Source: Nitrosomonas sp.
GTDB lineage: Bacteria > Pseudomonadota > Gammaproteobacteria > Burkholderiales > Nitrosomonadaceae
Assembly: GCA_019635215.1 (NCBI GenBank)
Contig: JAHBZZ010000016.1
Span: 1 to 64,000 of the forward strand
Reading direction: 5' to 3'
Length of the DNA stretch: 64,000 bases
The notes beneath the pieces are model-generated. The model saw nothing but the letters and a program-made list of their open reading frames with translations. It was not told where the DNA came from and searched no databases. This document shows positions 1-64,000 of this stretch, in pieces. Both the position numbers and the translations under genes were made by a program. The stretch's first letter is position 1. Each line of letters starts with the position of its first letter.

Positions 1-202
1 TTCATTACTCTATCCTCTCAAGAAATAGAGTCTCCGGCAATCCCGGGCCGATTCACAGACTCTTATGAGAATGGTTATGATTTGTACTGCCCAAGCCCCA
101 AAACCTCAATACAGCATACGTTAAGTTTGTACGCCGCACAAAAAATAACACTGCAAGCATGTTATTATAAATTTGTTCGGTATTCCTTGAGGAGGAGTCG
201 CC

Positions 203-769
203 ATGCATAAACTACAACGTCAACTGCAAACGGACCATTTTCATTTACAGCGTTTGCTCAATTACTTGAGTCATGAAATTAACTGTTATGATTTTGACAG
301 CGAGCGCGCCGCGGACCTGACCGTCATTCTGAGCGCGCTGGACTATGTAAATGTTTATCCGGACAAATGGCATCACCCGGCAGAGGATATCATCTTCGGC
401 AGGCTGATCAGAAAAAAAGTCAAAGAAAGCGATTTAATCCAGGCACTCAAAGACGAGCATCAGGCAATAGCACAGGAAACGCATAAAATACACGAACTGT
501 TCAAGAGTGTTGCTGGTGATTGCATCGTTCCGGCAAATGAATTACTGGCTACAACACGCCACTTCATTTCACTGCAAAGGCAGCATATTGAAAAGGAAAG
601 CGAGTACATTTACCCGCTCATGGATACAGCACTTTCTGATGAAGATTGGCATGCTATTGAAAAGGAAATCACTTTGCAGAGCGACCCGCTTTTCGACGCC
701 GCATCCAAAAAAGAGTACGATCATTTGTATCGCTATATACTTGACCTGGAAAAAAGCAAGAATAACTAA
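203..769 (+). CDS. Hemerythrin HHE-domain protein
   Basis: A 188-residue cytoplasmic four-helix protein of the hemerythrin HHE family, which binds a di-iron centre and O2 or NO. Visible likely iron ligands are the early HFH (residues 12-14), the HHPAED motif near residue 56, DEHQAIAQETHKIH near residue 85 and HIEKESEYIYPLM near residue 128. There is no signal peptide or fused regulatory domain. The start at 203 is fixed by a strong GAGGAGGAG ribosome-binding site just upstream. It is convergent with a PAS-type chemoreceptor gene. A role in oxygen/NO sensing or storage or in iron-sulfur repair is known for relatives; which one applies here cannot be read from the sequence. Confidence 0.88.
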   Translation: MHKLQRQLQTDHFHLQRLLNYLSHEINCYDFDSERAADLTVILSALDYVNVYPDKWHHPAEDIIFGRLIRKKVKESDLIQALKDEHQAIAQETHKIHELFKSVAGDCIVPANELLATTRHFISLQRQHIEKESEYIYPLMDTALSDEDWHAIEKEITLQSDPLFDAASKKEYDHLYRYILDLEKSKNN

Positions 770-870
770 CAAGAAGTTGGGCTTGCGTTGTAAACAGAAA
801 CGGTCGGGGTAACAACCATTCCCAACTCTTCGTTGAGATCTTGGGCAGGTTCTAAAAAGCGTTCCAATGA

Positions 871-2550
871 TCAATTGCTATTGACCACTTTCTTCCGGAT
901 GACTTTGCTCCGATTATCTGGTTTCTCTTTGTTCAACTGCCGTACATTGACATTACCGGACATTACCGAATGACCGACTTTAAAAATAGATATCGCGCCA
1001 GTTAATTCTTTAGCCTGATGCTCAAGGGATTCTGTAGCCGCTGCAGCTTCCTCAACCAGTGCAGCATTCTGCTGAGTCACTTCATCCATTTGCGCAACAG
1101 CCTGATTGACCTGATTTATACCAGAGCTTTGCTCTTGAGACGCGGCGGTTATTTCGGACATAATATTCGCGACATGTTTAATTGAATTAACAATTTCCTG
1201 CATGGTTTTACCCGCTTCGTTAACCTGTAAGGTACCATTCTCAACCCTCTTTACAGAATCATCGATAAGTGATTTTATCTCCTTGGCTGCCGTAGCGCTT
1301 CTTTGCGCCAAATTGCGAACTTCAGTAGCAACAACGGCAAATCCCCTACCCTGTTCACCCGCCCGTGCCGCTTCAACCGCGGCATTTAAAGCCAGAATAT
1401 TGGTCTGAAAAGCAATACTGTCAATAACATTAATGATGTTTGCAATATTCTTGGAACTGTCGCTGATTGAAGTCATGGTATTGACAACATTGCTCATCAT
1501 CTGACCGCCTTTCAAGGCGACACGGCTGGCATCCGTTGCCAGTTGATCTGCCTGTTTGGCATTCTCGGAATTCTGTTTAACGGTTGAAGCAAATTCTTCC
1601 ATACTGGCAGCGGTTTCTTCGAGTGAAGACGCCTGTTCTTCAGTCCGCTGCGACAAATCCATATTACCACTGGCTATCTCACCTGCAGCCTGACGCACGA
1701 TCTCGGCATTATTCTGAACATCCAGCACCGTAGCTTTCAGATTGATGTTCATCTGCGATAGCGATTTGAACAATAAACCGAACTCATCGTGATAAGCTGT
1801 GGAAACTTGCGTTCTCAGATTACCCGCTGCAAGTATATTAGCGACATCTATGGCTTCATTTAACGGTTTAAGTGTACTGCGTACCAGACAGAAACCCATG
1901 ACCCCCATCAACAAAACACCGGCTGCGGCAGCCATCATTACAAAATGACTTAACCAGGATGCTGTCACTGCATGACTCATTCCCCACCATCCTGCAGCCG
2001 CAGCACCGGCTAATAATAGCGTTGGCAGTGATAAAAGCATTGCCACGCGTTTACCAAAAGTCATTTTAAACAACGCTGTCGCTTTTCCGATAAAATCGGT
2101 CCGGACAATGGCGCCATTCTCGATTTTAAGATTTTTAGCCTTGCCATCGCACATCTGCCGATAGATTGGCTCTACTTTCTCAATCAATTGGCGCGATGGT
2201 TTGGTACGCACTGACAAATAGCCTATGACTTTTCCATTCTCAATTAAAGGAGTGGCATTCCCCAATACCCAGTAATAATCACCATTTTTGCGCCGATTCT
2301 TAATGAGCCCGGTCCAGGGTTTTCCGCTTTGCAGAACCTTCCACAAATCGGCAAAAGCTTCAGGTGGCATATCCGGATGCCGCACGATATTATGTGCCTT
2401 TCCTATCAGTTCATCCTCAGAAAAACCACTCACTTCAATGAATGTTGGATTGATATACGTTATTCTTCCTTTTGTATCGGTTGTAGAGAGAATTAATGTT
2501 TCATCATCTATCGGATACTCTCTATTAGAAACAGGCAAATTCTCTCTCAT
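871..2550 (-). CDS. Aer-like PAS methyl-accepting chemotaxis protein
   Basis: A 559-residue chemoreceptor. An N-terminal PAS domain (about residues 15-120) has the Aer-type signature HPDMPPEAF followed by W[16 protein letters not shown], seen in FAD-binding redox/energy-taxis receptors. Two adjacent hydrophobic segments (about 165-190 and 200-220) form a membrane hairpin without a periplasmic ligand domain. A HAMP segment follows, then the methyl-accepting signalling domain with the hairpin-tip motif [20 protein letters not shown]. It probably reports internal redox state to CheA/CheW. No other che genes are present in the window, so it is an orphan receptor here. Confidence 0.93.
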
Positions 2551-3146
2551 GATTTTTTTATCCTTTAAATTGTCATTTCTTGACCTAGCAAGCTAATATG
2601 ATCAGTTACATCAGCCTTAGCTTAAACGTCATGCAATATTAAAAGTTCTGTAGGATAATTCTGAATTTTAGCCTTATTAATATAGTGGTTTTTACTGAAT
2701 GAATAGCCATGAATAAATACACTCGACATAACTGTCAGTCGATTCCATCATGCCACCTCAAAATGAAGGTGGTTCAACGGAACCCGGACATTCCAGTTAG
2801 GGGAAAATGAACTTAAATTGGAGAAAAAAATGAGGGTAAAAAGAAAGCCGTATGCAAAAGAATCAAATTAGATGCGGCTACAGTTCAGGTCTGGAACGAG
2901 GTTATACAATAACCGAAGGATCTGAAGCATGGAAGGTTGTATATTACTGCGTACTGTCTACGTGAAATATTTATCGGAATCGCCCAGCTTCCGAACACTT
3001 CATGGAATGCAGGCAAATAACTTAAATCTTTCTACGGTACAAATTCACTAATTCAGGCCATCGACACAGGAATCAGAATATTCCTTGACACTGGATTCTG
3101 AAGAGCGAGCACTCACCCCGTCGAATTTACAGGCCGATCTTAATTA
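2551..3146. other. Gene-poor gap between chemoreceptor and MITE-like element
   Basis: About 600 bases without a convincing gene. Short open stretches exist but lack homology I recognise and ribosome-binding sites. The part next to 2551 must carry the promoter of the chemoreceptor gene, but I cannot point to a clear consensus. Confidence 0.4.
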
Positions 3147-3288
3147 AAGAACCTGTTCAAGATCCACTGAAGAACGCTGCCGCGTTAAAATCGAATTTAA
3201 AATGCTCACATACTGCAAGTATGTTCTGCTTTTTCATTCAATTTTGCCTTGCACCGCTCCCCTCGATCGAGATCCTAAACAGGTTCTT
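3147..3288. repeat. MITE-like inverted-repeat element 1
   Basis: A 142-bp stretch bounded by inverted arms: left AAGAACCTGTTCAAGATC and right GATCCTAAACAGGTTCTT. The outer 11 bases pair perfectly and the inner part mostly. The interior contains a small hairpin (CATACTGCAAGTATG) and no reading frame. The form fits a non-autonomous miniature transposable element or a related dispersed intergenic repeat. I see no unambiguous target-site duplication and no second copy in the window, so the mobile nature is inferred from architecture. Confidence 0.55.
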
Positions 3289-3395
3289 AGCTTACTAGGA
3301 CAGGATTGCGCGTTTTAAGTATTATCCAACCACCTGTTATTCATTCAATTGAAACAATTGAATGAATAGTGGCGTTCGTCAGAAGCAACGGCCTA

Positions 3396-3740
3396 TCAAT
3401 AACCACCCCTGGCAGCATCGGCTTTTTCTTTTAACGTTTCACCAGCCTCATCCATCTCTTCCTCAGCATCTTCATAGGCTTCACTAACAGAGCTCTTCAA
3501 ATCTTCCACTGCCTCATCTATTTCTTTACCCGCCTCTTCTGCAGGACCTTCCGAGGCGTCTTTGATTTCTTCAATTTTCCTGGTAGCCTTTTCGATAACC
3601 CCATCTATCGCTTCTTTACTGCTCTCAATAGACTCATCTATTTTTTTACCTGTTTTCTCTGCAGGACCTTCCTGCTTTGAACAGCCTGTAAAAACAAGGG
3701 ATAGAAAGATCAAGGATAGTAATAACGTTAATTTGTTCAT
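3396..3740 (-). CDS. Small Glu/Lys-rich coiled-coil lipoprotein
   Basis: Begins with a lipoprotein signal peptide ending in the lipobox FTGC, followed by about 95 highly charged residues predicted to form long amphipathic helix. The mature part contains an internal duplication: EGPAEKTGKKIDESIE and EGPAEEAGKEIDEAVE about 37 residues apart. The ATG at 3740 is preferred over that at 3746 because the AAGG ribosome-binding site then has normal spacing. It resembles small periplasmic apolipoprotein/YtxH-like stress proteins in composition, but I do not recognise a specific family. It lies between two MITE-like elements with no operon partners. Confidence 0.75.
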   Translation of the reverse strand: MNKLTLLLSLIFLSLVFTGCSKQEGPAEKTGKKIDESIESSKEAIDGVIEKATRKIEEIKDASEGPAEEAGKEIDEAVEDLKSSVSEAYEDAEEEMDEAGETLKEKADAARGGY

Positions 3741-3859
3741 AAACATACCTTCTATAGAAATGAATAGAAATATCGCTCATAGAAACAATCAAGCGTTTGC
3801 ATAGTAACATTTCCTTGCCAATCCGGACAAATTTGCATCAGGTATTCGACACCAATTGC

Positions 3860-4007
3860 TTAACAGGCAGTTGCAAAATATGTTCGAGGCAGCTGATGCT
3901 AGCAAAAACAGGCGAAAAAGCGGAGCTTATGCCCGATAAATGAGCATTTTGAGCCTATTTTTAACGCCGCAGCGGCAACGCAGATCGTTTTTTTCAACGC
4001 CTGTTAA
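3860..4007. repeat. MITE-like inverted-repeat element 2
   Basis: About 148 bp bounded by TTAACAGGCAGTTGCAAAA on the left and TTTTTCAACGCCTGTTAA on the right, imperfect inverted repeats of each other over about 17 bases. The interior holds no reading frame. The arms differ entirely from those of the element at 3147, so two unrelated short repeat elements flank the small lipoprotein gene. Mobility is an inference from the shape; no target-site duplication is obvious. Confidence 0.55.
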
Positions 4008-4093
4008 ACCCTCTGGCCGTTTCGTTATCGGGTGGGTATACCCACAGTCAGGTAGCGCCATACCATTTTCGTGTTGAACATTGATACTACTTT

Positions 4094-4891
4094 TTATAAA
4101 TCGAATTTCCCAAATTTGAATGGCAGAATTCTGCCGAATACATTGAATGCGGCTGCTTCCTCCTTGCTGTATGTCTCAGCACCGAAGCCATGATTATTAT
4201 CACTTTTGACTTCTATCGAGCCATCCAGTTTGAGCTTAATACGTTTTATCTGCAGTCTGTCGCGCTGATGGATCGCATAAATAGCGTCGTCGATGAATCG
4301 ATTACAGGTCGTATCCACCAGCACCTGATCACCATGCTGCAAGGTAGGCTCCATGCTGTCTCCTTGTACATTGATGACTTTGATATGCCTCGGGTTCAAC
4401 CTCACGCAACTCAACCATTCGGCTGCATTGACCACGACCTTGACGACTATCAGATCAGCATTCATCCAGGCCTTCTCAGCTGCTACATCAGACAAATCCG
4501 GATAGTGTGTTATATAAATAGTCTCTGGGTCTTCCTGATGCGCAGAATCTTTAGTCATCAATCCCTGATGCTCGCCACTGCCGCCAATCAACGGCTTTAC
4601 TTGATGTATTTCATACCGGATCGGTCTTTTAGGCAAATCGATCATCTCCGAAAAGAAACCCGGATTTTTACTCAAAAACCTCTGAATTTCAGCCAGAATG
4701 TCATCCGGCGGAATAAATTCTGTTTTTTTACCGCGCGGCCCGCCTCTGCCATGAACCTCTCTCGATAACCATTTTTCACGCTTGGCGCGCGCTCTACACT
4801 GGCGTGACGAGGTCGGAATCTTTATTACAAGATGTTGTGACAGCTTTGCTAAGTCATCCGCAGAAAACCACAACCTAATATCCGAACTCAT
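4094..4891 (-). CDS. Phage-type repressor: Mu-like HTH plus S24/LexA-like domain
   Basis: A 265-residue protein. Residues 6-60 (LWFSADDLAKL, then RAKREKW and a basic GRGGPRGKK stretch) match the Mu-type winged DNA-binding domain found in Mu repressors and transposases. Residues 165-265 form an S24 peptidase/LexA-like domain with catalytic serine in QGDSMEPTLQHGD (S179) and lysine in LQIKRIK (about K216). Such proteins repress prophage or SOS-like genes and may self-cleave after DNA damage. No other phage genes surround it, so it is a domesticated regulator or prophage leftover. It is divergent from the BTAD regulator across an AT-rich gap of about 750 bp. Confidence 0.85.
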   Translation of the reverse strand: MSSDIRLWFSADDLAKLSQHLVIKIPTSSRQCRARAKREKWLSREVHGRGGPRGKKTEFIPPDDILAEIQRFLSKNPGFFSEMIDLPKRPIRYEIHQVKPLIGGSGEHQGLMTKDSAHQEDPETIYITHYPDLSDVAAEKAWMNADLIVVKVVVNAAEWLSCVRLNPRHIKVINVQGDSMEPTLQHGDQVLVDTTCNRFIDDAIYAIHQRDRLQIKRIKLKLDGSIEVKSDNNHGFGAETYSKEEAAAFNVFGRILPFKFGKFDL

Positions 4892-5644
4892 AACAACCAG
4901 TTAGGATAACAAGTATTTTCATGCACTCTGAATACAGCCCCATTCCACTATTTCGCATAAATGATGACAAGGTTGTAGGAAATTAAGTCAAAGCACTTGA
5001 CAAGTAGAGATAAATATCCGAACATAGCGACATGTATCAAATTAAGGAACCTCTCAACATATTAAAAAACCAATCGCAAAAAAATTGACAGGCATCGACA
5101 ACATTGCCGTCATACACAAACCGATACAAATGAAAATACACTCCAATCAACATCAGCTTATAAACTGGTTAGTGACAGAGATAAATTACCAAACAAACGC
5201 AACGGAATCATAAAACAAGCCTTATTCGTAGTGATAGTTAATCTATCTCCCTATACATAAGACAAGCAGTGTAATTAACAATAGATATTTTTCCTTGGAG
5301 GAGAATGAATAGTCATTTTAATTAATAAATAATTGATTAGTCGATCAATCCCGAGATCAGTTGGTCTGGTGTCATCATTTGGAAAGTATAAATTCTAGCT
5401 ACTCAATCAAAGAAATTAGCAATCAGTTTCATATGGCTCAACACTTCGTCTCACATACCTGATCGGCGCATTGCTGTAAGACAAACTCATGCAACAAAAA
5501 CGCACAACGAAAAATAACCACGCCCATAAATATTGAAAGTATTAAACAGATTCTAACTTTCTTCAATGGGCAATTCAGAGTTTCAGCTTCTCTATGCTTT
5601 CTAGCAACTGAAAAGAATATCGAAAAAAAAATGCTGCATGTTTG
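4892..5644. other. Long AT-rich divergent intergenic region
   Basis: About 750 bases between two divergent regulators. It is visibly richer in A and T than the flanking genes and contains small inverted repeats such as TTGATTAGTCGATCAA near 5332. No open frame with a credible ribosome-binding site was found. It should contain both regulator promoters and possibly their operators. Confidence 0.4.
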
Positions 5645-6448
5645 ATGAAGAGTAGTCCGTTATCTCATAATCCATATTTATACTCCGAGCAATGGCTTTG
5701 GTCAGTACGAATCTATAGTTTTGGTTCGCTGATAATTGAAGTTGCGGGCAGACTCATTGAACAACCCGGCAAAAGCCAAAAGAAAATACTCGAATTACTG
5801 GCTACACTTGTCATACTGGGTGGCCGCAATATTAGTGTCGACCAGCTCACCGAAATACTATGGCCTGATACCGAAGGTGATTTGGCCCGGCAATCCTTAG
5901 CAACAGCATTACACCGGTTACGCAAACTCATCGGCAAAGAAGCAGTGATATTGAATTCCGGCATGGTTTCACTGAACGATAGCCACTGCTGGCTGGATCT
6001 CTGGGTATTTGAAGTGGCTATGGATGAGCTGGAAAATGTATTAAGAAGAAGCGATAGACAAGCACATGTGATCATTAAATTAACCGACCATCTCCTAAAA
6101 CTTTACCGCGATACCTTTCTGAAAAATTACGATTCCGGCCTGGCTATATTAAAGCAGGAACAATTACTGAATAGACTCTGCCATTTACTGGATCTTTCTG
6201 TAGATTTTCATGAACAGCAGGGAGAGGACAGGCGCGCCTGTCTGTTGCTGGAAAAGGAATTAGAATTAAAGCCACTGGTAGAAGCGAATTATCGACGGCT
6301 CATGTCACACTATATCCATCTGGGTCAATCCGGTCATGCACTACATATTTACCAGCGATGTCAGCGCATTATTCATAAAGGTTTCCAGATCTCCCTTTCG
6401 GAAGAAATTCAACGACTTGCCAAACAACTGCAACCGAATGAACGGTAA
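5645..6448 (+). CDS. BTAD-domain (SARP-like) transcriptional regulator
   Basis: A 267-residue protein with an OmpR-type winged helix (about residues 18-110, including LLATLVILGGRNISVDQL and ILWP then LHRLRKLIG) followed by a bacterial transcriptional activator domain made of TPR-like helices (about 115-265). This two-domain plan is that of SARP-type activators and of the C-terminal part of larger proteobacterial BTAD regulators; here it stands alone without an ATPase. I chose the ATG at 5645 rather than the adjacent TTG. No strong ribosome-binding site is seen. Target genes are unknown. Confidence 0.8.
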   Translation: MKSSPLSHNPYLYSEQWLWSVRIYSFGSLIIEVAGRLIEQPGKSQKKILELLATLVILGGRNISVDQLTEILWPDTEGDLARQSLATALHRLRKLIGKEAVILNSGMVSLNDSHCWLDLWVFEVAMDELENVLRRSDRQAHVIIKLTDHLLKLYRDTFLKNYDSGLAILKQEQLLNRLCHLLDLSVDFHEQQGEDRRACLLLEKELELKPLVEANYRRLMSHYIHLGQSGHALHIYQRCQRIIHKGFQISLSEEIQRLAKQLQPNER

Positions 6449-6455
6449 TAACAAT

Positions 6456-6809
6456 CTATTCTAATACTTTGTTTATATATTCCTTTAAAGCTACAGCATT
6501 ATTGCAATGGAGCTCCTTTGCTGAATAGAGCAATGTGACACTGCTGCATTTTATATACCCGACAAGCTCATTAACCGCGTCTCCATGAGCATCCAACTCA
6601 ACAAAATACCGCCTCTTGAACTCGACCCACTTTTGAGGATCATGCTGATACCATTTGCGAAGATCATTTGAAGGCGCCACGAATTTTAACCACACATCAA
6701 TCCTCGCATCTTCTTTTGACAGCCCCCTTGGCCAGAGCCGATCAACCAGGATCCTCATCCCATCTTCCGGATCTGGTTTTTCGTATGCCCTCTTGACTGA
6801 TATGTTCAT
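6456..6809 (-). CDS. DUF488 family protein
   Basis: A 117-residue cytoplasmic protein with the hallmarks of the DUF488 family: RILVDRLWPRGLSKEDA near residue 20, a W-L-K-x-x-AP-S-x-x-LRKWY-x-H-DP segment, and a C-terminal VTLLYSAKE segment followed by the HNNA-like HCNNAVAL. The length is normal for the family. The biochemical role of this family is not established. It is convergent with the BTAD regulator, with only a few bases between the stop codons. Confidence 0.88.
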   Translation of the reverse strand: MNISVKRAYEKPDPEDGMRILVDRLWPRGLSKEDARIDVWLKFVAPSNDLRKWYQHDPQKWVEFKRRYFVELDAHGDAVNELVGYIKCSSVTLLYSAKELHCNNAVALKEYINKVLE

Positions 6810-6925
6810 ACCTTGAATTGAAGCGTGTAACCGATATACGACATTTTACACGGGCACTATTATTTATCCTTATTTTCTTTTCTCAGAACCGGATCAAAAC
6901 AAACCGAAAGTAAGTCAGTCCGCTC

Positions 6926-8008
6926 TCAGGCAGAGCCAACCATAGCCGCAAGATCTACAGCCAGCTTGCTCAGTGTGGCCGAGTCCTCAAGCCCATCGAG
7001 TAAATACCGAGGAATACCGGATAAACCGGTTTGTGCACCGGCCAGCGCACCCGTGAGAATTGCCCGCGCTTGATTCTGCCCTCCGCCGTTGATTGCGTGC
7101 AGTACGGCTGATTCGAAATCATCATGAAATCGGGCTGCCAGATAATAAGCGGCAGGCAATTGATGATAAATCGCGCACGGCATACCATACACAATGGATA
7201 CCTTCCACGCTGGCTCTATGCGAATCTCCGGGTCTGCCACCGCTGCAGCCATATAAGAAGGTGTAAGCAATGCATCCGGAGAAGCAAAACGGCCTGTGCG
7301 AGGCGGATCCGGGTCACCAGGGCGTGGTGGCTGCAGATCATCGCCGGTCACGGCGTGAAACGGCAACACACCACTCTTTACCAGTGCCATGAGCTTTCCC
7401 GATAATTCGGTATCGAGCATATGCCCCTGAATCAGCAATCCCAGCACAGCACCATATGCAACGGTCATCGAAACCACTGTATTATCAACCTGAGTCAGCA
7501 TGGCATTGTCGGTAATAGCCGCAGCGAGCCGATCCGGCTGGTATGCATAACGGACAGCAATGGCAAGCGTACGCTCGGCAGCCTCAGTGGTATCCGCATG
7601 ACTGCCGGTTTGTCCCCAAGGCAGCTTCTGCTGCACACGCCGCCGCCATGCTTCACGGATCGATTGGCTGGTATAGCCGCCAGGACCACTCACTGGCATC
7701 CCGTCGAGCAATGGAAAAAGTTCCTCATCCATCCGGCGACAGAAATCCGCCGCATCATAACCACCCTGATCGACGAGTGAACGAATCATCAGTTTCAGGA
7801 TGAAACCAGCTTGCGACAATTGCCCCGCTTTCAATCCGGCATGATAGCGGTCAGGCTTGGGATCGGTATAGCCGGCGATCCAGTCACCATAATCACGACG
7901 AAGCCCGGAGAGATCATAATACCAATGAGGCCCCAAGCCCAGCGCATCGCCAATAAACGCGCCCATGATTACTCCCATCGCGCGATCCTGAACATTTCTT
8001 CCCGACAT
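6926..8008 (-). CDS. ADP-ribosylglycohydrolase family protein
   Basis: A 360-residue protein starting with the family signature MGAFIGDALGLGPHWYYD, which provides the first metal-binding and substrate loop. ADP-ribosylglycohydrolases are Mg-dependent enzymes that remove ADP-ribose from arginine or other substrates; DraG is the best-known bacterial member. Further Asp-rich loops are present (for example HADTTEAAE near residue 137, VDNTVVSM near 176). No DraT-like transferase is nearby, and its substrate here is unknown. The start at 8008 has a GGTGAAAT region upstream. Single-gene unit, downstream of nothing obviously linked. Confidence 0.85.
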   Translation of the reverse strand: MSGRNVQDRAMGVIMGAFIGDALGLGPHWYYDLSGLRRDYGDWIAGYTDPKPDRYHAGLKAGQLSQAGFILKLMIRSLVDQGGYDAADFCRRMDEELFPLLDGMPVSGPGGYTSQSIREAWRRRVQQKLPWGQTGSHADTTEAAERTLAIAVRYAYQPDRLAAAITDNAMLTQVDNTVVSMTVAYGAVLGLLIQGHMLDTELSGKLMALVKSGVLPFHAVTGDDLQPPRPGDPDPPRTGRFASPDALLTPSYMAAAVADPEIRIEPAWKVSIVYGMPCAIYHQLPAAYYLAARFHDDFESAVLHAINGGGQNQARAILTGALAGAQTGLSGIPRYLLDGLEDSATLSKLAVDLAAMVGSA

Positions 8009-8089
8009 ATTTCACCTCCTGTATCTACCGTATTTTCAAAACTGAACAATCCTTGATCATAAGGGGATATTCAAAATAGCACACGCCTT

Positions 8090-9223
8090 TTAACTACAGC
8101 CTGGCACATGCGTGATGGCTTTAAAGATACGTTCGACTGTTTCCCGTTCCATGTCACGGGTGATGAAAACAACTTTCGAGCGTCGATCCTCATTCGGCCA
8201 GCCAGGTAATGGCGCCAGCGGGTGAAGAATATGCTGTACACCATGCATTGCCATGGGATGGTTGTTGCCTTCAATGTTCAGAATTCCCTTGATCCGCAAA
8301 ATCCTGCCCCCCATATAAAACAGTTGCTCCAGCAAAGTTGCATAGATGTGCCTGGAAACCGGTTGATCTGTAGTGAAACAGTATGCCCGGACATGATCGT
8401 CATGGCGATTGATGTCGTGCGTATGGTGATGGTGATCGTAATCATCATGTTCATGATGGACAGGTTTATTATGTGCCGCCTCTATCGAATAGGCTTCTTC
8501 GTGGAGCCAGCGTGCCACATCGGGTGTTTTTCCACCGGTTGAAAATAACCCTAAATTCAGAAATTTTTCCGCCTCAATCTGACCATGTGCCGTTTCCCAA
8601 CGTAAAGCGGCGGGATTGATTGCATCCAACCGCCGGAGCAAGGCATCCTTGTCTCGTGGCGTCGCCAAATCGGCTTTAGTCAGCAACAGGCAATCGGCGA
8701 TCGCAGCTTGCTTGACCGCTTCATCGTACATACTCAGGGTTTGGTTCCCCGTAGCCATGTCAATGGTTGCCACGATCCCATCCAACCGGTAATGCTTGGT
8801 AATCTGCGGATCTGCCATCAGCGTATGGATGATCGGCGCGGGATCGGCAAGACCGGTGGTTTCGATCAATACGCGGTGAAACTGCCGTTTTCCATTGCGT
8901 GAAAAACGCCAGGTAATATCTTGCAATGTTTTGACAAGATCGCTGCGGATCGTGCAGCACAGGCAACCGCTGCTCATCTCCATCACTACGTTTTCAGTGC
9001 TGTGCGCGACCAGCAAATGATCCAGCGCAATTTCGCCGAATTCATTGATAATCACCAAGGTATCCGCCATCGCCGATTGCTGCACGATGTGGTTGAGTAA
9101 CGTGGTTTTGCCGCTGCCCAGATAACCTGTCAACAGTGTCACTGGAATCAGCGCAGTAGTAGGAGAAGTCGATGTCATAGGCGCATGGTTTTTGTTCAGT
9201 ATAATCTGCCGCCACTTTAGCAT
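8090..9223 (-). CDS. CobW/COG0523 metal-chaperone GTPase with His-rich segment
   Basis: G3E-family P-loop GTPase. The Walker A motif GYLGSGKTTLLNH and the metal-binding CxCC motif in SGCLCCTIRSDL are both present, followed by VLIETTGLADPAP. Between the GTPase and the C-terminal CobW domain lies a histidine/aspartate-rich linker (about residues 245-275, with HHHHTHD) typical of members that handle zinc, nickel or cobalt. The C-terminal domain ends at CS-COOH. A later ATG at 9178 is an alternative start, since neither start has a clear ribosome-binding site. The metal cannot be assigned; no clear Zur site was recognised upstream. Confidence 0.9.
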   Translation of the reverse strand: MLKWRQIILNKNHAPMTSTSPTTALIPVTLLTGYLGSGKTTLLNHIVQQSAMADTLVIINEFGEIALDHLLVAHSTENVVMEMSSGCLCCTIRSDLVKTLQDITWRFSRNGKRQFHRVLIETTGLADPAPIIHTLMADPQITKHYRLDGIVATIDMATGNQTLSMYDEAVKQAAIADCLLLTKADLATPRDKDALLRRLDAINPAALRWETAHGQIEAEKFLNLGLFSTGGKTPDVARWLHEEAYSIEAAHNKPVHHEHDDYDHHHHTHDINRHDDHVRAYCFTTDQPVSRHIYATLLEQLFYMGGRILRIKGILNIEGNNHPMAMHGVQHILHPLAPLPGWPNEDRRSKVVFITRDMERETVERIFKAITHVPGCS

Positions 9224-9296
9224 GTGTGCACAAAGCGTGCAGTGTTATGAAAACAACGGAGAAGTAGCATATTTATTCGCACCGACGCGGATTCTA

Positions 9297-9641
9297 TCAA
9301 ACGATGCTATCGTCTTTATCGTCTTGATGTTGACCGCAATAAAGTGCATATAACGTCTGTATGATACGCATAGCTTCCGCACTGGATAAACTGTAATAAA
9401 TATATTTGCCCTTGCGCTCAGTTGCCACAAGTCCTTCTTCCCGTAATACGGTGAGTTGCTGCGAAAGTGTCGGTTGATGGATGTCCAGCAGCGCTTCCAG
9501 CTCACCCACATTTCTGGCACCTTGGCTTAACTGGCACAGAATCAGCAAACGGTCTTCATTCGCCAGTATTTTCAATAACGTGCACGCCTGCGAAGCTAAA
9601 GCACGTACTGCGGTGATATCCGGTAGTAAATCGTTATTCAT
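9297..9641 (-). CDS. ArsR-family persulfide sensor, BigR/SqrR-like
   Basis: A 114-residue winged-helix repressor. The recognition region reads GELEALLDIHQPTLSQQL followed by the wing ATERKGKYIYYSL. It carries two cysteines at positions 36 (LILCQLSQG) and 102 (LYCGQ), 66 residues apart, the same spacing as the reactive pair in SqrR and BigR, which form a tetrasulfide link with reactive sulfur and release DNA. The flanking genes encode two YeeE/YedE proteins and a persulfide-dioxygenase-like enzyme, the usual BigR targets. The ATG at 9641 is chosen over an adjacent GTG. Confidence 0.88.
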   Translation of the reverse strand: MNNDLLPDITAVRALASQACTLLKILANEDRLLILCQLSQGARNVGELEALLDIHQPTLSQQLTVLREEGLVATERKGKYIYYSLSSAEAMRIIQTLYALYCGQHQDDKDDSIV

Positions 9642-9689
9642 CACTAATCATGTGTCATCCAAATCGTTGTTTTTTGCCCAGTAGCGAAA

Positions 9690-10133
9690 TTACGATGCCG
9701 TGCTGTTTTTCTGTCCATGTCCTACAATTTCAAACAACGTCATGCCTGCAAGCATCGCACCAACGAATAGCAGTGCCTTTGCACTGCCGGCCCCTGCCAT
9801 AACCAAAGCCGGCCCCGGGCAAAACCCGGCAATACCCCATCCCGCACCAAAAAGGAAACTGCCCGCAAGCAGGCGCTTATCGATGACGCGGGAGGTGGAC
9901 ACATTAACCGGTAAACCCAGAAAGCCCGCCGACCGCCGGCGGGCAATAAAAAACGCAACCGCAGAAATGCCCACTGCACCCCCCATCACCCACAACAGCG
10001 ACGCATTCCATGTCCCGGCAATATCCAGAAACGCCAGCACGATGGCCGGATTGACCATGCCGGAAAGAATCAATCCAAAACCAAAAATCAGACCTGACAT
10101 CACTGCGGTGAATAACACAATCCATTGATGCAT
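9690..10133 (-). CDS. YeeE/YedE family membrane protein, second half (DUF6691 type)
   Basis: An integral membrane protein of about 147 residues with four hydrophobic helices. It shows the DUF6691 motifs NPAIVLAFLDIAG near the N-terminus and GWGIAGFCPGPALV near the middle. With the preceding gene it makes a split YeeE/YedE transporter thought to carry reduced sulfur compounds across the inner membrane. The ATG at 10133 is preferred because GAGG lies seven bases upstream, whereas the longer frame starts within the upstream gene's end. It belongs to the bigR-controlled sulfur operon. Confidence 0.88.
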   Translation of the reverse strand: MHQWIVLFTAVMSGLIFGFGLILSGMVNPAIVLAFLDIAGTWNASLLWVMGGAVGISAVAFFIARRRSAGFLGLPVNVSTSRVIDKRLLAGSFLFGAGWGIAGFCPGPALVMAGAGSAKALLFVGAMLAGMTLFEIVGHGQKNSTAS

Positions 10134-10157
10134 AATATGCCTCACTCCAATAAGCAA

Positions 10158-10610
10158 TCACACAACGACATGCCGCAGCAGATAAACCACTGCAAAACCG
10201 GTAGACATAAATATCAGCGTGGCCACAATGGACCGCGGCGAAAGCCTCGCCATACCGCAGACCCCGTGGCCACTGGTGCAACCTGAGCCCAGCCGTGTCC
10301 CAAAACCGACCAGTACACCGGCGATAACCAGCATCATGTCGCTGGCCTGAATCTGCACAGCGGGCAGGCTAAGGAATTGCCGCCATACCAGAGTTGATAT
10401 GACCAGCCCCAGAACAAATGCCAGACGCCAGTCCAGATCGCGCCAGTTTAAATGCAGCAGACTTCCGACAATGCCGCCGACGATCCCTGAGATGCCGGCT
10501 ATACGCCCATTGGCCAGTAGAAATAGCGCTGCCGCCAATCCGATGAGCATACCGCCCGCCAGTGCTGGCCAGAATATATCAATCCTTTCAATTATTTGTT
10601 CTATATCCAT
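10158..10610 (-). CDS. YeeE/YedE family membrane protein, first half
   Basis: About 150 residues with four membrane helices. The signature [23 protein letters not shown] contains the conserved cysteines that relay sulfur in the TsuA/YeeE family. Translation from the ATG at 10610 ([10 protein letters not shown]) is favoured since an AGGA sequence lies about nine bases upstream; the longer frame has a polar leader without family similarity. It sits directly upstream of the DUF6691 partner, so both are translated together, and is divergent from the persulfide-dioxygenase-like gene. Confidence 0.88.
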
Positions 10611-10721
10611 ACGCCACATTCCTAAAATTAAAGATTTTTGTGTCAATAAAAAACCGCATTGGCGCGAGACACCCGCTATATCGCTATCCAGAATCACTCA
10701 GAAAGCACTATCTTACGGTAT

Positions 10722-10773
10722 AACATATAATTCTTATATATTATGTTTTTAAATAATATATATCATGATATAT
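10722..10773. promoter_or_regulatory. Putative BigR/SqrR-type operator region
   Basis: The 213-bp divergent promoter region has two AT-rich dyads: a perfect 16-bp palindrome ATATATCATGATATAT at 10758-10773 and an imperfect inverted repeat with outer arms AACATA (10722) and TATGTT (10742). Between the two divergent sulfur-gene starts, these are the natural binding sites for the adjacent ArsR-family repressor. Binding is inferred from position and symmetry only. Confidence 0.5.
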
Positions 10774-10823
10774 TGATGTCAAGTTGAGTGTTTCGTTTTC
10801 TAATCCAACCCTAGGAGTTTCGA

Positions 10824-11678
10824 ATGTTACCGAATATTCAGGCATTTTTTGATCCTGCCACCTGGACGGTCAGCTATGTCGTTTATGATCAGTCCCGCGG
10901 AAAATGCGCCATTATCGATCCCGTACTGGACTACAACCCTAAATCAAGCCGTATCAGCACCGCCTCCGCTGACCGTCTCATTGCGTTTGTTCAGAATCAG
11001 CATCTGACCGTTGACTGGATACTCGAAACGCATGCGCATGCCGATCATTTATCCTCCGCGTATTACCTGAAAGGCAAACTGGGCGGACAAATTGCCATTG
11101 GCGAAAACATTCCCGCTGTACAGCAAACATTCAAAAAACTTTTTAACCTTGGCGATGAATTTGTACCGAACGGTCATCATTTCGACCACCTGTTCACCGA
11201 CAATGAAACGTTTCGGGTTGGCCAATTAGCCGGAAAAGCGCTTTCAGTGCCCGGTCACACGCCTGCGGATCTAGCGTATCAGTTTGAAGACGCGATTTTT
11301 GTCGGTGACACGCTGTTCATGCCAGATGTTGGCAGTGCACGCGCTGATTTTCCGGGTGGCGACGCACGCGCGCTCTACCGTTCGATCAAAAAACTGCTTT
11401 CTTTTCCGCCGGAAACCCGTTTATTCATGTGCCATGATTACCCGCCAGCCGACCGTGAGCCGGCCTGGGAAACCACCGTAGCAGCCGAACGTACGTACAA
11501 TATTCATGTGCATGACGGCATTGACGAAAATGCATTCATCAAGATGCGAACAAAACGTGATGCGACGCTTGATGCACCGGTATTACTGTTACCTTCAATA
11601 CAGACCAATATCCGCGCAGGCGCAATGCCGCCACCGGAAGATAACGGCGTTTCCTACTTTAAAATACCCATTCGGTGA
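10824..11678 (+). CDS. MBL-fold persulfide dioxygenase-like hydrolase (Blh/ETHE1 type)
   Basis: A 284-residue metallo-beta-lactamase-fold enzyme. The metal motif THAHADH near residue 71 is followed by GHTPADLAY and by FVGDTLFMPDVGSARADFPGGDA, which are typical of ETHE1-like glutathione persulfide dioxygenases and of Blh proteins. It oxidises persulfide sulfur to sulfite in sulfide detoxification. A good AGGAG site precedes the start. It is divergent from the YeeE/YedE genes and shares their regulatory region, so it is probably derepressed together with them by sulfide or persulfide. Confidence 0.9.
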   Translation: MLPNIQAFFDPATWTVSYVVYDQSRGKCAIIDPVLDYNPKSSRISTASADRLIAFVQNQHLTVDWILETHAHADHLSSAYYLKGKLGGQIAIGENIPAVQQTFKKLFNLGDEFVPNGHHFDHLFTDNETFRVGQLAGKALSVPGHTPADLAYQFEDAIFVGDTLFMPDVGSARADFPGGDARALYRSIKKLLSFPPETRLFMCHDYPPADREPAWETTVAAERTYNIHVHDGIDENAFIKMRTKRDATLDAPVLLLPSIQTNIRAGAMPPPEDNGVSYFKIPIR

Positions 11679-11807
11679 TAAAAATAATTGCATGACTTGA
11701 CCCAAGTCGGTTTCTAACAGCCTGATCGGTATTAGCACTCAATAATTACGGCTCGATTTCACGTTCTATTTCATCCTGACGGAAGCACGGTAAGTAGAGA
11801 AGAAAAT

Positions 11808-11844
11808 ACAATGCTCGCACCCGTTCCACGGGTGCGAGCATTGT
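11808..11844. terminator. Very strong 17-bp hairpin
   Basis: A perfect 17-bp stem (ACAATGCTCGCACCCGT with its complement) around a three-base loop TCC. There is no uridine tail on either strand. It sits exactly where the recognisable multicopper oxidase remnant begins, so it could be the junction left by an insertion or rearrangement, or serve as a terminator for the upstream hydrolase gene. Confidence 0.5.
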
Positions 11845-12077
11845 GGATGGATTTTACCGGCCGCGATATCGGCCCGGAACTTACCCTGAAAAATCTCGGC
11901 CACCAAACCGGCGGACCGCAAATGGGCGGTATGATGGACGGCTAATTGGCGCAAGGCAAAGCTTTTCCGAGAATACAATTCAGCGTTACCGAAAAAACGG
12001 ATGACTCTCCAACATTACCGGACAGGCTTGTAGCCATGAAATGGCTCAGCGCTCGATATTCACGGTATTTCACATAG
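11838..12077 (+). pseudogene. Remnant of a multicopper oxidase
   Basis: The plus-strand frame reads ALWMDFTGRDIGPELTLKNL, then MGGMMDG, a TAA at 11943, and continues in the same frame as LAQGKAFPRIQFSVTEKTDD and LPDRLVAMKW up to a TAG at 12075. The pattern DFTG-(x)n-LTLKNL followed by a F-x-x-IQFSV-T strand resembles the second cupredoxin domain of CotA/FtsP-like multicopper oxidases. Both ends and the copper-binding His motifs are missing, and a stop interrupts it, so this is a decayed fragment. The family call is from pattern recognition and moderately sure. Confidence 0.5.
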
Positions 12078-12407
12078 AGTCAATAATTTTAACCAAATCT
12101 TTATTAAACCTTAATATTGGCTGTGCTATAAATCATGGTCGCTGAGCTCAATATAGATAATACAGGGAGGATACTACTCTGTGACTTTTTCGATTGGCCT
12201 CACGATAGAGATGTCAAGCGCCCGTTCTTAGTACCTTAATGGTAATGCAAGTGCTGGACAGCTTTAAAGCCATGGAATACATGCAGGAATGGCGGAAAAC
12301 TGAAACTTGGCACAGTCAAAAACTGATCTTTGATTCTTTCAACAAAGCCTTCATTTGCATACATATTTTTCAAATCACTATAAATTCAAATACAGGAAAT
12401 TCATACT

Positions 12408-12536
12408 ATGAAATATTCTCTTTTTTTGGCAGCCATCCTGGTATCTTTTTTAGCTGCATGCGGTGAACCAAAACCGGGGCAATATCCTCCAAGCCAGAAT
12501 ATTCTGGAAGATCGTGATAAAGCGAATCAAGACTGA
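12408..12536 (+). CDS. Small entericidin-like lipoprotein (42 aa)
   Basis: A 42-residue frame: MKYSLFLAAILVSFLAACGE, then a polar tail rich in Pro, Asn and Asp ending NQD. The hydrophobic signal with lipobox LAAC is complete, giving a mature lipoprotein of only 25 residues. An AGGA sequence lies about ten bases before the ATG. It is alone between a decayed oxidase and transposase scraps. Size and form recall entericidin-like or other tiny outer-membrane lipoproteins, but I do not recognise the family. Confidence 0.6.
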   Translation: MKYSLFLAAILVSFLAACGEPKPGQYPPSQNILEDRDKANQD

Positions 12537-12744
12537 TTAAATCTGGTTGTCAGCTGTAGCCGCATACGGACATTGCTCAAGGCACACATAAATACAAAGT
12601 GTAAAATCAAAATGAATTGCGCTCTATGCCATATTGTTTGCAAGCTGCTACACGCTGATCGATTCAGCACACAACCTACAAAACACAACCATACCGCAGT
12701 GAAAACAGGATGCAAAACATCCATCACATCCTGTGAAACATAAG
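12537..12744. other. Short gene-free stretch
   Basis: No credible gene or structure seen between the small lipoprotein and the inverted repeat; a 66-residue minus-strand frame here lacks a ribosome-binding site and any family features. Confidence 0.35.
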
Positions 12745-12800
12745 CTACGTCACATAAAATGATTTAATTTGTCAGAAAACATTTGCCAATCAATGCACCG
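12745..12800. repeat. 56-bp inverted repeat, left copy
   Basis: Matches the reverse complement of 15578-15633 at 53 of 56 positions with no gaps (begins CTACGTCACATAAAATGATT, ends CAATCAATGCACCG). The two copies bracket the fatty acid cis/trans isomerase gene and nothing else but transposase-like scraps. Confidence 0.85.
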
Positions 12801-12858
12801 TTCGTCCTCGTCCGCCTTGGGATGCTGAATGAGATTGGATAAGTCATCTATGAATTAT
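12750..12858 (-). pseudogene. IS630-type transposase remnant, left
   Basis: Read on the minus strand, the frame gives FIDDLSNLIQHPKADEDERC, then IDWQMFSDKLNHFM and a stop. The HPKADEDERC string is characteristic of the middle of IS630-family transposases, where it precedes the catalytic DESGF region, which is absent here. The fragment lacks both ends of the gene. It is oriented away from the isomerase gene and runs into the 56-bp inverted repeat. Confidence 0.5.
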
Positions 12859-13037
12859 GATCAATCTATTTGAGCTTTTCTATACCTTACTTCAATCACC
12901 CTATTCAGCATGCACGAAAGCATGACTTCTTCCTGAAATCCCGATAACCACGCATTTCTCGGTTCCCGGTACTTTCAGTCATACCAGGCCATAGGGTAGA
13001 ATCTTTTTAATTCGTTCCAAGATCTGGAGTTTACCTA

Positions 13038-15413
13038 ATGCGTGTGCTTTACCCATTTCTATATTTACTGAGCCTCATTTTTTTGCTGTCTGCATGTCAG
13101 AATAGCGATAATCCAAGTGTCGATAACACCCTACTCCCCCTTCCCATCGCTTTGCCGGTACCTGCCGAACATCCTGTTTCCTTCACTCAGGAAATCCAGC
13201 CGATCCTTGAAGCAAAATGTTTGTCATGCCACAGTTGTTTCGATGCACCGTGCCAGCTCAAACTGGAAACGACAGAAGGATTGCTGCGCGGGGCCTTTCA
13301 TGAATCGGTCTACGGTGGTGCGCGCACCGAAGCCATGCCGCCAACTCGTTTGGGGATCGATAAACTCACCACCGCCGGTTGGCGTGAACGTGGTTTTTAT
13401 TCCGTCCTGCAAGCAGAAAGCGCACAACTGCCCTCATTGATGTTAAGTATGATCGCGCTGGCGAAACAACACCCTTTTCCACCCAATAGTAAATTGCCCG
13501 ACTCGATGGAAATCGAGATTACCCGGAAAAATTATTGTGTCTCCAATGCGGAATTCCACGATTACGCGCGCGATCACCCCTTAAATGGAATGCCGTTTGC
13601 AGTCAGTGGGCTGACGGATCAGGAATATGCACTTCTGGCTGGATGGTTGAATCAGGGTGCCGAAGTATCGGACGCACGCATTACGCTGACCAATGGCGAG
13701 AAACAGGCGATCGAAACCTGGGAATCATTGCTTAATCAAGATGGCAAACGCAATAAACTCGTTGCACGTTGGCTATATGAACACCTGTTTATGGCCTATC
13801 TGTATTTTTCGGAGCTGAATGACGAGCCTCGTTTTTTTGAGTTACTGCGTTCATCCACCCCGCCTGGTGAAACGATCAAACCCATCGCGACGGTCAATCC
13901 AAATGATGACCCCGGGGGACCGTTTTTTTACCGGCTGCGTCCAATCACGGGTAGTATCGTGCATAAGCGGCGCATCACCTATCCGCTTGATCAGGTAAAA
14001 CTGCAACGCATCGATGAACTGTTTTTCGGTACGGACTGGCCGATGGGTGAGTTGCCAGGTTATAGCTATACAGAACGTGCCAATCCGTTTGTGACTTTTG
14101 CCGATATCCCTGCTTATGCGCGCTACCAGTTCATGCTGGATGAAGCGGAATACTTCGTTCGCACCTTCATTCACGGGCCGGTCTGCCGCGGCCAGATTGC
14201 GACTGATGTGATACGTGATCATTTCTGGACGCTATTTCAGGACCCGGAATCCGATCTTTTTGTCACTAATGATTCCTATCAGCGTCAAGTCATCCCGCTA
14301 CTAGGCATGCCAGGGCAAGATGACGATTTGCTTGCCGCGAGTGAAAACTGGCTGCATTACCTCGGGCGCCATCAGGATTACCAGGCACTGCGTCGTAGTC
14401 AATATACATCGCAGCAACCGGATGGTGCATCGCTCATTCATGTCTGGAATGGTGGTGGCCGCAATAAAAATGCCTTGCTGACCATTTTCCGCCACCACGA
14501 CAGTGCCTCTGTCGTAAGAGGGCTCGCTGGCGATATTCCACAGACTATATGGTTAATGGACTATCCGTTACTCGAGCGGACCTATTATGAGTTGGTGGTC
14601 AATTTCGATGTATTCGGCAATGTCGCCCATCAATTATTAACTCGGCTTTATTTCGATCTGATCCGCAATGGTTCGGAGCACAACTTTCTGCGTTTGATCC
14701 CTGCCGGTCAGCGTAAAACCATCCTCAGCGATTGGTACCAAGGCTCAGGTGAACTGAAATTCGGAATTGTTTACGAGAATATCGATGATGAATCGCCTTC
14801 GGCAGAAAATTTCGTCACAGAAGACCCTAAACAAGAACTTGCCTTACGACTTCTCGAACGTTTCCAATCCATTAATGCCATGTCGCATGATGCATTGAAT
14901 CGTTGCCGGGCTGAGAATTGCAATCGCCCCGATCAGCCACGCTGGATACGACAAGCAGACCAAGCCCTGTCCAGCATCGCCGCACGCCCTGCAACCCAGC
15001 TTACCGGTATCACACAACTTCCCGAGGTGACATTCGTACGTGTCAGACATGAACAACATGAGCGTACCGTCTATACAGTACTGCGGGATCGCGCGCACAG
15101 CAATGTGGCTTTCATACTGGGTGAGGAATCCCGCTATCAACCTGAAAAGGATCGGCTCACCGTCTATCCCGGCATCACCGGCAGCTATCCCAATTTCATA
15201 TTCGACGTACCCGTGTCACAAATAGAAGAATTCGTATTGATGCTAGGCAATGCCGGAGAAGCGGAGGACTTTGAACGCGTTGTGGAAACCTGGGGAGTAC
15301 GACGTACGCACCCACAGTTCTGGGAAATTCTGCATGACATCACTGCCTGGCAAAAAACACAACAACCCTTGTTGGCAGGCGTATTTGATATTAACCGATA
15401 TAAAAATTTCTGA
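13038..15413 (+). CDS. cti: Fatty acid cis/trans isomerase (periplasmic c-type heme lipoprotein)
   Basis: A 791-residue protein matching the Cti family, which converts cis to trans double bonds in membrane phospholipid acyl chains as a fast response to solvents, heat or osmotic stress. Residues 1-20 form a signal with possible lipobox LLSAC, and a c-type heme motif CLSCH lies at residues 61-65, as in Pseudomonas Cti. Length is normal for the family (about 770-790). A GGAG site precedes the start. It is monocistronic and bracketed by a 56-bp inverted repeat with transposase remnants, suggesting acquisition by transfer. The next operon encodes DyP and P450 enzymes that might also act on lipids. 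Confidence 0.93.
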   Translation: MRVLYPFLYLLSLIFLLSACQNSDNPSVDNTLLPLPIALPVPAEHPVSFTQEIQPILEAKCLSCHSCFDAPCQLKLETTEGLLRGAFHESVYGGARTEAMPPTRLGIDKLTTAGWRERGFYSVLQAESAQLPSLMLSMIALAKQHPFPPNSKLPDSMEIEITRKNYCVSNAEFHDYARDHPLNGMPFAVSGLTDQEYALLAGWLNQGAEVSDARITLTNGEKQAIETWESLLNQDGKRNKLVARWLYEHLFMAYLYFSELNDEPRFFELLRSSTPPGETIKPIATVNPNDDPGGPFFYRLRPITGSIVHKRRITYPLDQVKLQRIDELFFGTDWPMGELPGYSYTERANPFVTFADIPAYARYQFMLDEAEYFVRTFIHGPVCRGQIATDVIRDHFWTLFQDPESDLFVTNDSYQRQVIPLLGMPGQDDDLLAASENWLHYLGRHQDYQALRRSQYTSQQPDGASLIHVWNGGGRNKNALLTIFRHHDSASVVRGLAGDIPQTIWLMDYPLLERTYYELVVNFDVFGNVAHQLLTRLYFDLIRNGSEHNFLRLIPAGQRKTILSDWYQGSGELKFGIVYENIDDESPSAENFVTEDPKQELALRLLERFQSINAMSHDALNRCRAENCNRPDQPRWIRQADQALSSIAARPATQLTGITQLPEVTFVRVRHEQHERTVYTVLRDRAHSNVAFILGEESRYQPEKDRLTVYPGITGSYPNFIFDVPVSQIEEFVLMLGNAGEAEDFERVVETWGVRRTHPQFWEILHDITAWQKTQQPLLAGVFDINRYKNF

Positions 15414-15467
15414 GGAAATCCATCAGACCGGACAAGAACTAGAGATTCATAAATTTTTCGCCCTCAT

Positions 15468-15614
15468 ATGTACTCTTCTTCTGTAAGATTTATAGCAAAA
15501 CTCAAATTCGCATTGATCCGTAATGTGCAGGAATATCCGGATACCTACCCAGCCGAACGGGCTCGTCGGCTGGGTATCGGTACATTGATTGGCAAATATT
15601 TTCTGACAAATTAA
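15468..15614 (+). pseudogene. IS630-type transposase remnant, right
   Basis: A 48-codon frame whose core reads RNVQEYPDTYPAERARRLGI. The PD-x-Y-x-x-ERA-x-RLG pattern is typical of the linker between the HTH and catalytic parts of IS630-family transposases. It then runs into the 56-bp inverted repeat and stops. It is oriented away from the isomerase gene, mirroring the left remnant, but comes from a slightly earlier part of the transposase. Confidence 0.5.
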
Positions 15615-15633
15615 ATCATTTTATGTGGCGTAG
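15578..15633. repeat. 56-bp inverted repeat, right copy
   Basis: Reverse complement partner of 12745-12800 with three mismatches over 56 bases. The outer-to-outer distance is about 2.9 kb and the enclosed cargo is the fatty acid isomerase gene. The remaining sequence up to the next gene at 15927 shows nothing else that I can identify. Confidence 0.85.
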
Positions 15634-15926
15634 GATATATTTATATTCCTCTGGAAAAACCGAATTCCTGGCAATCCGTTAAGCAAAGCCATGATTGAAC
15701 CAAATTGTTGCGCGAACAGCTTTTACATATTAAGATGTTTTTGGATTGGATTGATCAATCTGAACACAATATGCCACGGCATTCGGTGTTTGCAATTGAA
15801 TAACGGACAGTGAATGTATGCTGCAGAAGCGTGACATTTGTTACATTTCAAATACCTTTTAAGGCTGGAAAAAAGAAGAAACACACCGAAAAAGCTGATT
15901 AACAACATACCCATCAAGGAGCTGTT

Positions 15927-16568
15927 ATGTCGAACATAGCTGGTAAAGCCTATGCCATGAATGTGATCACCCCGATACGCTGGTACACAACCTGGACAAA
16001 CAAGCTGTTCTTTAAAGCTGCAACTTTACTCCCCAGTACATTGAAAGGATTGCAGACCTTGTCGCTGATTCACTACGCCCGATGGGTTATTATCCCCAGA
16101 AATGGCTTTCCCCATCTTGATTCAAGTCAACCTAAAGAAGACTTGCATTACGCTTACATGCTTTTTTTCAGTAACTTCAATGGCAGCTGGGACCAGTATG
16201 TGGATTCATTCACATTTGCCATACCTTCTGGGCTCGATTTGTTCTGGAAATGGAACGTCCGTTATCCCAAGTCCGTCCCGCTAACGCCTTTTCACAACTA
16301 TATCCGGCATAATCAGATCGATACAGCACATTACTACAATGCCTACCCTATGGCTGCATCCAACGATGTCAAATCGGCACAAAAAATCAAAAAAGCACTG
16401 ATCAATTTCAACGCAAAATCGAGTGATAAATCACCCGAGGATTTTCTGCAGGACTACTATCAGCTGCTCAACGATCTGCAACATCATTTCGGTGACATGA
16501 AACCCACACCGATCGTCAGTCTGTCATCTTACGAAGTCAAAAAACGCTACGAACAGACACAATTCTGA
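15927..16568 (+). CDS. Unknown protein, first gene of DyP-P450 operon (paralogue A)
   Basis: A 213-residue protein that I do not recognise. The N-terminal 60 residues are moderately hydrophobic and aromatic, without a clear signal peptide. The central segment LHYAYMLFFSNFNGSWDQYV resembles the matching segment of the next gene (SKYLVFSSNFHGDLDTYL), and both proteins end with a similar pattern of helix plus acidic-aromatic text, so they appear to be diverged paralogues. An AAGGAG site gives the start. It opens a tightly packed plus-strand operon with peroxidase, P450 and GST genes, so a role as partner or substrate carrier for those enzymes is plausible but unproven. Confidence 0.75.
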   Translation: MSNIAGKAYAMNVITPIRWYTTWTNKLFFKAATLLPSTLKGLQTLSLIHYARWVIIPRNGFPHLDSSQPKEDLHYAYMLFFSNFNGSWDQYVDSFTFAIPSGLDLFWKWNVRYPKSVPLTPFHNYIRHNQIDTAHYYNAYPMAASNDVKSAQKIKKALINFNAKSSDKSPEDFLQDYYQLLNDLQHHFGDMKPTPIVSLSSYEVKKRYEQTQF

Positions 16569-16604
16569 TCCTGTCAATCCCTCCATTTCAAAAGGAAGAT
16601 CAAT

Positions 16605-17312
16605 ATGGCTACAAAAAGTGGTAACGCAACCGCATTGACCGTCTTGTCGCCCATCAAAAATGGCGCCATCGGTGAAACTTCTCTTGCCGACATCACGCGC
16701 GAACGCTGTATGCGTTTACCGATCCATGAGAAAAGCCCTTTGACCAAAGTACCTAACACCTACCTCGCGCGCCTATTTATTCTGGATGATGTATTTTACG
16801 AATCGCTGCCCGCCGACGATGCTATTTTCAATTTTTCAGATATCACATCCATTTTCTCCGATTCCGCGCGTAAAAAAGCATTGCCGCGCAAAGATCATCT
16901 GAAATCGAAATATCTGGTTTTTTCGAGCAATTTTCACGGTGATCTGGATACTTATCTCACCGGTATGTGGGAAAACTGGTCCCACAATGATCACCAGGGC
17001 ATCCAGCGTGATGTGCGCTATATCTGGGAACACTGTGTGGCGTTCGACAAAGTCACCGACTGCGCCGCATTTATCGCCTATATAAAAAAATGCCAGCTTG
17101 AAGCCAGCCTGTTTTTTAATGGATCAACAGACGATTCGCTGCAGGAACAGCTGAAAGCACTTTACCTGAAACAGGAATTCACCCAGTTCGCGATCGAACA
17201 CCAAGGAAAAAGCGCGGTTGAAATTCAGCAGGATTTCAAAGCCTTTATAGCGCGCGTACAACCTGACAATCTGACCGCCCCCACATGGCCGCCCGGGAAA
17301 TCGACACCTTAA
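16605..17312 (+). CDS. Unknown protein, second gene of DyP-P450 operon (paralogue B)
   Basis: A 235-residue protein, family not recognised. The segment around residues 104-123 (SKYLVFSSNFHGDLDTYL) and the following W-x-N-W / D-x-RYIWEHC text parallel paralogue A. Residues 1-70 contain a loop KNGAIGETSLADI and a conserved-looking LARLFILDDVF. No signal peptide or membrane helix is visible, so it is probably cytoplasmic. An AAGGAAG ribosome-binding site precedes the start, 36 bases after the upstream stop. The pair of homologous small proteins before a DyP gene is unusual. Confidence 0.75.
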   Translation: MATKSGNATALTVLSPIKNGAIGETSLADITRERCMRLPIHEKSPLTKVPNTYLARLFILDDVFYESLPADDAIFNFSDITSIFSDSARKKALPRKDHLKSKYLVFSSNFHGDLDTYLTGMWENWSHNDHQGIQRDVRYIWEHCVAFDKVTDCAAFIAYIKKCQLEASLFFNGSTDDSLQEQLKALYLKQEFTQFAIEHQGKSAVEIQQDFKAFIARVQPDNLTAPTWPPGKSTP

Positions 17313-17385
17313 TGGTCGCCGATGAATGATTCCCAACCAGTTGACAAATCCACTGCAAAATCAACCCTAACAGGAACGATTAACC

Positions 17386-18906
17386 ATGACAAAAGATCTC
17401 GACTTAACAGACATCCAGGGTAATATCATCAAGGCTTACGGCGCATATAATTATCAGAAGGCGCGGTATTTGTTTTTACGGGTCAATAATGGTGACAAAG
17501 GCCGGAAATTTGTCGGCGCCATTACAGCCAAAGTCACTACAGCCATTTCGTGGAACAAATCCGGAAACGATCCTACCGTGGAAAAACCGACAGCCACCAC
17601 CAATATCGCTTTCACCTATGTTGGACTGAAAGCTCTGGAGCTGCCCACCGCATCGCTCAGAGGATTTCCGGAAGATTTCATGATGGGCATGGCAAAACGC
17701 AAGGACATTCTCGGCGACGACGGCCCGAGTGCACCGGAAAACTGGGATAATATCTGGAAAGAAAGGGTGCATATCTGGATGTCGATCAATGCACTGAACA
17801 CGGAAGCATTGATCGAACGCTATAACTGGGTTGTACAACAGGTCGAAGCTTCCGGTGGCGGCGTAACGCTGCTGACCGGTCACCGTGGCGATAATGGAGA
17901 AGATGATCTGCCTTACCAGGAAGCCAGCGTGTTATACGATGAATCGGGTGAGTCCACGCCTAAAGAGCATTTCGGTTTTACCGACGGTATCGGCGATCCG
18001 GTTTTCGAAGGGCAGACCAACATAGCTGCACGCGTACTGGGTCGCGGTAAATTGATGCGTGACGGCAGTTGGGCGCCTCTGGCGACCGGTGAATTCCTGC
18101 TCGGACATGTCGACGAAGCTATGGAATACCCAAAAACCTCTCCTTCGCCAACACTACTGGCGCGTAACGGCACATATATGGTTTATCGCAAACTGCATGA
18201 GAATGTCGGCACGTTCAATCGCTTCCTCGACGAACAAAGCAAAAGCTTTCCCGGCAGCAAGGAAATGCTGGCCGCAAAACTCGCCGGACGCTGGCGCGAC
18301 AATGGCGCACCCGTCGTCAAAGCCCCCGACGATGCCAGCAAAGCGGAATGGGACAAGGCATTCGAAGCCACCGATTTTGCCGGGAAAAAGCGCATGCTGA
18401 CCGACTTCAATTACAACGATGACATTCATGGCGCAAAATGTCCTTACAGCGCGCATCTGCGCCGCATCAACCCGCGCGGCTCACTGGAATACGGCGTAAC
18501 CGATGCCTACGAGACACCGGGCGCTTTAGTCAACCGGCGCAGAATATTGCGGCGCGGATTGCCTTACGGCAGCGTCAAGGATGCCACCCGGGATGACGGT
18601 AACCACGGCATCATTTTCATGGCGCTCAATGCCGATATTCAGCGCCAGTTCGAGTTTGTCCAGCAACAATGGATCAACTATGCCAATGACTTCAAGGAAG
18701 GCAACGACAAGGAGGTTTTACTCGGCAACCATGATGCCCAACATCCCGGCAAGGTTGTATTACAGGTCGAGCCCGGTTCCGGCAAACCGCCTCACTTCGT
18801 CAACAACATCCCGCGCCTGGTCGAAACACGTGGCGGCGATTATTTTTTCGTGCCGAGCATAACCGCATTGAAACTGATCGCAGCCGGTATGGTTGATCCG
18901 ACGTAG
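17386..18906 (+). CDS. Dye-decolorizing (DyP-type) heme peroxidase
   Basis: A 506-residue DyP peroxidase of the long (class V, fungal-like) type. It opens with LDLTDIQGNIIKAYG, the usual N-terminus of this class. The catalytic GFTDG motif places the key aspartate at D200; CPYSAHLRRINPR gives the proximal heme histidine H357; NGTYMVYRKL lies on the distal side. No Tat signal or encapsulin-targeting tail is visible, so the enzyme is cytoplasmic. DyPs use H2O2 or organic peroxides to oxidise bulky substrates. Neighbouring P450 and GST genes suggest a biosynthetic or lipid-peroxide role rather than dye or lignin degradation. Confidence 0.92.
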   Translation: MTKDLDLTDIQGNIIKAYGAYNYQKARYLFLRVNNGDKGRKFVGAITAKVTTAISWNKSGNDPTVEKPTATTNIAFTYVGLKALELPTASLRGFPEDFMMGMAKRKDILGDDGPSAPENWDNIWKERVHIWMSINALNTEALIERYNWVVQQVEASGGGVTLLTGHRGDNGEDDLPYQEASVLYDESGESTPKEHFGFTDGIGDPVFEGQTNIAARVLGRGKLMRDGSWAPLATGEFLLGHVDEAMEYPKTSPSPTLLARNGTYMVYRKLHENVGTFNRFLDEQSKSFPGSKEMLAAKLAGRWRDNGAPVVKAPDDASKAEWDKAFEATDFAGKKRMLTDFNYNDDIHGAKCPYSAHLRRINPRGSLEYGVTDAYETPGALVNRRRILRRGLPYGSVKDATRDDGNHGIIFMALNADIQRQFEFVQQQWINYANDFKEGNDKEVLLGNHDAQHPGKVVLQVEPGSGKPPHFVNNIPRLVETRGGDYFFVPSITALKLIAAGMVDPT

Positions 18907-18991
18907 CACTTGCTTACAACAATTACGGCTACCGGCACATGCATCGAAATAACGTGCGATCCCTGTTCATCACATCACTGGAGTTAGAATC

Positions 18992-20191
18992 ATGGCTAAA
19001 GAGACAAAACCATTACAGGAAAAACTGACCCAGTGGGCGCTTGCGCATCTGGATAGTATTTTCGCAGTATTGCGCGTCATCAAGCCCACTGTCGTCTTCA
19101 AAGGCAACGCAGTGGTTACCCGGTTTGAGGATGTTGTTGAGGTATTGAATCGTGACTGGGTTTTCAGAGTACCTTATGCCGAAAAAATGAACAAAGTCAC
19201 CGACGGTAGCAATTTCTTTCTAGGCATGGAAAATACCGATCAATACACACGCGATGTTTCCAACATGCGCATTGCCGCACGCCGTGAGGACATCGCCGAC
19301 ATCATCAAGCCCTTCGTCGACCAGACTAGCACATCCATCGTCAAATCGGCCGGCGGCCGGATGGATGTCGTTCAGCAACTCACACGCGTGGTTCCGACAC
19401 GCCTCATCGGTGAATATTTCGGCACCCCGGGCTGGAACGAAACCGAATTTGCCAATGCCGCAACAATCATGTTCCAGTATCTATTTTATCCAGATGATCC
19501 GGCAGTCGAAGAAAAAGCGCTCCGCGCCGCCGAACAAACGCGCAATTATCTGGATCAGGCTATCGCCACCCGAAAAGCAACGCCGATTAACAAGGATGAT
19601 GTCCTGAGCCGCTGCCTCAAATTGCAGGAAGCCGGCATGCCCGGCATGAGCGATGTGGATATCCGCAACAACCTGATCGGACTGATCATCGGCGCCATTC
19701 CGACCACATCGAAATGCGCCGCCGTCACACTCAATCATCTGTTCAATAATTCGGAACTGATGGTCGTGGCGCAGCAGGCAGCGCGCGCCGATGAAGACGA
19801 CAAACTGATCCAGTTTGTCCAGGAGAGTCTGCGTCTGAATCCCTTCGCAGCCGGCATTCAGCGCGTATGCGCAGAAGATTATGTGATCGCAAAAGGCACG
19901 CTGCGCTCGACAAAAATTCCGAAAGGCGCACGGGTACTTGCAGCAACCCAGTCGGCCATGATGGATGGGCGCAAAATCAAAAAACCCCGGGAATTCCAGC
20001 TTGACCGCCCTGCCTATAGCTATATGCATTTCGGTTTTGGTCTGCATACCTGTTTCGGCCAGTATATCAACCTGACCCAGATTCCCGGTATTATCAAAGC
20101 GGTTCTGAAACGATCAAATCTACGCCGAATTGGCGATATGAAAGTTGAAGAACCCTTCCCGGTCAGTCTGGAAATCGAATACGACAATTAA
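18992..20191 (+). CDS. Cytochrome P450 with atypical I-helix
   Basis: A 399-residue soluble bacterial P450. The heme loop FGFGLHTCFGQ places the thiolate ligand at C354 and the ExxR motif is ESLR (residues 278-281). The I-helix reads LIGLIIGAIPTTSK (228-241): the position that normally holds the acidic residue before the conserved threonine is proline (P237). P450s lacking the acid often act as peroxygenases or rearrange peroxides rather than activate O2 with electrons from a redox partner, and no ferredoxin gene is nearby. An 85-bp gap separates it from the DyP gene, and a GGAG site precedes the start. Confidence 0.92.
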   Translation: MAKETKPLQEKLTQWALAHLDSIFAVLRVIKPTVVFKGNAVVTRFEDVVEVLNRDWVFRVPYAEKMNKVTDGSNFFLGMENTDQYTRDVSNMRIAARREDIADIIKPFVDQTSTSIVKSAGGRMDVVQQLTRVVPTRLIGEYFGTPGWNETEFANAATIMFQYLFYPDDPAVEEKALRAAEQTRNYLDQAIATRKATPINKDDVLSRCLKLQEAGMPGMSDVDIRNNLIGLIIGAIPTTSKCAAVTLNHLFNNSELMVVAQQAARADEDDKLIQFVQESLRLNPFAAGIQRVCAEDYVIAKGTLRSTKIPKGARVLAATQSAMMDGRKIKKPREFQLDRPAYSYMHFGFGLHTCFGQYINLTQIPGIIKAVLKRSNLRRIGDMKVEEPFPVSLEIEYDN

Positions 20192-20254
20192 CCGATTTGT
20201 TTTACCAACTCCCTTCTGCTATGGAATGGATCTGAACCGCACCGCAGGAGAAAA

Positions 20255-21043
20255 ATGAACACCAAGAAAAAACCCGCTCACGTACTATCCTTCTCACCCA
20301 GCGCCAATGCCGAGCTGAACCGCTGGGTGCTGTTTTATTATGGCATCCCGTTCAATGAACACCGGCATACGCTGCCTTTTTATTTCCTGCTGAACAAATT
20401 ATCAGGCGGTAAGAGCCTGGTTTTGTGCCGCGACGGCGATATCAAACTGACCAGTGTACGCGATGTTATCCATCACTATGACGCACTGACGGCTGTAGAA
20501 AGGAAACTGATTCCGGATTCACTGTCCAGCGAAATGCAATACAGCTGGCACCGCTACAACTCCGACCTCGGCCATGCAGTCGTCGAATGGGCCTACACCA
20601 ACCTGCTGCCGCACAAGGCCATCATGATCCGCCCGCTCACACTGGGCAGTCCCTGGTTTGAACGCTATTTTGTCAAATATTGCTACGCGATTCCCAAACA
20701 GATAATCTGGAAGTCGCAAAACCTGAGTATGCCCGCAGCGGACAGAGCAATGTGCCTGATTAAGGATATTTTTCAGGAAGTCGATCAGATACTGTCCGAC
20801 GGGCGCAGATATCTCTACGGCGATACACTGACGCTGGCTGATCTGGCCTTTGCAGTCAGCGGCGCACCATTGGTACTGCCTGCCAATTATGGCGGCGACC
20901 AATTCGAACAGGGTGCTATTCCGACCTTTGACGAATTTCCCGTGGCGCTGCAGGAAATTATCAGTGCAATGCGTCAGACAACAGCCGGAAAGCATATTCT
21001 CCGGCTCTACGCCGAAGCGCGTTATACCACGATACCCGGTTAG
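20255..21043 (+). CDS. Glutathione S-transferase-like protein
   Basis: A 262-residue protein with a thioredoxin-like N-terminal half (HVLSFSPSANAELNRWVLFY, residues 9-28, then the turn KLTSVRDVIHHYD in place of the usual ESxAI glutathione motif) and an all-helical C-terminal half ending in YLYGDTLTLADLAFA, the GST N-capping box region. The first catalytic position is Ser/Asn rather than the bacterial Cys. It may conjugate or isomerise reactive electrophiles made by the P450 or peroxidase. The start has a CAGGAG site. It is the fifth gene of the operon. Confidence 0.85.
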   Translation: MNTKKKPAHVLSFSPSANAELNRWVLFYYGIPFNEHRHTLPFYFLLNKLSGGKSLVLCRDGDIKLTSVRDVIHHYDALTAVERKLIPDSLSSEMQYSWHRYNSDLGHAVVEWAYTNLLPHKAIMIRPLTLGSPWFERYFVKYCYAIPKQIIWKSQNLSMPAADRAMCLIKDIFQEVDQILSDGRRYLYGDTLTLADLAFAVSGAPLVLPANYGGDQFEQGAIPTFDEFPVALQEIISAMRQTTAGKHILRLYAEARYTTIPG

Positions 21044-21064
21044 TACAATTCGTAGCTTCATTGC

Positions 21065-21841
21065 ATGCGCTGGATCACTCAATTTACCGGAAATCTGCTG
21101 GCGAAATACCTGACATCGCCGCTCAAAAAAAACACCTACTATCCAGCTGTCAGCCAGGAAACACTGCATGCGATACTGCAGCCGGCAGATGTTTTGCTGG
21201 TCGATGGCGACACACGCCTAAGCGTTCCGATCAAGTACCTGACCCAGTCAACCTGGTCACATGCTGCAATCTATGTCGGACACACCGCACTGCCCGCCCG
21301 GGAATCCTGGCAGATGCCGCTGGTACTGGTCGAAGCCGACCTTAAAGAAGGTGTACGCGCAACCACTCTGGCGCATTACGCCCATTTGAATACGCGTATT
21401 TGCCGCCCTGTAGGTTTGGATGAAACGGACCGTCAACGTGTCGTTGATTTTGTTATCAGCCGGATCGGTCATCATTATGATCTGAAAAATATCTTTGATC
21501 TGGCACGCTATCTTTTCCCGCTGGCACCGATACCAACCCGCTTCCGCCGCCGCCTGCTGATGCTGGGCAGCGGCGACCCAACTCGCGCCATTTGCTCGAC
21601 ACTCATTGCACAGGCTTTTCAATCGGTGTCGTACCCGATTCTGCCCGAAATCAAGCGTGAATGGCTGAGTGACCCGCAATGCGCCGATTGCTATGCCGAA
21701 ATTTACCATATCCGCCACCACAGCCTGGTTACACCAAGGGATTTTGACCTCTCCCCTTTCTTCGATATTGTCAAGCCGACAATCCGTAAAGGCTTCGATT
21801 ATCGTGCGATTGCCTGGCGGCAGGACCATGAGGAAATATAG
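21065..21841 (+). CDS. YiiX-like permuted papain-fold (NlpC/P60) hydrolase
   Basis: A 258-residue protein with the circularly permuted NlpC/P60 order: histidine first in STWSHAAIYVG (H66), acidic residue in LVEAD (E90), and nucleophilic cysteine late in TRAICSTLIAQAF (C177). This YiiX/YaeF/LRAT-like superfamily hydrolyses or transfers amide and acyl groups, including lipid substrates. A basic, hydrophobic segment (about 145-168) could touch the membrane. It starts 21 bases after the GST gene and closes the operon. A lipid-directed activity would suit the cluster, but the substrate is unknown. Confidence 0.85.
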   Translation: MRWITQFTGNLLAKYLTSPLKKNTYYPAVSQETLHAILQPADVLLVDGDTRLSVPIKYLTQSTWSHAAIYVGHTALPARESWQMPLVLVEADLKEGVRATTLAHYAHLNTRICRPVGLDETDRQRVVDFVISRIGHHYDLKNIFDLARYLFPLAPIPTRFRRRLLMLGSGDPTRAICSTLIAQAFQSVSYPILPEIKREWLSDPQCADCYAEIYHIRHHSLVTPRDFDLSPFFDIVKPTIRKGFDYRAIAWRQDHEEI

Positions 21842-21957
21842 CTGCCGATAACCGGGAAACTGGCGGACACATCAATCCATTATAATCCGGTATTTCTTCC
21901 GCTCAGTTTATTCACAAGCGTGTCACCATTCAACACATCCGGATCAAATCGCGCCTA

Positions 21958-22386
21958 ATGTCTCTGAATTCCGGCATTGATCCCGTTACCCTTCGCGCCT
22001 ATCTGGAAACGGAATACCAGATTCATGGCGCAAATCCCTTCACACTTAGAGTTGGTGCAGCTTGTCCAGCACTGGCCGAATTGCACAAAGCCCATGCAGT
22101 CACGAATAGCGCGTTTGTAACAGCTTACAATCCCTTCAGCACGCTTCTGAATGAGACGGACAATGCTGCACGCCATACAAAACTCAGAAAAACACTGAAA
22201 CACCGCGGATTTGTTTTCTTTGAAGGCATCGGCAAACATCCGGCAAACGACTGGCCCGGTGAACCCGGTTTCCTGGTGCTCGGCATCAGCCTTGAGGCTG
22301 CCAGCGCTTTAGGAAATCAACTGGAACAAAATGCGATCATCTGGAACAACACCGATACAGTTCCGCAGTTGATTCTGCTGCGATAA
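21958..22386 (+). CDS. DUF3293 family protein
   Basis: A 142-residue cytoplasmic protein matching the DUF3293 family: AYLETEYQI near the N-terminus, FVTAYNPFSTLLNETDNAAR in the middle and GFLVLGISLEAASALGNQLE near the C-terminus. The function of this family is unknown. It has no close operon link; a gap of about 115 bases separates it from the hydrolase gene upstream. Confidence 0.85.
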   Translation: MSLNSGIDPVTLRAYLETEYQIHGANPFTLRVGAACPALAELHKAHAVTNSAFVTAYNPFSTLLNETDNAARHTKLRKTLKHRGFVFFEGIGKHPANDWPGEPGFLVLGISLEAASALGNQLEQNAIIWNNTDTVPQLILLR

Positions 22387-22514
22387 TACTGAAAAACCCT
22401 GAGCCAATGACTTGCAATGACAATATCTTGCCGCCGTTGCATAATGCAGTCAACGGCCAATCATACCGATCAATTTTTTCAGCCATTTATCCCATTCATC
22501 AGGAGAATCGCTTC

Positions 22515-23027
22515 ATGAAACGACGCACTGTGCTACAAGGTTTTGCTGTCCTGACCGTACTGCCACTGATTCCGGCTTGTTCCAAAGTCGTTGGTGAAAC
22601 TGCTACACCGGTTACACCGCTCAACAAGCCACGTGCGGAATGGCGCGGCCTGATCTCGCCCCAGGCCTATCAGATACTGTTTGAAGAGGCAACCGAGCGC
22701 CCCGAATCCAGCAATCTGGTTTACGAGGAGCGCGAAGGCACCTATCTGTGCGCGGCCTGTTATCTGCCGCTGTTTGAAAGCGCCCATAAATACGAAAGCT
22801 GGACCGGCTGGCCCAGCTTCACCCAGCCCATTCCCGGACATATCGCCACCCGGATCGACTTCAAGATGATCCGGCCGCGCACGGAATACCATTGCGTGCG
22901 CTGCGGCGGTCATCAGGGCCATGTTTTCAAGGATGGGCCGCCGCCGCGCGGAGAACGCTGGTGCAATAACGGCTACGCTTTACGGTTTATCCCGCTGGAA
23001 GAACCATTACCTGCGCTTAGAAGCTGA
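22515..23027 (+). CDS. msrB: Peptide-methionine (R)-S-oxide reductase, exported
   Basis: Starts at the ATG at 22515, which has an AGGAGAA site, rather than at an upstream in-frame codon. The first 22 residues (MKRRTVLQGFAVLTVLPLIP followed by AC) combine a twin-arginine-like motif with a lipobox, so the enzyme is exported and probably lipid-anchored. The MsrB domain has zinc ligands in CAAC and CVRC and the catalytic cysteine in RWCNNGYALRF. It repairs oxidised methionine in envelope proteins, which fits the peroxidase-rich neighbourhood. Confidence 0.93.
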   Translation: MKRRTVLQGFAVLTVLPLIPACSKVVGETATPVTPLNKPRAEWRGLISPQAYQILFEEATERPESSNLVYEEREGTYLCAACYLPLFESAHKYESWTGWPSFTQPIPGHIATRIDFKMIRPRTEYHCVRCGGHQGHVFKDGPPPRGERWCNNGYALRFIPLEEPLPALRS

Positions 23028-23120
23028 TCTATTCATATTACGTTCATCACCGGTCTGCCAAGCTATTAAATCAACCGGCATCATGTTGCACCACCACGAC
23101 AATTTATAAGGAGATTTCCA

Positions 23121-23894
23121 ATGAAACCGACAACCATCTGCAAAAAAATCATTATACTAAACACCCTGTTTTTTCTCCCTCTACAGGCTACAGCGGAAGA
23201 AACCCTGTGCTCGGGTTCCTTAGGCAATACCGTTGTGGACAATTTGCTCATCCCGAGCAACAGTGAATGCGTACTGCAAAATACCCGCATCATGGGCACT
23301 ATTCAGGTTGCCGCCAACGCGGTTCTGACTGCACGTCGGGTTGTCGTGATCGGCAACGTGCAGGCTGAAAATGCGCGCCAGGTCAACATACTGGACAACT
23401 CACGCATCGGTGGTTCGGTGCAAATCAAACAGGGTGGCGGCGCAATCATCAGTGACAGCATTATCGAAAGCGACATTCAGTTTGAAAGCAATGGTCAGCC
23501 ATTCAAGGCGCTGCGCAACGACATCGGCGGCAGCGTGCAGGTTTTTCAGAACAGCGGCAGTGTCGAAATTCAATACAATACGATTGATGGCAACCTGCAA
23601 TGTAAGGAAAATGCTCCAGCGCCAACCGGCGGCGCGAATCGCGTGGCTGGAAACAAGGAAGATCAATGCGCACGGCTGACGGGACTGAACGCTGCACAGG
23701 AAAACTGTATCCAATCACACCCGACGTTTGGTACGGATGCACGTCTGCATATTCCCCGCCTGAGCGTCGTCACCCAGGATGGCGTTGTCGTTGACTATTG
23801 GGCGAATCTGCACTATGCGCCGGCTTTATCGACTAACGGCAATCTCGTTTTTGAACTACGCGAACCCGCCTCGAATCTTGGTCAATGCAACTGA
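23121..23894 (+). CDS. Secreted beta-helix-type protein
   Basis: A 257-residue protein with a signal peptide ending near PLQATAEE. Residues 30-175 consist of short repeating strands (IMGTIQVAANAV, VVVIGNVQAEN, RIGGSVQIKQGG, DIGGSVQVFQNS, TIDGNLQCKEN), each with an x-I-x-G-x-(V/L)-Q core, which suggests a small right- or left-handed beta-helix. Two cysteine pairs may form disulfides. The C-terminal 70 residues are different in character (IPRLSVVTQDGVVVDYWANL). A strong AAGGAG site is present. No function is known to me. Confidence 0.75.
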   Translation: MKPTTICKKIIILNTLFFLPLQATAEETLCSGSLGNTVVDNLLIPSNSECVLQNTRIMGTIQVAANAVLTARRVVVIGNVQAENARQVNILDNSRIGGSVQIKQGGGAIISDSIIESDIQFESNGQPFKALRNDIGGSVQVFQNSGSVEIQYNTIDGNLQCKENAPAPTGGANRVAGNKEDQCARLTGLNAAQENCIQSHPTFGTDARLHIPRLSVVTQDGVVVDYWANLHYAPALSTNGNLVFELREPASNLGQCN

Positions 23895-23920
23895 TCGGGA
23901 GAGAAAACAACACCGGAGCC

Positions 23921-23958
23921 TATTTCGCACTTTCACAGTCATGTGAAAGTGCGAAATA
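23921..23958. terminator. Perfect 16-bp hairpin
   Basis: Arms TATTTCGCACTTTCAC and GTGAAAGTGCGAAATA with loop AGTCAT, 27 bases after the beta-helix gene stop and 12 bases before the DUF2269 start. No T-tract follows. A transcription attenuator or terminator is likely. Confidence 0.6.
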
Positions 23959-23970
23959 CCACAAAACACC

Positions 23971-24555
23971 ATGACCTATGATCTTCTCAAACTTGCTCAC
24001 GTCATCGGCACCGTTCTGATCGGCGCAGGATTGATTGGCGTCTGGATCAATGACCTGCAATCCCGCCAGACTTTAGATCTGGTGCGCTTCTCGGAATCGG
24101 TAAGAAATATTGCGGTCTTTTATGACGGCGTGGTGGTTCCTGGCGCAATCATTCTGCTTGTCTCGGGGACCTGGATGATTGCCGTGTTTTACGACGGCTG
24201 GAGTTTTATTTCAATACCCTGGCTGGCGGGCATGGTTGCCCTGTTCACGTTTGAATTTATCGAAGGCAACACCGTCACACGTTTTTATTTCATGCGACTA
24301 CGCCGCTTATCTGAAGAATCCCTGGCTGCCGGCACGTTTACACCTGATTTAATTAAAGCGCGCAGCGAACAAGGTCCTGCATTTACTCATTTTCTCGATC
24401 TGCCTATATTATTTTTAATCGTCACACTTGGCGTACTCAAGCCGAATGACTGGCGTGTGTTTTTTACGGGTTTGCTACTCGCGCTCGTCATCGCAGTCGC
24501 TCTGATGATCATCGCTTCGCGTCTTTATCCACGGTCTGGCGACAATGCAAGTTAG
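23971..24555 (+). CDS. DUF2269 family inner-membrane protein
   Basis: A 194-residue protein with four to five hydrophobic helices (about 5-27, 50-72, 78-97, 140-155, 160-183). The opening LLKLAHVIGTVLIGAGLIGV is characteristic of the DUF2269 family. Function is unknown in the family. It starts very close behind a perfect hairpin, with no strong ribosome-binding site. Confidence 0.85.
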   Translation: MTYDLLKLAHVIGTVLIGAGLIGVWINDLQSRQTLDLVRFSESVRNIAVFYDGVVVPGAIILLVSGTWMIAVFYDGWSFISIPWLAGMVALFTFEFIEGNTVTRFYFMRLRRLSEESLAAGTFTPDLIKARSEQGPAFTHFLDLPILFLIVTLGVLKPNDWRVFFTGLLLALVIAVALMIIASRLYPRSGDNAS

Positions 24556-24798
24556 CGGCATACATTTACAGTTGAATTGAATGCACAAATAGTTTGCGAA
24601 TAGTTTGTTCATTGTTCAATGCAATACGTAGTTGCCCTTATTTTTCAATGATGATCACTTTGATAGAATCATTGGAAAAATTGTTGGTTTTCTGATCGAA
24701 AACAAAAATAATTATCGGATATTCCAGTCACTTGAATCCACACTCGTTGCTCCGGTTTTTTGGGCAACTGATCTTAACCCTTATTCAAGGAGAGCATC

Positions 24799-25308
24799 AT
24801 GCGTAGAATTTATTTTCTTGTACCCAACATAGCCGTCACCCATAAAATTGTCGATGAATTGCTGCTGGCCAAGATCGAGGAAAAACATATCCATGTTCTT
24901 GCAAAGCGTGGTACACCGCTTGAAAATCTTCCCGAGGCCAATCTTTTACAGAAATCAGATTTTATTCCGGCTGTTGAACAGGGTCTCGCTCTAGGTGGCG
25001 CTACTGGCTTACTTGCCGGACTGGTCGCGATTGCGCTTCCACCTGCATCAACTGTAGTCGCCGGTGGTATTTTGCTCGGCAGCGGACTTGCCGGCGCTGG
25101 TATAGGCGCCTGGTTGAGCGGTATGGTCGGCATGAGCATCGGCAATCGCCGCACTAAGGAATTTGAAGAAGCCATCGAAGCCGGAGAGTTTCTGGTATTA
25201 GCCGATGTTTCTCCCGAACGGGTCAATGAGATTGAAGCATTGATCAGAAAACATATTCCCGAAGTCGAAGTTGAACAAACCGAACCGAGAATACCGGCAT
25301 TTCCCTGA
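24799..25308 (+). CDS. DUF1269-like glycine-rich stress protein
   Basis: A 169-residue protein. An N-terminal alpha/beta part (MRRIYFLVPNIAVTHKIVDE) is followed by a long glycine/alanine-rich hydrophobic segment (about residues 60-118) able to form a membrane hairpin, then an acidic C-terminal tail. This plan matches DUF1269-type and general-stress 17M-like proteins. A GGAG site precedes the ATG. The shorter frame at 24632 that overlaps its start is not supported. Confidence 0.8.
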   Translation: MRRIYFLVPNIAVTHKIVDELLLAKIEEKHIHVLAKRGTPLENLPEANLLQKSDFIPAVEQGLALGGATGLLAGLVAIALPPASTVVAGGILLGSGLAGAGIGAWLSGMVGMSIGNRRTKEFEEAIEAGEFLVLADVSPERVNEIEALIRKHIPEVEVEQTEPRIPAFP

Positions 25309-25322
25309 TATTCATAAAACCA

Positions 25323-25355
25323 TTCATCGTACTTCAGTATCCGGAGTACGATGAA
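25323..25355. terminator. 11-bp hairpin after the DUF1269-like gene
   Basis: Arms TTCATCGTACT and AGTACGATGAA with an eleven-base loop, between convergent genes. No T-tract, but position suits a bidirectional terminator. Confidence 0.5.
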
Positions 25356-25418
25356 CAGCGAGTTATCGGATTTCAGAATTCAATGCACTTCCGCAAACCG
25401 ACAAGTTATACACCCAAT

Positions 25419-25973
25419 TTATTCATGGTGTCTATTGTGACTATCGTGACCATGCCGATGTTGTCCATGTTCGTGCGGATGGCCTGGAACAGCGTGCCGG
25501 GCATGATCGCTCAACTGCGCATCAAACCACTGGTGTATTGCATCGATAAGTTGTGGCGACTGAGAGATATAGTGAATCTGCGCGCCATCCGGCAGTTCGA
25601 GGTATTCAATCTTAACCTGCCCGGGGCTGGCTGTTTTCAATACGTCCAATCCCGGCATATCCTGACCGTGAATATGCATCGGCTTGGAATAATCTCCCTG
25701 CCTGAAGTCTGCTGAAATTTCCGACAGATGCACGCGAATCAGTTGAATCTGTTCGCTATCCGATTTGTCCTTGGCAATAACCTGCTGAATTCCGCCTTCC
25801 GGTGTTTTGGAAAAAACATGGATTGTTTTTTCCAGATCAAAAGGCATGACGTGCGTCCCGCGTTCCGCGACTTCATCAAGCCTTTTTTCGTCAACGGGCT
25901 CCACAGCATGGACAGGCATCGAAATCAGTAGCACCCCAAAAACCAGGAAAGCTGCGAATAAATTCATGCACAT
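25419..25973 (-). CDS. Periplasmic protein with His-rich C-terminal tail
   Basis: A 184-residue exported protein (signal peptide ends near VHAVEP). The core with ERGTHVMPFDLEKTIHVF, HIHGQDMPGLDVLK and LPDGAQIHYIS belongs to a conserved proteobacterial periplasmic family that databases often mislabel as aspartate carbamoyltransferase; its true function is unknown. The last 30 residues contain about ten histidines (HPHEHGQHRHGHDSH), a likely metal-binding tail. It lies directly downstream of the His-rich diheme peroxidase on the same strand, 54 bases apart, so the two are probably co-expressed. Confidence 0.82.
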   Translation of the reverse strand: MCMNLFAAFLVFGVLLISMPVHAVEPVDEKRLDEVAERGTHVMPFDLEKTIHVFSKTPEGGIQQVIAKDKSDSEQIQLIRVHLSEISADFRQGDYSKPMHIHGQDMPGLDVLKTASPGQVKIEYLELPDGAQIHYISQSPQLIDAIHQWFDAQLSDHARHAVPGHPHEHGQHRHGHDSHNRHHE

Positions 25974-26027
25974 TTTTCTGCCGAAAAAATAACGATACCG
26001 CGAAATTTGTGCGGTATCGTCACTGGT

Positions 26028-27137
26028 TTATTTTGCTTCCTTAGCTGTTAAGGAACCGAGAAATGCCTTGATATCCCTAATCATGCCATGACCGATATGA
26101 TCGTGGCCCAACTGATGTTTCGCCATCAACCGGATGGCTTCATCCAATGTTTCAACGGAACCGTCATGAAAATAAGGCCCTGTTTGCGCCACATTTCTAA
26201 GCCCCGGCACTTTGAATACTTTTTTGTCACTTTCAATGCCAGTCACTTCAAAACGTCCCATATCCGATGTTTCATACGGTACAACCAAACCGATTTTTCG
26301 GTAGGAATTGCCGCCAATAGCGACACCGTTGTGACAATTGATGCAGCCTATGCTGACGAATTTTTTCAAACCGCGTTTCTCGCTTTCATTCAAAGCGTCT
26401 TTATTCCCTTTGAGGAAATCGTCGAACCGTGACGGTGTGAGTAATGTACGCTCAAACGCACCGATGGCCACACCAACATTTTTATAATTCAGCGGATCCT
26501 TTTGGTCACTGAAGGCTTCCGCAAATGATGTTTTATATTCGTCAATTGCTTTGAGTTTTTTGACAACCGCGTCTTCACTCGGCATACCCATTTCAACAGG
26601 ATTCAGAATCGGCCCCAAAGCCTGCTCTTCCACAGTACCCGCACGCCCATCCCAGAATTGCGCGATATGGAGTGCAGCATTCAGGGTAGTCGGAGAATTT
26701 CTGCCGCCGCGCTTACCTTCATGGCCCGGAGAAGTTGGTTCGTTGTCTACACCATAGTTACTGAGGCTGTGACAGGAATTGCAGGCAATCCGATCATTGA
26801 TGGACAATCGTGGATCCAGGTAAAGCTTTTTCCCCAGCTTGATCAAAGCCGCGTTCTTCTGTTCGTCAATGATGGATTCCGGTAACGGCTCAAAAAATTG
26901 CTTCAGTTGAGTCTCATTGAGCATATGGCCATGACCGTGCCCATGTCCTTCCCCATCATGTCCATGATTACCGCCATGTCTTTTACCTTGATGTCCATGT
27001 CCGTCGTTATGCCGATGACCATCGCTTTGTCGCCCATGGTCTTCCTGCTGCCCGGCAGCATCCTGTTTCTGAGTGTTTTCCTGAGCATAAGCCTGCGCAC
27101 TTAAAAAGAACGTCAGTAATAATAAAATTAGTTTCAT
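26028..27137 (-). CDS. Diheme cytochrome c peroxidase/MauG family with His-rich N-terminus
   Basis: About 369 residues from the ATG at 27137, which has a GGAGA site. A cleaved signal (ending AQAYAQ) is followed by a linker of roughly 40 residues with a dozen histidines, then the two-domain CcpA/MauG fold with heme motifs CNSCH (119-123) and CINCH. These periplasmic enzymes reduce H2O2 with electrons from small cytochromes or carry out MauG-like oxidation. The His-rich linker is not part of standard CcpA and may bind Cu, Zn or Ni. The downstream gene also has a His-rich tail. Confidence 0.9.
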   Translation of the reverse strand: MKLILLLLTFFLSAQAYAQENTQKQDAAGQQEDHGRQSDGHRHNDGHGHQGKRHGGNHGHDGEGHGHGHGHMLNETQLKQFFEPLPESIIDEQKNAALIKLGKKLYLDPRLSINDRIACNSCHSLSNYGVDNEPTSPGHEGKRGGRNSPTTLNAALHIAQFWDGRAGTVEEQALGPILNPVEMGMPSEDAVVKKLKAIDEYKTSFAEAFSDQKDPLNYKNVGVAIGAFERTLLTPSRFDDFLKGNKDALNESEKRGLKKFVSIGCINCHNGVAIGGNSYRKIGLVVPYETSDMGRFEVTGIESDKKVFKVPGLRNVAQTGPYFHDGSVETLDEAIRLMAKHQLGHDHIGHGMIRDIKAFLGSLTAKEAK

Positions 27138-27426
27138 AGGATTCTCCATCAACTTGTGTAAATCAAACAAACAGAGTTTTTAAACGATTCATGTCTGCCG
27201 CACAGACTATCAAATCCAGCATTTCAGCAATCGCTGCAGTCGAACAGCAACAATCTATCAAGAATCATCTGATAAAAGAATACGGGCCAACACGTAGGCT
27301 CAATCTGAAATACGGTACAACACAACAAGCCCCGATTCGGGATAACATCAACGTCAGGTCAATACAAAATGAATTATTCACCCCGCCTGAAACAGGTTGT
27401 CGTATCACTTTTATACCATTACGCTA

Positions 27427-27762
27427 TCATGTTTTTGATGCAGGTGGGAAAACATTCTCCAGACCGCCGCCACATTGCCAGCAGATTTGAAAATTATCCG
27501 GATTTTCTTCACCGCACGCGGGACAACTGATCATCTGATTGGATTGCGGCAGCGCTTCGTATTGTTGAACTATTTTACGACCGCGTTCATAATCGTCATC
27601 GCGCATCACCCAGATCTCGGGATAAGCGTGCGTAAAAGGAATGTCACCGGTACCGCCTTGGGCATGCTGATTAAAGAGTTGTGCCGGTATCAGCGCATGT
27701 TCCAGCATATCCAGCACAATATGCGCTTCCATCAGATTATTGGCGGAATAAAGTTTTTTCAT
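27427..27762 (-). CDS. DUF2007 protein with zinc-ribbon
   Basis: A 111-residue protein: residues 1-75 match DUF2007 (MKKLYSANNLMEAHIVLDML, PEIWVMRDDDYERGRKIV), a small ferredoxin-like fold related to PII-type signalling proteins; residues 80-100 add a zinc ribbon with CPACGEENPDNFQICWQCGG. It is presumably a cytoplasmic adaptor. It is divergent from rdgC with about 95 bases between them. Confidence 0.85.
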   Translation of the reverse strand: MKKLYSANNLMEAHIVLDMLEHALIPAQLFNQHAQGGTGDIPFTHAYPEIWVMRDDDYERGRKIVQQYEALPQSNQMISCPACGEENPDNFQICWQCGGGLENVFPPASKT

Positions 27763-27856
27763 GTTTCCAGATAAACAAGCTGCGCCCTGGATTTTACAGG
27801 ATTTCCATTTCCGCCTGTTTTTAATGTACTCATGTCGAGGAGTTTAATTTTTTGAA

Positions 27857-28747
27857 ATGTGGTTTAAGAATTTATTGATTTACCGGATCACCCATGGCGA
27901 TCTCGCATCTTCGGCACTGGAAACGGCACTAGCCGGACATGTATTACAGGATTGCCTGCAAATGGAACTGCATAGCCGCGGCTGGACGATGCCCAAGGAA
28001 AGTCAGCACCAGTTTGTGCACACTTGCAATGAACATCTGCTCATCGCCTTCGGCATGGAAAAAAAGCTGCTGCCGGCGGCAGTAATCAATCAGTATGCCA
28101 AAGACCGCGCCGAGGTCATGGAACAACATCAGGGCTATAAACCGGGCAAAAAACAAATCAGGGATATCAAGGAAGCAGTGCTGATCGAACTGATTCCGCG
28201 CGCTTTCGTGCAGCGGCAAACGACATATGCCTGGATTGATACGGCTAAAAAGCTGCTGATCATTGATACAGCCAATCTTAAAAAAGCTGAAGAACTGACA
28301 GAATTACTGATCAAGACAGTGCACGGATTCAGAATCACGCCATTGACTACGAAAATTTCACCGTCAGCCATTATGACACGCTGGTTATCGGGTGACGAAC
28401 CGCCTGCCGTTTTTACCATTGATCGTGATTGTGAACTGCAAAGCGCCAATGACGAGAAATCCACGGTACGCTATGCGCATCATGTACTGGAAGCTGACGA
28501 AACAAGCCGTCATATTAAGGCAGGTAAAAAAGTTACTCGGCTGGCACTGACCTGGGCAGACAAAATTTCATTCGTTTTACAGGATAACCTGCAAATCAAA
28601 CGTATCCTGCCACTGGATATTGTCAAGGAATCTGCTGACAGTCCGGAATCTGCGGATGATGTATTTAACAGCGATTTTGCCATAATGACCGGGGAAATCA
28701 GTCAATTGCTGCCCGATCTGATCGATGTCCTGGGCGGCGAGAACTGA
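27857..28747 (+). CDS. rdgC: Recombination-associated protein RdgC
   Basis: A 296-residue protein matching RdgC, beginning MWFKNLLIYRI, with HVLEADETSRHIKAGKKVTRLAL in the middle. RdgC forms a ring-shaped dimer around DNA and limits RecA loading. Length is normal (about 300). The start is an ATG after AGGAG at a slightly long distance. The gene is followed by a small palindromic hairpin. Confidence 0.93.
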   Translation: MWFKNLLIYRITHGDLASSALETALAGHVLQDCLQMELHSRGWTMPKESQHQFVHTCNEHLLIAFGMEKKLLPAAVINQYAKDRAEVMEQHQGYKPGKKQIRDIKEAVLIELIPRAFVQRQTTYAWIDTAKKLLIIDTANLKKAEELTELLIKTVHGFRITPLTTKISPSAIMTRWLSGDEPPAVFTIDRDCELQSANDEKSTVRYAHHVLEADETSRHIKAGKKVTRLALTWADKISFVLQDNLQIKRILPLDIVKESADSPESADDVFNSDFAIMTGEISQLLPDLIDVLGGEN

Positions 28748-29136
28748 TTATCATATTCACTAAATCAACCACCGGTTAAAACCGGTAGTTTTAACCTTAT
28801 GATGGACAATAAAATTTAACTTTTATAGATGGCCGAATCTACATTAGTGCTAGAATTATAGTCAAATTTGTTCCGAAAACTCTGTACGTATAAACATGAA
28901 TCCTCGGGTTAAAATTTAATTTGTAGCAGTTCAATGCTATGAAATAAGCGTGTGTATCTTTAATTCATCGATACGGCTTTCAAAGCCAAGATTAAATCGT
29001 CTGGTTAAAATACTGGCCACAAAAGCAAAATTTCATTATCCTTCTAGCAGTTAAAACACTAGAATATTTTTGTTTGCATGATAATAAAATAACAATTTAT
29101 TCGATTGACTAATTAACGAGAAAAGAGAGTATTTTG
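28748..29136. other. AT-rich gap with a small hairpin
   Basis: The palindromic hairpin ACCGGTTAAAACCGGT at 28771-28786 followed by a short T-tract (AGTTTTAACC) is a plausible rdgC terminator. The remaining 300 bases are AT-rich and should contain the promoter of the following lipoprotein gene; nothing else was recognised. Confidence 0.45.
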
Positions 29137-30546
29137 ATGACACTCAATCAAAAGATCAGAAAAAATCTATGGGCTTGCATGGTTCCCGCAGCGATAGCCG
29201 TCGGGTTAACTGCGTGTGATGACGGCAGCATAAGCAGTAGCAGCAGCAATGAATCTGCAACGGTTACGCGTACACGTGCCATGCCAACGGGCGCCGGAAC
29301 CGGTGTGTTAATGAACAGTCCGGTCTCTGGCGTTTCCTATACCGCATCATCCGGTAAAAAAGGTGTTACCAACGAAAAAGGGCATTTCGATTTTAATTAT
29401 GGCGATACGGTTGAATTCAAGCTTGGCGGTTTGACACTTGGCAAAGTTCGAGGCACCCCTGTTGTAACGCCGATGGATCTGGCTGAAGGCGATGACAAGA
29501 AACTGCTGAATCTGCTTGTTCTATTGCAATCGCTCGATACGGACGGCGATGCATCAAACGGCATCACCATTACTGAAGAAGCGGCAGCTGCAGTAAGCAA
29601 TGCAATTAAACTCAACAGCGATCCCGAGGCATTTGCTAGTTCAGCAGAATTACAAAGCGTATTGGAAGCAGCCGGTATCGAACACGCGGCCAAAACCACC
29701 GATGATGCACGTGCGCATTTCATGATTTCCGGTGTAACGACACTGAGTACCCAATTATGGGTCAATTACAACGATAGTACAGCGTATGTTCTGCGCGTAT
29801 CCTCTGATGACAGTGGTGAATATCTGCAAGGCCAGGCAACACCTGATGATTCCTGCGATGAAAACCGTGTTTGTGGCGGACGTACGATCATTCAAGCTGG
29901 CGTAGAACATGGTGTCGCAAAAGCAACTGAATTTGATACCCGTGGTTTCAAGATTCTAGGCGAAACAACCATAGACACCAATCTGAAAGCGGGCTTATCC
30001 GATCCGGGTCCAACCCGGCGCGTTCGCACTGACGGCCTCGATCTGATTAATACCGATATTGTGACGGTACAGCGGGAAAGAGCACAGAAAAGTGTCTTCG
30101 GTGAAATGTTCCATATTGCCAAGCCCATTGAACTCAGTGACGAGAACGAAGTTGTCGAGAAAGAAATCAAGGAAACCCGCTTATCACGAATTGATAATGA
30201 TCCCACTGGTATCGTGGGTGCATGGGCCTATGATGCGGATGTGATTAAAACTAAAACACTGGTGTTTTTTCCGAATAACCGCATGCTGTTAATTGATCCG
30301 GTGGGTGAGGCGACAAGAGAGAATCAGGCAAGATGCGCCAAACCCGGCGTGGAATTTGCATCTTATAACTATAACAAAGGCAGCAACCAACTGAAAATAT
30401 CCGGTTTTACCTACAACACTGACGGCTGCATTGGATTCTCGGGAAGCGACGGCGCACATGGTTTTACCATCAACCCGGACGGCAATACCGCGAAACTTGA
30501 AAAACATGGTGAGGAACCTGTGACGGTTTATCGCATTTCCGGCTAA
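29137..30546 (+). CDS. Large surface or periplasmic lipoprotein
   Basis: About 469 residues. A signal peptide ends in the lipobox LTAC, followed by a Ser-rich linker. Residues about 50-110 (GVLMNSPVSGVSYTASSGKK, then GHFDFNYGDTVEFKLGGLTLG) match the repeated strand module common in proteobacterial adhesin-like lipoproteins that begin with a metal- or carbohydrate-binding beta-domain. The C-terminal 120 residues form another beta-rich domain (IVGAWAYD, MLLIDPVGEA, DGCIGFSG). Function is unknown. The ATG at 29137 is used rather than the TTG directly before it. Confidence 0.75.
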   Translation: MTLNQKIRKNLWACMVPAAIAVGLTACDDGSISSSSSNESATVTRTRAMPTGAGTGVLMNSPVSGVSYTASSGKKGVTNEKGHFDFNYGDTVEFKLGGLTLGKVRGTPVVTPMDLAEGDDKKLLNLLVLLQSLDTDGDASNGITITEEAAAAVSNAIKLNSDPEAFASSAELQSVLEAAGIEHAAKTTDDARAHFMISGVTTLSTQLWVNYNDSTAYVLRVSSDDSGEYLQGQATPDDSCDENRVCGGRTIIQAGVEHGVAKATEFDTRGFKILGETTIDTNLKAGLSDPGPTRRVRTDGLDLINTDIVTVQRERAQKSVFGEMFHIAKPIELSDENEVVEKEIKETRLSRIDNDPTGIVGAWAYDADVIKTKTLVFFPNNRMLLIDPVGEATRENQARCAKPGVEFASYNYNKGSNQLKISGFTYNTDGCIGFSGSDGAHGFTINPDGNTAKLEKHGEEPVTVYRISG

Positions 30547-30747
30547 ACCGGGTCAGTCATTTAATACGCCTAAAACTGCCGGTTTCTCTGAAAACCATTC
30601 GTTTCCGGATTTCTCGGAACTGGCAGTTCGGTTTCTACCGGAGGATAGTTTACCCGTCGTATACGATTACAATAAGATACCGCTCCTTTCTTCCATCCGG
30701 CTCATTTTGTCTTGCCTGTAACGTTTCAGTTTTAAAACAGCCCGAAT

Positions 30748-32964
30748 ATGCCCATTTTGCGTGTCGCACTCAGCATACCAATCGACACGTTGTTTGACTA
30801 TGCGGCAACCGAAGCAAACCGGTCGGATATCGGCTTACGCGTCTGCGTTCCATTCGGCCCCAAAAAATTGATCGGCGTGATCTGGGATGTCTGTTCAGAA
30901 ACCGAAATACCCGCGGACAAACTGAAATCGGCCATCATTATTTTCCGTGACATCCAGCCGCTGCCTGCCGATCTTTTGGCGCTGTTCTCTTTTTGCAGCA
31001 AGTACTATCATCATCCACTGGGTATGGTTGCGGTCAATAGCTTGCCTGCAAAAATGCGCGGCCTTAAACCGGTAACCTTTAAATCTGAAACGCAAAATGT
31101 TGTTTATACACTGTCGGAATATGGCAGACAAATCGACAAATCAGTTATTCCGGCGCGCAATACAGTCATGCATAAGTTGCTTGAAGCCTTGTCCGGGAAT
31201 GCACGGCTTAACTCTCAGGAAGCACGAAAGATTTCATTACGTACAGTCAGGATTTTAAAACAATGGGTAGCAGAAGGATGGGTAGAGGAAAAACATTGTA
31301 AAACCTTACCTGATACGGATGATTCAGTAAAAAAACCGCCTTTGCCTGAACTGACGACCGAACAAACGGCTGCCGTAAATGCAGTCACCATGCAATTCGA
31401 CCGGTTCAATACCTGGCTTTTGCATGGTGTGACCGGTAGCGGCAAAACCGAAGTCTATCTGCGCCTGATTGCAAAGGCGCTGTCTACAAATAAACAGACG
31501 CTGGTACTGATCCCGGAAATCAATCTGACACCTCAACTGGAATCGGTATTTCGCGCACGTTTTACAGAAACAGCCATCGTCAGCCTGCATAGCGGATTGA
31601 ACGATACCGAGCGCCTGCGCGGCTGGCTGCAGGCGCAACAAGGCGCGGCACGTGTCATTCTAGGCACACGGTTGGCCGTATTTACCCCATTGCCGGACCT
31701 GGGGCTTGTCATCGTCGATGAGGAACATGACGGCTCGTTCAAACAGCAGGATGGGTTGCGTTATTCAGCCAGGGATTTGGCCGTTTACCGGGCAAAGCAG
31801 GCGCAGATACCCGTTGTTCTGGGATCGGCAACACCCTCACTGGAAAGTTACCATAAGGCTTTAGCCGGACGTTACCATCATTTGCGCTTGAACCATCGCG
31901 CGGTAAAAAATGCGGCTTTACCGCGGATCGACTGCATTGATATGCGTTCCGAGAAATCCAAGACTGGTTTGACTGCGCATCTGATCCATGCCATCAATAA
32001 TTGTTTATCGCAGCAGCAGCAATCCCTTATTTTTATTAACCGGCGCGGCTATGCACCGGTCTTATTGTGTCGTTCCTGTGGCTGGAGCGCGCTCTGTCAG
32101 CGTTGTTCCAGCCGTCTTGTCGTACATCTCCGGGACAAAAAGCTGTCCTGCCATCATTGTGGCCACCGTGAAGATTTTCCTTATGCCTGTCCACATTGCG
32201 GCGATCCGGATATAAAACCCTTTGGCCGCGGAACACAACGCATTGAAGATACTTTATCCGAACTGTTTCCAGCTGCACGTATTTTACGCATCGACCGTGA
32301 CAGCATCAGCCGCAAAAATGCCTGGCAGAATATATTGCACGCGATTCATCGCCGTGAGGTCGACATTCTGATCGGTACGCAGTTACTTGCAAAAGGACAT
32401 GATTTTCCGAATCTGGCGCTGGTGGGCATTCTGGATTCGGACATTTCACTGTTCAGTACTGATTTCAGAGCCGGGGAGCGTCTTTTTGCACAACTGATGC
32501 AGGTTTCCGGCCGGGCAGGACGGGCGGAAATCGCCGGTCGCGTACTAATTCAGACCGAATATCCCGGCCACCCGCTCTATCAGGCACTGCAACGACATGA
32601 CTATGATGTACTGGCGCAAAACATTCTCGCGGAAAGAAAAATGGCCGGTTTTCCACCGTATGTTTTTCAGGCACTGTTACGCGCGGAAGCGCATAGCCTC
32701 AGTATAGTCAATGATTTTCTGAATGCAGCACATAAGCTCGCTCGATCAATAACCGGCAGCCAAAAAAATAAAAATATCGAAATCTTTGATCCGGTGTCTG
32801 CCACCATGGCACGCCTGAAAGGTATGGAACGGGCGCATCTGCTGGTACAATCGGGCTCACGTCAAAGTCTTCAGCTTTTCCTGGCGAATTGGTGCCAACA
32901 GCTCAATGCGCTGGCATCGCATAAGATACGCTGGATACTGGATGTGGACCCGCTTGAGTTTTAA
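30748..32964 (+). CDS. priA: Primosomal replication protein N' (PriA helicase)
   Basis: A 738-residue PriA. The N-terminal DNA-binding domain is followed by the helicase core with Walker A GVTGSGKTEVYLRL, the DEEH box and GSATPSLES, then the zinc-binding insert with paired CxxC motifs (CRSCGWSALCQRC, CHHCG, CPHCG) and the C-terminal helicase motifs (IGTQLLAKGHDFPNL, QVSGRAGRA). PriA reloads the replisome at stalled forks. It has normal length and all motifs, and starts at an ATG with no strong ribosome-binding site. Confidence 0.96.
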   Translation: MPILRVALSIPIDTLFDYAATEANRSDIGLRVCVPFGPKKLIGVIWDVCSETEIPADKLKSAIIIFRDIQPLPADLLALFSFCSKYYHHPLGMVAVNSLPAKMRGLKPVTFKSETQNVVYTLSEYGRQIDKSVIPARNTVMHKLLEALSGNARLNSQEARKISLRTVRILKQWVAEGWVEEKHCKTLPDTDDSVKKPPLPELTTEQTAAVNAVTMQFDRFNTWLLHGVTGSGKTEVYLRLIAKALSTNKQTLVLIPEINLTPQLESVFRARFTETAIVSLHSGLNDTERLRGWLQAQQGAARVILGTRLAVFTPLPDLGLVIVDEEHDGSFKQQDGLRYSARDLAVYRAKQAQIPVVLGSATPSLESYHKALAGRYHHLRLNHRAVKNAALPRIDCIDMRSEKSKTGLTAHLIHAINNCLSQQQQSLIFINRRGYAPVLLCRSCGWSALCQRCSSRLVVHLRDKKLSCHHCGHREDFPYACPHCGDPDIKPFGRGTQRIEDTLSELFPAARILRIDRDSISRKNAWQNILHAIHRREVDILIGTQLLAKGHDFPNLALVGILDSDISLFSTDFRAGERLFAQLMQVSGRAGRAEIAGRVLIQTEYPGHPLYQALQRHDYDVLAQNILAERKMAGFPPYVFQALLRAEAHSLSIVNDFLNAAHKLARSITGSQKNKNIEIFDPVSATMARLKGMERAHLLVQSGSRQSLQLFLANWCQQLNALASHKIRWILDVDPLEF

Positions 32965-32984
32965 TCGCGGTGTTGTGGCTCCGA

Positions 32985-33584
32985 TCAACCATGCCACTGC
33001 CTGAAGTGTCCCGTATCAACATGAATAAAATCCGAACTCGGATAATATCCGACTCCGCCTACCTGGAGTGATAACACGGCATCACGCAGATCGGTCAGTG
33101 CATGACCGGGCAAACGAATATCGATCGCCTTACCCAACATATGAAGACTTTGTTTTGCGACACCATTGCTTTTTGCACTCAATTGTTCGTTGGTTTTGGG
33201 TGAACGATACCCCGAAATGACGTGAAACTCGCGTTGAGAACCCATTTTATACTGTAGCAGCTGAAGCAGATCGAGCAGATTATGATCTATCGGATAGACT
33301 TCGCCGGTACGATGATCGCGCAGTACCTTCTTAATGGCCAGGAGTCCGTCGGCCTGGTAACCGCCTTCAGCCCAGTAAGTCGCTTGTACACGCTCATTGG
33401 TGTGCAGGTTTAGAAAAGTCAGCTTTCTTTCATTCATATGCAGCATACCGGCATGTGCACCTGAAAATGCGAGTAACCCACAGGCACCGACTCCAGCTTT
33501 CAGCATATGGCGCCGCTTTAGATCAGGTTGCGTGTTCACTTTGGATAAAGCAGATTGATGTTGTGTAAGAAAATGTATTGACAT
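32985..33584 (-). CDS. YcbK-like DUF882 murein endopeptidase
   Basis: A 199-residue protein with a twin-arginine-type leader (KRRHMLKAGVGACGLLAFSG) and a peptidase M15/DUF882 domain showing HVISGYRSPKTNEQL, KSLHMLGKAID-like SLHMLGKAIDIRL and FIHVDTGHFRQW zinc-ligand segments, as in E. coli MepK (YcbK), which cuts peptide cross-links in peptidoglycan. A strong AGGAGG site confirms the start at 33584. It sits directly downstream of an L,D-transpeptidase gene, the same ycbB-ycbK pairing known in enterobacteria, consistent with cleavage and remaking of 3-3 cross-links. Confidence 0.9.
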   Translation of the reverse strand: MSIHFLTQHQSALSKVNTQPDLKRRHMLKAGVGACGLLAFSGAHAGMLHMNERKLTFLNLHTNERVQATYWAEGGYQADGLLAIKKVLRDHRTGEVYPIDHNLLDLLQLLQYKMGSQREFHVISGYRSPKTNEQLSAKSNGVAKQSLHMLGKAIDIRLPGHALTDLRDAVLSLQVGGVGYYPSSDFIHVDTGHFRQWHG

Positions 33585-33654
33585 TCAGGATCCTCCTTTC
33601 TTGGAGCCTGCACCGTATCACGATTTTTCTTTGAGAACAATCATTATGGTGAAA

Positions 33655-35304
33655 TCACTGGCGCGCCAAATTTAAAGCCCGCTCGTCTCTGCCATAAATA
33701 TCCCGCGAATAATGAATATTTTGGCCACTGTCTATCCATGTTGTCAGGTAAACAATATAGACAGGCAATGGTTCAGACAAATTAATCTGTTTTGTTATAC
33801 CCGAATCAATCTGTTGCTTCAATGCTTCCGGCGATATCCTGCCATATAAAGCAAAGTCGGCAAGCAACAAAGGTGCCTCCAGCCTGATGCACCCTGAGCT
33901 GAATGTCCGGATATCTTTATTGAACAATGATTTTGAGGGTGTATCATGCAGATATATGCTGTAGGAATTAGGCAGCATAAATTTTATTGCTCCCAGCGCA
34001 TTTTGCTTACCGGGCTCCTGACGCAAAGCATAGGGAAATCCGCTTTTGATGGCATTCCAGTTTACCGTTTCAGGATCGATTGGGGTTGAACGATAGGTGT
34101 AATCTTCATAAACCCGGATATTCTGCGCCGTGAAATAAGCAGGGTCTCTTTGCTGTTTCGGCAACAAATCCTTGCGCGCAATACTGGCCGGGATGTTCCA
34201 GTAAGGATTAAGAATCATGTGCGTAATCCGGCTATGAAAGCTCGGGGTGGAACGGTATTCACGGCCGACGATAATACGCATATCAAATATGTATTGACCG
34301 TTCTCTATCGCCGTCAACTGAAATCCGGCTATATTCACAAGCAGATAACGTTCACCCAGATCTCTGGGCAACCAGCGCAGGCGTTCCAGATTGATGCGAA
34401 GTTGCTGCAATTTCTCGGCTGGTGTTCTATTCATCGCTTCAACGGTGTTTGGACCGATAATGCCGTCCGCGTTTAAACCATGTTGTCGTTGAAATGCCCT
34501 GACTGCACTTACCAGTGCATTATCGTAACGCGCATGCCGTGTGTTGTCCGATCCGGATATGAGATTGTATTCCGGCAAACCATGCGTTTCATAAGCCTGG
34601 GCAATGCGCTCCCGTATGTGTGGCATCATAGGATGCACATCACCCGGTTTCAATAATGGCAGATTCGGCAGTTGTATCCATGTCACCTGGCGCGCGACCA
34701 GGTCCCTGAATTTAAACAGTGCACTTTTCAGAAGCTGATAATTGGGATTGGTCGTTACCAGACTGTCGAGTGATTGCTGCAAATTGCTAGAATCCAGCGC
34801 CTTCAGCAAAAATTTTACCGCATCAAAATCCGGCTGGGGTATGTGCCAGTCAGGGTCTGTCTCGATGGCTGTATACCGGCCACGATACAGATCACGCATA
34901 AATCGCAACAATGACCGGGTTGTTTGCAATTCCAGCGCATATATTTTCTCAGGCGTATAGTCTGAGAAGAGTTGTATCAACTGATCTAACGCATAATCCT
35001 TACGTTCAAGACCATGGTCTTCAGCTGTCGCTATAAATGCCAAAGCTGTACTGAATTGAGGAGCAGGTTGTCCGGATCTTACCCAAACGGGTTGATAATT
35101 GCGCTCGTTATAAAAATCCCGTAATGCAACGAATTCATCACTATCCAATTCTTGTCCGGATAAATTCCGGATAAGTAATGTGTCAAATTCTTCACGCAGC
35201 GTTTCAGCTTCTGACGAAAATACACAGGTCGAAACGATAAGCAACAATACAAAGACAGGTATGCAAAAGCATCTGTATAGCGTATGAAAACAGGTTGGAA
35301 TCAT
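33655..35304 (-). CDS. L,D-transpeptidase, YcbB/LdtD family
   Basis: A 549-residue exported enzyme (signal ends near STCVFS). It contains a peptidoglycan-binding domain (RAFQRQHGLNADGIIGPNTVEAMN) and a YkuD catalytic domain with the motif HDTPSKSLF then SSGCIRLEAP, where the cysteine is the nucleophile. YcbB-type enzymes make 3-3 cross-links in peptidoglycan and are inhibited by carbapenems. It is operon-linked with the YcbK-like endopeptidase. Confidence 0.93.
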   Translation of the reverse strand: MIPTCFHTLYRCFCIPVFVLLLIVSTCVFSSEAETLREEFDTLLIRNLSGQELDSDEFVALRDFYNERNYQPVWVRSGQPAPQFSTALAFIATAEDHGLERKDYALDQLIQLFSDYTPEKIYALELQTTRSLLRFMRDLYRGRYTAIETDPDWHIPQPDFDAVKFLLKALDSSNLQQSLDSLVTTNPNYQLLKSALFKFRDLVARQVTWIQLPNLPLLKPGDVHPMMPHIRERIAQAYETHGLPEYNLISGSDNTRHARYDNALVSAVRAFQRQHGLNADGIIGPNTVEAMNRTPAEKLQQLRINLERLRWLPRDLGERYLLVNIAGFQLTAIENGQYIFDMRIIVGREYRSTPSFHSRITHMILNPYWNIPASIARKDLLPKQQRDPAYFTAQNIRVYEDYTYRSTPIDPETVNWNAIKSGFPYALRQEPGKQNALGAIKFMLPNSYSIYLHDTPSKSLFNKDIRTFSSGCIRLEAPLLLADFALYGRISPEALKQQIDSGITKQINLSEPLPVYIVYLTTWIDSGQNIHYSRDIYGRDERALNLARQ

Positions 35305-35708
35305 TGATCGTTACACAACTCGATATCGTTTGTTCAACAAATTACTGCGGATTCACGCTTAGATTGACAATATACGCGAAAACCAGGTAATCCATGAAAA
35401 AGAATAAAAGGCTTTTTATGTGATCGTCCTGATGGCTTATTTATATCAAGAACTCACCGCCCCGGAATAGGATGAATATACCCAGTTTTATGAGACCATT
35501 GTAGGCAATGGTTCATTATGCAAACGGTCAATGCGCTGATTGAAGCATTCCGCATCGATTCATGTTAAACCTTACCGCGCAACATGCAGAAAACCCGGTG
35601 CCCCGAACACTTTCGCTGCAACTACCCCGACATCATGGCAAAACGTGCGCGGGGTAATTCCGGGCAAATGGACTGATACGCATAAACGATCAAAACAATG
35701 AACCGGTT
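35305..35708. other. Intergenic region with possible decayed coding text
   Basis: About 400 bases. On the plus strand a frame near 35418-35680 has code-like composition (YLYQELTAPE, then DEYTQFYETIVGNGSLCKRS) but is broken by stops and shifts frame, so it may be a decayed gene. I cannot name the family. No hairpin or repeat was recognised. Confidence 0.3.
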
Positions 35709-36185
35709 TTAATCTTCCTTTTTCACGACGATGTGCTCTTTTTGCGCACTCAAGGTACCATGATCGATAATCGCCAATGTCAATCGTGAAATTGCCACGC
35801 GCTTACCCGTGGCTTCTTCGGTGATATCGGTCTGCCAGACCTGTGTGCGCCGTCCGGTATGCAACGGTGTGCAGGTACCGATCACGTGACCTTTGGTCAC
35901 AGCGCGGATATGGTTGATATTCAGTTCCAGACCGACTGCGCGGTATTGATCAGGATCGATAGTCATCCAGCCGGAAACACTGCCCAGTGTTTCGGATAAT
36001 ACGCAGCTGGCCCCACCATGCATAATGCCAAACGGCTGTGTGGTACGTTGATCGACCGGCATACGCGCTTTCAAAAAATCAGGGCCGACCTCAGTAAAAT
36101 GAATGCCTATATGTTCACCCATATTGGCATTTCGCAAACCTTCAAGATATTCAATAGTGTAATCTTTAAACCAGATGCTGCTCAT
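35709..36185 (-). CDS. Hotdog-fold thioesterase (PaaI/YdiI type)
   Basis: A 158-residue single-hotdog enzyme. The sequence FGIMHGGASCVLSETLGSVS contains the conserved HGG and catalytic glutamate region of the 4-hydroxybenzoyl-CoA thioesterase-2 class (MenI/YdiI, PaaI). It hydrolyses acyl- or aroyl-CoA. The gene lies just downstream of a DsbA-like gene on the same strand, 24 bases apart. Confidence 0.9.
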   Translation of the reverse strand: MSSIWFKDYTIEYLEGLRNANMGEHIGIHFTEVGPDFLKARMPVDQRTTQPFGIMHGGASCVLSETLGSVSGWMTIDPDQYRAVGLELNINHIRAVTKGHVIGTCTPLHTGRRTQVWQTDITEEATGKRVAISRLTLAIIDHGTLSAQKEHIVVKKED

Positions 36186-36209
36186 AACGTTCCCTAAGTT
36201 ATTTTTATT

Positions 36210-36854
36210 CTACCGTGTAGAAAATCTCATATTAGCCATGATTACTTGAATTTCATTCCGCATTTTTTCATCATCCCTATAATCTACATTGATAGCATAT
36301 AGTTTACCCTGATACTGAAACCGCAACGAAGGAAATGAAAACACGTCCAGCATGCTTGCCGTTTCAAGTTCATTTTCCAATGCCGCTTGGACATCCGCAC
36401 TGACCAGATCCGCTGCAAACAATGCTGTATCAAGTCCGATTTCATGTGCGCATTGTGTTAATGTTTCGTACCGGGACGGATTCAAGGCTTTTTGATAGTA
36501 AGCTTTCTGTATCGCCTGCCGCATCTCAACTTCGGCAATATCCCGTTGTTTCCGCGCAGCCAGAATCGCCCGGCAAGCCGGATAGGTCGAGCGCACCGGT
36601 ATATTGTTTATCCAGAAATCATCATTAAAATGAACGCCCGGCACCGTTTCTTCAATTTTCCGCCATGTCTGCCGTATCATGGCACGCATGGTTTCGGGCA
36701 TGGGTTCATCCGTATCTGGCGCAAGTCCGCCCAATACATAAGTTACCTGAATATGCTCCGGCAGTCGATTCTGCAACCTGTGCCAGCTATTCTCAAACGC
36801 ATAACACCAACTGCACATTGGGTCATAAATATAAAAAAGACAAGAGTCCGACAT
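36210..36854 (-). CDS. DsbA family oxidoreductase, cytoplasmic
   Basis: A 214-residue thioredoxin-like protein with a helical insertion, no signal peptide and an N-terminal active site PMCSWCYAFEN (CxxC at about residues 14-17). This places it in the FrnE/DsbA-like family, whose members act as cytoplasmic disulfide oxidoreductases, some in oxidative stress. The cis-proline region is FSFPSLRFQ. It is probably co-transcribed with the thioesterase. Confidence 0.88.
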   Translation of the reverse strand: MSDSCLFYIYDPMCSWCYAFENSWHRLQNRLPEHIQVTYVLGGLAPDTDEPMPETMRAMIRQTWRKIEETVPGVHFNDDFWINNIPVRSTYPACRAILAARKQRDIAEVEMRQAIQKAYYQKALNPSRYETLTQCAHEIGLDTALFAADLVSADVQAALENELETASMLDVFSFPSLRFQYQGKLYAINVDYRDDEKMRNEIQVIMANMRFSTR

Positions 36855-37019
36855 CAGAAATTACCCAGTATTTGTGGTTTACGGTGTTTCCTGGATGCTG
36901 GCATTTTATAAAAGGGCTTGGGAAAGCGGAAGATAGATTCGTCCAAGATGATAACAGACAGTTAATCCAGATCCATGAGACCTTGAACCTTAATTGCTAT
37001 AAATACCTTAACCTGTACA

Positions 37020-37844
37020 TTACATTTTATCCGCACCAACAATTGTCATCACTTCTGCAGGTTCTAAATGCAGTAAGCTGCCAATTTCCGCATAATCATC
37101 CGGCAGCGCTGCATCATCCCAACCGTTCGCGGAATGCCGCGCCAGATTGACTGCTAGAAAAACGTTCCGGACACGCTGTTGACTGCGATATTCATCATCG
37201 ATCAAATGGACTAACAACTCGGGCAATTTCCACTTAATTGCCAGTGTCAGTTGCAATTCGTGTAATGCAAATCCCAGCACCTTTTCCTGTACATGATGAC
37301 TGCGCAGTGTTTTATCCTTGGCCTGCAGCATTCTGATCATCAGCATCTCCTTTGGAGAGAAACACCACATCAGCATTTCTGCAATATCATGCAGTAAGGC
37401 GGCGATCCGTATTTCCTCATAGTGCAAGTCATGCAAGCGAACCGCCCAATCAAACGCATAATTTGAGGCAATCTTGGCACGCTGCGCAACCTTCAGCAAA
37501 TGTACCAGCGCATCCCTGTGCGCTTGCCCCAGCACATCTTCAACCAGTGGTTCTGCCGGCATTTTTTTCAAGGTATTTTCAAGTCCCATCATCATCAAAA
37601 CCTGCTCCACTTCGACGATTTCATGCTCTTGCACACTATGTTTGTGCGCTTGTAAATAACGCATAAGTTTGACAACCATTAACGGATCGCTTTTGATAAC
37701 CTGCGCGATGCTGCGCGGCGTTTGACGCTCAATATCTCTGGACAACACGGACAGTTTTCGGGCAGTCTGTTTCAGAACAGGAATTTCAATTTTCGTCAGA
37801 TTGTCGACCCATTTGTTCAGTTTCTTATTGTCTTGTTTCAACAT
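37020..37844 (-). CDS. HDOD domain protein
   Basis: About 274 residues with an HDOD domain (about 20-215), the HD-related signalling fold found in proteins linked to c-di-GMP and motility control. The helices include the degenerate metal site ALLHDIAEMLMWCF; catalytic histidines are largely absent, as is usual for HDOD. A GGAG site eight bases upstream favours the ATG at 37844 over a GTG at 37847. No output domain is attached. Confidence 0.88.
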   Translation of the reverse strand: MLKQDNKKLNKWVDNLTKIEIPVLKQTARKLSVLSRDIERQTPRSIAQVIKSDPLMVVKLMRYLQAHKHSVQEHEIVEVEQVLMMMGLENTLKKMPAEPLVEDVLGQAHRDALVHLLKVAQRAKIASNYAFDWAVRLHDLHYEEIRIAALLHDIAEMLMWCFSPKEMLMIRMLQAKDKTLRSHHVQEKVLGFALHELQLTLAIKWKLPELLVHLIDDEYRSQQRVRNVFLAVNLARHSANGWDDAALPDDYAEIGSLLHLEPAEVMTIVGADKM

Positions 37845-37937
37845 CACTCACGCTCCGGTTATGTCAATACTATGATTGTTATAGCGATATTTCATGGACA
37901 ATCATTAGGAAACAAGATCAGGAATATTTCCTGCCAG

Positions 37938-38258
37938 CTATTCCGTCCAGAGTCCTTCCAGGTTGTAATATTTCCGCGCTTCTGGCTGCATGATATGCAC
38001 GATAACATCACCGAAATCAACCAGCAGCCATTCGCCGGTTTGTTCACCTTCAAAGCACAGAATAACGCCGCCGGCCTCCCTCACTTTTTCACGCACATTA
38101 TCGGCCAATGCCTTTGTCTGACGCGATGAGCCCGCGCTCGCTATGATAACGTAATCAAATATAGATGTAAGTCCAACAACGTCCAAAACTTTAATATCCG
38201 TCGCCTTAATTTCTTCAAGTGCATCAACCGTGATATCGACCAGCTTTTTTGAATTCAT
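37938..38258 (-). CDS. rsfS: Ribosomal silencing factor RsfS
   Basis: A 106-residue protein from the ATG at 38258 (MNSKKLVDITVDALEEIKA), which has a GGGAGAA site. It matches RsfS (Iojap): D-(V/I)-x-D-YVIIASAGSSRQ-like text, GEWLLVDFGDVIVHIM and a C-terminal YYNLEGLW. It binds L14 and blocks subunit joining when nutrients are low. It overlaps the end of nadD by 35 bases, the conserved nadD-rsfS order. Confidence 0.95.
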   Translation of the reverse strand: MNSKKLVDITVDALEEIKATDIKVLDVVGLTSIFDYVIIASAGSSRQTKALADNVREKVREAGGVILCFEGEQTGEWLLVDFGDVIVHIMQPEARKYYNLEGLWTE

Positions 38259-38925
38259 ATTCTCCCGTATAGAGTTGATGAGTTTTAATATAATCGGAAA
38301 CAGCATCAGGCAGTAAATAACGTATGCTCTTTCCTGCCGCAACCATCGCACGTATATACGTTGCAGAGATATCGAGCAAGGTAGTTGATGCCACATAAAT
38401 CAAACCAGACGGCTGGTTTGTCAGGCTAGTGGGATACGCCGTCCAGCGCTCGGCGCATGCCTGTTGTATTTGTTCGGGCAGGTCGTTTTTGTGTTTCATC
38501 AGCATACTGCCCGGACGATTGACGATAATCAGATGACAAAGCCCGAACATCTCATGCCAATTCCACCACTGATGAATCTTCAAAAAAGCATCAGCACCTA
38601 TGATCAGACACAATGCGGTATCTCCTCCGCTATATTCCGCCTGGTATTCCCTGAGCGTTTCTACAGTCATACTGGTCCCTTCGCGTTTAATTTCACGGGC
38701 ATCCAGGAGAAAACCAGGGTTATCCTGTACCGCCAGTTCCACCATTCTGGCACGCTGCGTTTTTGACGCAACCGGCATATCACGCAAACGTGGCTGACCT
38801 GATGGAACAAAAAAGAACCGGCTAAATGCGATGTTACTGACCAGTTCCTCGGCAACACGCAAATGCCCAAAGTGGACTGGATCAAACGTTCCACCGTAGA
38901 TACCCACCAGCGCCAAATGAGCCAT
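38224..38925 (-). CDS. nadD: Nicotinate-nucleotide adenylyltransferase
   Basis: A 233-residue NadD with the nucleotidyltransferase signature GIYGGTFDPVHFGHLR and the ISATYIRAM (ISSTxxR-like) C-terminal motif. It makes nicotinate adenine dinucleotide from NaMN and ATP in NAD synthesis. Length is slightly above the common 210-220. It overlaps rsfS and lies 40 bases downstream of the pyruvate dehydrogenase E2 gene. Confidence 0.95.
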   Translation of the reverse strand: MAHLALVGIYGGTFDPVHFGHLRVAEELVSNIAFSRFFFVPSGQPRLRDMPVASKTQRARMVELAVQDNPGFLLDAREIKREGTSMTVETLREYQAEYSGGDTALCLIIGADAFLKIHQWWNWHEMFGLCHLIIVNRPGSMLMKHKNDLPEQIQQACAERWTAYPTSLTNQPSGLIYVASTTLLDISATYIRAMVAAGKSIRYLLPDAVSDYIKTHQLYTGEYEFKKAGRYHG

Positions 38926-38965
38926 GGCAATCAGTGAGCAATCGGTAAACCAGAAAATATAATGA

Positions 38966-40348
38966 TCACAACAGAGCCAACCGCATATCGGTCAATACTT
39001 CTGTAAGATGCGAGGTAAACCGTGCCGCAGCGGCGCCATCAATAACACGGTGATCGTACGATAACGAAAGCGGCAACACTAAACGCGGCACAAACCGACC
39101 ATCACGATAGACCGATTTGTAACCCGCTTTGGAAACACCAAGAATAGCCACTTCGGGCGCATTGATAATCGGTGTAAAGGCCGTGCCACCAATCCCGCCC
39201 AGACTGGAAACAGTGAAACTGGCGCCTTGCATCTGATCGAGCTTGAGCTTGCCTTCACGTGCCTGAACAGATAATTCGCTTAACTCGCGTGCGATCGCCA
39301 CCACGCCCTTCTGGTCGACATCACGAATCACAGGCACAACGAGACCATTGGCCGTATCCACAGCAAAACCAATATGATAATAACGCTTGATGGTCAAATT
39401 GGTTTCTCCGTTCGCATTCTTGTCCAGCGAAGCGTTAAACTCGGGGAATTTTTTCAGCGAGACGATCAATGCCTTCATGAGAAATGATAACAACGTCAAT
39501 TTGACTGCATCCTGTTTTCCCGCTGCATTGGATTCCTTACGCAGTGCTTCCAGGTCGGTGATATCCGCCTCATCAAATTGCGTCACATGGGGAATCATGA
39601 CCCAATTGCGGTGCAGATTTGCACCGGCTATCTGTTTGATACGGGACAGCGGTTTAATTTCTACCGGTCCGTATTTGGCAAAATCCACCTGCGGCCAAGG
39701 CAACAAATCCAACCCCACATCGGCAGATTCACGCTTGCCATCCATACGCATCTGCGACAACCTGGTTTTCACAAAAGCCTGCACATCCTCTTTCAGTATC
39801 CGATGCTTAGGGCCACTCCCAGTTATCAAGTCCAGATTGACACCAAGCTCACAGGCAAAACGGCGCACCGATGGGCCGGCATGTGCCTTGATTGATGCAT
39901 CGACTGGAACAGATGGAATCGGAGGTGAAGCTGGATATTTCTGTTTTGCTTCCGCTCCAATGACACCTTCGGCCGATCCGGTTTGCACCGCATGTGCAAT
40001 CACCTGCGGCGGATTCTCAGAAACAGCCATTGCAACGTGTTCAACTTCCTTAATTGCGTTATCCGGTTTCTCGGAAACGGAATCTATACTGATGTTCCCG
40101 GCTACATCGGCTACTTCAATAATCACTATCGGTGAGCCTTCTGAAACCCTGTCGCCAGGTTTGACTTTGATTTCTCTGATCAGCCCCGAGAAAGGTGCCG
40201 GAATATCGATGGTCGCTTTGTCCGATTCCAGTGCAACCAGCGAATCTTCTATATTCACCTGGCTGCCCTTCTGGACGAATACCTCGATTACAGGCACATC
40301 GGAAAAGTCACCGATATCAGGAACAAGTACTGTCTTAAGTTCTCCCAC
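38966..40348 (-). CDS. aceF: Dihydrolipoamide acetyltransferase (PDH E2)
   Basis: A 460-residue E2 with a single N-terminal lipoyl domain (lipoyl lysine in ALESDKATIDIP), a Pro/Ala-rich linker, a peripheral-subunit-binding domain (SVRRFACELGVNLDLITGSG) and the catalytic core ending in SYDHRVIDGAAAARF. It transfers acetyl groups from lipoate to CoA. It follows aceE on the same strand by about 40 bases. No dihydrolipoamide dehydrogenase gene follows directly. Confidence 0.96.
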   Translation of the reverse strand: MGELKTVLVPDIGDFSDVPVIEVFVQKGSQVNIEDSLVALESDKATIDIPAPFSGLIREIKVKPGDRVSEGSPIVIIEVADVAGNISIDSVSEKPDNAIKEVEHVAMAVSENPPQVIAHAVQTGSAEGVIGAEAKQKYPASPPIPSVPVDASIKAHAGPSVRRFACELGVNLDLITGSGPKHRILKEDVQAFVKTRLSQMRMDGKRESADVGLDLLPWPQVDFAKYGPVEIKPLSRIKQIAGANLHRNWVMIPHVTQFDEADITDLEALRKESNAAGKQDAVKLTLLSFLMKALIVSLKKFPEFNASLDKNANGETNLTIKRYYHIGFAVDTANGLVVPVIRDVDQKGVVAIARELSELSVQAREGKLKLDQMQGASFTVSSLGGIGGTAFTPIINAPEVAILGVSKAGYKSVYRDGRFVPRLVLPLSLSYDHRVIDGAAAARFTSHLTEVLTDMRLALL

Positions 40349-40387
40349 ACATTTTCCTTATGACATATCCATATGGAAGTATCAAAA

Positions 40388-43048
40388 TTACAGCGTCACC
40401 GGATCAGGTTTTTCCGGATCAATATTAAACCGCTTGATCGCCAGCGCTACCTTTTGTTTTTCTATTTTCCCTTCATCGGCCAGCGCTTTTAATGCCGCAA
40501 TAACGACATGATAACGATCGACTTCAAAAAAACTGCGCAGTTTCTCACGAGTATCTGAACGCCCAAAACCATCCGTGCCCAAAACACGATAACTTCCAGG
40601 TACAAACTCACGTATCTGATCCGCATAAATCTTCATATAATCCGTTGCAGCTATCACAGGCCCCTCTCTTCCCTTGAGACAGTTTTCCACATGAGCGGTC
40701 TTCGCCTTTTTCTCAGGGTGCAACATATTCCAGCGGTGTACACTTAAGGCTTCACGTCTTAATTCTGTAAAACTCGTTACGCTCCAGACATCCGCATTGA
40801 CACCATAATCCTCTTTCAGTATTCCGGCGGCGGCAATCACTTCACGCAATATCGTTCCGGATCCCAACAATTGCACCTGCGGCCCCTTCACACGTTTACC
40901 CGCTTCACTGAATAGATACATCCCCTTCAGGATGTTCTGTTCAACCCCCTTCGGCATTTCAGGGTGGGAATAATTTTCGTTCATTACAGTAATGTAATAA
41001 AACACATCCTCCTGCTCCTGACACATACGGCGCAAACCGTCCTGGATAATGACAGTCAGTTCATACGCAAAGGTTGGATCATAAGAGACACAGTTCGGTA
41101 TGGTTGAAGCGGCAATATGACTATGCCCGTCTTCATGCTGCAACCCTTCACCATTCAGCGTGGTGCGGCCAGCGGTTCCGCCGAATAGAAAACCGCGGCA
41201 GCGCATGTCTCCAGCTGCCCAAATCAGATCGCCGACACGCTGGAAGCCGAACATGGAATAAAAAATATAAAAGGGAATCATCTGTATATGATGCGTGCTG
41301 TATGCCGTCGCAGCGGCAATCCATGATGACAAGGCGCCCGCTTCATTAATGCCTTCCTGCAGAATCTGCCCGTGCTTATCTTCCTTATAGTACATCAGCT
41401 GATCCGCATCCTGTGGCGTATATAGTTGACCGACGGATGACCAAATACCAAGTTGGCGGAACATCCCCTCCATGCCGAATGTACGTGACTCATCCGCCAC
41501 AATCGGTACGATATGCTTACCGATCTGTTTATCTTTGACCAGGATATTCAGAATGCGAACATAAGCCATGGTGGTTGAGGATTCACGGCCATCGCCACTC
41601 GCTTTCAATATTGATTCAAAAGCACTTAACGGCGGCACTGCTAGCGGTTCAGCCCGCCTTTTCCGGCGATGATAAAATTCGCCCAGTACTTTGCGACGTT
41701 CACACATATAATTATGTTCAGGCGAATCTTTGCCAAACTTCAAATAGGGTACTTCATCAATCTTGTCATCCGGTATATCCAGACCAAAGCGGTTACGAAA
41801 AGCCTTCAACGAAGTCGTGCCCATTTTTTTCTGCTGATGCGTAATGTTCTGGGCCTCACCAGCTTCACCCATGCCGTAACCTTTGATTGTCTTGGCCAGA
41901 ATAACTGTCGGCTGGCCTTTGTGCTTCACAGCTTCCGCATAGGCTGCATAAACTTTGTGAGGATCATGGCCACCACGATTCAAGCGCCAGATATCGTCAT
42001 CGGACATTGTGGCGACCATTTCCAGCAACTCGGGGTATTTACCGAAGAAATGCTTGCGCACATATGCGCCATCACGGGATTTGAAGTTTTGATATTCGCC
42101 GTCAACGCATTCCATCATACGTTTTTGTAACAGTCCCTTAGTGTCTCTGGCCAACAATGGATCCCAATACGAACCCCAGATGACTTTGATCACATTCCAA
42201 CCCGCACCGCGGAATGCCGCTTCCAATTCCTGGATAATTTTTCCATTACCCCTGACCGGTCCATCAAGACGCTGAAGGTTACAGTTAACCACAAAAATCA
42301 GATTATCGAGATTCTCGCGTGATGCCAGTGTGATCGCACCCAATGATTCGGGTTCGTCCATTTCCCCGTCGCCCATAAAGGCCCAAATTTTTCGGCCATC
42401 AGTGTTGACCAACCCACGGCTGCCGAGATATTTCATGAAGCGTGCCTGGTAAATTGCCATCAAAGGGCCCAGTCCCATAGAAACCGTTGGAAATTGCCAG
42501 AATGAGGGCATCAACCAAGGATGCGGATACGAACACAGGCCATTTCCATCCGCCTCCTGACGGAAATTGTTCAATTGCTCCTCGGTCAGTTCTCCCGCCA
42601 GAAAAGCATAGGCATAAATACCCGGCGATGAATGTCCTTGAACATACACCAGATCACCGCCATGATTTTCACTGGGCGAATGCCAGAAATGATTGTAACC
42701 CACATCATACAGTGTAGCCGCCGATGCAAAACTGGCAATATGTCCGCCTACATTTGTCGTTTTGTTGGCTTTCAGCACCATTGCCATAGCGTTCCAGCGT
42801 ACATATGAACGAATCCGATGCTCTATGGCATTATCTCCTGGAGAACGGGCTTCCCTGCCCGTTGGGATTGTATTGATATACGCGGTATTAGCGCTATAGG
42901 GCAGATAAGCACCCGATCGACGCGCTTTTTCGACAAGTCTTTCCAACAGGAAATGCGCACGCTCGGGACCTTCATTGACTAATACGGATTCCAGCGCATC
43001 CAGCCATTCCTGTGTTTCCTGCGGATCGATATCAGGTAGTGATTCCAT
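40388..43048 (-). CDS. aceE: Pyruvate dehydrogenase E1, homodimeric
   Basis: About 886 residues, the normal length for homodimeric AceE. It has the thiamine diphosphate motif GDGEMDEPES followed by NCNLQRLDGPVRGN, and the transketolase-like C-terminal part. It decarboxylates pyruvate and acetylates the E2 lipoate. The ATG at 43048 (MESLPDIDPQETQEW) is preferred because the longer frame would start with TTG. It is 40 bases upstream of aceF and just downstream of folD. Confidence 0.97.
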   Translation of the reverse strand: MESLPDIDPQETQEWLDALESVLVNEGPERAHFLLERLVEKARRSGAYLPYSANTAYINTIPTGREARSPGDNAIEHRIRSYVRWNAMAMVLKANKTTNVGGHIASFASAATLYDVGYNHFWHSPSENHGGDLVYVQGHSSPGIYAYAFLAGELTEEQLNNFRQEADGNGLCSYPHPWLMPSFWQFPTVSMGLGPLMAIYQARFMKYLGSRGLVNTDGRKIWAFMGDGEMDEPESLGAITLASRENLDNLIFVVNCNLQRLDGPVRGNGKIIQELEAAFRGAGWNVIKVIWGSYWDPLLARDTKGLLQKRMMECVDGEYQNFKSRDGAYVRKHFFGKYPELLEMVATMSDDDIWRLNRGGHDPHKVYAAYAEAVKHKGQPTVILAKTIKGYGMGEAGEAQNITHQQKKMGTTSLKAFRNRFGLDIPDDKIDEVPYLKFGKDSPEHNYMCERRKVLGEFYHRRKRRAEPLAVPPLSAFESILKASGDGRESSTTMAYVRILNILVKDKQIGKHIVPIVADESRTFGMEGMFRQLGIWSSVGQLYTPQDADQLMYYKEDKHGQILQEGINEAGALSSWIAAATAYSTHHIQMIPFYIFYSMFGFQRVGDLIWAAGDMRCRGFLFGGTAGRTTLNGEGLQHEDGHSHIAASTIPNCVSYDPTFAYELTVIIQDGLRRMCQEQEDVFYYITVMNENYSHPEMPKGVEQNILKGMYLFSEAGKRVKGPQVQLLGSGTILREVIAAAGILKEDYGVNADVWSVTSFTELRREALSVHRWNMLHPEKKAKTAHVENCLKGREGPVIAATDYMKIYADQIREFVPGSYRVLGTDGFGRSDTREKLRSFFEVDRYHVVIAALKALADEGKIEKQKVALAIKRFNIDPEKPDPVTL

Positions 43049-43074
43049 GATGCTGTAACCCAATCATAAGTAAT

Positions 43075-43938
43075 TTAAATTGAAGCATTTTGCTGGCAGC
43101 GCTCAGCAGCAAGTATGGTATTACACAATAACATGGTTATCGTCATCGGCCCTACGCCACCGGGAACAGGCGTGATATAGCCCGCAACCTCCCGGACCGA
43201 ACCAAATTCCACATCACCACAAAGCTGACCATCCGGCAACCGATTAATTCCCACATCGATAACGACCGCGCCGGGCTTGACCATTTCGGCTGTCACCATT
43301 TGAGGCTGACCGGTCGCTACCACGAGAATATCGGCTGAACGGGTAAAGTACGACAAATCCCTGGTTTTTGACGAGCAAATCGTCACTGTCGCGCCGTGTT
43401 CAAGAAGCATCATAGCCATCGGCTTACCGACGATATTGCTGCGACCGACAATCACCGCATGCTTACCTTCTATAGCAATATGATGCTGCTCCAGCATTGT
43501 CATTACGCCATAAGGTGTGCAGGGTGCAAAATTGGTATTTCCGGTAACCAATGCACCAACATTATACAAATGGAAACCGTCCACATCCTTTTCAATGGCA
43601 ATTGAAGTGATGACCTGATTATTGGCATAATGCAGCGGTAGCGGCAATTGCACCAGAATGCCATGAACATGTTGATTATGATTCAGAATTCTGATGCAAT
43701 CCAACACTTCATTCTGATGAGTATTGCCGAAAAAATGATGTACTTCGGAGTGAATACCGATTTCACTGCAGGCTCTAACCTTATTACGCACATAAATCTC
43801 GGATGCCGGATTGTCACCGACCATGATAACGGCAAGCCCCGGTCTCAGCCCCTGCTCTGTCAGTTTAACGGCCCGCCGTTTCCATTCGGCACGCACATTA
43901 CTTGCCAGTAACTTCCCATCGATGATTTGAGCGCTCAT
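43075..43938 (-). CDS. folD: Methylenetetrahydrofolate dehydrogenase/cyclohydrolase
   Basis: A 287-residue bifunctional FolD with the signatures [29 protein letters not shown] and [15 protein letters not shown] and an NADP site [15 protein letters not shown]. It interconverts methylene- and formyl-tetrahydrofolate, feeding purine and methionine synthesis. It is on the same strand as aceE, 26 bases upstream of the aceE start, which suggests co-transcription. Confidence 0.97.
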
Positions 43939-44049
43939 GCTTTATTATTTAGTTTTAGTATCTGTGATCGAATCCTTCTTTCCGAATACATCACATCACG
44001 TGAACAAATTTCCCTATTTCCGGCTTTACTCGCTGCTTATTATTGCTAT

Positions 44050-44781
44050 CTAACCGGATTGCTTCGTCTTCTTGATTTTGAAATGATAAATCAGAAGCCC
44101 TATCAAAAACACCGGGATAACAAACAAGGCAGCCGATATCAATCCGGCTGCCAGAATCGATAGCGTTGTATTTCCAGGCATAAACAGGGTAATAAACCAT
44201 ATCACCACGAAAGCAACAAAAAGTCCGCCATACAGCATCGTTTTTTTCCCGCGCTCATAGAGCCGCCAGAATGCACCGGATACCCGGGTATCATCCACAT
44301 AGTGTTCAAATACCTCTACCAGACTTTGATCACCCGGCTGGGAATCATAGCCGATAGCCACAGCCAGTGCATTAGTGCCATCTTCCATTCTTGACATTTC
44401 TTTCAGGAAATTAACACGCTTCATCACTTTCTTAGGATTCATCCCGTCACGCCCCAGCATGGTTTCAACGGCAAAAAATGCCGTCTCCCGGGAATCCGTT
44501 ACGTTTTCTAATGCTTCAGCGAACTTCCACATCACACCAATTAAATAGAGTTGTATCGTTAGATCCCTGAATTCAGGCGCATAATCGTAATTTTTCTCTT
44601 TCACGGATGCCAGCTGTTCAGCGAGAATGCCGCGAGCGTAATCCACACAGGCATCAACAGGCGATTTATCAGGAATAGTCGCTTTTTCTGCTGATACTCT
44701 CTCCGCACTTGTTTCTTCCGTTGATTCGTTCTGAGTCGAGATATTCTCAGCTTCCACAGTTGAATCTTGCTTTTTACTCAT
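44050..44781 (-). CDS. Unknown protein with C-terminal membrane hairpin
   Basis: A 243-residue protein I do not recognise. The first 45 residues are polar and acidic (low complexity, rich in Glu, Ser and Thr), the middle 120 residues are helical and soluble, and the end carries two membrane helices (about 175-197 and 203-230) followed by a basic tail (KIKKTKQSG). The topology implies a cytoplasmic domain anchored in the inner membrane. The neighbours folD and metF are on the same strand but not closely linked. Confidence 0.72.
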   Translation of the reverse strand: MSKKQDSTVEAENISTQNESTEETSAERVSAEKATIPDKSPVDACVDYARGILAEQLASVKEKNYDYAPEFRDLTIQLYLIGVMWKFAEALENVTDSRETAFFAVETMLGRDGMNPKKVMKRVNFLKEMSRMEDGTNALAVAIGYDSQPGDQSLVEVFEHYVDDTRVSGAFWRLYERGKKTMLYGGLFVAFVVIWFITLFMPGNTTLSILAAGLISAALFVIPVFLIGLLIYHFKIKKTKQSG

Positions 44782-44898
44782 TGCGCTACCACCCCATGAC
44801 TTTTAATGACTTCTAATTTTCCAAACATTATATTATACCGGCTGACCCAATCTTGAAAAAGATCATGCCCAATCATGTTCGGCTACATCAGAAAACCC

Positions 44899-45756
44899 CT
44901 ACGCTTCACTATGAATGTTCAGTCTTTTCCAGATCCTTGAAGTCAAATCCGCACTATTCATCGTGTAAAAATGCAAACCGGGTGCCCCTTCTCTGAGCAG
45001 GCGCCCGCATAAATCGGTCACCACATCAAGACCGAATGCTTGAATCGAAGCAGTATCGTCACCATAACCTTCCAGTTTTTTCCGGATCCAGCGCGGAATT
45101 TCCGCGCCGCAGGTATCCGAAAACCGCATCAATTGCGAAAATTTATTGATCGGCATAATGCCGGGAACTATCGGCAAACAAAGTCCCATTGTTTCGCATG
45201 AGTCCACGAAATGAAAGTACGCATCGGCGTTATAAAAATACTGCGTGATAGCCGAATTTGCACCAACATCAACTTTACGCCTGAAATTTTCCAGATCGGC
45301 TTGTACCGACCGTGCTTGCGGATGATATTCCGGATACGCGGCGACCTCGATATGGAATACCTGTCCAAAGGACTCGCGTATAAAGGCAACGAGTTCGCTC
45401 GCATAGCGAAACTCACCCGCCTGCGCCATCCCCGATGGCAGATCACCGCGCAAGGCTACAAGCTGCTGAATGCCGGCTTCATGATATTTCTCAAGAATTG
45501 CATAAATCTTTTCCCGGGTTGATCCAATACAGGATAAATGCGGAGCGACACTATAACCTTCTGCTTGCATTTCAAGTACTGTTTCGAGCGTTCGTTCACG
45601 TGTTGAACCGCCTGCGCCAAACGTAACCGAAAAATATTTCGGATGAAGTTGTGCCAGCTGTTGACGTGTTTGTCGAAGTTTTTCAATACCTTGCTCAGAC
45701 TGTGGTGGAAATAGCTCGAAACTGAAAGTGGGGTTGAATTCTTTTTGGGATTTCAT
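44899..45756 (-). CDS. metF: 5,10-Methylenetetrahydrofolate reductase
   Basis: A 285-residue TIM-barrel flavoprotein with FSFELFPPQSEQGIEKL, VTFGAGGSTRERTLE and QYFYNADAYFHFVDSC. It reduces methylene-THF to methyl-THF, the methyl donor for methionine. Together with the downstream ahcY and metK in the same orientation it forms an active-methyl-cycle locus. A strong GC hairpin (45924-45956) separates it from ahcY. Confidence 0.96.
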   Translation of the reverse strand: MKSQKEFNPTFSFELFPPQSEQGIEKLRQTRQQLAQLHPKYFSVTFGAGGSTRERTLETVLEMQAEGYSVAPHLSCIGSTREKIYAILEKYHEAGIQQLVALRGDLPSGMAQAGEFRYASELVAFIRESFGQVFHIEVAAYPEYHPQARSVQADLENFRRKVDVGANSAITQYFYNADAYFHFVDSCETMGLCLPIVPGIMPINKFSQLMRFSDTCGAEIPRWIRKKLEGYGDDTASIQAFGLDVVTDLCGRLLREGAPGLHFYTMNSADLTSRIWKRLNIHSEA

Positions 45757-45923
45757 TTTTTGAATGGTTGCCTAAACACTTGAAATTACATTAAATGAAA
45801 GAAGAGGCATAACTAAACTGGTATAAGTAAAAAATCGCCCCCTTGCAGTCCAAGGCTATTCAAAACCAGTGACAGATTTTACCTTTGCAGATACCAACCA
45901 TGTCAGATCTTCGCAACGCCCTG

Positions 45924-45956
45924 CCGGTACCTGCGAAATAGCACCGCAGGTACCGG
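45924..45956. terminator. 12-bp GC-rich hairpin between ahcY and metF
   Basis: Perfect arms CCGGTACCTGCG and CGCAGGTACCGG with a nine-base loop, 30 bases beyond the ahcY stop. On the ahcY transcript no U-run follows, so a Rho-dependent end, an mRNA-stabilising stem or an attenuator in front of metF are all possible. The only run of Ts lies before the stem on that strand. Confidence 0.6.
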
Positions 45957-45985
45957 ATTAAGAAAAAACGTTCAATGCATGCTAA

Positions 45986-47422
45986 TTAATAACGATACAT
46001 TTCCGGCTTGTAAGGACCGTTTTTATCCAGACCAAGGTATTTTGATTGCTCATCAGTCAACGCTGTCAGTTTCGCACCCAATTTATCCAGATGTAATCTG
46101 GCAACTTTTTCATCTAGATGTTTAGGCAGCACATAAACGGCTTTCTGATAATTATCACCATTACACCAAAGCTCAATTTGCGCCAGAACCTGATTAGTAA
46201 ACGAACTTGACATGACGAACGATGGATGACCGGTTGCACAGCCGAGATTAACCAGCCTGCCTTGCGCCAATACAATGATTCTGCGCCCCGTCGGAAAAAT
46301 AATATGGTCAACCTGAGGCTTGATATTTTCCCATTGATACTTCTGCACAGCGGCAATATCAATTTCCGAATCAAAATGTCCAATATTGCACACAATCGCC
46401 TGATTTTTCATGTTCAGCATATGATCGTGTGTGATCACTCTCAAATTCCCTGTCGCTGTCACAAAAATATCGGCTTTATCACAGGCATCATCCATCGTAA
46501 CGACACGATAGCCTTCCATCGCGGCCTGCAATGCACAAATCGGATCAATTTCTGTAATCCATACCGTCGCGCCAAGACCACGCAGCGATTGCGCACAACC
46601 TTTACCCACATCGCCATAGCCGCAGACCACCGCGATTTTACCGGCAATCATTACATCGGTAGCGCGTTTGATGCCGTCGACCAATGACTCCCGACAGCCA
46701 TACAGATTATCGAATTTCGATTTAGTCACAGAATCATTCACATTAAATGCTGGGAACGGCAATTCACCTTTCTTTTGCATCTCGTAGAGACGATGCACAC
46801 CGGTAGTGGTTTCTTCGGTTACGCCATGGATATCCGCAAGTTTCTTCGAATACCAGTCAGGTTCAATGGCGAGTTTCTTTTTAATTGAAGCATATAAGGC
46901 ACGCTCTTCGTCATTGGCAGGATTGGCGATAACCGTGCCATCTCGTTCAGCCTTACTGCCCAAAATCAACAGCAAGGTTGCATCGCCACCATCATCGAGA
47001 ATCATATTGGCATTGCCGGGCTTGCCATGCATAGTCCACTCGAAAATACGGTGCGCATAATCCCAGTAATCATCGAGTGATTCCCCCTTATACGCGAAAA
47101 CCGGGATACCTCGTCCCGCTATTGCAGCAGCAGCATGATCCTGTGTGGAATAAATATTGCACGATGCCCAGCGAACCTCGGCACCCAGCGCAACCAGTGT
47201 CTCAATCAATACCGCTGTTTGAATTGTCATGTGCAGTGAGCCTGCAATCCGCGCACCTGCCAGTGGTTTTTGACTGGCATATTCTTCGCGCACAGCCATT
47301 AAACCGGGCATTTCGGTTTCTGCTATGGCGATTTCCTTGCGGCCCCATTCGGCCAGTGAAATATCCGCAACTTTATAATCCGTGAAATTACTGCTTGTAT
47401 CAGCATCTAGTACAGCGCTCAT
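45986..47422 (-). CDS. ahcY: S-adenosylhomocysteine hydrolase
   Basis: A 478-residue SAH hydrolase with the NAD site [18 protein letters not shown] and the C-terminal [11 protein letters not shown]. It includes the insertion of about 40 residues seen in many bacterial enzymes. It splits SAH into adenosine and homocysteine, removing the inhibitor formed by methyl transfer. An SAH riboswitch precedes it, and GGAGA provides translation start eight bases before the ATG. Confidence 0.97.
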
Positions 47423-47445
47423 CGTCTATCTCCTATAATCACTTG

Positions 47446-47520
47446 GAACGAGCGCCGTTGTTACCTTATCCACACAACTGAGCCTCACGGAATATCCCGC
47501 TGCAGCGCTCCTCAGTACAG
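47446..47520 (-). ncRNA. S-adenosylhomocysteine (SAH) riboswitch
   Basis: On the ahcY mRNA leader: P1 arms ACTGAG (47516-47511) and CTCAGT (47482-47477), the conserved core GAGGAGCGCTGCAGCGG and GAGGCTCAGT, then GGCGCTCGTTCC. The GAGCGC of the first part (47510-47505) pairs with GCGCTC (47455-47450) to form the pseudoknot that defines the SAH riboswitch class of beta- and gammaproteobacteria. It raises expression when SAH accumulates. The class is known; the match here is by eye. Confidence 0.92.
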
Positions 47521-47579
47521 TGGAAAAATAATCTACATCCTGGTCAAAAAAATCAAATCAGTATAAATCCGCACCCACA

Positions 47580-48743
47580 TCAGATACCCGCATCTGCTCG
47601 CAATTGCTCCGCCTTATCCGTCGCTTCCCAGGTAAAATCGGCCTCTGTACGACCGAAATGACCGTATGCCGCCGTTTTTGTATAAATCGGCCGTAGCAGA
47701 TTTAACGCATGGATAATCGCCCGTGGACGTAAATCAAAATGCCTGTCAATCAACTGGACAATTTTTTCATCAGAAACCCGACCTGTGCCAAATGTGTTGA
47801 CCATCAACGAAACCGGTTTCGCTACACCGATCGCATAGGCAACCTGGACTTCACATTGATGAGCAAGACCCGCAGCAACGATATTTTTGGCCACATAACG
47901 ACCCGCATAAGCCGCTGAGCGATCGACTTTAGAAGGATCCTTGCCGGAAAAAGCACCGCCACCATGTCGAGCCATGCCGCCATACGTATCTACGATGATC
48001 TTGCGCCCGGTCAATCCGCAATCTCCCATTGGGCCACCCACCACGAAACGTCCTGTCGGATTTACCAGATAACGTGTCTGCTCATTCAGCATTTCCTGCG
48101 GCAAAACCGGTTTGATAATTTCTTCGATCACGGCCTCGGAAAGATCCTTATGCGCAATATCGGGATTGTGTTGCGTTGAAATGACAACTGTTTCAATGTA
48201 TCTAGGCTTTCCATCCTGGTACCTGACCGATACCTGCGACTTCGCATCCGGGCGCAACCACGCCAGTTTGCCGCCCTTCCTCAAAGCCGCCTGACGCTCA
48301 ACCAGACGATGCGCATAATAAATCGGCATTGGCATCAGTTGCGGTGTTTCGTCACAGGCATAGCCGAACATCAATCCCTGATCACCGGCCCCCTGATCCA
48401 TTTCTTCTTCTTTTGAGCGATTGACGCCTTGAGCGATATCAGGAGACTGTTTATTGAAAGCAGTCAGAACCGCGCAGGTCGTTGAATCAAAACCAATATC
48501 AGAACTTGTATAGCCGATATTACGTACTGTTTCACGCGCTATCACGTTATAATCGATCGTAGCATGTGTTGTAATTTCACCGGACAATACGATCAGCCCC
48601 GTGCTGCACATCGTCTCGCAAGCAACCCGGGCATTTTCATCTTGGTCCAGGATGGCATCAAGCACAGCATCTGAAATCTGATCCGACACCTTATCCGGAT
48701 GCCCTTCAGATACAGACTCGGAAGTAAAAAGATAATTACTCAT
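47580..48743 (-). CDS. metK: S-adenosylmethionine synthetase
   Basis: A 387-residue MetK with [29 protein letters not shown] and [19 protein letters not shown]. It makes SAM from methionine and ATP. Length and motifs are normal. It is located upstream of ahcY in the same direction; the SAH riboswitch lies between the two genes, so ahcY can be controlled separately. No SAM riboswitch was found upstream of metK. Confidence 0.97.
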
Positions 48744-49100
48744 TGTTATCCTTATTGATTTAAAAACCGTTTATTATAGCAAACCCCTAATCTTAAAAAC
48801 ACCGCTGAACAAACCCACTCGAGCACTGCTTATGACAATGCCCCATAACATCTTCTATTTCTTTCCTGAAGCCATCGAACTTGATCCGGGCTACGTATGG
48901 ATTAAATAGAACAAGCTGCCAGCAACAATAATAGCGACAAATATAACCAATTGATTTAGCATTAAATCCATATCGCCACAGATTACTTCACGCAAGTATG
49001 TGTCTATTACTTGTCTTCAATATAAAATATTCTGTATAATTAAAGGTTTTTTAGATTCGCATCATTTAGAAACAAAGACAAAGGTAAACGGATAAAATTT
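48744..49100. promoter_or_regulatory. Divergent metK / rpsP control region with sigma-70 promoter
   Basis: A good promoter for the rpsP operon lies at 49011-49040: TTGTCT, 18 bases, TATAAT, followed by transcription start region about 50 bases before the rpsP ATG. The rest is AT-rich; the metK promoter was not identified. A 26-codon minus-strand frame at 48891-48971 could encode a single membrane helix (MDLMLNQLVIFVAIIVAG) but lacks a good ribosome-binding site. Confidence 0.6.
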
Positions 49101-49373
49101 ATGGTTATTATTAGATTGGCACGCGGTGGCGCAAAGAAACGTCCTTTTTACAGCATGGTTGTTGCAGATTCACGTAACGCCAGAGATGGTAGATTTATTG
49201 AACGCGTAGGATTCTATAACCCAAGAGCAACAGGCGGCGAAGAAAAGTTGCGCATTCACATAGATCGTGTCAATTTCTGGCAATCTAAGGGGGCTCAGCT
49301 ATCGGAAACAGTAAACAGGCTGATCAAGCAGTCTAAAGCAATCCCGGAAGTATCGGCACCAGCCAATAACTAA
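49101..49373 (+). CDS. rpsP: 30S ribosomal protein S16
   Basis: A 90-residue S16: [20 protein letters not shown] with [12 protein letters not shown]. It is an assembly protein of the small subunit. First gene of the conserved rpsP-rimM-trmD-rplS operon, transcribed from the promoter at 49011-49040. Confidence 0.98.
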
Positions 49374-49395
49374 AATAAATGATTTCAGTGGATCC

Positions 49396-49911
49396 ATGGT
49401 TATTATGGGTCATGTTACCGATGCTTTTGGCATTCGCGGCTGGATAAGAGTTTATCCGTATACCGGGCAAGTTGATAACTTGCTGAATTATAAAAGCTGG
49501 TGGCTCGGTAAAGAAAACAAAAACTGGTACCCAATACAAATCATAACCGGACGCCAAAATGGAAATTTTCTGGATGCCAAGCCGGAGAATTGCAACGATC
49601 GAAATCAGGCACTTTTATTTAAAGGCATGCAAATTGCAATCCCACGAGCGAATTTACCTAGACTACCGGATAACGGAGATGAAGGTTATTACTGGTCGGA
49701 TTTGGTTGGTTCAGAAGTCATCAATTTAAATAACGAAAAACTTGGTATGGTTGTCGGTTTGTTCAAAACAGGTGCAAGCGATGTATTACGCATACAAGAT
49801 GACATTGACAGAGAAAAAGAATTGCTGATTCCATTTATTGAACAGAAATTTATAATAAAAGTTGAATTGGATTACAACCGAATTATCGTTGACTGGGAAA
49901 AAGATTACTAG
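49396..49911 (+). CDS. rimM: Ribosome maturation factor RimM
   Basis: A 171-residue RimM with the N-terminal barrel (MGHVTDAFGIRGWIRVYPYT) and the PRC-like second domain (YYWSDLVGSEVINLNNEKLG, ending IVDWEKDY). It binds S19 during maturation of the 30S head. It follows rpsP by about 20 bases. Confidence 0.96.
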   Translation: MVIMGHVTDAFGIRGWIRVYPYTGQVDNLLNYKSWWLGKENKNWYPIQIITGRQNGNFLDAKPENCNDRNQALLFKGMQIAIPRANLPRLPDNGDEGYYWSDLVGSEVINLNNEKLGMVVGLFKTGASDVLRIQDDIDREKELLIPFIEQKFIIKVELDYNRIIVDWEKDY

Positions 49912-49941
49912 ATTAGCTGAATACTGATGCAATAATATTTC

Positions 49942-50730
49942 ATGCCTTACGAATGCGATGTTGTTACATTGTTTCCAGACATGTTTAACGCTATCACGCA
50001 GTTTGGCGTAACAGGTAGAGCTTGTGAAAATAGTATTTTTCATTTGAACACATGGAATCCGCGTGATTTCACGTCGGATCGTTATCGTACAGTGGATGAT
50101 TATCCTTACGGCGGCGGCCCCGGCATGGTAATGAAAGCTCAGCCACTTGAAGACGCAATCGTTAACGCAAAAAAGAGACAACAACAAATTGGTATTGCCA
50201 AACCGGAAGTTATCTATCTTTCTCCACAAGGACAGCGACTTGATCATCAATTGGTGACACGATTAAGCAAATCTTCTGGGGTAATTATGCTGTGCGGTCG
50301 TTACGAAGGTGTTGATGAACGCCTGATTATTCGTCAGGTTGATACTGAAATCTCAATCGGTGACTATGTTTTGTCAGGGGGCGAACTGGCTGCCATGGTA
50401 TTGATTGACAGCATAGTTAGATTGATTCCAGGTACGTTGGGCGACCCGGAATCGGCATCGCAGGATTCGTTTGCAAACGGATTGCTAGATTACCCGCACT
50501 ACACACGTCCTAAGAAATATTACGGCGGTAATGTTCCTGAAATATTATTATCAGGGAATCATGCTAATATCCGCCGCTGGCGTTTGCGACAAGCATTGGG
50601 TAAAACATGGCTGAAACGCCCGGACTTACTGGAATTAAAAGTGACGCAAGGTATGACAGAAGAAGAAGAAAATCTACTGGAAGAATTTAAAGAAGCTTGC
50701 AAAGATCACGAACAGATTGATTTTAAATAG
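49942..50730 (+). CDS. trmD: tRNA (guanine-N1)-methyltransferase
   Basis: A 262-residue TrmD, a knotted SPOUT enzyme: [45 protein letters not shown] and [18 protein letters not shown]. It methylates G37 of tRNAs to prevent frameshifting. Length is normal. Third gene of the operon. Confidence 0.97.
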
Positions 50731-50739
50731 GAAAATATT

Positions 50740-51165
50740 ATGAATATCATTGATCAATTAGAAGCTGAAGAAATAAGTCGTTTGAATAAAAATATCCCCG
50801 ATTTCGCGCCGGGCGATACGGTTGTTGTAAGTGTCAATGTGGTAGAAGGTAACCGTAAACGTGTACAAGCCTATGAAGGTATTGTCATCGCGAAACGCAA
50901 TCGCGGTCTGAATTCTGCGTTTACAGTCCGAAAAATATCAAGCGGCGAAGGTGTTGAACGCACATTCCAAACTTACTCTCCACTCATTGCAGGCATAGAA
51001 GTAAAACGCCGCGGTGATGTACGACGCGCAAAACTTTATTACTTAAGAGCCCGTTCAGGCAAGTCTGCAAGAATTCGTGAAAAACTGCCCGCACGCGTGA
51101 ACAAACGATTGACAACAAATCCTTCAAATAAAAGCGCTACAGAGCAGAGCGAAGCTACTGAATAA
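50740..51165 (+). CDS. rplS: 50S ribosomal protein L19
   Basis: A 141-residue L19 ([58 protein letters not shown]). The C-terminal tail of about 25 residues is longer than in E. coli L19. It sits at the bridge between subunits. Ten bases after trmD; a GGAAAA site lies before the ATG. The operon ends at a strong terminator. Confidence 0.97.
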
Positions 51166-51211
51166 ATCTTTCCAAGAAAATATGCTTGTATCAAACTCCA
51201 AGTAGTGCAAT

Positions 51212-51258
51212 AAAAATATCGCCTTTGCTGCAAATTAATAGCAAAGGCGATATTTTTT
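51212..51258. terminator. Bidirectional Rho-independent terminator
   Basis: An 18-bp stem (AAAAATATCGCCTTTGCT and its complement) with a ten-base loop and T-runs on both strands. It ends the rplS operon on the plus strand and the arsC-like gene on the minus strand. Confidence 0.93.
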
Positions 51259-51281
51259 AGCCTGTAGTCAAATAATTCTAT

Positions 51282-51629
51282 TCACAGTAATTCCCTGACA
51301 TTTTCCGGTGGTCGACATATTTTTGCTTTATCACCGCGCACCACAATGGGGCGCTGCATCAGATCAGGATTCTCGATCATCGCATTGATTAAAGCATCAT
51401 TTGATATTGAGTCCAGATCCAAATGGCGCGCGGCCAATTCGTCTCTACGGAGAATATCGCGTGGCGACAAATCAAGTTTCTGTATTAATTCACGTAATTT
51501 ATCCGCAGTTAAAGGCGTCTCATAGTAATTAACAGACTCATAATCCTGCCCACTTTCATTGAGTATCGCCAATGTACTTCTGCACTTACTGCACGTCGGT
51601 TTCTGATAGATTGTTATCTTGTCACTCAT
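51282..51629 (-). CDS. ArsC/Spx family reductase
   Basis: A 115-residue thioredoxin-fold protein with the N-terminal motif PTCSKCRSTLAILNESG and the arsenate-reductase-like RPIVVRGDKAKICRPPENV. It belongs to the glutaredoxin-dependent ArsC family (ArsC/YfgD type). The nucleophilic cysteine is C12 (TCSKC), and the conserved arginine RPIV is present. Whether the substrate is arsenate or another is unclear, as no ars genes are nearby. Confidence 0.88.
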   Translation of the reverse strand: MSDKITIYQKPTCSKCRSTLAILNESGQDYESVNYYETPLTADKLRELIQKLDLSPRDILRRDELAARHLDLDSISNDALINAMIENPDLMQRPIVVRGDKAKICRPPENVRELL

Positions 51630-51676
51630 GTTATGAACTTTGCTCCCAGCATAGGAAAATGATCAAAATATTCGTG

Positions 51677-52204
51677 TTATCTGATACCGCATTCATCGGA
51701 AATCGCTTTATGCGCTGCCGATGATCCTTTCAATCCATAGGTATCCGTTGTCAAGGTACCACGAGAAGAAGTCCCTTGAACCACCAATGCACTACCACGT
51801 TTTATCGCATCCGCCAGCCTATTATCCGTATTTTGATCTGGCGCCCATGCTGAATCATCCTGCGTAAAGAGTTTAAATGTCTGATTATTGACTTTAACAG
51901 TCGCTTCACTACCAGCCCGATAGGCATAACCGGCGATATAACTGAAAACATTTCTGCTGTTTTCAGCCGGGCGATGTGTTATCAGTGCAAAAATATCGCC
52001 GCGCTTGCTGTAATTTCCTTCATCCTTCTTGGGCTGGCTGACCATATAGCAGACTTTACCATTGTTCTCCATGAATACATAAGCCTTCCAGTCGCCATAC
52101 TCTCCCAATAATCTTGGCTCGGAAGCCTGAACTGTGCCGGTAATGCCACTCAACATAACTGCAGCACTCATCAGCAATAACTTACTCATTTGTCGATACT
52201 TCAT
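51677..52204 (-). CDS. Invasion-associated locus B (IalB) family periplasmic protein
   Basis: About 175 residues from the ATG at 52204, with a signal peptide (ending TGTVQASEP). The core with YGDWKAYVF, CYMVSQPKKDEG, and the end KAISDECGIR matches IalB-type proteins; two cysteines may form a disulfide. Best known from Bartonella, but common in free-living bacteria, where its role is unknown. It is downstream of a small cysteine-containing DUF2024 gene. Confidence 0.85.
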   Translation of the reverse strand: MKYRQMSKLLLMSAAVMLSGITGTVQASEPRLLGEYGDWKAYVFMENNGKVCYMVSQPKKDEGNYSKRGDIFALITHRPAENSRNVFSYIAGYAYRAGSEATVKVNNQTFKLFTQDDSAWAPDQNTDNRLADAIKRGSALVVQGTSSRGTLTTDTYGLKGSSAAHKAISDECGIR

Positions 52205-52289
52205 ATTACAAACCTTGAGATTGATAAGATCATCGGGCACATATAAAAAATGCCCTCCTTCCAGAAGATACGAATTTTATTAGATTGAA

Positions 52290-52553
52290 CTACACACACC
52301 CTTCCATTTTATAAATGTAATAGCCATTCCGGTTGATTGCGTCGACAACTTCCTGCGGCATACCCCGACTGTCCGTATGACAGAATCTGCACTCTTTGGT
52401 AGTTACCGCAGCTTCATTTTCATCGATAGAAGAAAGCCACTCCTTAGCATATTCGATAGCCTTCTGGTCGTCTTTAACGGCAATAAACACATCGAAATGC
52501 ATAATATGTCCGTCTTTAGCTTTTACATAGGTATCATAAACATGAATTTGCAT
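52290..52553 (-). CDS. DUF2024 family protein
   Basis: An 87-residue protein starting at the ATG at 52553 (MQIHVYDTYVKAKDGHIMHF), which has an AAGGA site. It shows the DUF2024 pattern with KEWLSSI and CRFCHTD (CxxCH) and a C-terminal GYYIYKMEGC. The function is not known. The longer frame upstream is not supported. Confidence 0.85.
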   Translation of the reverse strand: MQIHVYDTYVKAKDGHIMHFDVFIAVKDDQKAIEYAKEWLSSIDENEAAVTTKECRFCHTDSRGMPQEVVDAINRNGYYIYKMEGCV

Positions 52554-52731
52554 TATTGTTACATCCTTAATATAAATTTCAAATTGAATCATCATGGCGG
52601 CATGCTTCACACGACAACAATGCAGCCCGTTTTTATTTATCAATACCGGATTACTATATCAATTAATCCGTCATACTGCTACGGTAATAAATGGATCTGT
52701 AGGGATAAAAATACAAAAGAAAATACCTAAT

Positions 52732-53421
52732 TTAATTATCTTTCCTGCGCGCTACAAGCACACCGTCACGTGTCGGATTGATAAAAGCATCGAATTCGGG
52801 ATCATCAAAAATAAGCCTGTTATGTTCCACAATGGCTTCTGTCCATCCTAGTTCGATATCGGTATATACTTCTGCGGCTACGCGGCCATGCCAAAGCACG
52901 TTATCTGCAATATAGAGTCCGCCCGGACGAATCCTTTCCTTAGCCAGACGCCACACTTCAGGGTAACCACCTTTATCTACATCGTTATAACAGATATCAA
53001 AAATACCCTCGGTCTGAACAAAAACATCCTGTGCCATACCCACATTGAATGTTACCCGGTCCCAAAGACCTGCTGAAGCAAGAAATTGCTCTGCGCGTGT
53101 TTTATTTTCATACTTACCGTCACTGCAAATAACCTGACCACCCTCGCCAACCGCACGTGCAAACCAGTAGGCGGAATAACCATAACCGCTGCCAAACTCA
53201 AAAACGCGCTTCGCACCAATCATGGTTGCCTGCGTTTCGAGAAAAATACCGACCAGTCTATTGACAATTGGAAAGCTTCTCTGCCTCGCCAATTCTTCCA
53301 TTTCCAGCAACACAGAATCATCTGTTTTTCCGACCAAGCCCCGCATATAAGCCTCTATCGCTGGATGTACCGGAATAATAACATCAGGATTTTCTGATGT
53401 CGGTTTTTTTAAATCAGACAT
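52732..53421 (-). CDS. Class I SAM-dependent O-methyltransferase
   Basis: A 229-residue methyltransferase with the motif I VFEFGSGYGYSAYWFARA, the acidic loop FDICYNDVDKGGYPEVW and LYIADNVLWHG, the pattern of the catechol/caffeoyl-CoA O-methyltransferase family (metal-dependent). The substrate is unknown. It lies downstream of glycan genes on the same strand, but 60 bases from the ligase gene stop, so membership of that operon is uncertain. Confidence 0.9.
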   Translation of the reverse strand: MSDLKKPTSENPDVIIPVHPAIEAYMRGLVGKTDDSVLLEMEELARQRSFPIVNRLVGIFLETQATMIGAKRVFEFGSGYGYSAYWFARAVGEGGQVICSDGKYENKTRAEQFLASAGLWDRVTFNVGMAQDVFVQTEGIFDICYNDVDKGGYPEVWRLAKERIRPGGLYIADNVLWHGRVAAEVYTDIELGWTEAIVEHNRLIFDDPEFDAFINPTRDGVLVARRKDN

Positions 53422-53482
53422 TCTCTCCTCCTCGCTCTGGAAATTTATTCCTCTTCCTTTTACATGTTACACGCAACAGCAC

Positions 53483-54679
53483 TCACAATCGCGATTTTTG
53501 CCAGCTGATCGCGATTGCAGTAATCACCAGCAATAAAACCGGCATGCGGGCAAAAATCAAGAAAGTTTCGGTCAATCCCGAGAAAAACACAAAACTGACC
53601 ATTGCAATCGCCGGCAAGCTCATCCGGTTTTGCTCTAAAGTTCTGTACCACGCCCATAACAGATACATGAATGACGCTATCCCCATCATGCCTAAATGCA
53701 TACCGATTTCTATCCAGTCATTATGATAATGTGATGTCTGCTGAAAAATGGGCAAATTCGCGTAAATTCCGTTTTTATAGTATACAACCGTCTGATCAAA
53801 ATACTGCTCCGGCGCACCAGTACCATGTCCGAAAAAAGGTTTTTCTGCGATGCCCTGCAACCCCACATCCCACAGTGCAAGACGATAACCGATACTATTG
53901 TCGTAGTAATCCTGCCGGATGTTCTCAAAATCAAACCTGGCCTGCGCCCATCTCTCTGAAATTACAGGGCTGGTATAAGCAAATACGATCGCCACCAACA
54001 CCAGTAACCCCGCAATCTGCGCAACGGCACGTAACGACACTCGAAAGTAAATCACCAATACAGTCATCTGCGTAACCAGTGTCGCCAACAGAAAACTGCG
54101 CGCACTTTGCTGGAATTGTAAAAACAACAACACCAGTGCCAAAGAAAAAAACAGTATCTGTATGATTCTATTCCGGCTCATGCAGGCACAGCAGCATAAA
54201 AAAACACTGCCGATACCGAGCAGCGCCGAAAAAGTCAGATAAGTCATATTGAACAGCGGTATACCCTGTTGCTGCTCAACCAGCCAGGCATGAAGTCCGG
54301 CAAACAGCACCAGGCAAAATCCCGTACCTGCGGCCCCCGTAGCCCAGGGCAAGCGCTGCCGATTGAGTAACCCCAGAAAAGGAATATAAGTCAGCAGCAG
54401 CAGATATTTTGTCCATTTATGCCGCCCTTCCGCAAAGGTTTCCGCCCAGAACAACCCCAACAGTAAGAAAAAACAAAAAATACCGATGGCCCGCACTAAC
54501 GGTTCTTTCAGTAAAGACCATAATCTCCTGTACCCATCGTCCAGCAACCATGCCAGCACCAGCAGAACAACAAGAAGTGTGTACAAGATGCTGAACCACA
54601 AACCAATGCAGAAAGCGACCAGAACAGATCTGATCAGCATTTCCTGCTGAAACGCATTTAATCGTATAAAACCTGACAA
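53483..54679 (-). CDS. O-antigen ligase-like (WaaL/Wzy_C) membrane protein
   Basis: A 398-residue protein with about ten to twelve hydrophobic helices and one large periplasmic loop (about 265-330) containing RLALWDVGLQGIAEKPFFGHGTGAP then SHYHNDWIEIG, the signature of the O-antigen ligase/Wzy superfamily, which joins glycans to lipid A-core or polymerises them. The annotated first codon is TTG; an internal ATG at 54640 is an alternative. It belongs to the minus-strand glycan cluster. Confidence 0.88.
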   Translation of the reverse strand: MSGFIRLNAFQQEMLIRSVLVAFCIGLWFSILYTLLVVLLVLAWLLDDGYRRLWSLLKEPLVRAIGIFCFFLLLGLFWAETFAEGRHKWTKYLLLLTYIPFLGLLNRQRLPWATGAAGTGFCLVLFAGLHAWLVEQQQGIPLFNMTYLTFSALLGIGSVFLCCCACMSRNRIIQILFFSLALVLLFLQFQQSARSFLLATLVTQMTVLVIYFRVSLRAVAQIAGLLVLVAIVFAYTSPVISERWAQARFDFENIRQDYYDNSIGYRLALWDVGLQGIAEKPFFGHGTGAPEQYFDQTVVYYKNGIYANLPIFQQTSHYHNDWIEIGMHLGMMGIASFMYLLWAWYRTLEQNRMSLPAIAMVSFVFFSGLTETFLIFARMPVLLLVITAIAISWQKSRL

Positions 54680-54723
54680 AGCAGCCGGATCAATAAAAAA
54701 TGTCTGACACTTTCACACAATCA

Positions 54724-55482
54724 TTAGCGTTCAAATATAAAACAAGTCTCACCCCAGTTCCGGGTCGTTTTATGCTTGACCTGAAAGCCCGCTACTTGCA
54801 TTAACTGCACCGCTTCCTGTTGCTCCTCAGCCGTGCCCAGTTCAATAATCACCGAAACAAGCCGCGGATTCCGCAGTACATTTTCGGCGCCCTGTAGGAT
54901 GGAAATCTCAATGCCATCCACATCAATCTTCATATAATTGGGATAAGGAAATCCCCACTTACCGCACAAATCATCCAGTGTTACACCAAACATACCCTGA
55001 ATATGCGTTGCCGGAATCTTCATGTTCCGGATATCTTCCCGGCCAAACTGGGAGCGATTTCCACCCGGAATAAATTTCGGGATATACAATCTGGAAAATT
55101 CGGTCTTGCCTGAAACCGCAATGCAATATGAAGAAATGATTTCAGCCAGATTATTGATAAAGATATTCTTATTCAGAGAATAATAATTATTGCTTTGCGG
55201 CTCAAACGCAAAGACCCGCACCGATGCGCCATATTTTTTTGCCGGATACAGGGAATACTGGCCGATATTCGCGCCAATATCAAAATAACAGGTATCCGGC
55301 TTGAATCGATCGAGCCAGTCCAGTGTATCCGGTTCCTTGACCGCGTAAGTCTTCGCGCGCCTGAATACCCGCCAATGATCGACGGCAATACGAATAGGCA
55401 ACCCCCTCACACTGGTTTGGGTGAAACCACCGATTAACTGATAAAACGCGACAATACAGTTCTTAAAAAAATTCGCTATCAT
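54724..55482 (-). CDS. FkbM family methyltransferase
   Basis: About 252 residues. The methyltransferase domain has CYFDIGANIGQYSLY as motif I and MKIDVDGIEISILQGAENVL, typical of FkbM enzymes that O-methylate sugars or other hydroxyl groups of secreted glycans. The ATG at 55482 is chosen because GGAGG lies eight bases upstream; two earlier in-frame ATGs exist. It overlaps the end of the upstream glycan gene, implying co-translation. Confidence 0.87.
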   Translation of the reverse strand: MIANFFKNCIVAFYQLIGGFTQTSVRGLPIRIAVDHWRVFRRAKTYAVKEPDTLDWLDRFKPDTCYFDIGANIGQYSLYPAKKYGASVRVFAFEPQSNNYYSLNKNIFINNLAEIISSYCIAVSGKTEFSRLYIPKFIPGGNRSQFGREDIRNMKIPATHIQGMFGVTLDDLCGKWGFPYPNYMKIDVDGIEISILQGAENVLRNPRLVSVIIELGTAEEQQEAVQLMQVAGFQVKHKTTRNWGETCFIFER

Positions 55483-56785
55483 CAGCATTGCCTCCGCTGA
55501 GCTCATTCAATTGTTTCTGTTTCCCGGACGGATCTTCCAATAGCGACACATAATGCTCCAATACCCTGCCATCCGGCACGTCGAGCATCTCTTGCAGAAA
55601 TTGCCGGTGATGCGCCGCCACATAAAAATCATCGCAACCATGTATTAAAAAATGATTAATTTTTTCATACACATCATCACGGCATCGAAGCTCTGCTTCA
55701 GGCATGTAGTGCGCAACCGTCGAACGCCCCGCAATCAGATAATCCGCGGCCAGTACCGGTTTCTTCGCTCTGACAGCCTCGAAAATCACTGAAGTGGCAA
55801 GATCGATAATAACATCGGCCCACTGCATCAGATGCGCGGAATGTGCATTGTCATCGGCAATACGGACATTCGAAAGCCGTTTAATCAACTTGTCTTTCGT
55901 CAACGACTGTTTCCATCCGCCGCGGGTATGCGGCTTTATTATGATTTCCGTACCCGGCAGCTCGGCAATCAGATGAACGACTTCGGCAACTTCCTCCCAA
56001 AACGTCGAAAAATTCGCCTTTCTCAAAAACATGACAATTTTAAGTGTATTGTCCGAACGTTCTATAGGAGATGAGGGAAGTATTTCATACAATTTATGCA
56101 GCCATTCCTCGCAAAAACGTGGCGAACCCAGCACGGCAATCTTTTCCTCATCGAGAAACGGGCGGAAACGCTTTGCACACAATTCATTCGGCACAACCAG
56201 GCGATCAAAAATATCCGCATTGGAAAACACGGCATCCGGACCCACTTTTCGCTCACCACGGTGGATCAATTGATTGATATGCGGACTATCTCCATGCGGT
56301 AATGAAACCACATGTATTTTTCTGGCATGCGCCATGTTTATCAAAACTTTTATCCACTCAACGCTGATAACCGAGTTTTTTTCCACCCAATCAAACGCGA
56401 TGACACCGTCTTCGGCATTTCCAAAACAGCGCGTCAGCAATATCTCAGTCGTCTCCTGCCACAGTTGCTCACGCCGTGTCTGATCATAACGTTCCGATGC
56501 GCGTTCCGCTAATGATCTAAGCACCGGTATGCGCCTGACATTGCCGGTCAGCATGTATGCCTGCAAACGCCACATCAAGAAACGCCGCCACCCAAGAATT
56601 TCTCTGATATGTGCAACACGCACACCGGATAGCTGCTTTAAAAACTGAATACGATAATCACGGCGGAACTTGGCTGAACCGAGCAGCACGACATCACACT
56701 GATGCCCTGTTATCGCCCATTTGTAGATCACCGGCGTGATGTGATCAATATCATTATAATGCCGAAGAAAAAAAAGGGTTTTCAT
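55463..56785 (-). CDS. Glycan transferase-like protein (GT-B/CDP-glycerol transferase-like)
   Basis: A 440-residue protein, moderately similar in plan to surface-carbohydrate/CDP-glycerol glycerophosphotransferase-like proteins. It begins MKTLFFLRHYNDIDHITPVI, and the C-terminal half has the nucleotide-binding pattern IIIKPHTRGGW, VRIADDNAHSAHLMQWADVI and DLATSVIFEAVRAKKPVLAA. There is no signal peptide. The activity cannot be fixed. It is the first gene of the minus-strand glycan cluster and is divergent from the KdsB-like operon. Confidence 0.72.
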   Translation of the reverse strand: MKTLFFLRHYNDIDHITPVIYKWAITGHQCDVVLLGSAKFRRDYRIQFLKQLSGVRVAHIREILGWRRFLMWRLQAYMLTGNVRRIPVLRSLAERASERYDQTRREQLWQETTEILLTRCFGNAEDGVIAFDWVEKNSVISVEWIKVLINMAHARKIHVVSLPHGDSPHINQLIHRGERKVGPDAVFSNADIFDRLVVPNELCAKRFRPFLDEEKIAVLGSPRFCEEWLHKLYEILPSSPIERSDNTLKIVMFLRKANFSTFWEEVAEVVHLIAELPGTEIIIKPHTRGGWKQSLTKDKLIKRLSNVRIADDNAHSAHLMQWADVIIDLATSVIFEAVRAKKPVLAADYLIAGRSTVAHYMPEAELRCRDDVYEKINHFLIHGCDDFYVAAHHRQFLQEMLDVPDGRVLEHYVSLLEDPSGKQKQLNELSGGNADDSEFF

Positions 56786-57170
56786 CCCTTGAATATGAAT
56801 GTAAATTTCTGATTAAATAAGAATATGATCCCAGTCGTACCGACTCTCACAGTACGCGCAACTTATCCGGACAATGACACAAAAAATGCGCTCCGCCCAT
56901 TCTACACGCGCACCGGCCACTTCGCCAGCCACAAACGCAACGCAAGAATTCCCCCTAAAGCTGTCGCAATCAAGCAGCTTCGTTCATTATAATTCACGCA
57001 TATTTGAATGACGCATTCGAATAAATTTGCCCTGATGGATTGATAAATCAGATAATAATCTGTTGCAAAAAAGAAAGAAAAAGATTGAAATTGCGGATTA
57101 CGCAGATTTTATTGAATCCGATTATTAACCGAATCCGACGAATCCCATTAAATAAAGATTGAAAAATCCG
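56786..57170. other. Divergent glycan-cluster control region
   Basis: About 385 bases between two divergent glycan operons. The last 100 bases are AT-rich; TTGAAA near 57084 followed 17 bases later by TTTATT is a weak candidate promoter for the KdsB operon. No JUMPstart element or gene was recognised. Confidence 0.35.
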
Positions 57171-57920
57171 ATGAAGACTATCGCTGTCATACCTGCCCGC
57201 ATGGGATCAACGCGCTATCCCGGCAAACCGCTCGCGCCGCTCCTGGGTCGTCCCATGATAGAACATATCTATAAACGTGTTGCACTGAGTACAGTGCTCG
57301 ACGCGACCTATATCGCAACCTGTGATGAAGAAATACGCAACGTTGCAGAAGGATTTGGCGCAACCGTCATCATGACTGCCGACACCCATGAACGTGCAAG
57401 CGATCGGGTCGCTGAGGCTGTCACCCATCTGGAAGCCGACTTGATTGTCATGGTGCAAGGCGATGAACCGATGACACATCCGGATATGATTGATGCTGCA
57501 GTTAAACCCTTTGAAGATAACCCCGAGATCAGCTGTGTCAATCTGGTACGCCGCATAGAACAGGAATCGGATTTTCGCGATCCCAACACAATCAAAGTTG
57601 TCATGGATCAATCCAATAACGCCATTTATATGTCGCGTCAGCCCATACCGACATTGTCCAAAACCGGTTTTTCACAGACCGCCGCGTATAAACAGGTGTG
57701 CATTATCCCGTTTCGCCGTGATATGTTGTTCCGTTATACGCATCTACCATCGACACCATTGGAACAGCTGGAATCGGTGGATATGCTGCGGCTGCTCGAA
57801 CACGGTTACAAAGTCAGAATGGTGCCGACCGCATTCAACACACAGGCTGTCGATACCGAAGCTGATCTGGCGCGTGTTGCTGAACTGATGAAAAACGACA
57901 CATTGTTATCCCGTTATTAA
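57171..57920 (+). CDS. kdsB: KdsB-like CMP-sugar-acid synthetase
   Basis: A 249-residue cytidylyltransferase of the CMP-Kdo synthetase family: AVIPARMGSTRYPGKPLAPL, VQGDEPMTHPDMI and LRLLEHGYKVRM. It couples CTP to a 3-deoxy-ulosonic acid, normally Kdo. The ATG at 57171 is preferred over an upstream TTG. Instead of lipid A genes it heads an operon with an aldolase, dehydrogenase, epimerase and phosphatase. It is therefore probably a second, pathway-specific KdsB whose substrate may not be Kdo; the symbol reflects family only. Confidence 0.85.
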   Translation: MKTIAVIPARMGSTRYPGKPLAPLLGRPMIEHIYKRVALSTVLDATYIATCDEEIRNVAEGFGATVIMTADTHERASDRVAEAVTHLEADLIVMVQGDEPMTHPDMIDAAVKPFEDNPEISCVNLVRRIEQESDFRDPNTIKVVMDQSNNAIYMSRQPIPTLSKTGFSQTAAYKQVCIIPFRRDMLFRYTHLPSTPLEQLESVDMLRLLEHGYKVRMVPTAFNTQAVDTEADLARVAELMKNDTLLSRY

Positions 57921-57938
57921 CTCCGACATCCGGAAACC

Positions 57939-58700
57939 ATGCAACTTAAAGCAAAACTGACACAATCAGAAATCACCATTGGTTCATGGATAACGCTGGG
58001 GCATTCCGCGATTGCCGAAATTATGGCGTCGGCCGGTTTCGACTGGCTGGTGCTTGATATGGAACACAGCGTTCTTGAACTCAGCGAAGTCCAAACGATT
58101 ATCCAGATACTGGACGGCAAGCAATGTCCGGTAATCGTACGCTTAACATCCAATCATCCCGACCAGATCAAGCGCGTCATGGATGCCGGCGCAACAGGCA
58201 TCATGGTGCCGATGATCAAATCGGCTGCAGATGCCCGCTCAGCCGTCAATGCAATGTATTACCCGCCGCGTGGACAACGCGGCGTCGGACTTGCCCGCGC
58301 GCAAGGATTTGGCGCAAGCTTTCAGGCCTACCGGCAATGGCTTGAACAAAATGCCGTCATCGTCGTCATGATCGAGCATATTGACGCCGTCAATGCCATT
58401 GATTCGATTCTTGCAGTACCCGGCATCGATGCCTATATCATCGGTCCTTATGATCTTTCGGGCTCCATGGGCCGCCCCGGCGATTTGAATCATCCGGATG
58501 TGCAGACAGCCATCAGTCGCATACTCGAGGCTGGAAAACGCGCCGGCAAACCAGGCGGCATCCATGTCATCGAACCCGACCCTGAAGCACTGCAGCAGCG
58601 CATTCAATCCGGCTTTAATTTTCTGGGCTACAGTCTGGACATTCGTATTCTGGATTCCGTTTGCCGCAGCCACATGCAACGAATACGGGAGTTTTTCTAA
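57939..58700 (+). CDS. HpcH/HpaI family aldolase
   Basis: A 253-residue class II pyruvate aldolase. It has GSWITLGHSAIAEIMASAGF and DWLVLDMEHS with the metal-binding glutamate, VPMIKSAADARSAV and the PPRGQRGVG loop. Such enzymes join or split pyruvate and an aldehyde to give 2-keto-3-deoxy acids. In this operon, in place of the PEP-dependent KdsA, it could build the 3-deoxy-2-ulosonic acid that the KdsB-like enzyme activates; that direction is inference. It starts 18 bases after kdsB. Confidence 0.9.
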   Translation: MQLKAKLTQSEITIGSWITLGHSAIAEIMASAGFDWLVLDMEHSVLELSEVQTIIQILDGKQCPVIVRLTSNHPDQIKRVMDAGATGIMVPMIKSAADARSAVNAMYYPPRGQRGVGLARAQGFGASFQAYRQWLEQNAVIVVMIEHIDAVNAIDSILAVPGIDAYIIGPYDLSGSMGRPGDLNHPDVQTAISRILEAGKRAGKPGGIHVIEPDPEALQQRIQSGFNFLGYSLDIRILDSVCRSHMQRIREFF

Positions 58701-58705
58701 AATTT

Positions 58706-59659
58706 ATGCACAAATTTGTCATTTCCACATCATCATTTGATACCGTCAATAACCCTGTCATCCAACACCTTATTCAGGTAGGCTTGCAACCGATAACCAA
58801 TCCCTATGGCCGCAAGCTGACCGAGGATGAAGTCGAAGATCTGTTAAAAGACGATGTAATCGGCATGATTGCTGGCGTTGAACCGCTCACGGCGCGCGTG
58901 ATTCAATCCGCAACCCATCTCAAAGTTATTTCCCGCTGTGGTACAGGCATGGACAATGTCGATCGGGCTACCGCCCGGAAGCACGGCATCACTGTATACA
59001 ATACCCCGGAAGCACCCGCGCAAGCTGTCGCCGAGCTCACCTTGGGACTGATGCTGGCCAGCCTGAGACAGATCTGCGAAACAGACCGGCAAATCCGCAA
59101 AGGCGAATGGCCACGCACGCAAGGGGGCCTGCTTGCCGCCCAGACTGTCGGCCTGATTGGCCTCGGCCACATCGGCAAGCGTGTCGCCAAACTGTGCCAA
59201 GCATTTGAGGCCAATGTCATTGCCCATGATCCTTACATTGATCAGGCGCCAGCAGGTGTCACACTCATGCCGTTGGCTCAAGTGCTTGAAACCGCGGACA
59301 TCATCAGTCTACACATACCGCATAATCCCGATCTGCATCATTTGATCGACGCTCAGGCGATAGCCCGGATGAAGCCCGGCGCTTTGCTCATCAATGCCGC
59401 CCGCGGCGGTCTGGTCGACGAGCAAGCACTCAAAGCCGCGCTTGACAGCGGTCAACTGAGTACGGCCGCACTGGATGCATTCGAACAGGAACCTTATCAG
59501 GGACCGCTACGCCAATGCAACAATCTAATTCTGTCTTCTCACGTGGGATCACTGGCACACGAATCGCGCCAGCGCATGGAACTCGAAGCTGCGGAAAATT
59601 TACGCGATGGACTCATCAAAGCAGGCATCATTCATGACACACAACAAAACGACGCCTGA
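58706..59659 (+). CDS. D-2-hydroxyacid dehydrogenase (SerA-like)
   Basis: About 317 residues from the ATG at 58706 (MHKFVISTSSFDTV). It shows the NAD site GLIGLGHIGKRVAKL, the catalytic-arginine segment INAARGGLVDEQAL and the histidine in LSSHVGSLAHE. This is a phosphoglycerate-dehydrogenase-like enzyme without the C-terminal ACT/serine-binding domains. It may make a 2-keto precursor or reduce an intermediate. It starts five bases after the aldolase stop and overlaps the next gene, so it is firmly part of the operon. Confidence 0.9.
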   Translation: MHKFVISTSSFDTVNNPVIQHLIQVGLQPITNPYGRKLTEDEVEDLLKDDVIGMIAGVEPLTARVIQSATHLKVISRCGTGMDNVDRATARKHGITVYNTPEAPAQAVAELTLGLMLASLRQICETDRQIRKGEWPRTQGGLLAAQTVGLIGLGHIGKRVAKLCQAFEANVIAHDPYIDQAPAGVTLMPLAQVLETADIISLHIPHNPDLHHLIDAQAIARMKPGALLINAARGGLVDEQALKAALDSGQLSTAALDAFEQEPYQGPLRQCNNLILSSHVGSLAHESRQRMELEAAENLRDGLIKAGIIHDTQQNDA

Positions 59660-60596
59660 TTCTTCACCTTCCGGACAAACCGTTATCGTATTCGGCGCAA
59701 GCGGCTTTCTCGGCAGTCATGTCGCCGATGCACTTTCAGCATCAGGCTACAAGGTGCGCTTATTTGACCGCAGCCCCTCCCCACATCTGCAAAAGGATCA
59801 GGAAATGATTATCGGTGACATCATGGATCTGCAACAGGTCATCAATGCCGTCAAAGGTGCCGACATTGTGTACAACTTTGCGGCCATCGCCGATATCGAC
59901 GAAGCGCACAACAGGCCGGTGGCAACTGCCGCGATTAACGTACTCGGCAATACGCATGTGCTTGAAGCCGCGCGCCTGGCCAATGTACGGCGTTTCGTTT
60001 TTGCCAGCAGTGTGTATGTTTATTCGGAATCCGGCTCTTTTTACCGCGCCAGCAAACAGGCAGCCGAACGCTTCACCGAAACCTACCATGACTGCTACGG
60101 CCTCGAATACAATATCCTGCGCTACGGCTCGCTGTACGGCCGACGCAGCGACCGGCGCAACGGCATCTACCGCATGCTGCATGAAGCCATCATGCACCGT
60201 ACCATCACCTACAGAGGCAGCGGCAATGCCATGCGCGAATATATTCATGTCGAAGACGCCGCCCGTATGAGTGTCCAGATACTTGCTTCGGAATATGCCA
60301 ACCGGCATCTCATCCTCACCGGACAGGAGAAACTGCGCATCCGGGATGTCATGACGATGATTTCCGAAATCATACCGTGGCCGATAACACTTCACTTTGA
60401 CGAAGCGAATGCCGTCCATCACTACGAAATCACACCCTATGCTTTCCAGCCACGCATCGGCCGCAAACTGGTGCTCAATGAACATGTCGACCTGGGCCAG
60501 GGATTGCTCGATTGCATCCGTGAAATCCATCATGACCTGGAGCATGCGGACGAAAACGATGATGCCACACCCACCTCATCCGACAACCGGGCATAA
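59634..60596 (+). CDS. NAD-dependent epimerase/dehydratase
   Basis: About 320 residues of extended-SDR type: GASGFLGSHVADAL near the N-terminus, FASSVYVYSES and the catalytic YRASK (YxxxK), then LRYGSLYGRRSDRRNG. These enzymes epimerise, dehydrate or reduce nucleotide sugars. The ATG at 59634 lies inside the end of the dehydrogenase gene, giving a 26-base overlap. Its substrate here is not known. Confidence 0.9.
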   Translation: MTHNKTTPDSSPSGQTVIVFGASGFLGSHVADALSASGYKVRLFDRSPSPHLQKDQEMIIGDIMDLQQVINAVKGADIVYNFAAIADIDEAHNRPVATAAINVLGNTHVLEAARLANVRRFVFASSVYVYSESGSFYRASKQAAERFTETYHDCYGLEYNILRYGSLYGRRSDRRNGIYRMLHEAIMHRTITYRGSGNAMREYIHVEDAARMSVQILASEYANRHLILTGQEKLRIRDVMTMISEIIPWPITLHFDEANAVHHYEITPYAFQPRIGRKLVLNEHVDLGQGLLDCIREIHHDLEHADENDDATPTSSDNRA

Positions 60597-60610
60597 TTGG
60601 ACATAACCGC

Positions 60611-61255
60611 ATGTTTGATCTGACACCTTTCCAGGCCATCATTTTTGACTTTGACGGTGTTGTCGTGGAATCCGGGGATATTAAAACACAGGCTTTTGCG
60701 GCGCTTTATCGTCCCCATGGTGTGGAAATCGTCGCCGAAGTCATTAAATACCATACGCAACATGGCGGCCTGTCGCGTTACCACAAATTCCACCATTTCC
60801 AGCAGCAATTACTGAACAAACCGCCACTAACACCCGAAGAAGAGCACATGCTTGACCAGCATTTTTCCGAACTCGTCGTAGAAGCCGTGATCGCCGCTGA
60901 AGCTGTTCCCGGAGCCTATACGCTCATCCGGCAACAATCCGAAAGAATTCCGCTCTTCGTAGCTTCCGGCACACCGGAAATTGAACTCAGGATTATTGTT
61001 GAACGGCGTGGCTTGACTCCCTATTTCAAACAGGTACGCGGCGCCCCCAAACTCAAAACGACACTGATTGCGGAAATTCTGTCTGATCATACACTCAGCC
61101 CTGAATCGGTACTGATGATCGGCGACGCCATGGCGGATTATGAAGGTGCTCAGGCCAACGGTATTGCATTCCTCGGTCGTGTCCGTCCTGGCGATACCAA
61201 TCCATTCCCCCCTGGAACATATGTGGTCACCGATTTTAGCGCATTGAACGCTTAA
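60611..61255 (+). CDS. HAD superfamily phosphatase
   Basis: A 214-residue HAD hydrolase of the beta-phosphoglucomutase-like subfamily, motif I IIFDFDGVVVES, motif II VASGTPE, lysine in GAPKLKT and motif IV VLMIGDAMADYEGA. It is likely to remove phosphate from a sugar-acid intermediate, as KdsC does in Kdo synthesis, though it is not a KdsC orthologue. Its stop overlaps the start of the next gene by one base (TAATG). Confidence 0.9.
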   Translation: MFDLTPFQAIIFDFDGVVVESGDIKTQAFAALYRPHGVEIVAEVIKYHTQHGGLSRYHKFHHFQQQLLNKPPLTPEEEHMLDQHFSELVVEAVIAAEAVPGAYTLIRQQSERIPLFVASGTPEIELRIIVERRGLTPYFKQVRGAPKLKTTLIAEILSDHTLSPESVLMIGDAMADYEGAQANGIAFLGRVRPGDTNPFPPGTYVVTDFSALNA

Positions 61256-61962
61256 TGAATGTTATGCACAACCGGATTCAAAGAATCGCCTTTGCGAATA
61301 GCACAGAACTGGCGCATGGTTTTGCGGAATATGCGGCAGGCATTTTATCGTGCACGCTCAATAAACAGCAAGCTGCAAGCCTCGTCATTCCTGGTGGGAA
61401 CACACCGCGCTTTTATCTTCCGGTACTCGCGGCGCAACCATTACTCTGGAATCGCATCACCATCACGTTGAGCGACGAACGTTGGGTCAGCACCGATTCA
61501 GAGGACTCAAACGAACGACTCGTCAGAGAGAACCTGCTTGATCATTTACCGGAAGAAACCCATTTTGTCGGCCTTAAAACATGGCATGACACACCCGAAC
61601 AGGCGATTCCTGAAATCTCCCGGCGCCTCGCAAAAGTACCCCAACCTTTCACACTCACGATTCTCGGTATAGGTGAAGATGGTCATATCGCATCACTGTT
61701 TCCCTATCTGAAACTGCACGAAAGACCGCATGACACAGCGGACATGCAATGCCTCGCCGTTAATCCCTCTGCCATACTGCCACAGCGCGTGAGCCTGTCG
61801 CTTGAAATACTCGCGTGCAGTGAACACATTGCTTTGGTTGCAACAGGTTACAGTAAACGTCGGTTGCTGGATCAACTCTCGGAATATGCTGATCCGGAAC
61901 TGCCCATTGTTTGGCTATTGCAACGTACGTTATCACCTGTCACCGTTTTTGAAACCGATTAG
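61255..61962 (+). CDS. 6-Phosphogluconolactonase-like protein
   Basis: A 235-residue protein of the NagB/DevB-type sugar-phosphate isomerase fold: VIPGGNTPRFYLPVL, LSDERWVSTDSEDSNE and LTILGIGEDGHIASLFP. These match 6-phosphogluconolactonase (Pgl). No zwf or gnd gene is adjacent; placement at the end of a sugar-acid operon suggests either ordinary pentose-phosphate work or hydrolysis of a lactone or deamination of an amino-sugar phosphate in this pathway. It shares the TAATG junction with the HAD gene. Confidence 0.85.
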   Translation: MNVMHNRIQRIAFANSTELAHGFAEYAAGILSCTLNKQQAASLVIPGGNTPRFYLPVLAAQPLLWNRITITLSDERWVSTDSEDSNERLVRENLLDHLPEETHFVGLKTWHDTPEQAIPEISRRLAKVPQPFTLTILGIGEDGHIASLFPYLKLHERPHDTADMQCLAVNPSAILPQRVSLSLEILACSEHIALVATGYSKRRLLDQLSEYADPELPIVWLLQRTLSPVTVFETD

Positions 61963-62535
61963 CCTATTATCTACTGTCATTCATCTGAATCAAGCGACGA
62001 CCGTCAAACCACCGATCCCGAATCACGCTCGCTCTCAACCCCGTGGTAACAAGGGATAATATCAATCATTCTGACGCACACACTGGCGAGAAACACTGAA
62101 ACCCGCCCAGGATCATTCACTGTATCGACACATTCATCAACAAAAAAGATATATGCTGAATCATGGAAAATCAGCTATAGTTTCACGCTGAATAGTTGCA
62201 CTTACATATGCGCATCCTATGCAGTAGAAGCAGACCATAACAATTTTCTTCCAGACTCTGTCTGCTTGGTTATCGATGCGGAATGAATGGATCTCAAGCT
62301 ATCGGCCCCGGTCTAAGACAGAAAAAAACTGTGCAGACTCTATCGTACAGCGATGCTGCTGAATTGGTCTTCGATATGAATTCATGCGAAACGTTGCGAC
62401 GGCTATTGACAATCAACCCACCTCTCGAACAACCGGGTTGTCATTGATGCATAACAGATTGCAGATTGGAATATGTTATGCACGTATCGCTTCCTTTAAT
62501 TAGAACAGCAATAATGCTGTAACGGCTACAAATAT
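61963..62535. other. Gap before the truncated sensor gene
   Basis: About 570 bases without a supported gene. The motif pair GGGTTGTCATTGATG near 62444 and TTGACAATCAACCC near 62406 forms an imperfect inverted repeat. I cannot assign a regulatory role to it, and no terminator with a T-tract was found after the sugar-acid operon. Confidence 0.35.
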
Positions 62536-64000
62536 ATGTCTAGAAGTCAGTGGAAACAACCATTCTTAGGCCTGCACTGGAAGGGTTTTCTATGGGTCAG
62601 TTTGCTGCTGATAGGACTCAGCTCCGTCTTCTATATATTGAATCATTATTATCTGACTACACAGTTTCGTAGTCAGCGGCAAACGGAAGTCATGTATCTC
62701 AAACGCCAGGTGGATGTTTTGCTGAACCACACAACAGACCGCCTCGTACGCTTAAGCGGTGCGCTGGCCTCCATTTTTGATGTTGATGAAACACCCGATC
62801 CGCATAAAATCAAGAAAAATAGCGATCTCAACCCTCCAAATGCAAATTACACCAAGCTCGGCTTTGAACTGGATATTCATGAAATAGGTTTTTTCGCCGC
62901 TGACACCAGCCTGGCCTGGTATTGGACCCAATCGGGCGATATCAGCACTATTGCGACTGAAACCTGGTTACATCAAAAAGTGGTAGAGGTACAAAACAAA
63001 GAAAAACCAGGTAGTTTTCTGGTTTGCACGCCGCACTGTCTCCTTTATGCATTCGTTCCGATACTGGAACAAGGCCGCAATATCGGCGTCATGACGATCA
63101 GTCAATCCATTGCTGATTTTATTATTGAATTTAATGTAGTCACCAATACGGATTTTGTGCTGGCCATGCCGCTTCAACCAGGTATAGAGGGCGATGTTCT
63201 CGATCAATGGTCTACCCGCATTGCAGGTATTTCAAATGCGGACAGAATGATTCCCATGCTACACGACCTGACAAAGCGTTTCGGCTCCCCACTCGCCTTT
63301 GAAGACGGGCTGATCGTCAAATGGAATAACACCAGTTACGACATTCATTACATCCCGCTGTCCAACTTTCTGAATGTAAAAGACGGCGCCATTCTTTTTA
63401 TATCCGATGTCACAGACCGTCTCAGCCGAATTGATAGCGCGGTCCAGCAAGGTTTGGTTATCACTGTCATTACCTTGCTCATTGCCGAACTGGGTCTTAT
63501 TTATCTGGTCGGAATTCCGACTCAGCGTATTAAAGAGCTGGCGCACAAGCTGCCGCTGCTTGCTGCCGGAAATTACCACCAGGTACACGATTACTTTGCC
63601 ACACACCAAAAATCAAAGCTGCTGCGCGATGAAATTGACATTTTATATGACAGCGCACTGACACTTTCCGAAAGACTCGACGCAAACAGTCAGGCCATTG
63701 CAAAAAAAAATGTGGAACTTGAAATGGAAAGAGATTTCATTCAAGGCCTGCTCACTTCAGCGCAGGTACTGGTCTTAACACAAACCCGTGACGGCATTAT
63801 CCGCATGGCCAACGAGTTTGCGTTACAGCTCACCGGATTTTCGGCAGATCAACTGGAAGGCACGAAATTCACCGACTTAATACCTGACCGGAAAATCGGT
63901 AAAACCATATACAAGCAACTCAGGAACATGAACAGCAGTGGCCAGAGACGGCTCGAGCATGAACATACACTGATTACAAGTGAAAACGAAAAACATCAAA
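62536..64000 (+). CDS. Membrane PAS sensor protein, truncated by window end
   Basis: An open frame of 488 codons without a stop, running off the window. It begins MSRSQWKQPFLGLHWKGFLW and has a first membrane helix at about 19-37, a periplasmic sensor domain (about 40-300, likely double-Cache-like or CHASE-like; it contains FFAADTSLAWYWTQSG), a second helix at about 306-328 and a HAMP-like linker, then a PAS domain from about residue 400 (VLVLTQTRDGIIRMANEFAL, LTGFSADQLEG). A GGDEF, EAL or kinase domain would be expected beyond the end but is not visible. Confidence 0.85.
   Translation, partial: MSRSQWKQPFLGLHWKGFLWVSLLLIGLSSVFYILNHYYLTTQFRSQRQTEVMYLKRQVDVLLNHTTDRLVRLSGALASIFDVDETPDPHKIKKNSDLNPPNANYTKLGFELDIHEIGFFAADTSLAWYWTQSGDISTIATETWLHQKVVEVQNKEKPGSFLVCTPHCLLYAFVPILEQGRNIGVMTISQSIADFIIEFNVVTNTDFVLAMPLQPGIEGDVLDQWSTRIAGISNADRMIPMLHDLTKRFGSPLAFEDGLIVKWNNTSYDIHYIPLSNFLNVKDGAILFISDVTDRLSRIDSAVQQGLVITVITLLIAELGLIYLVGIPTQRIKELAHKLPLLAAGNYHQVHDYFATHQKSKLLRDEIDILYDSALTLSERLDANSQAIAKKNVELEMERDFIQGLLTSAQVLVLTQTRDGIIRMANEFALQLTGFSADQLEGTKFTDLIPDRKIGKTIYKQLRNMNSSGQRRLEHEHTLITSENEKHQ

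Follow-up and report, generated by a model that had tools for sequence, protein, structure and literature searches.

Why would an ammonia-oxidising bacterium keep a DyP-type peroxidase, a cytochrome P450, a GST-like protein and a hydrolase side by side, behind two proteins of an unnamed family? The genes lie in a stretch of 64,000 nucleotides from Nitrosomonas sp., referred to here as the window. A preliminary description treated them as one unit and proposed a role in oxylipin metabolism. Six open reading frames follow one another on the plus strand, with gaps of 36, 73, 85, 63 and 21 bases; the coordinates, the spacing of 21-85 bases and the key residues described earlier were all reproduced on recount. 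A scan of positions 13000-24000 returned 7 promoter-like sites against 12.0 expected, which neither supports nor excludes a single transcript. The arrangement is not a matter of chance, as many genomes repeat it.

The first gene, A (15927..16568, plus strand), is assigned by ORF call and sequence motifs to the unnamed family and encodes 213 amino acids, while the second, B (16605..17312, plus strand), encodes a paralogue of 235 amino acids. Their paralogy stands on BLASTP (E 4e-8, 22% over 126 amino acids), which bears out the earlier proposal; the profile comparison of A with B is inflated, as profile A6 includes A rows. In the A-family alignment, an HxxR motif (H49, R52) and the SNFNGSWDQYVDSF motif are near-invariant. 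B does not carry the histidine of A, having TYLAR where A has IHYAR. No Pfam or NCBIfam family scores above its cut-off for A or B, nor does any Pfam family for eight of their relatives, and profile searches against the PDB gave no match (best E 0.074 and 0.21). No match to ABM, Dabb, EthD or DyP_N, the known α+β barrel families, was obtained by profile for either protein or by fold for B. The structure model of A is poor (pLDDT 59, pTM 0.36). That of B is fair (pLDDT 78, pTM 0.58), with a predicted element order of β-α-β-β-α; Foldseek returned nothing for it at E<=0.001, and an ABM/SchA-like match has a probability of 0.25. From the element order, A and B may be ferredoxin-like α+β proteins.

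The third gene (17386..18906, plus strand) encodes a DyP-type heme peroxidase of 506 amino acids, with a GFTDG motif containing D200 and a proximal H357. Both Pfam domains score above their cut-offs (DyP_N 45.7 bits, Dyp_perox_C 30.3 bits), and the NCBIfam model TIGR01413 falls slightly under its own (94.2 against 100.5 bits). The two residues had been reported as intact, and both columns are indeed invariant across 20 aligned DyPs. Inspection by eye revealed no signal peptide. The three genes A-B-DyP occur in the same order in 76 of 80 relatives, distant bacteria included, and the remaining 4 reach a contig end. The core of the locus is therefore A-B-DyP, a conserved unit in scattered bacteria. 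Since this order recurs well beyond the source genome, the possibility raised earlier that it might be confined to one genome fails, and the expected co-occurrence elsewhere is borne out for the core. The unit is rare and patchy: a broad class search of 369 genomes detected A in 3 at E<=1e-30, 2 of them from the genus of the window. A-family partners nonetheless adjoin DyP genes in several phyla, namely Deinococcota, Actinomycetota, Cyanobacteriota, Acidobacteriota, Bacteroidota and Pseudomonadota. Among the literature matches listed, no paper on an A-B-DyP module was found.

Around this core lies a second layer, with a P450 in 19 of 80 loci and a GST in 14. The GST-like protein of the window (20255..21043, plus strand, 262 amino acids) scores under the cut-off of all three Pfam GST models matched (best 20.2 against 24.9 bits); its orthologue at locus L081 passes two of them. 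The sixth gene (21065..21841, plus strand) encodes a permuted papain-fold hydrolase of the YiiX/YaeF type, which matches Peptidase_C92 (40.5 bits, cut-off 27) and whose catalytic residues we take, by motif, to be His66 and Cys177. This C92 gene was rejected as a core member: it is a lineage-specific neighbour, found in Nitrosomonas-type loci (6/80) and on plasmids of other genera. With C92 and GST so unevenly distributed, the six genes do not hold as one unit. The upstream fatty acid cis/trans isomerase, earlier put forward as lipid-directed context, was likewise rejected as a pathway member, having a match in 0 of 80 loci. Signalling proteins recur near the unit in varying places and on varying strands (cluster 3 in 22 loci, cluster 5 in 15) and are taken for generic domain matches.

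Such a distribution could mean that A-B-DyP is the functional unit, and that descent in Nitrosomonas has preserved P450, GST and C92 next to it by chance or for regulatory reasons. The core stands without a P450 in 61 of 80 loci, and C92 relatives occur on other genera's plasmids, where the one neighbourhood opened had no annotation. However, the core of some Methylococcaceae is also flanked by P450 and GST, though arranged and oriented differently (L081, L084, L086, L113), and single-chain P450-A-DyP fusions exist in Pararhizobium and Sulfitobacter; this reading is considered quite improbable.

The fourth gene (18992..20191, plus strand) encodes a P450 of 399 amino acids (Pfam p450 64.5 bits, cut-off 22.8) with E278xxR and, in an FxxGxxxCxG motif, heme Cys354, the sole Pfam P450 match found in the source genome. 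The acid-alcohol pair of a conventional P450 monooxygenase is broken in its I-helix, IGAIPTT, where Pro237 replaces the acid and Thr238 is kept. The unusual oxygen-activation site noted earlier is real and widespread at these loci: the acid is replaced, by Pro, in 16 of 17 full-length P450s of A loci; the P450 of L116 retains it. Of the Oxalobacteraceae cases, L069 is a fragment and L116 a divergent gene. The Pro237 position is Glu in a paralogous P450 group, as it is in the sampled RoxA- or An_peroxidase-linked P450s, except for the type-3 pair L042/L047. These features bear on the view that the P450 is a conventional ferredoxin-dependent monooxygenase of another hydrophobic substrate, with the DyP carrying out an independent oxidation in a small, specialised pathway. 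The retained Thr-Thr beside Pro237 would fit this view, as would the 60 best solved relatives listed (258 and 558 matched in all), which are ordinary P450s. No CYP74, CYP152 or prostacyclin synthase is named among those 60, a point that also counts against a hydroperoxide-handling P450. Against this stand the replacement of the acid and a scan of ten window proteins that gave neither a ferredoxin nor a reductase; moreover, no further biosynthetic gene recurs across lineages in the 17 neighbour clusters looked at. A conventional monooxygenase is thus considered unlikely.

In the 60 loci with enough flank, a catalase-related gene is present in 20, a P450 in 16, both in 0 and neither in 24 (p 5e-4 for the alternation, a value that ignores shared ancestry). 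The slot beside the core, where filled, is held by this P450 or by a catalase-related heme protein, and Methylococcaceae include both states. That slot mostly follows DyP directly: of 24 catalase-related genes, 21 lie within 2 kb, and the P450 lies at most 1.1 kb from DyP in 16 of the 18 P450 loci having a DyP. The catalase-related gene runs opposite to A-B-DyP in 22 of 24 loci (and lies 2.7-5.7 kb away in three), which places it outside the A-B-DyP transcript; on alphaproteobacterial plasmids it runs in the same direction. This opposite orientation lowered our confidence in a lipid-directed module and raised that in its rivals; the 24 loci with neither enzyme, and the acid retained in L116, also count against such a module.

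The main rival is peroxide defence, in which A-B-DyP and the catalase-related protein or P450 would clear H2O2 and organic hydroperoxides and the GST would take electrophiles, with no dedicated oxylipin. Genes for DyP, catalase-related proteins and GST are repeatedly found around the unit, all first-slot partners seen belong to peroxidase-type families, and the Granulicella core has katG and a Fur-family regulator downstream. One Rhizobium locus carries a catalase with a good Pfam match (82 bits), but most catalase-related proteins are divergent: among the five tested, the Pfam Catalase cut-off is missed by three, barely passed by one and clearly passed by one (L133). The catalase of Rhizobium rosettiformans has no match to L091 or the Deinococcus protein at 1e-3 and may be of another kind. 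An MsrB gene downstream of the window locus is suggestive of defence but is found in 1 of 80 loci. The alternation of enzymes, instead of their accumulation, would be odd for simple defence.

The best solved match to the window DyP also weighs on this question. DrDyP of Deinococcus radiodurans (PDB 8RE2/8RE3, E 3.5e-49) is encoded at L135, whose product matches both entries at full length (1022 bits, with two residues differing in the 8RE3 alignment as printed), and its gene has an A-family gene on one side and a catalase-related gene on the other. One A-type partner is present there, with no B seen and no P450 in the stretch, whereas the window locus has A, B and P450. Its publication describes DrDyP as six-coordinate low-spin, without activity at pH 7.5, and leaves substrate and activation as an open question (PMC10820274). 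Inactivity near neutral pH is awkward for a defence enzyme, and peroxide defence is regarded as a serious possibility that still falls short of probable.

The oxylipin idea has gained some independent support from neighbouring lipid genes and from the partners of related P450s, and has lost its isomerase context. The order of steps put forward earlier, from amidase release of an acyl chain through peroxidation and P450 rearrangement to GST conjugation, is conjectural. Genes near the unit elsewhere encode oleate hydratase, 3-hydroxyacyl-CoA dehydrogenase, thioesterases and acyl-CoA dehydrogenase. Between Deinococcus, Acinetobacter and two alphaproteobacteria, the 3-hydroxyacyl-CoA dehydrogenases share 48-56% identity. 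Among the A-linked plasmid loci viewed, raw counts put fatty-acid genes in 8 of 22, with none obvious in 14; plasmid loci L142, L144 and L145 have one common arrangement.

A survey of 81 genomes in the genus gave 59 P450s of this clan, one per genome, of which 13 lie beside A/DyP and 46 beside a RoxA-like cytochrome (NF040606), with none beside both among the matches listed. The NF040606 cytochrome had no match in the source genome, and 14 control genomes gave one match, below cut-off. A further P450 relative adjoins An_peroxidase in Rhizobium etli. In a tree with long branches, DyP-linked and RoxA-linked P450s separate with support of 79/69, which does not prove a single origin of the DyP-linked group. 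Given this separation and the difference at the I-helix acid, the partners of the two groups need not be equivalent. In addition, RoxA-like proteins, with their CxxCH hemes, should be exported, and the P450 carries no leader, so that this pair may not share an intermediate.

Comparable two-step systems are known. In Pseudomonas aeruginosa, RoxA relatives are a fatty acid 10S-dioxygenase and a 7,10-diol synthase (PMC4496055). The likeness lies in bacterial two-step fatty acid oxidation and in RoxA-like proteins pairing with relatives of the window P450, whose kinship to the P. aeruginosa enzymes goes as far as the RoxA-like match; the difference is that both steps there are carried out by di-heme cytochromes. 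In fungal linoleate dioxygenases, an An_peroxidase superfamily protein is fused to a CYP (PMC13049297). These linoleate diol, allene oxide and epoxy alcohol synthases combine a peroxidase-type heme protein with a P450 called self-sufficient that handles hydroperoxides, with HxC in the heme loop, as in the window P450, and, in several, a nonpolar residue or Thr at the I-helix site. However, the fungal partner belongs to the peroxidase-cyclooxygenase superfamily, whereas the window has a DyP and two unnamed proteins; the resemblance is one of arrangement and motif rather than of established CYP orthology. In corals, a catalase-related allene oxide synthase or hydroperoxide lyase fused to a lipoxygenase likewise provides the hydroperoxide step (PMC5617202); coral cAOS is described as having Thr66-His67, whereas the presumed distal histidine lies in Asp-Ala-His in most bacterial catalase-related proteins here and in Asp-Thr-His in L063. 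Lipoxygenase and An_peroxidase had no match in the source genome; the control genomes were equally silent, so this does not establish absence.

Taken together, these data suggest that the A-B-DyP unit makes or handles oxidised lipids. The favoured reading, given a probability of roughly 45%, is a two-step, lipid-directed module in which A-B-DyP precedes a second heme enzyme; its conservation is observed directly, and its chemistry is proposed from gene content. A and B would be partner subunits of the DyP, tuning its heme pocket or presenting the lipid substrate. The complex, in the cytosol at the inner face of the membrane, would oxidise an unsaturated acyl chain, or reduce or use its hydroperoxide; in an ammonia oxidiser we presume a monounsaturated chain, such as palmitoleate. 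Counting against this step, no DyP is known to oxygenate fatty acids. The second heme enzyme would then rearrange or cleave the hydroperoxide without a redox partner. In the window locus this step would fall to the P450 without the I-helix acid, probably partner-free, and elsewhere to a catalase-related protein of the type that corals use to form allene oxides. The GST may capture or isomerise the reactive product, with C92 and the upstream isomerase as optional neighbours.

A bolder and doubtful extension is that A-B-DyP is an unrecognised multi-subunit fatty acid oxygenase, with A and B completing or switching the heme site of the DyP, and that it feeds interchangeable P450 or catalase-related hydroperoxide isomerases. 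The oxylipin pathway would then be modular, with three unrelated heme proteins for the first step (A-B-DyP, RoxA-like, animal-type peroxidase) and two for the second. If A and B do complete or switch the site, the reported low-spin state of DrDyP and its inactivity at neutral pH (PMC10820274) would be accounted for, since the crystallised protein lacked the A-family partner encoded next to it.

The role of many bacterial DyPs is obscure, and a conserved, unnamed partner family beside them gives a direct co-expression experiment. If the lipid-directed reading is true, the unit would add one more route by which heme proteins yield oxylipins in bacteria, and would give a reason for P450s and catalase-like proteins replacing each other.

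Six plus-strand open reading frames occupy 15927-21841, where the preliminary description had placed them, and the intergenic gaps of 36, 73, 85, 63 and 21 bases agree with its range of 21-85. A promoter scan of 13000-24000 gave 7 promoter-like sites where 12.0 were expected, which speaks neither for nor against a single transcript. A check of the sequence likewise confirmed D200 and H357 of the dye-decolorizing-type peroxidase (DyP), as well as Cys354 and Pro237 of the P450. The family assignments stood under Pfam for DyP (DyP_N 45.7 bits, Dyp_perox_C 30.3 bits), the P450 (64.5 bits) and the Peptidase_C92 hydrolase (40.5 bits), while that of the GST is weak in the window protein and stronger in the orthologue from a relative's locus, L081. 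The unnamed proteins A and B match no family model over cut-off; their proposed paralogy was borne out (BLASTP E 4e-8).

To assess conservation of gene order, an alignment of A was scanned against a single genome of each species. It gave 450 confirmed relatives, the best 80 of which were examined. A, B and DyP follow in the same order on the same strand in 76 of these 80 loci, and in the remaining four the contig stops within or shortly past them. The six genes do not recur as one unit: the Peptidase_C92 hydrolase is matched in 6 of the 80. P450 genes are found in 19 loci (two as fragments), GST genes in 14, and DUF3293 and MsrB in one each. In Nitrosomonas, the P450 and GST genes come after the core; elsewhere, some Methylococcaceae included, a P450 flanks it in other orders or orientations, in some cases together with a GST (L081, L084, L086, L095, L113, L117). 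The fatty acid cis/trans isomerase gene upstream (13038-15413), which matches the full Pfam CTI model, had been regarded as lipid-directed context, but no match to it occurs in any of the 80 loci. Further upstream, 10824-11678 encodes a metallo-beta-lactamase-fold protein with a sub-cut-off resemblance to bifunctional Blh, in the C-terminal half of the latter; five other loci have a relative of this protein upstream of A. The Mucilaginibacter B match (L123:9684-10269) leaves its frame partway, with nine stops in one frame, so that either the gene is broken or the sequence contains an error. In two genomes (G018:C58:99795-100067, G080:C20:273116-273388), frames of 436-439 aa contain weak A-like matches (E about 1e-7), possibly A-type domains in another context.

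Clustering of neighbouring open reading frames in the 80 loci (17 clusters viewed among the 45 listed) revealed a catalase-related protein near A in 24 loci. The Pfam Catalase model matches the L091 protein at 30.0 bits and those of L118 and L063 below cut-off. Two signalling-protein clusters also recur near the core (22 and 15 loci), in varying places and on varying strands. Sixty loci offer 3.5 kb or more of sequence ahead of A and 2.5 kb or more past DyP. The catalase-related gene is present in 20 of them and a P450 in 16, the two never together, and 24 have neither (Fisher p 5e-4, an optimistic value because the loci are related). Both genes usually stand directly after DyP: 21 of 24 catalase-related genes lie within 2 kb of it, and 16 of the 18 P450s in DyP-holding loci within 1.1 kb. 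Most catalase-related genes (22 of 24) and a minority of the P450s (4 of 19) are on the opposite strand. Both states occur within Methylococcaceae (P450 in L081, L084, L086 and L095; catalase-related in L091 and, beyond the 60, in L110) and within Oxalobacteraceae, where the P450 cases are a fragment (L069) and a divergent gene, 37% identical (L116).

The A family extends well beyond these loci. A plasmid survey gave 68 records with a DyP match; in 13 of 14 viewed among 60 listed, picked for taxonomic spread, an A-family protein is adjacent to DyP or one gene off (A2 profile, E 7e-45 to 1.4e-14; best shuffled control 0.64). Carriers of both include Deinococcus radiodurans, Rhodococcus, Streptomyces, Nostoc, Gloeothece, Acinetobacter and alphaproteobacteria, and Granulicella has A-B-DyP. 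The A2 profile was negative at the Acaryochloris DyP locus (L139:3869-6545), where a different 329 aa protein, unmatched by the A profiles, lies upstream. In D. radiodurans, the gene encoding the crystallised DrDyP has an A-family gene on one side and a catalase-related one on the other (L135:3151-6384). Sinorhizobium medicae has an A-DyP fusion, and Pararhizobium and Sulfitobacter have P450-A-DyP fusions (L023:5670-9941, 1423 aa; L024:5559-10421, 1620 aa) comprising, in one chain, a P450, a stretch that by eye seems to span the membrane, and domains of A type and DyP type. In the 22-row A alignment, H49, R52, G86, Y91, F95, P114 and Q130 are among the positions that vary little or not at all; B retains the conserved Arg without the His. 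In the predicted model of B, the elements run b-a-b-b-a, as in ferredoxin-like domains, and a structural search with it returned no match backing that fold.

Fatty-acid or lipid genes accompany 8 of 22 viewed A-linked plasmid loci (L025, L135, L140, L142, L143, L144, L145, L147); the viewed stretch of the other 14 shows no obvious one. Three of the eight, on plasmids of Novosphingobium, Roseomonas and Shinella (L142, L144, L145), share one arrangement, in which oleate hydratase, 3-hydroxyacyl-CoA dehydrogenase, thioesterase and TetR genes face catalase-related, A and DyP genes; transposases lie nearby in two, and the block looks mobile. Among Deinococcus, Novosphingobium, Roseomonas and Acinetobacter, identity between the 3-hydroxyacyl-CoA dehydrogenases ranges over 48-91%, with 48-56% for the distant pairs.

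Relatives of the P450 occur beside other partners. In 81 genomes of the genus, Pfam detects P450s in 60, and the clan of the window P450 numbers 59, one per genome; this set omits a second, high-scoring P450 family (G035, G092, G100, G076, G079) and a degraded copy (G027:C2). Twelve of the 59 lie within 5 kb of A, one further (G015) adjoins DyP at a contig end, and the other 46 have a RoxA-like cytochrome (family model NF040606) no more than 3 kb away. Nine of these 46 partners score below the model's cut-off, two of them (L041, L042) being RoxA-like by Pfam PF21419. No clan P450 has both A/DyP and a RoxA-like partner among the 48 NF040606 matches entered; three A-linked genomes (G019, G095, G104) have strong matches on other contigs, among the matches listed. 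Full-length A occurs in 16 genomes; in G067, G094 and G102 it lacks a neighbouring clan P450, and in G004 the P450 is a fragment at a contig edge. Counting type-3 and sub-cut-off pairs, 46 of 81 genomes have this combination of cytochrome and P450, which is a candidate dioxygenase-P450 pair of bacteria. In seven loci (L035, L036, L038, L039, L041, L043, L044), a Glu-bearing P450 directly adjoins a RoxA-like cytochrome with two CxxCH motifs. The type-3 P450s (626 aa, I-helix GAVVNPQEA; L042:6883-8760, L047:5734-7611) adjoin a protein of 650 aa that carries a single CxxCH motif and, in L042, is RoxA-like. On plasmids, relatives at about 30-33% identity adjoin a RoxA-like cytochrome in Bradyrhizobium, with oleate hydratase about 3 kb further upstream, and an animal-type heme peroxidase in Rhizobium etli (An_peroxidase E 9e-44), and lie near a di-heme peroxidase in Methylobacterium.

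At the acid position of the I-helix, the sampled P450s linked to RoxA-like or An_peroxidase proteins carry Glu, apart from the type-3 pair (GAVVNPQ). Of the 17 full-length P450s of A loci, 16 carry Pro there; the sole exception, divergently transcribed beside A-B-DyP (L116:7311-8588), keeps Asp. Pro is also present in the P450s of L023, L024 and L046, and that of L026 reads PPQP. In the P450 tree, DyP-linked members fall on one side of one weakly supported branch (79/69), and the An_peroxidase-linked member, a long branch, falls within the RoxA-linked group at starred branches.

Unrelated heme proteins occupy each of two slots, an arrangement that suggests two chemical steps sharing one intermediate. 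The first would be taken by the DyP unit, with RoxA-like or An_peroxidase proteins among the alternatives, and the second by a P450 or a catalase-related protein. RoxA-like relatives in P. aeruginosa make and convert fatty acid hydroperoxides (PMC4496055), An_peroxidase proteins belong to the superfamily of fungal linoleate dioxygenases (PMC13049297), and P450s and catalase-related proteins are of kinds known to rearrange such hydroperoxides (PMC13049297; PMC5617202). Given this known chemistry, the economical reading is that the module may perform hydroperoxide chemistry on an unsaturated acyl chain. The data show the conservation of the genes, the alternation and the residue changes; complex formation, substrate, product and the absence of a redox partner are what we infer. 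This lipid reading is open to doubt, since most catalase-related genes lie on the opposite strand and RoxA-like proteins and the P450 probably differ in compartment. We also know of no precedent for a DyP acting as an oxygenase. DyP, a catalase-like protein and a GST can also be read as peroxide defence. Full-text literature searches found no paper on the A-B-DyP/P450 module among the matches listed, and the main text of the DrDyP paper contains neither "operon" nor "catalase" and leaves the physiological substrate open (PMC10820274). The pairing of a heme oxygenase or peroxidase with a hydroperoxide-handling heme enzyme is rated as a known kind of system, its new element here being a first slot taken by DyP and a partner family that has no name.
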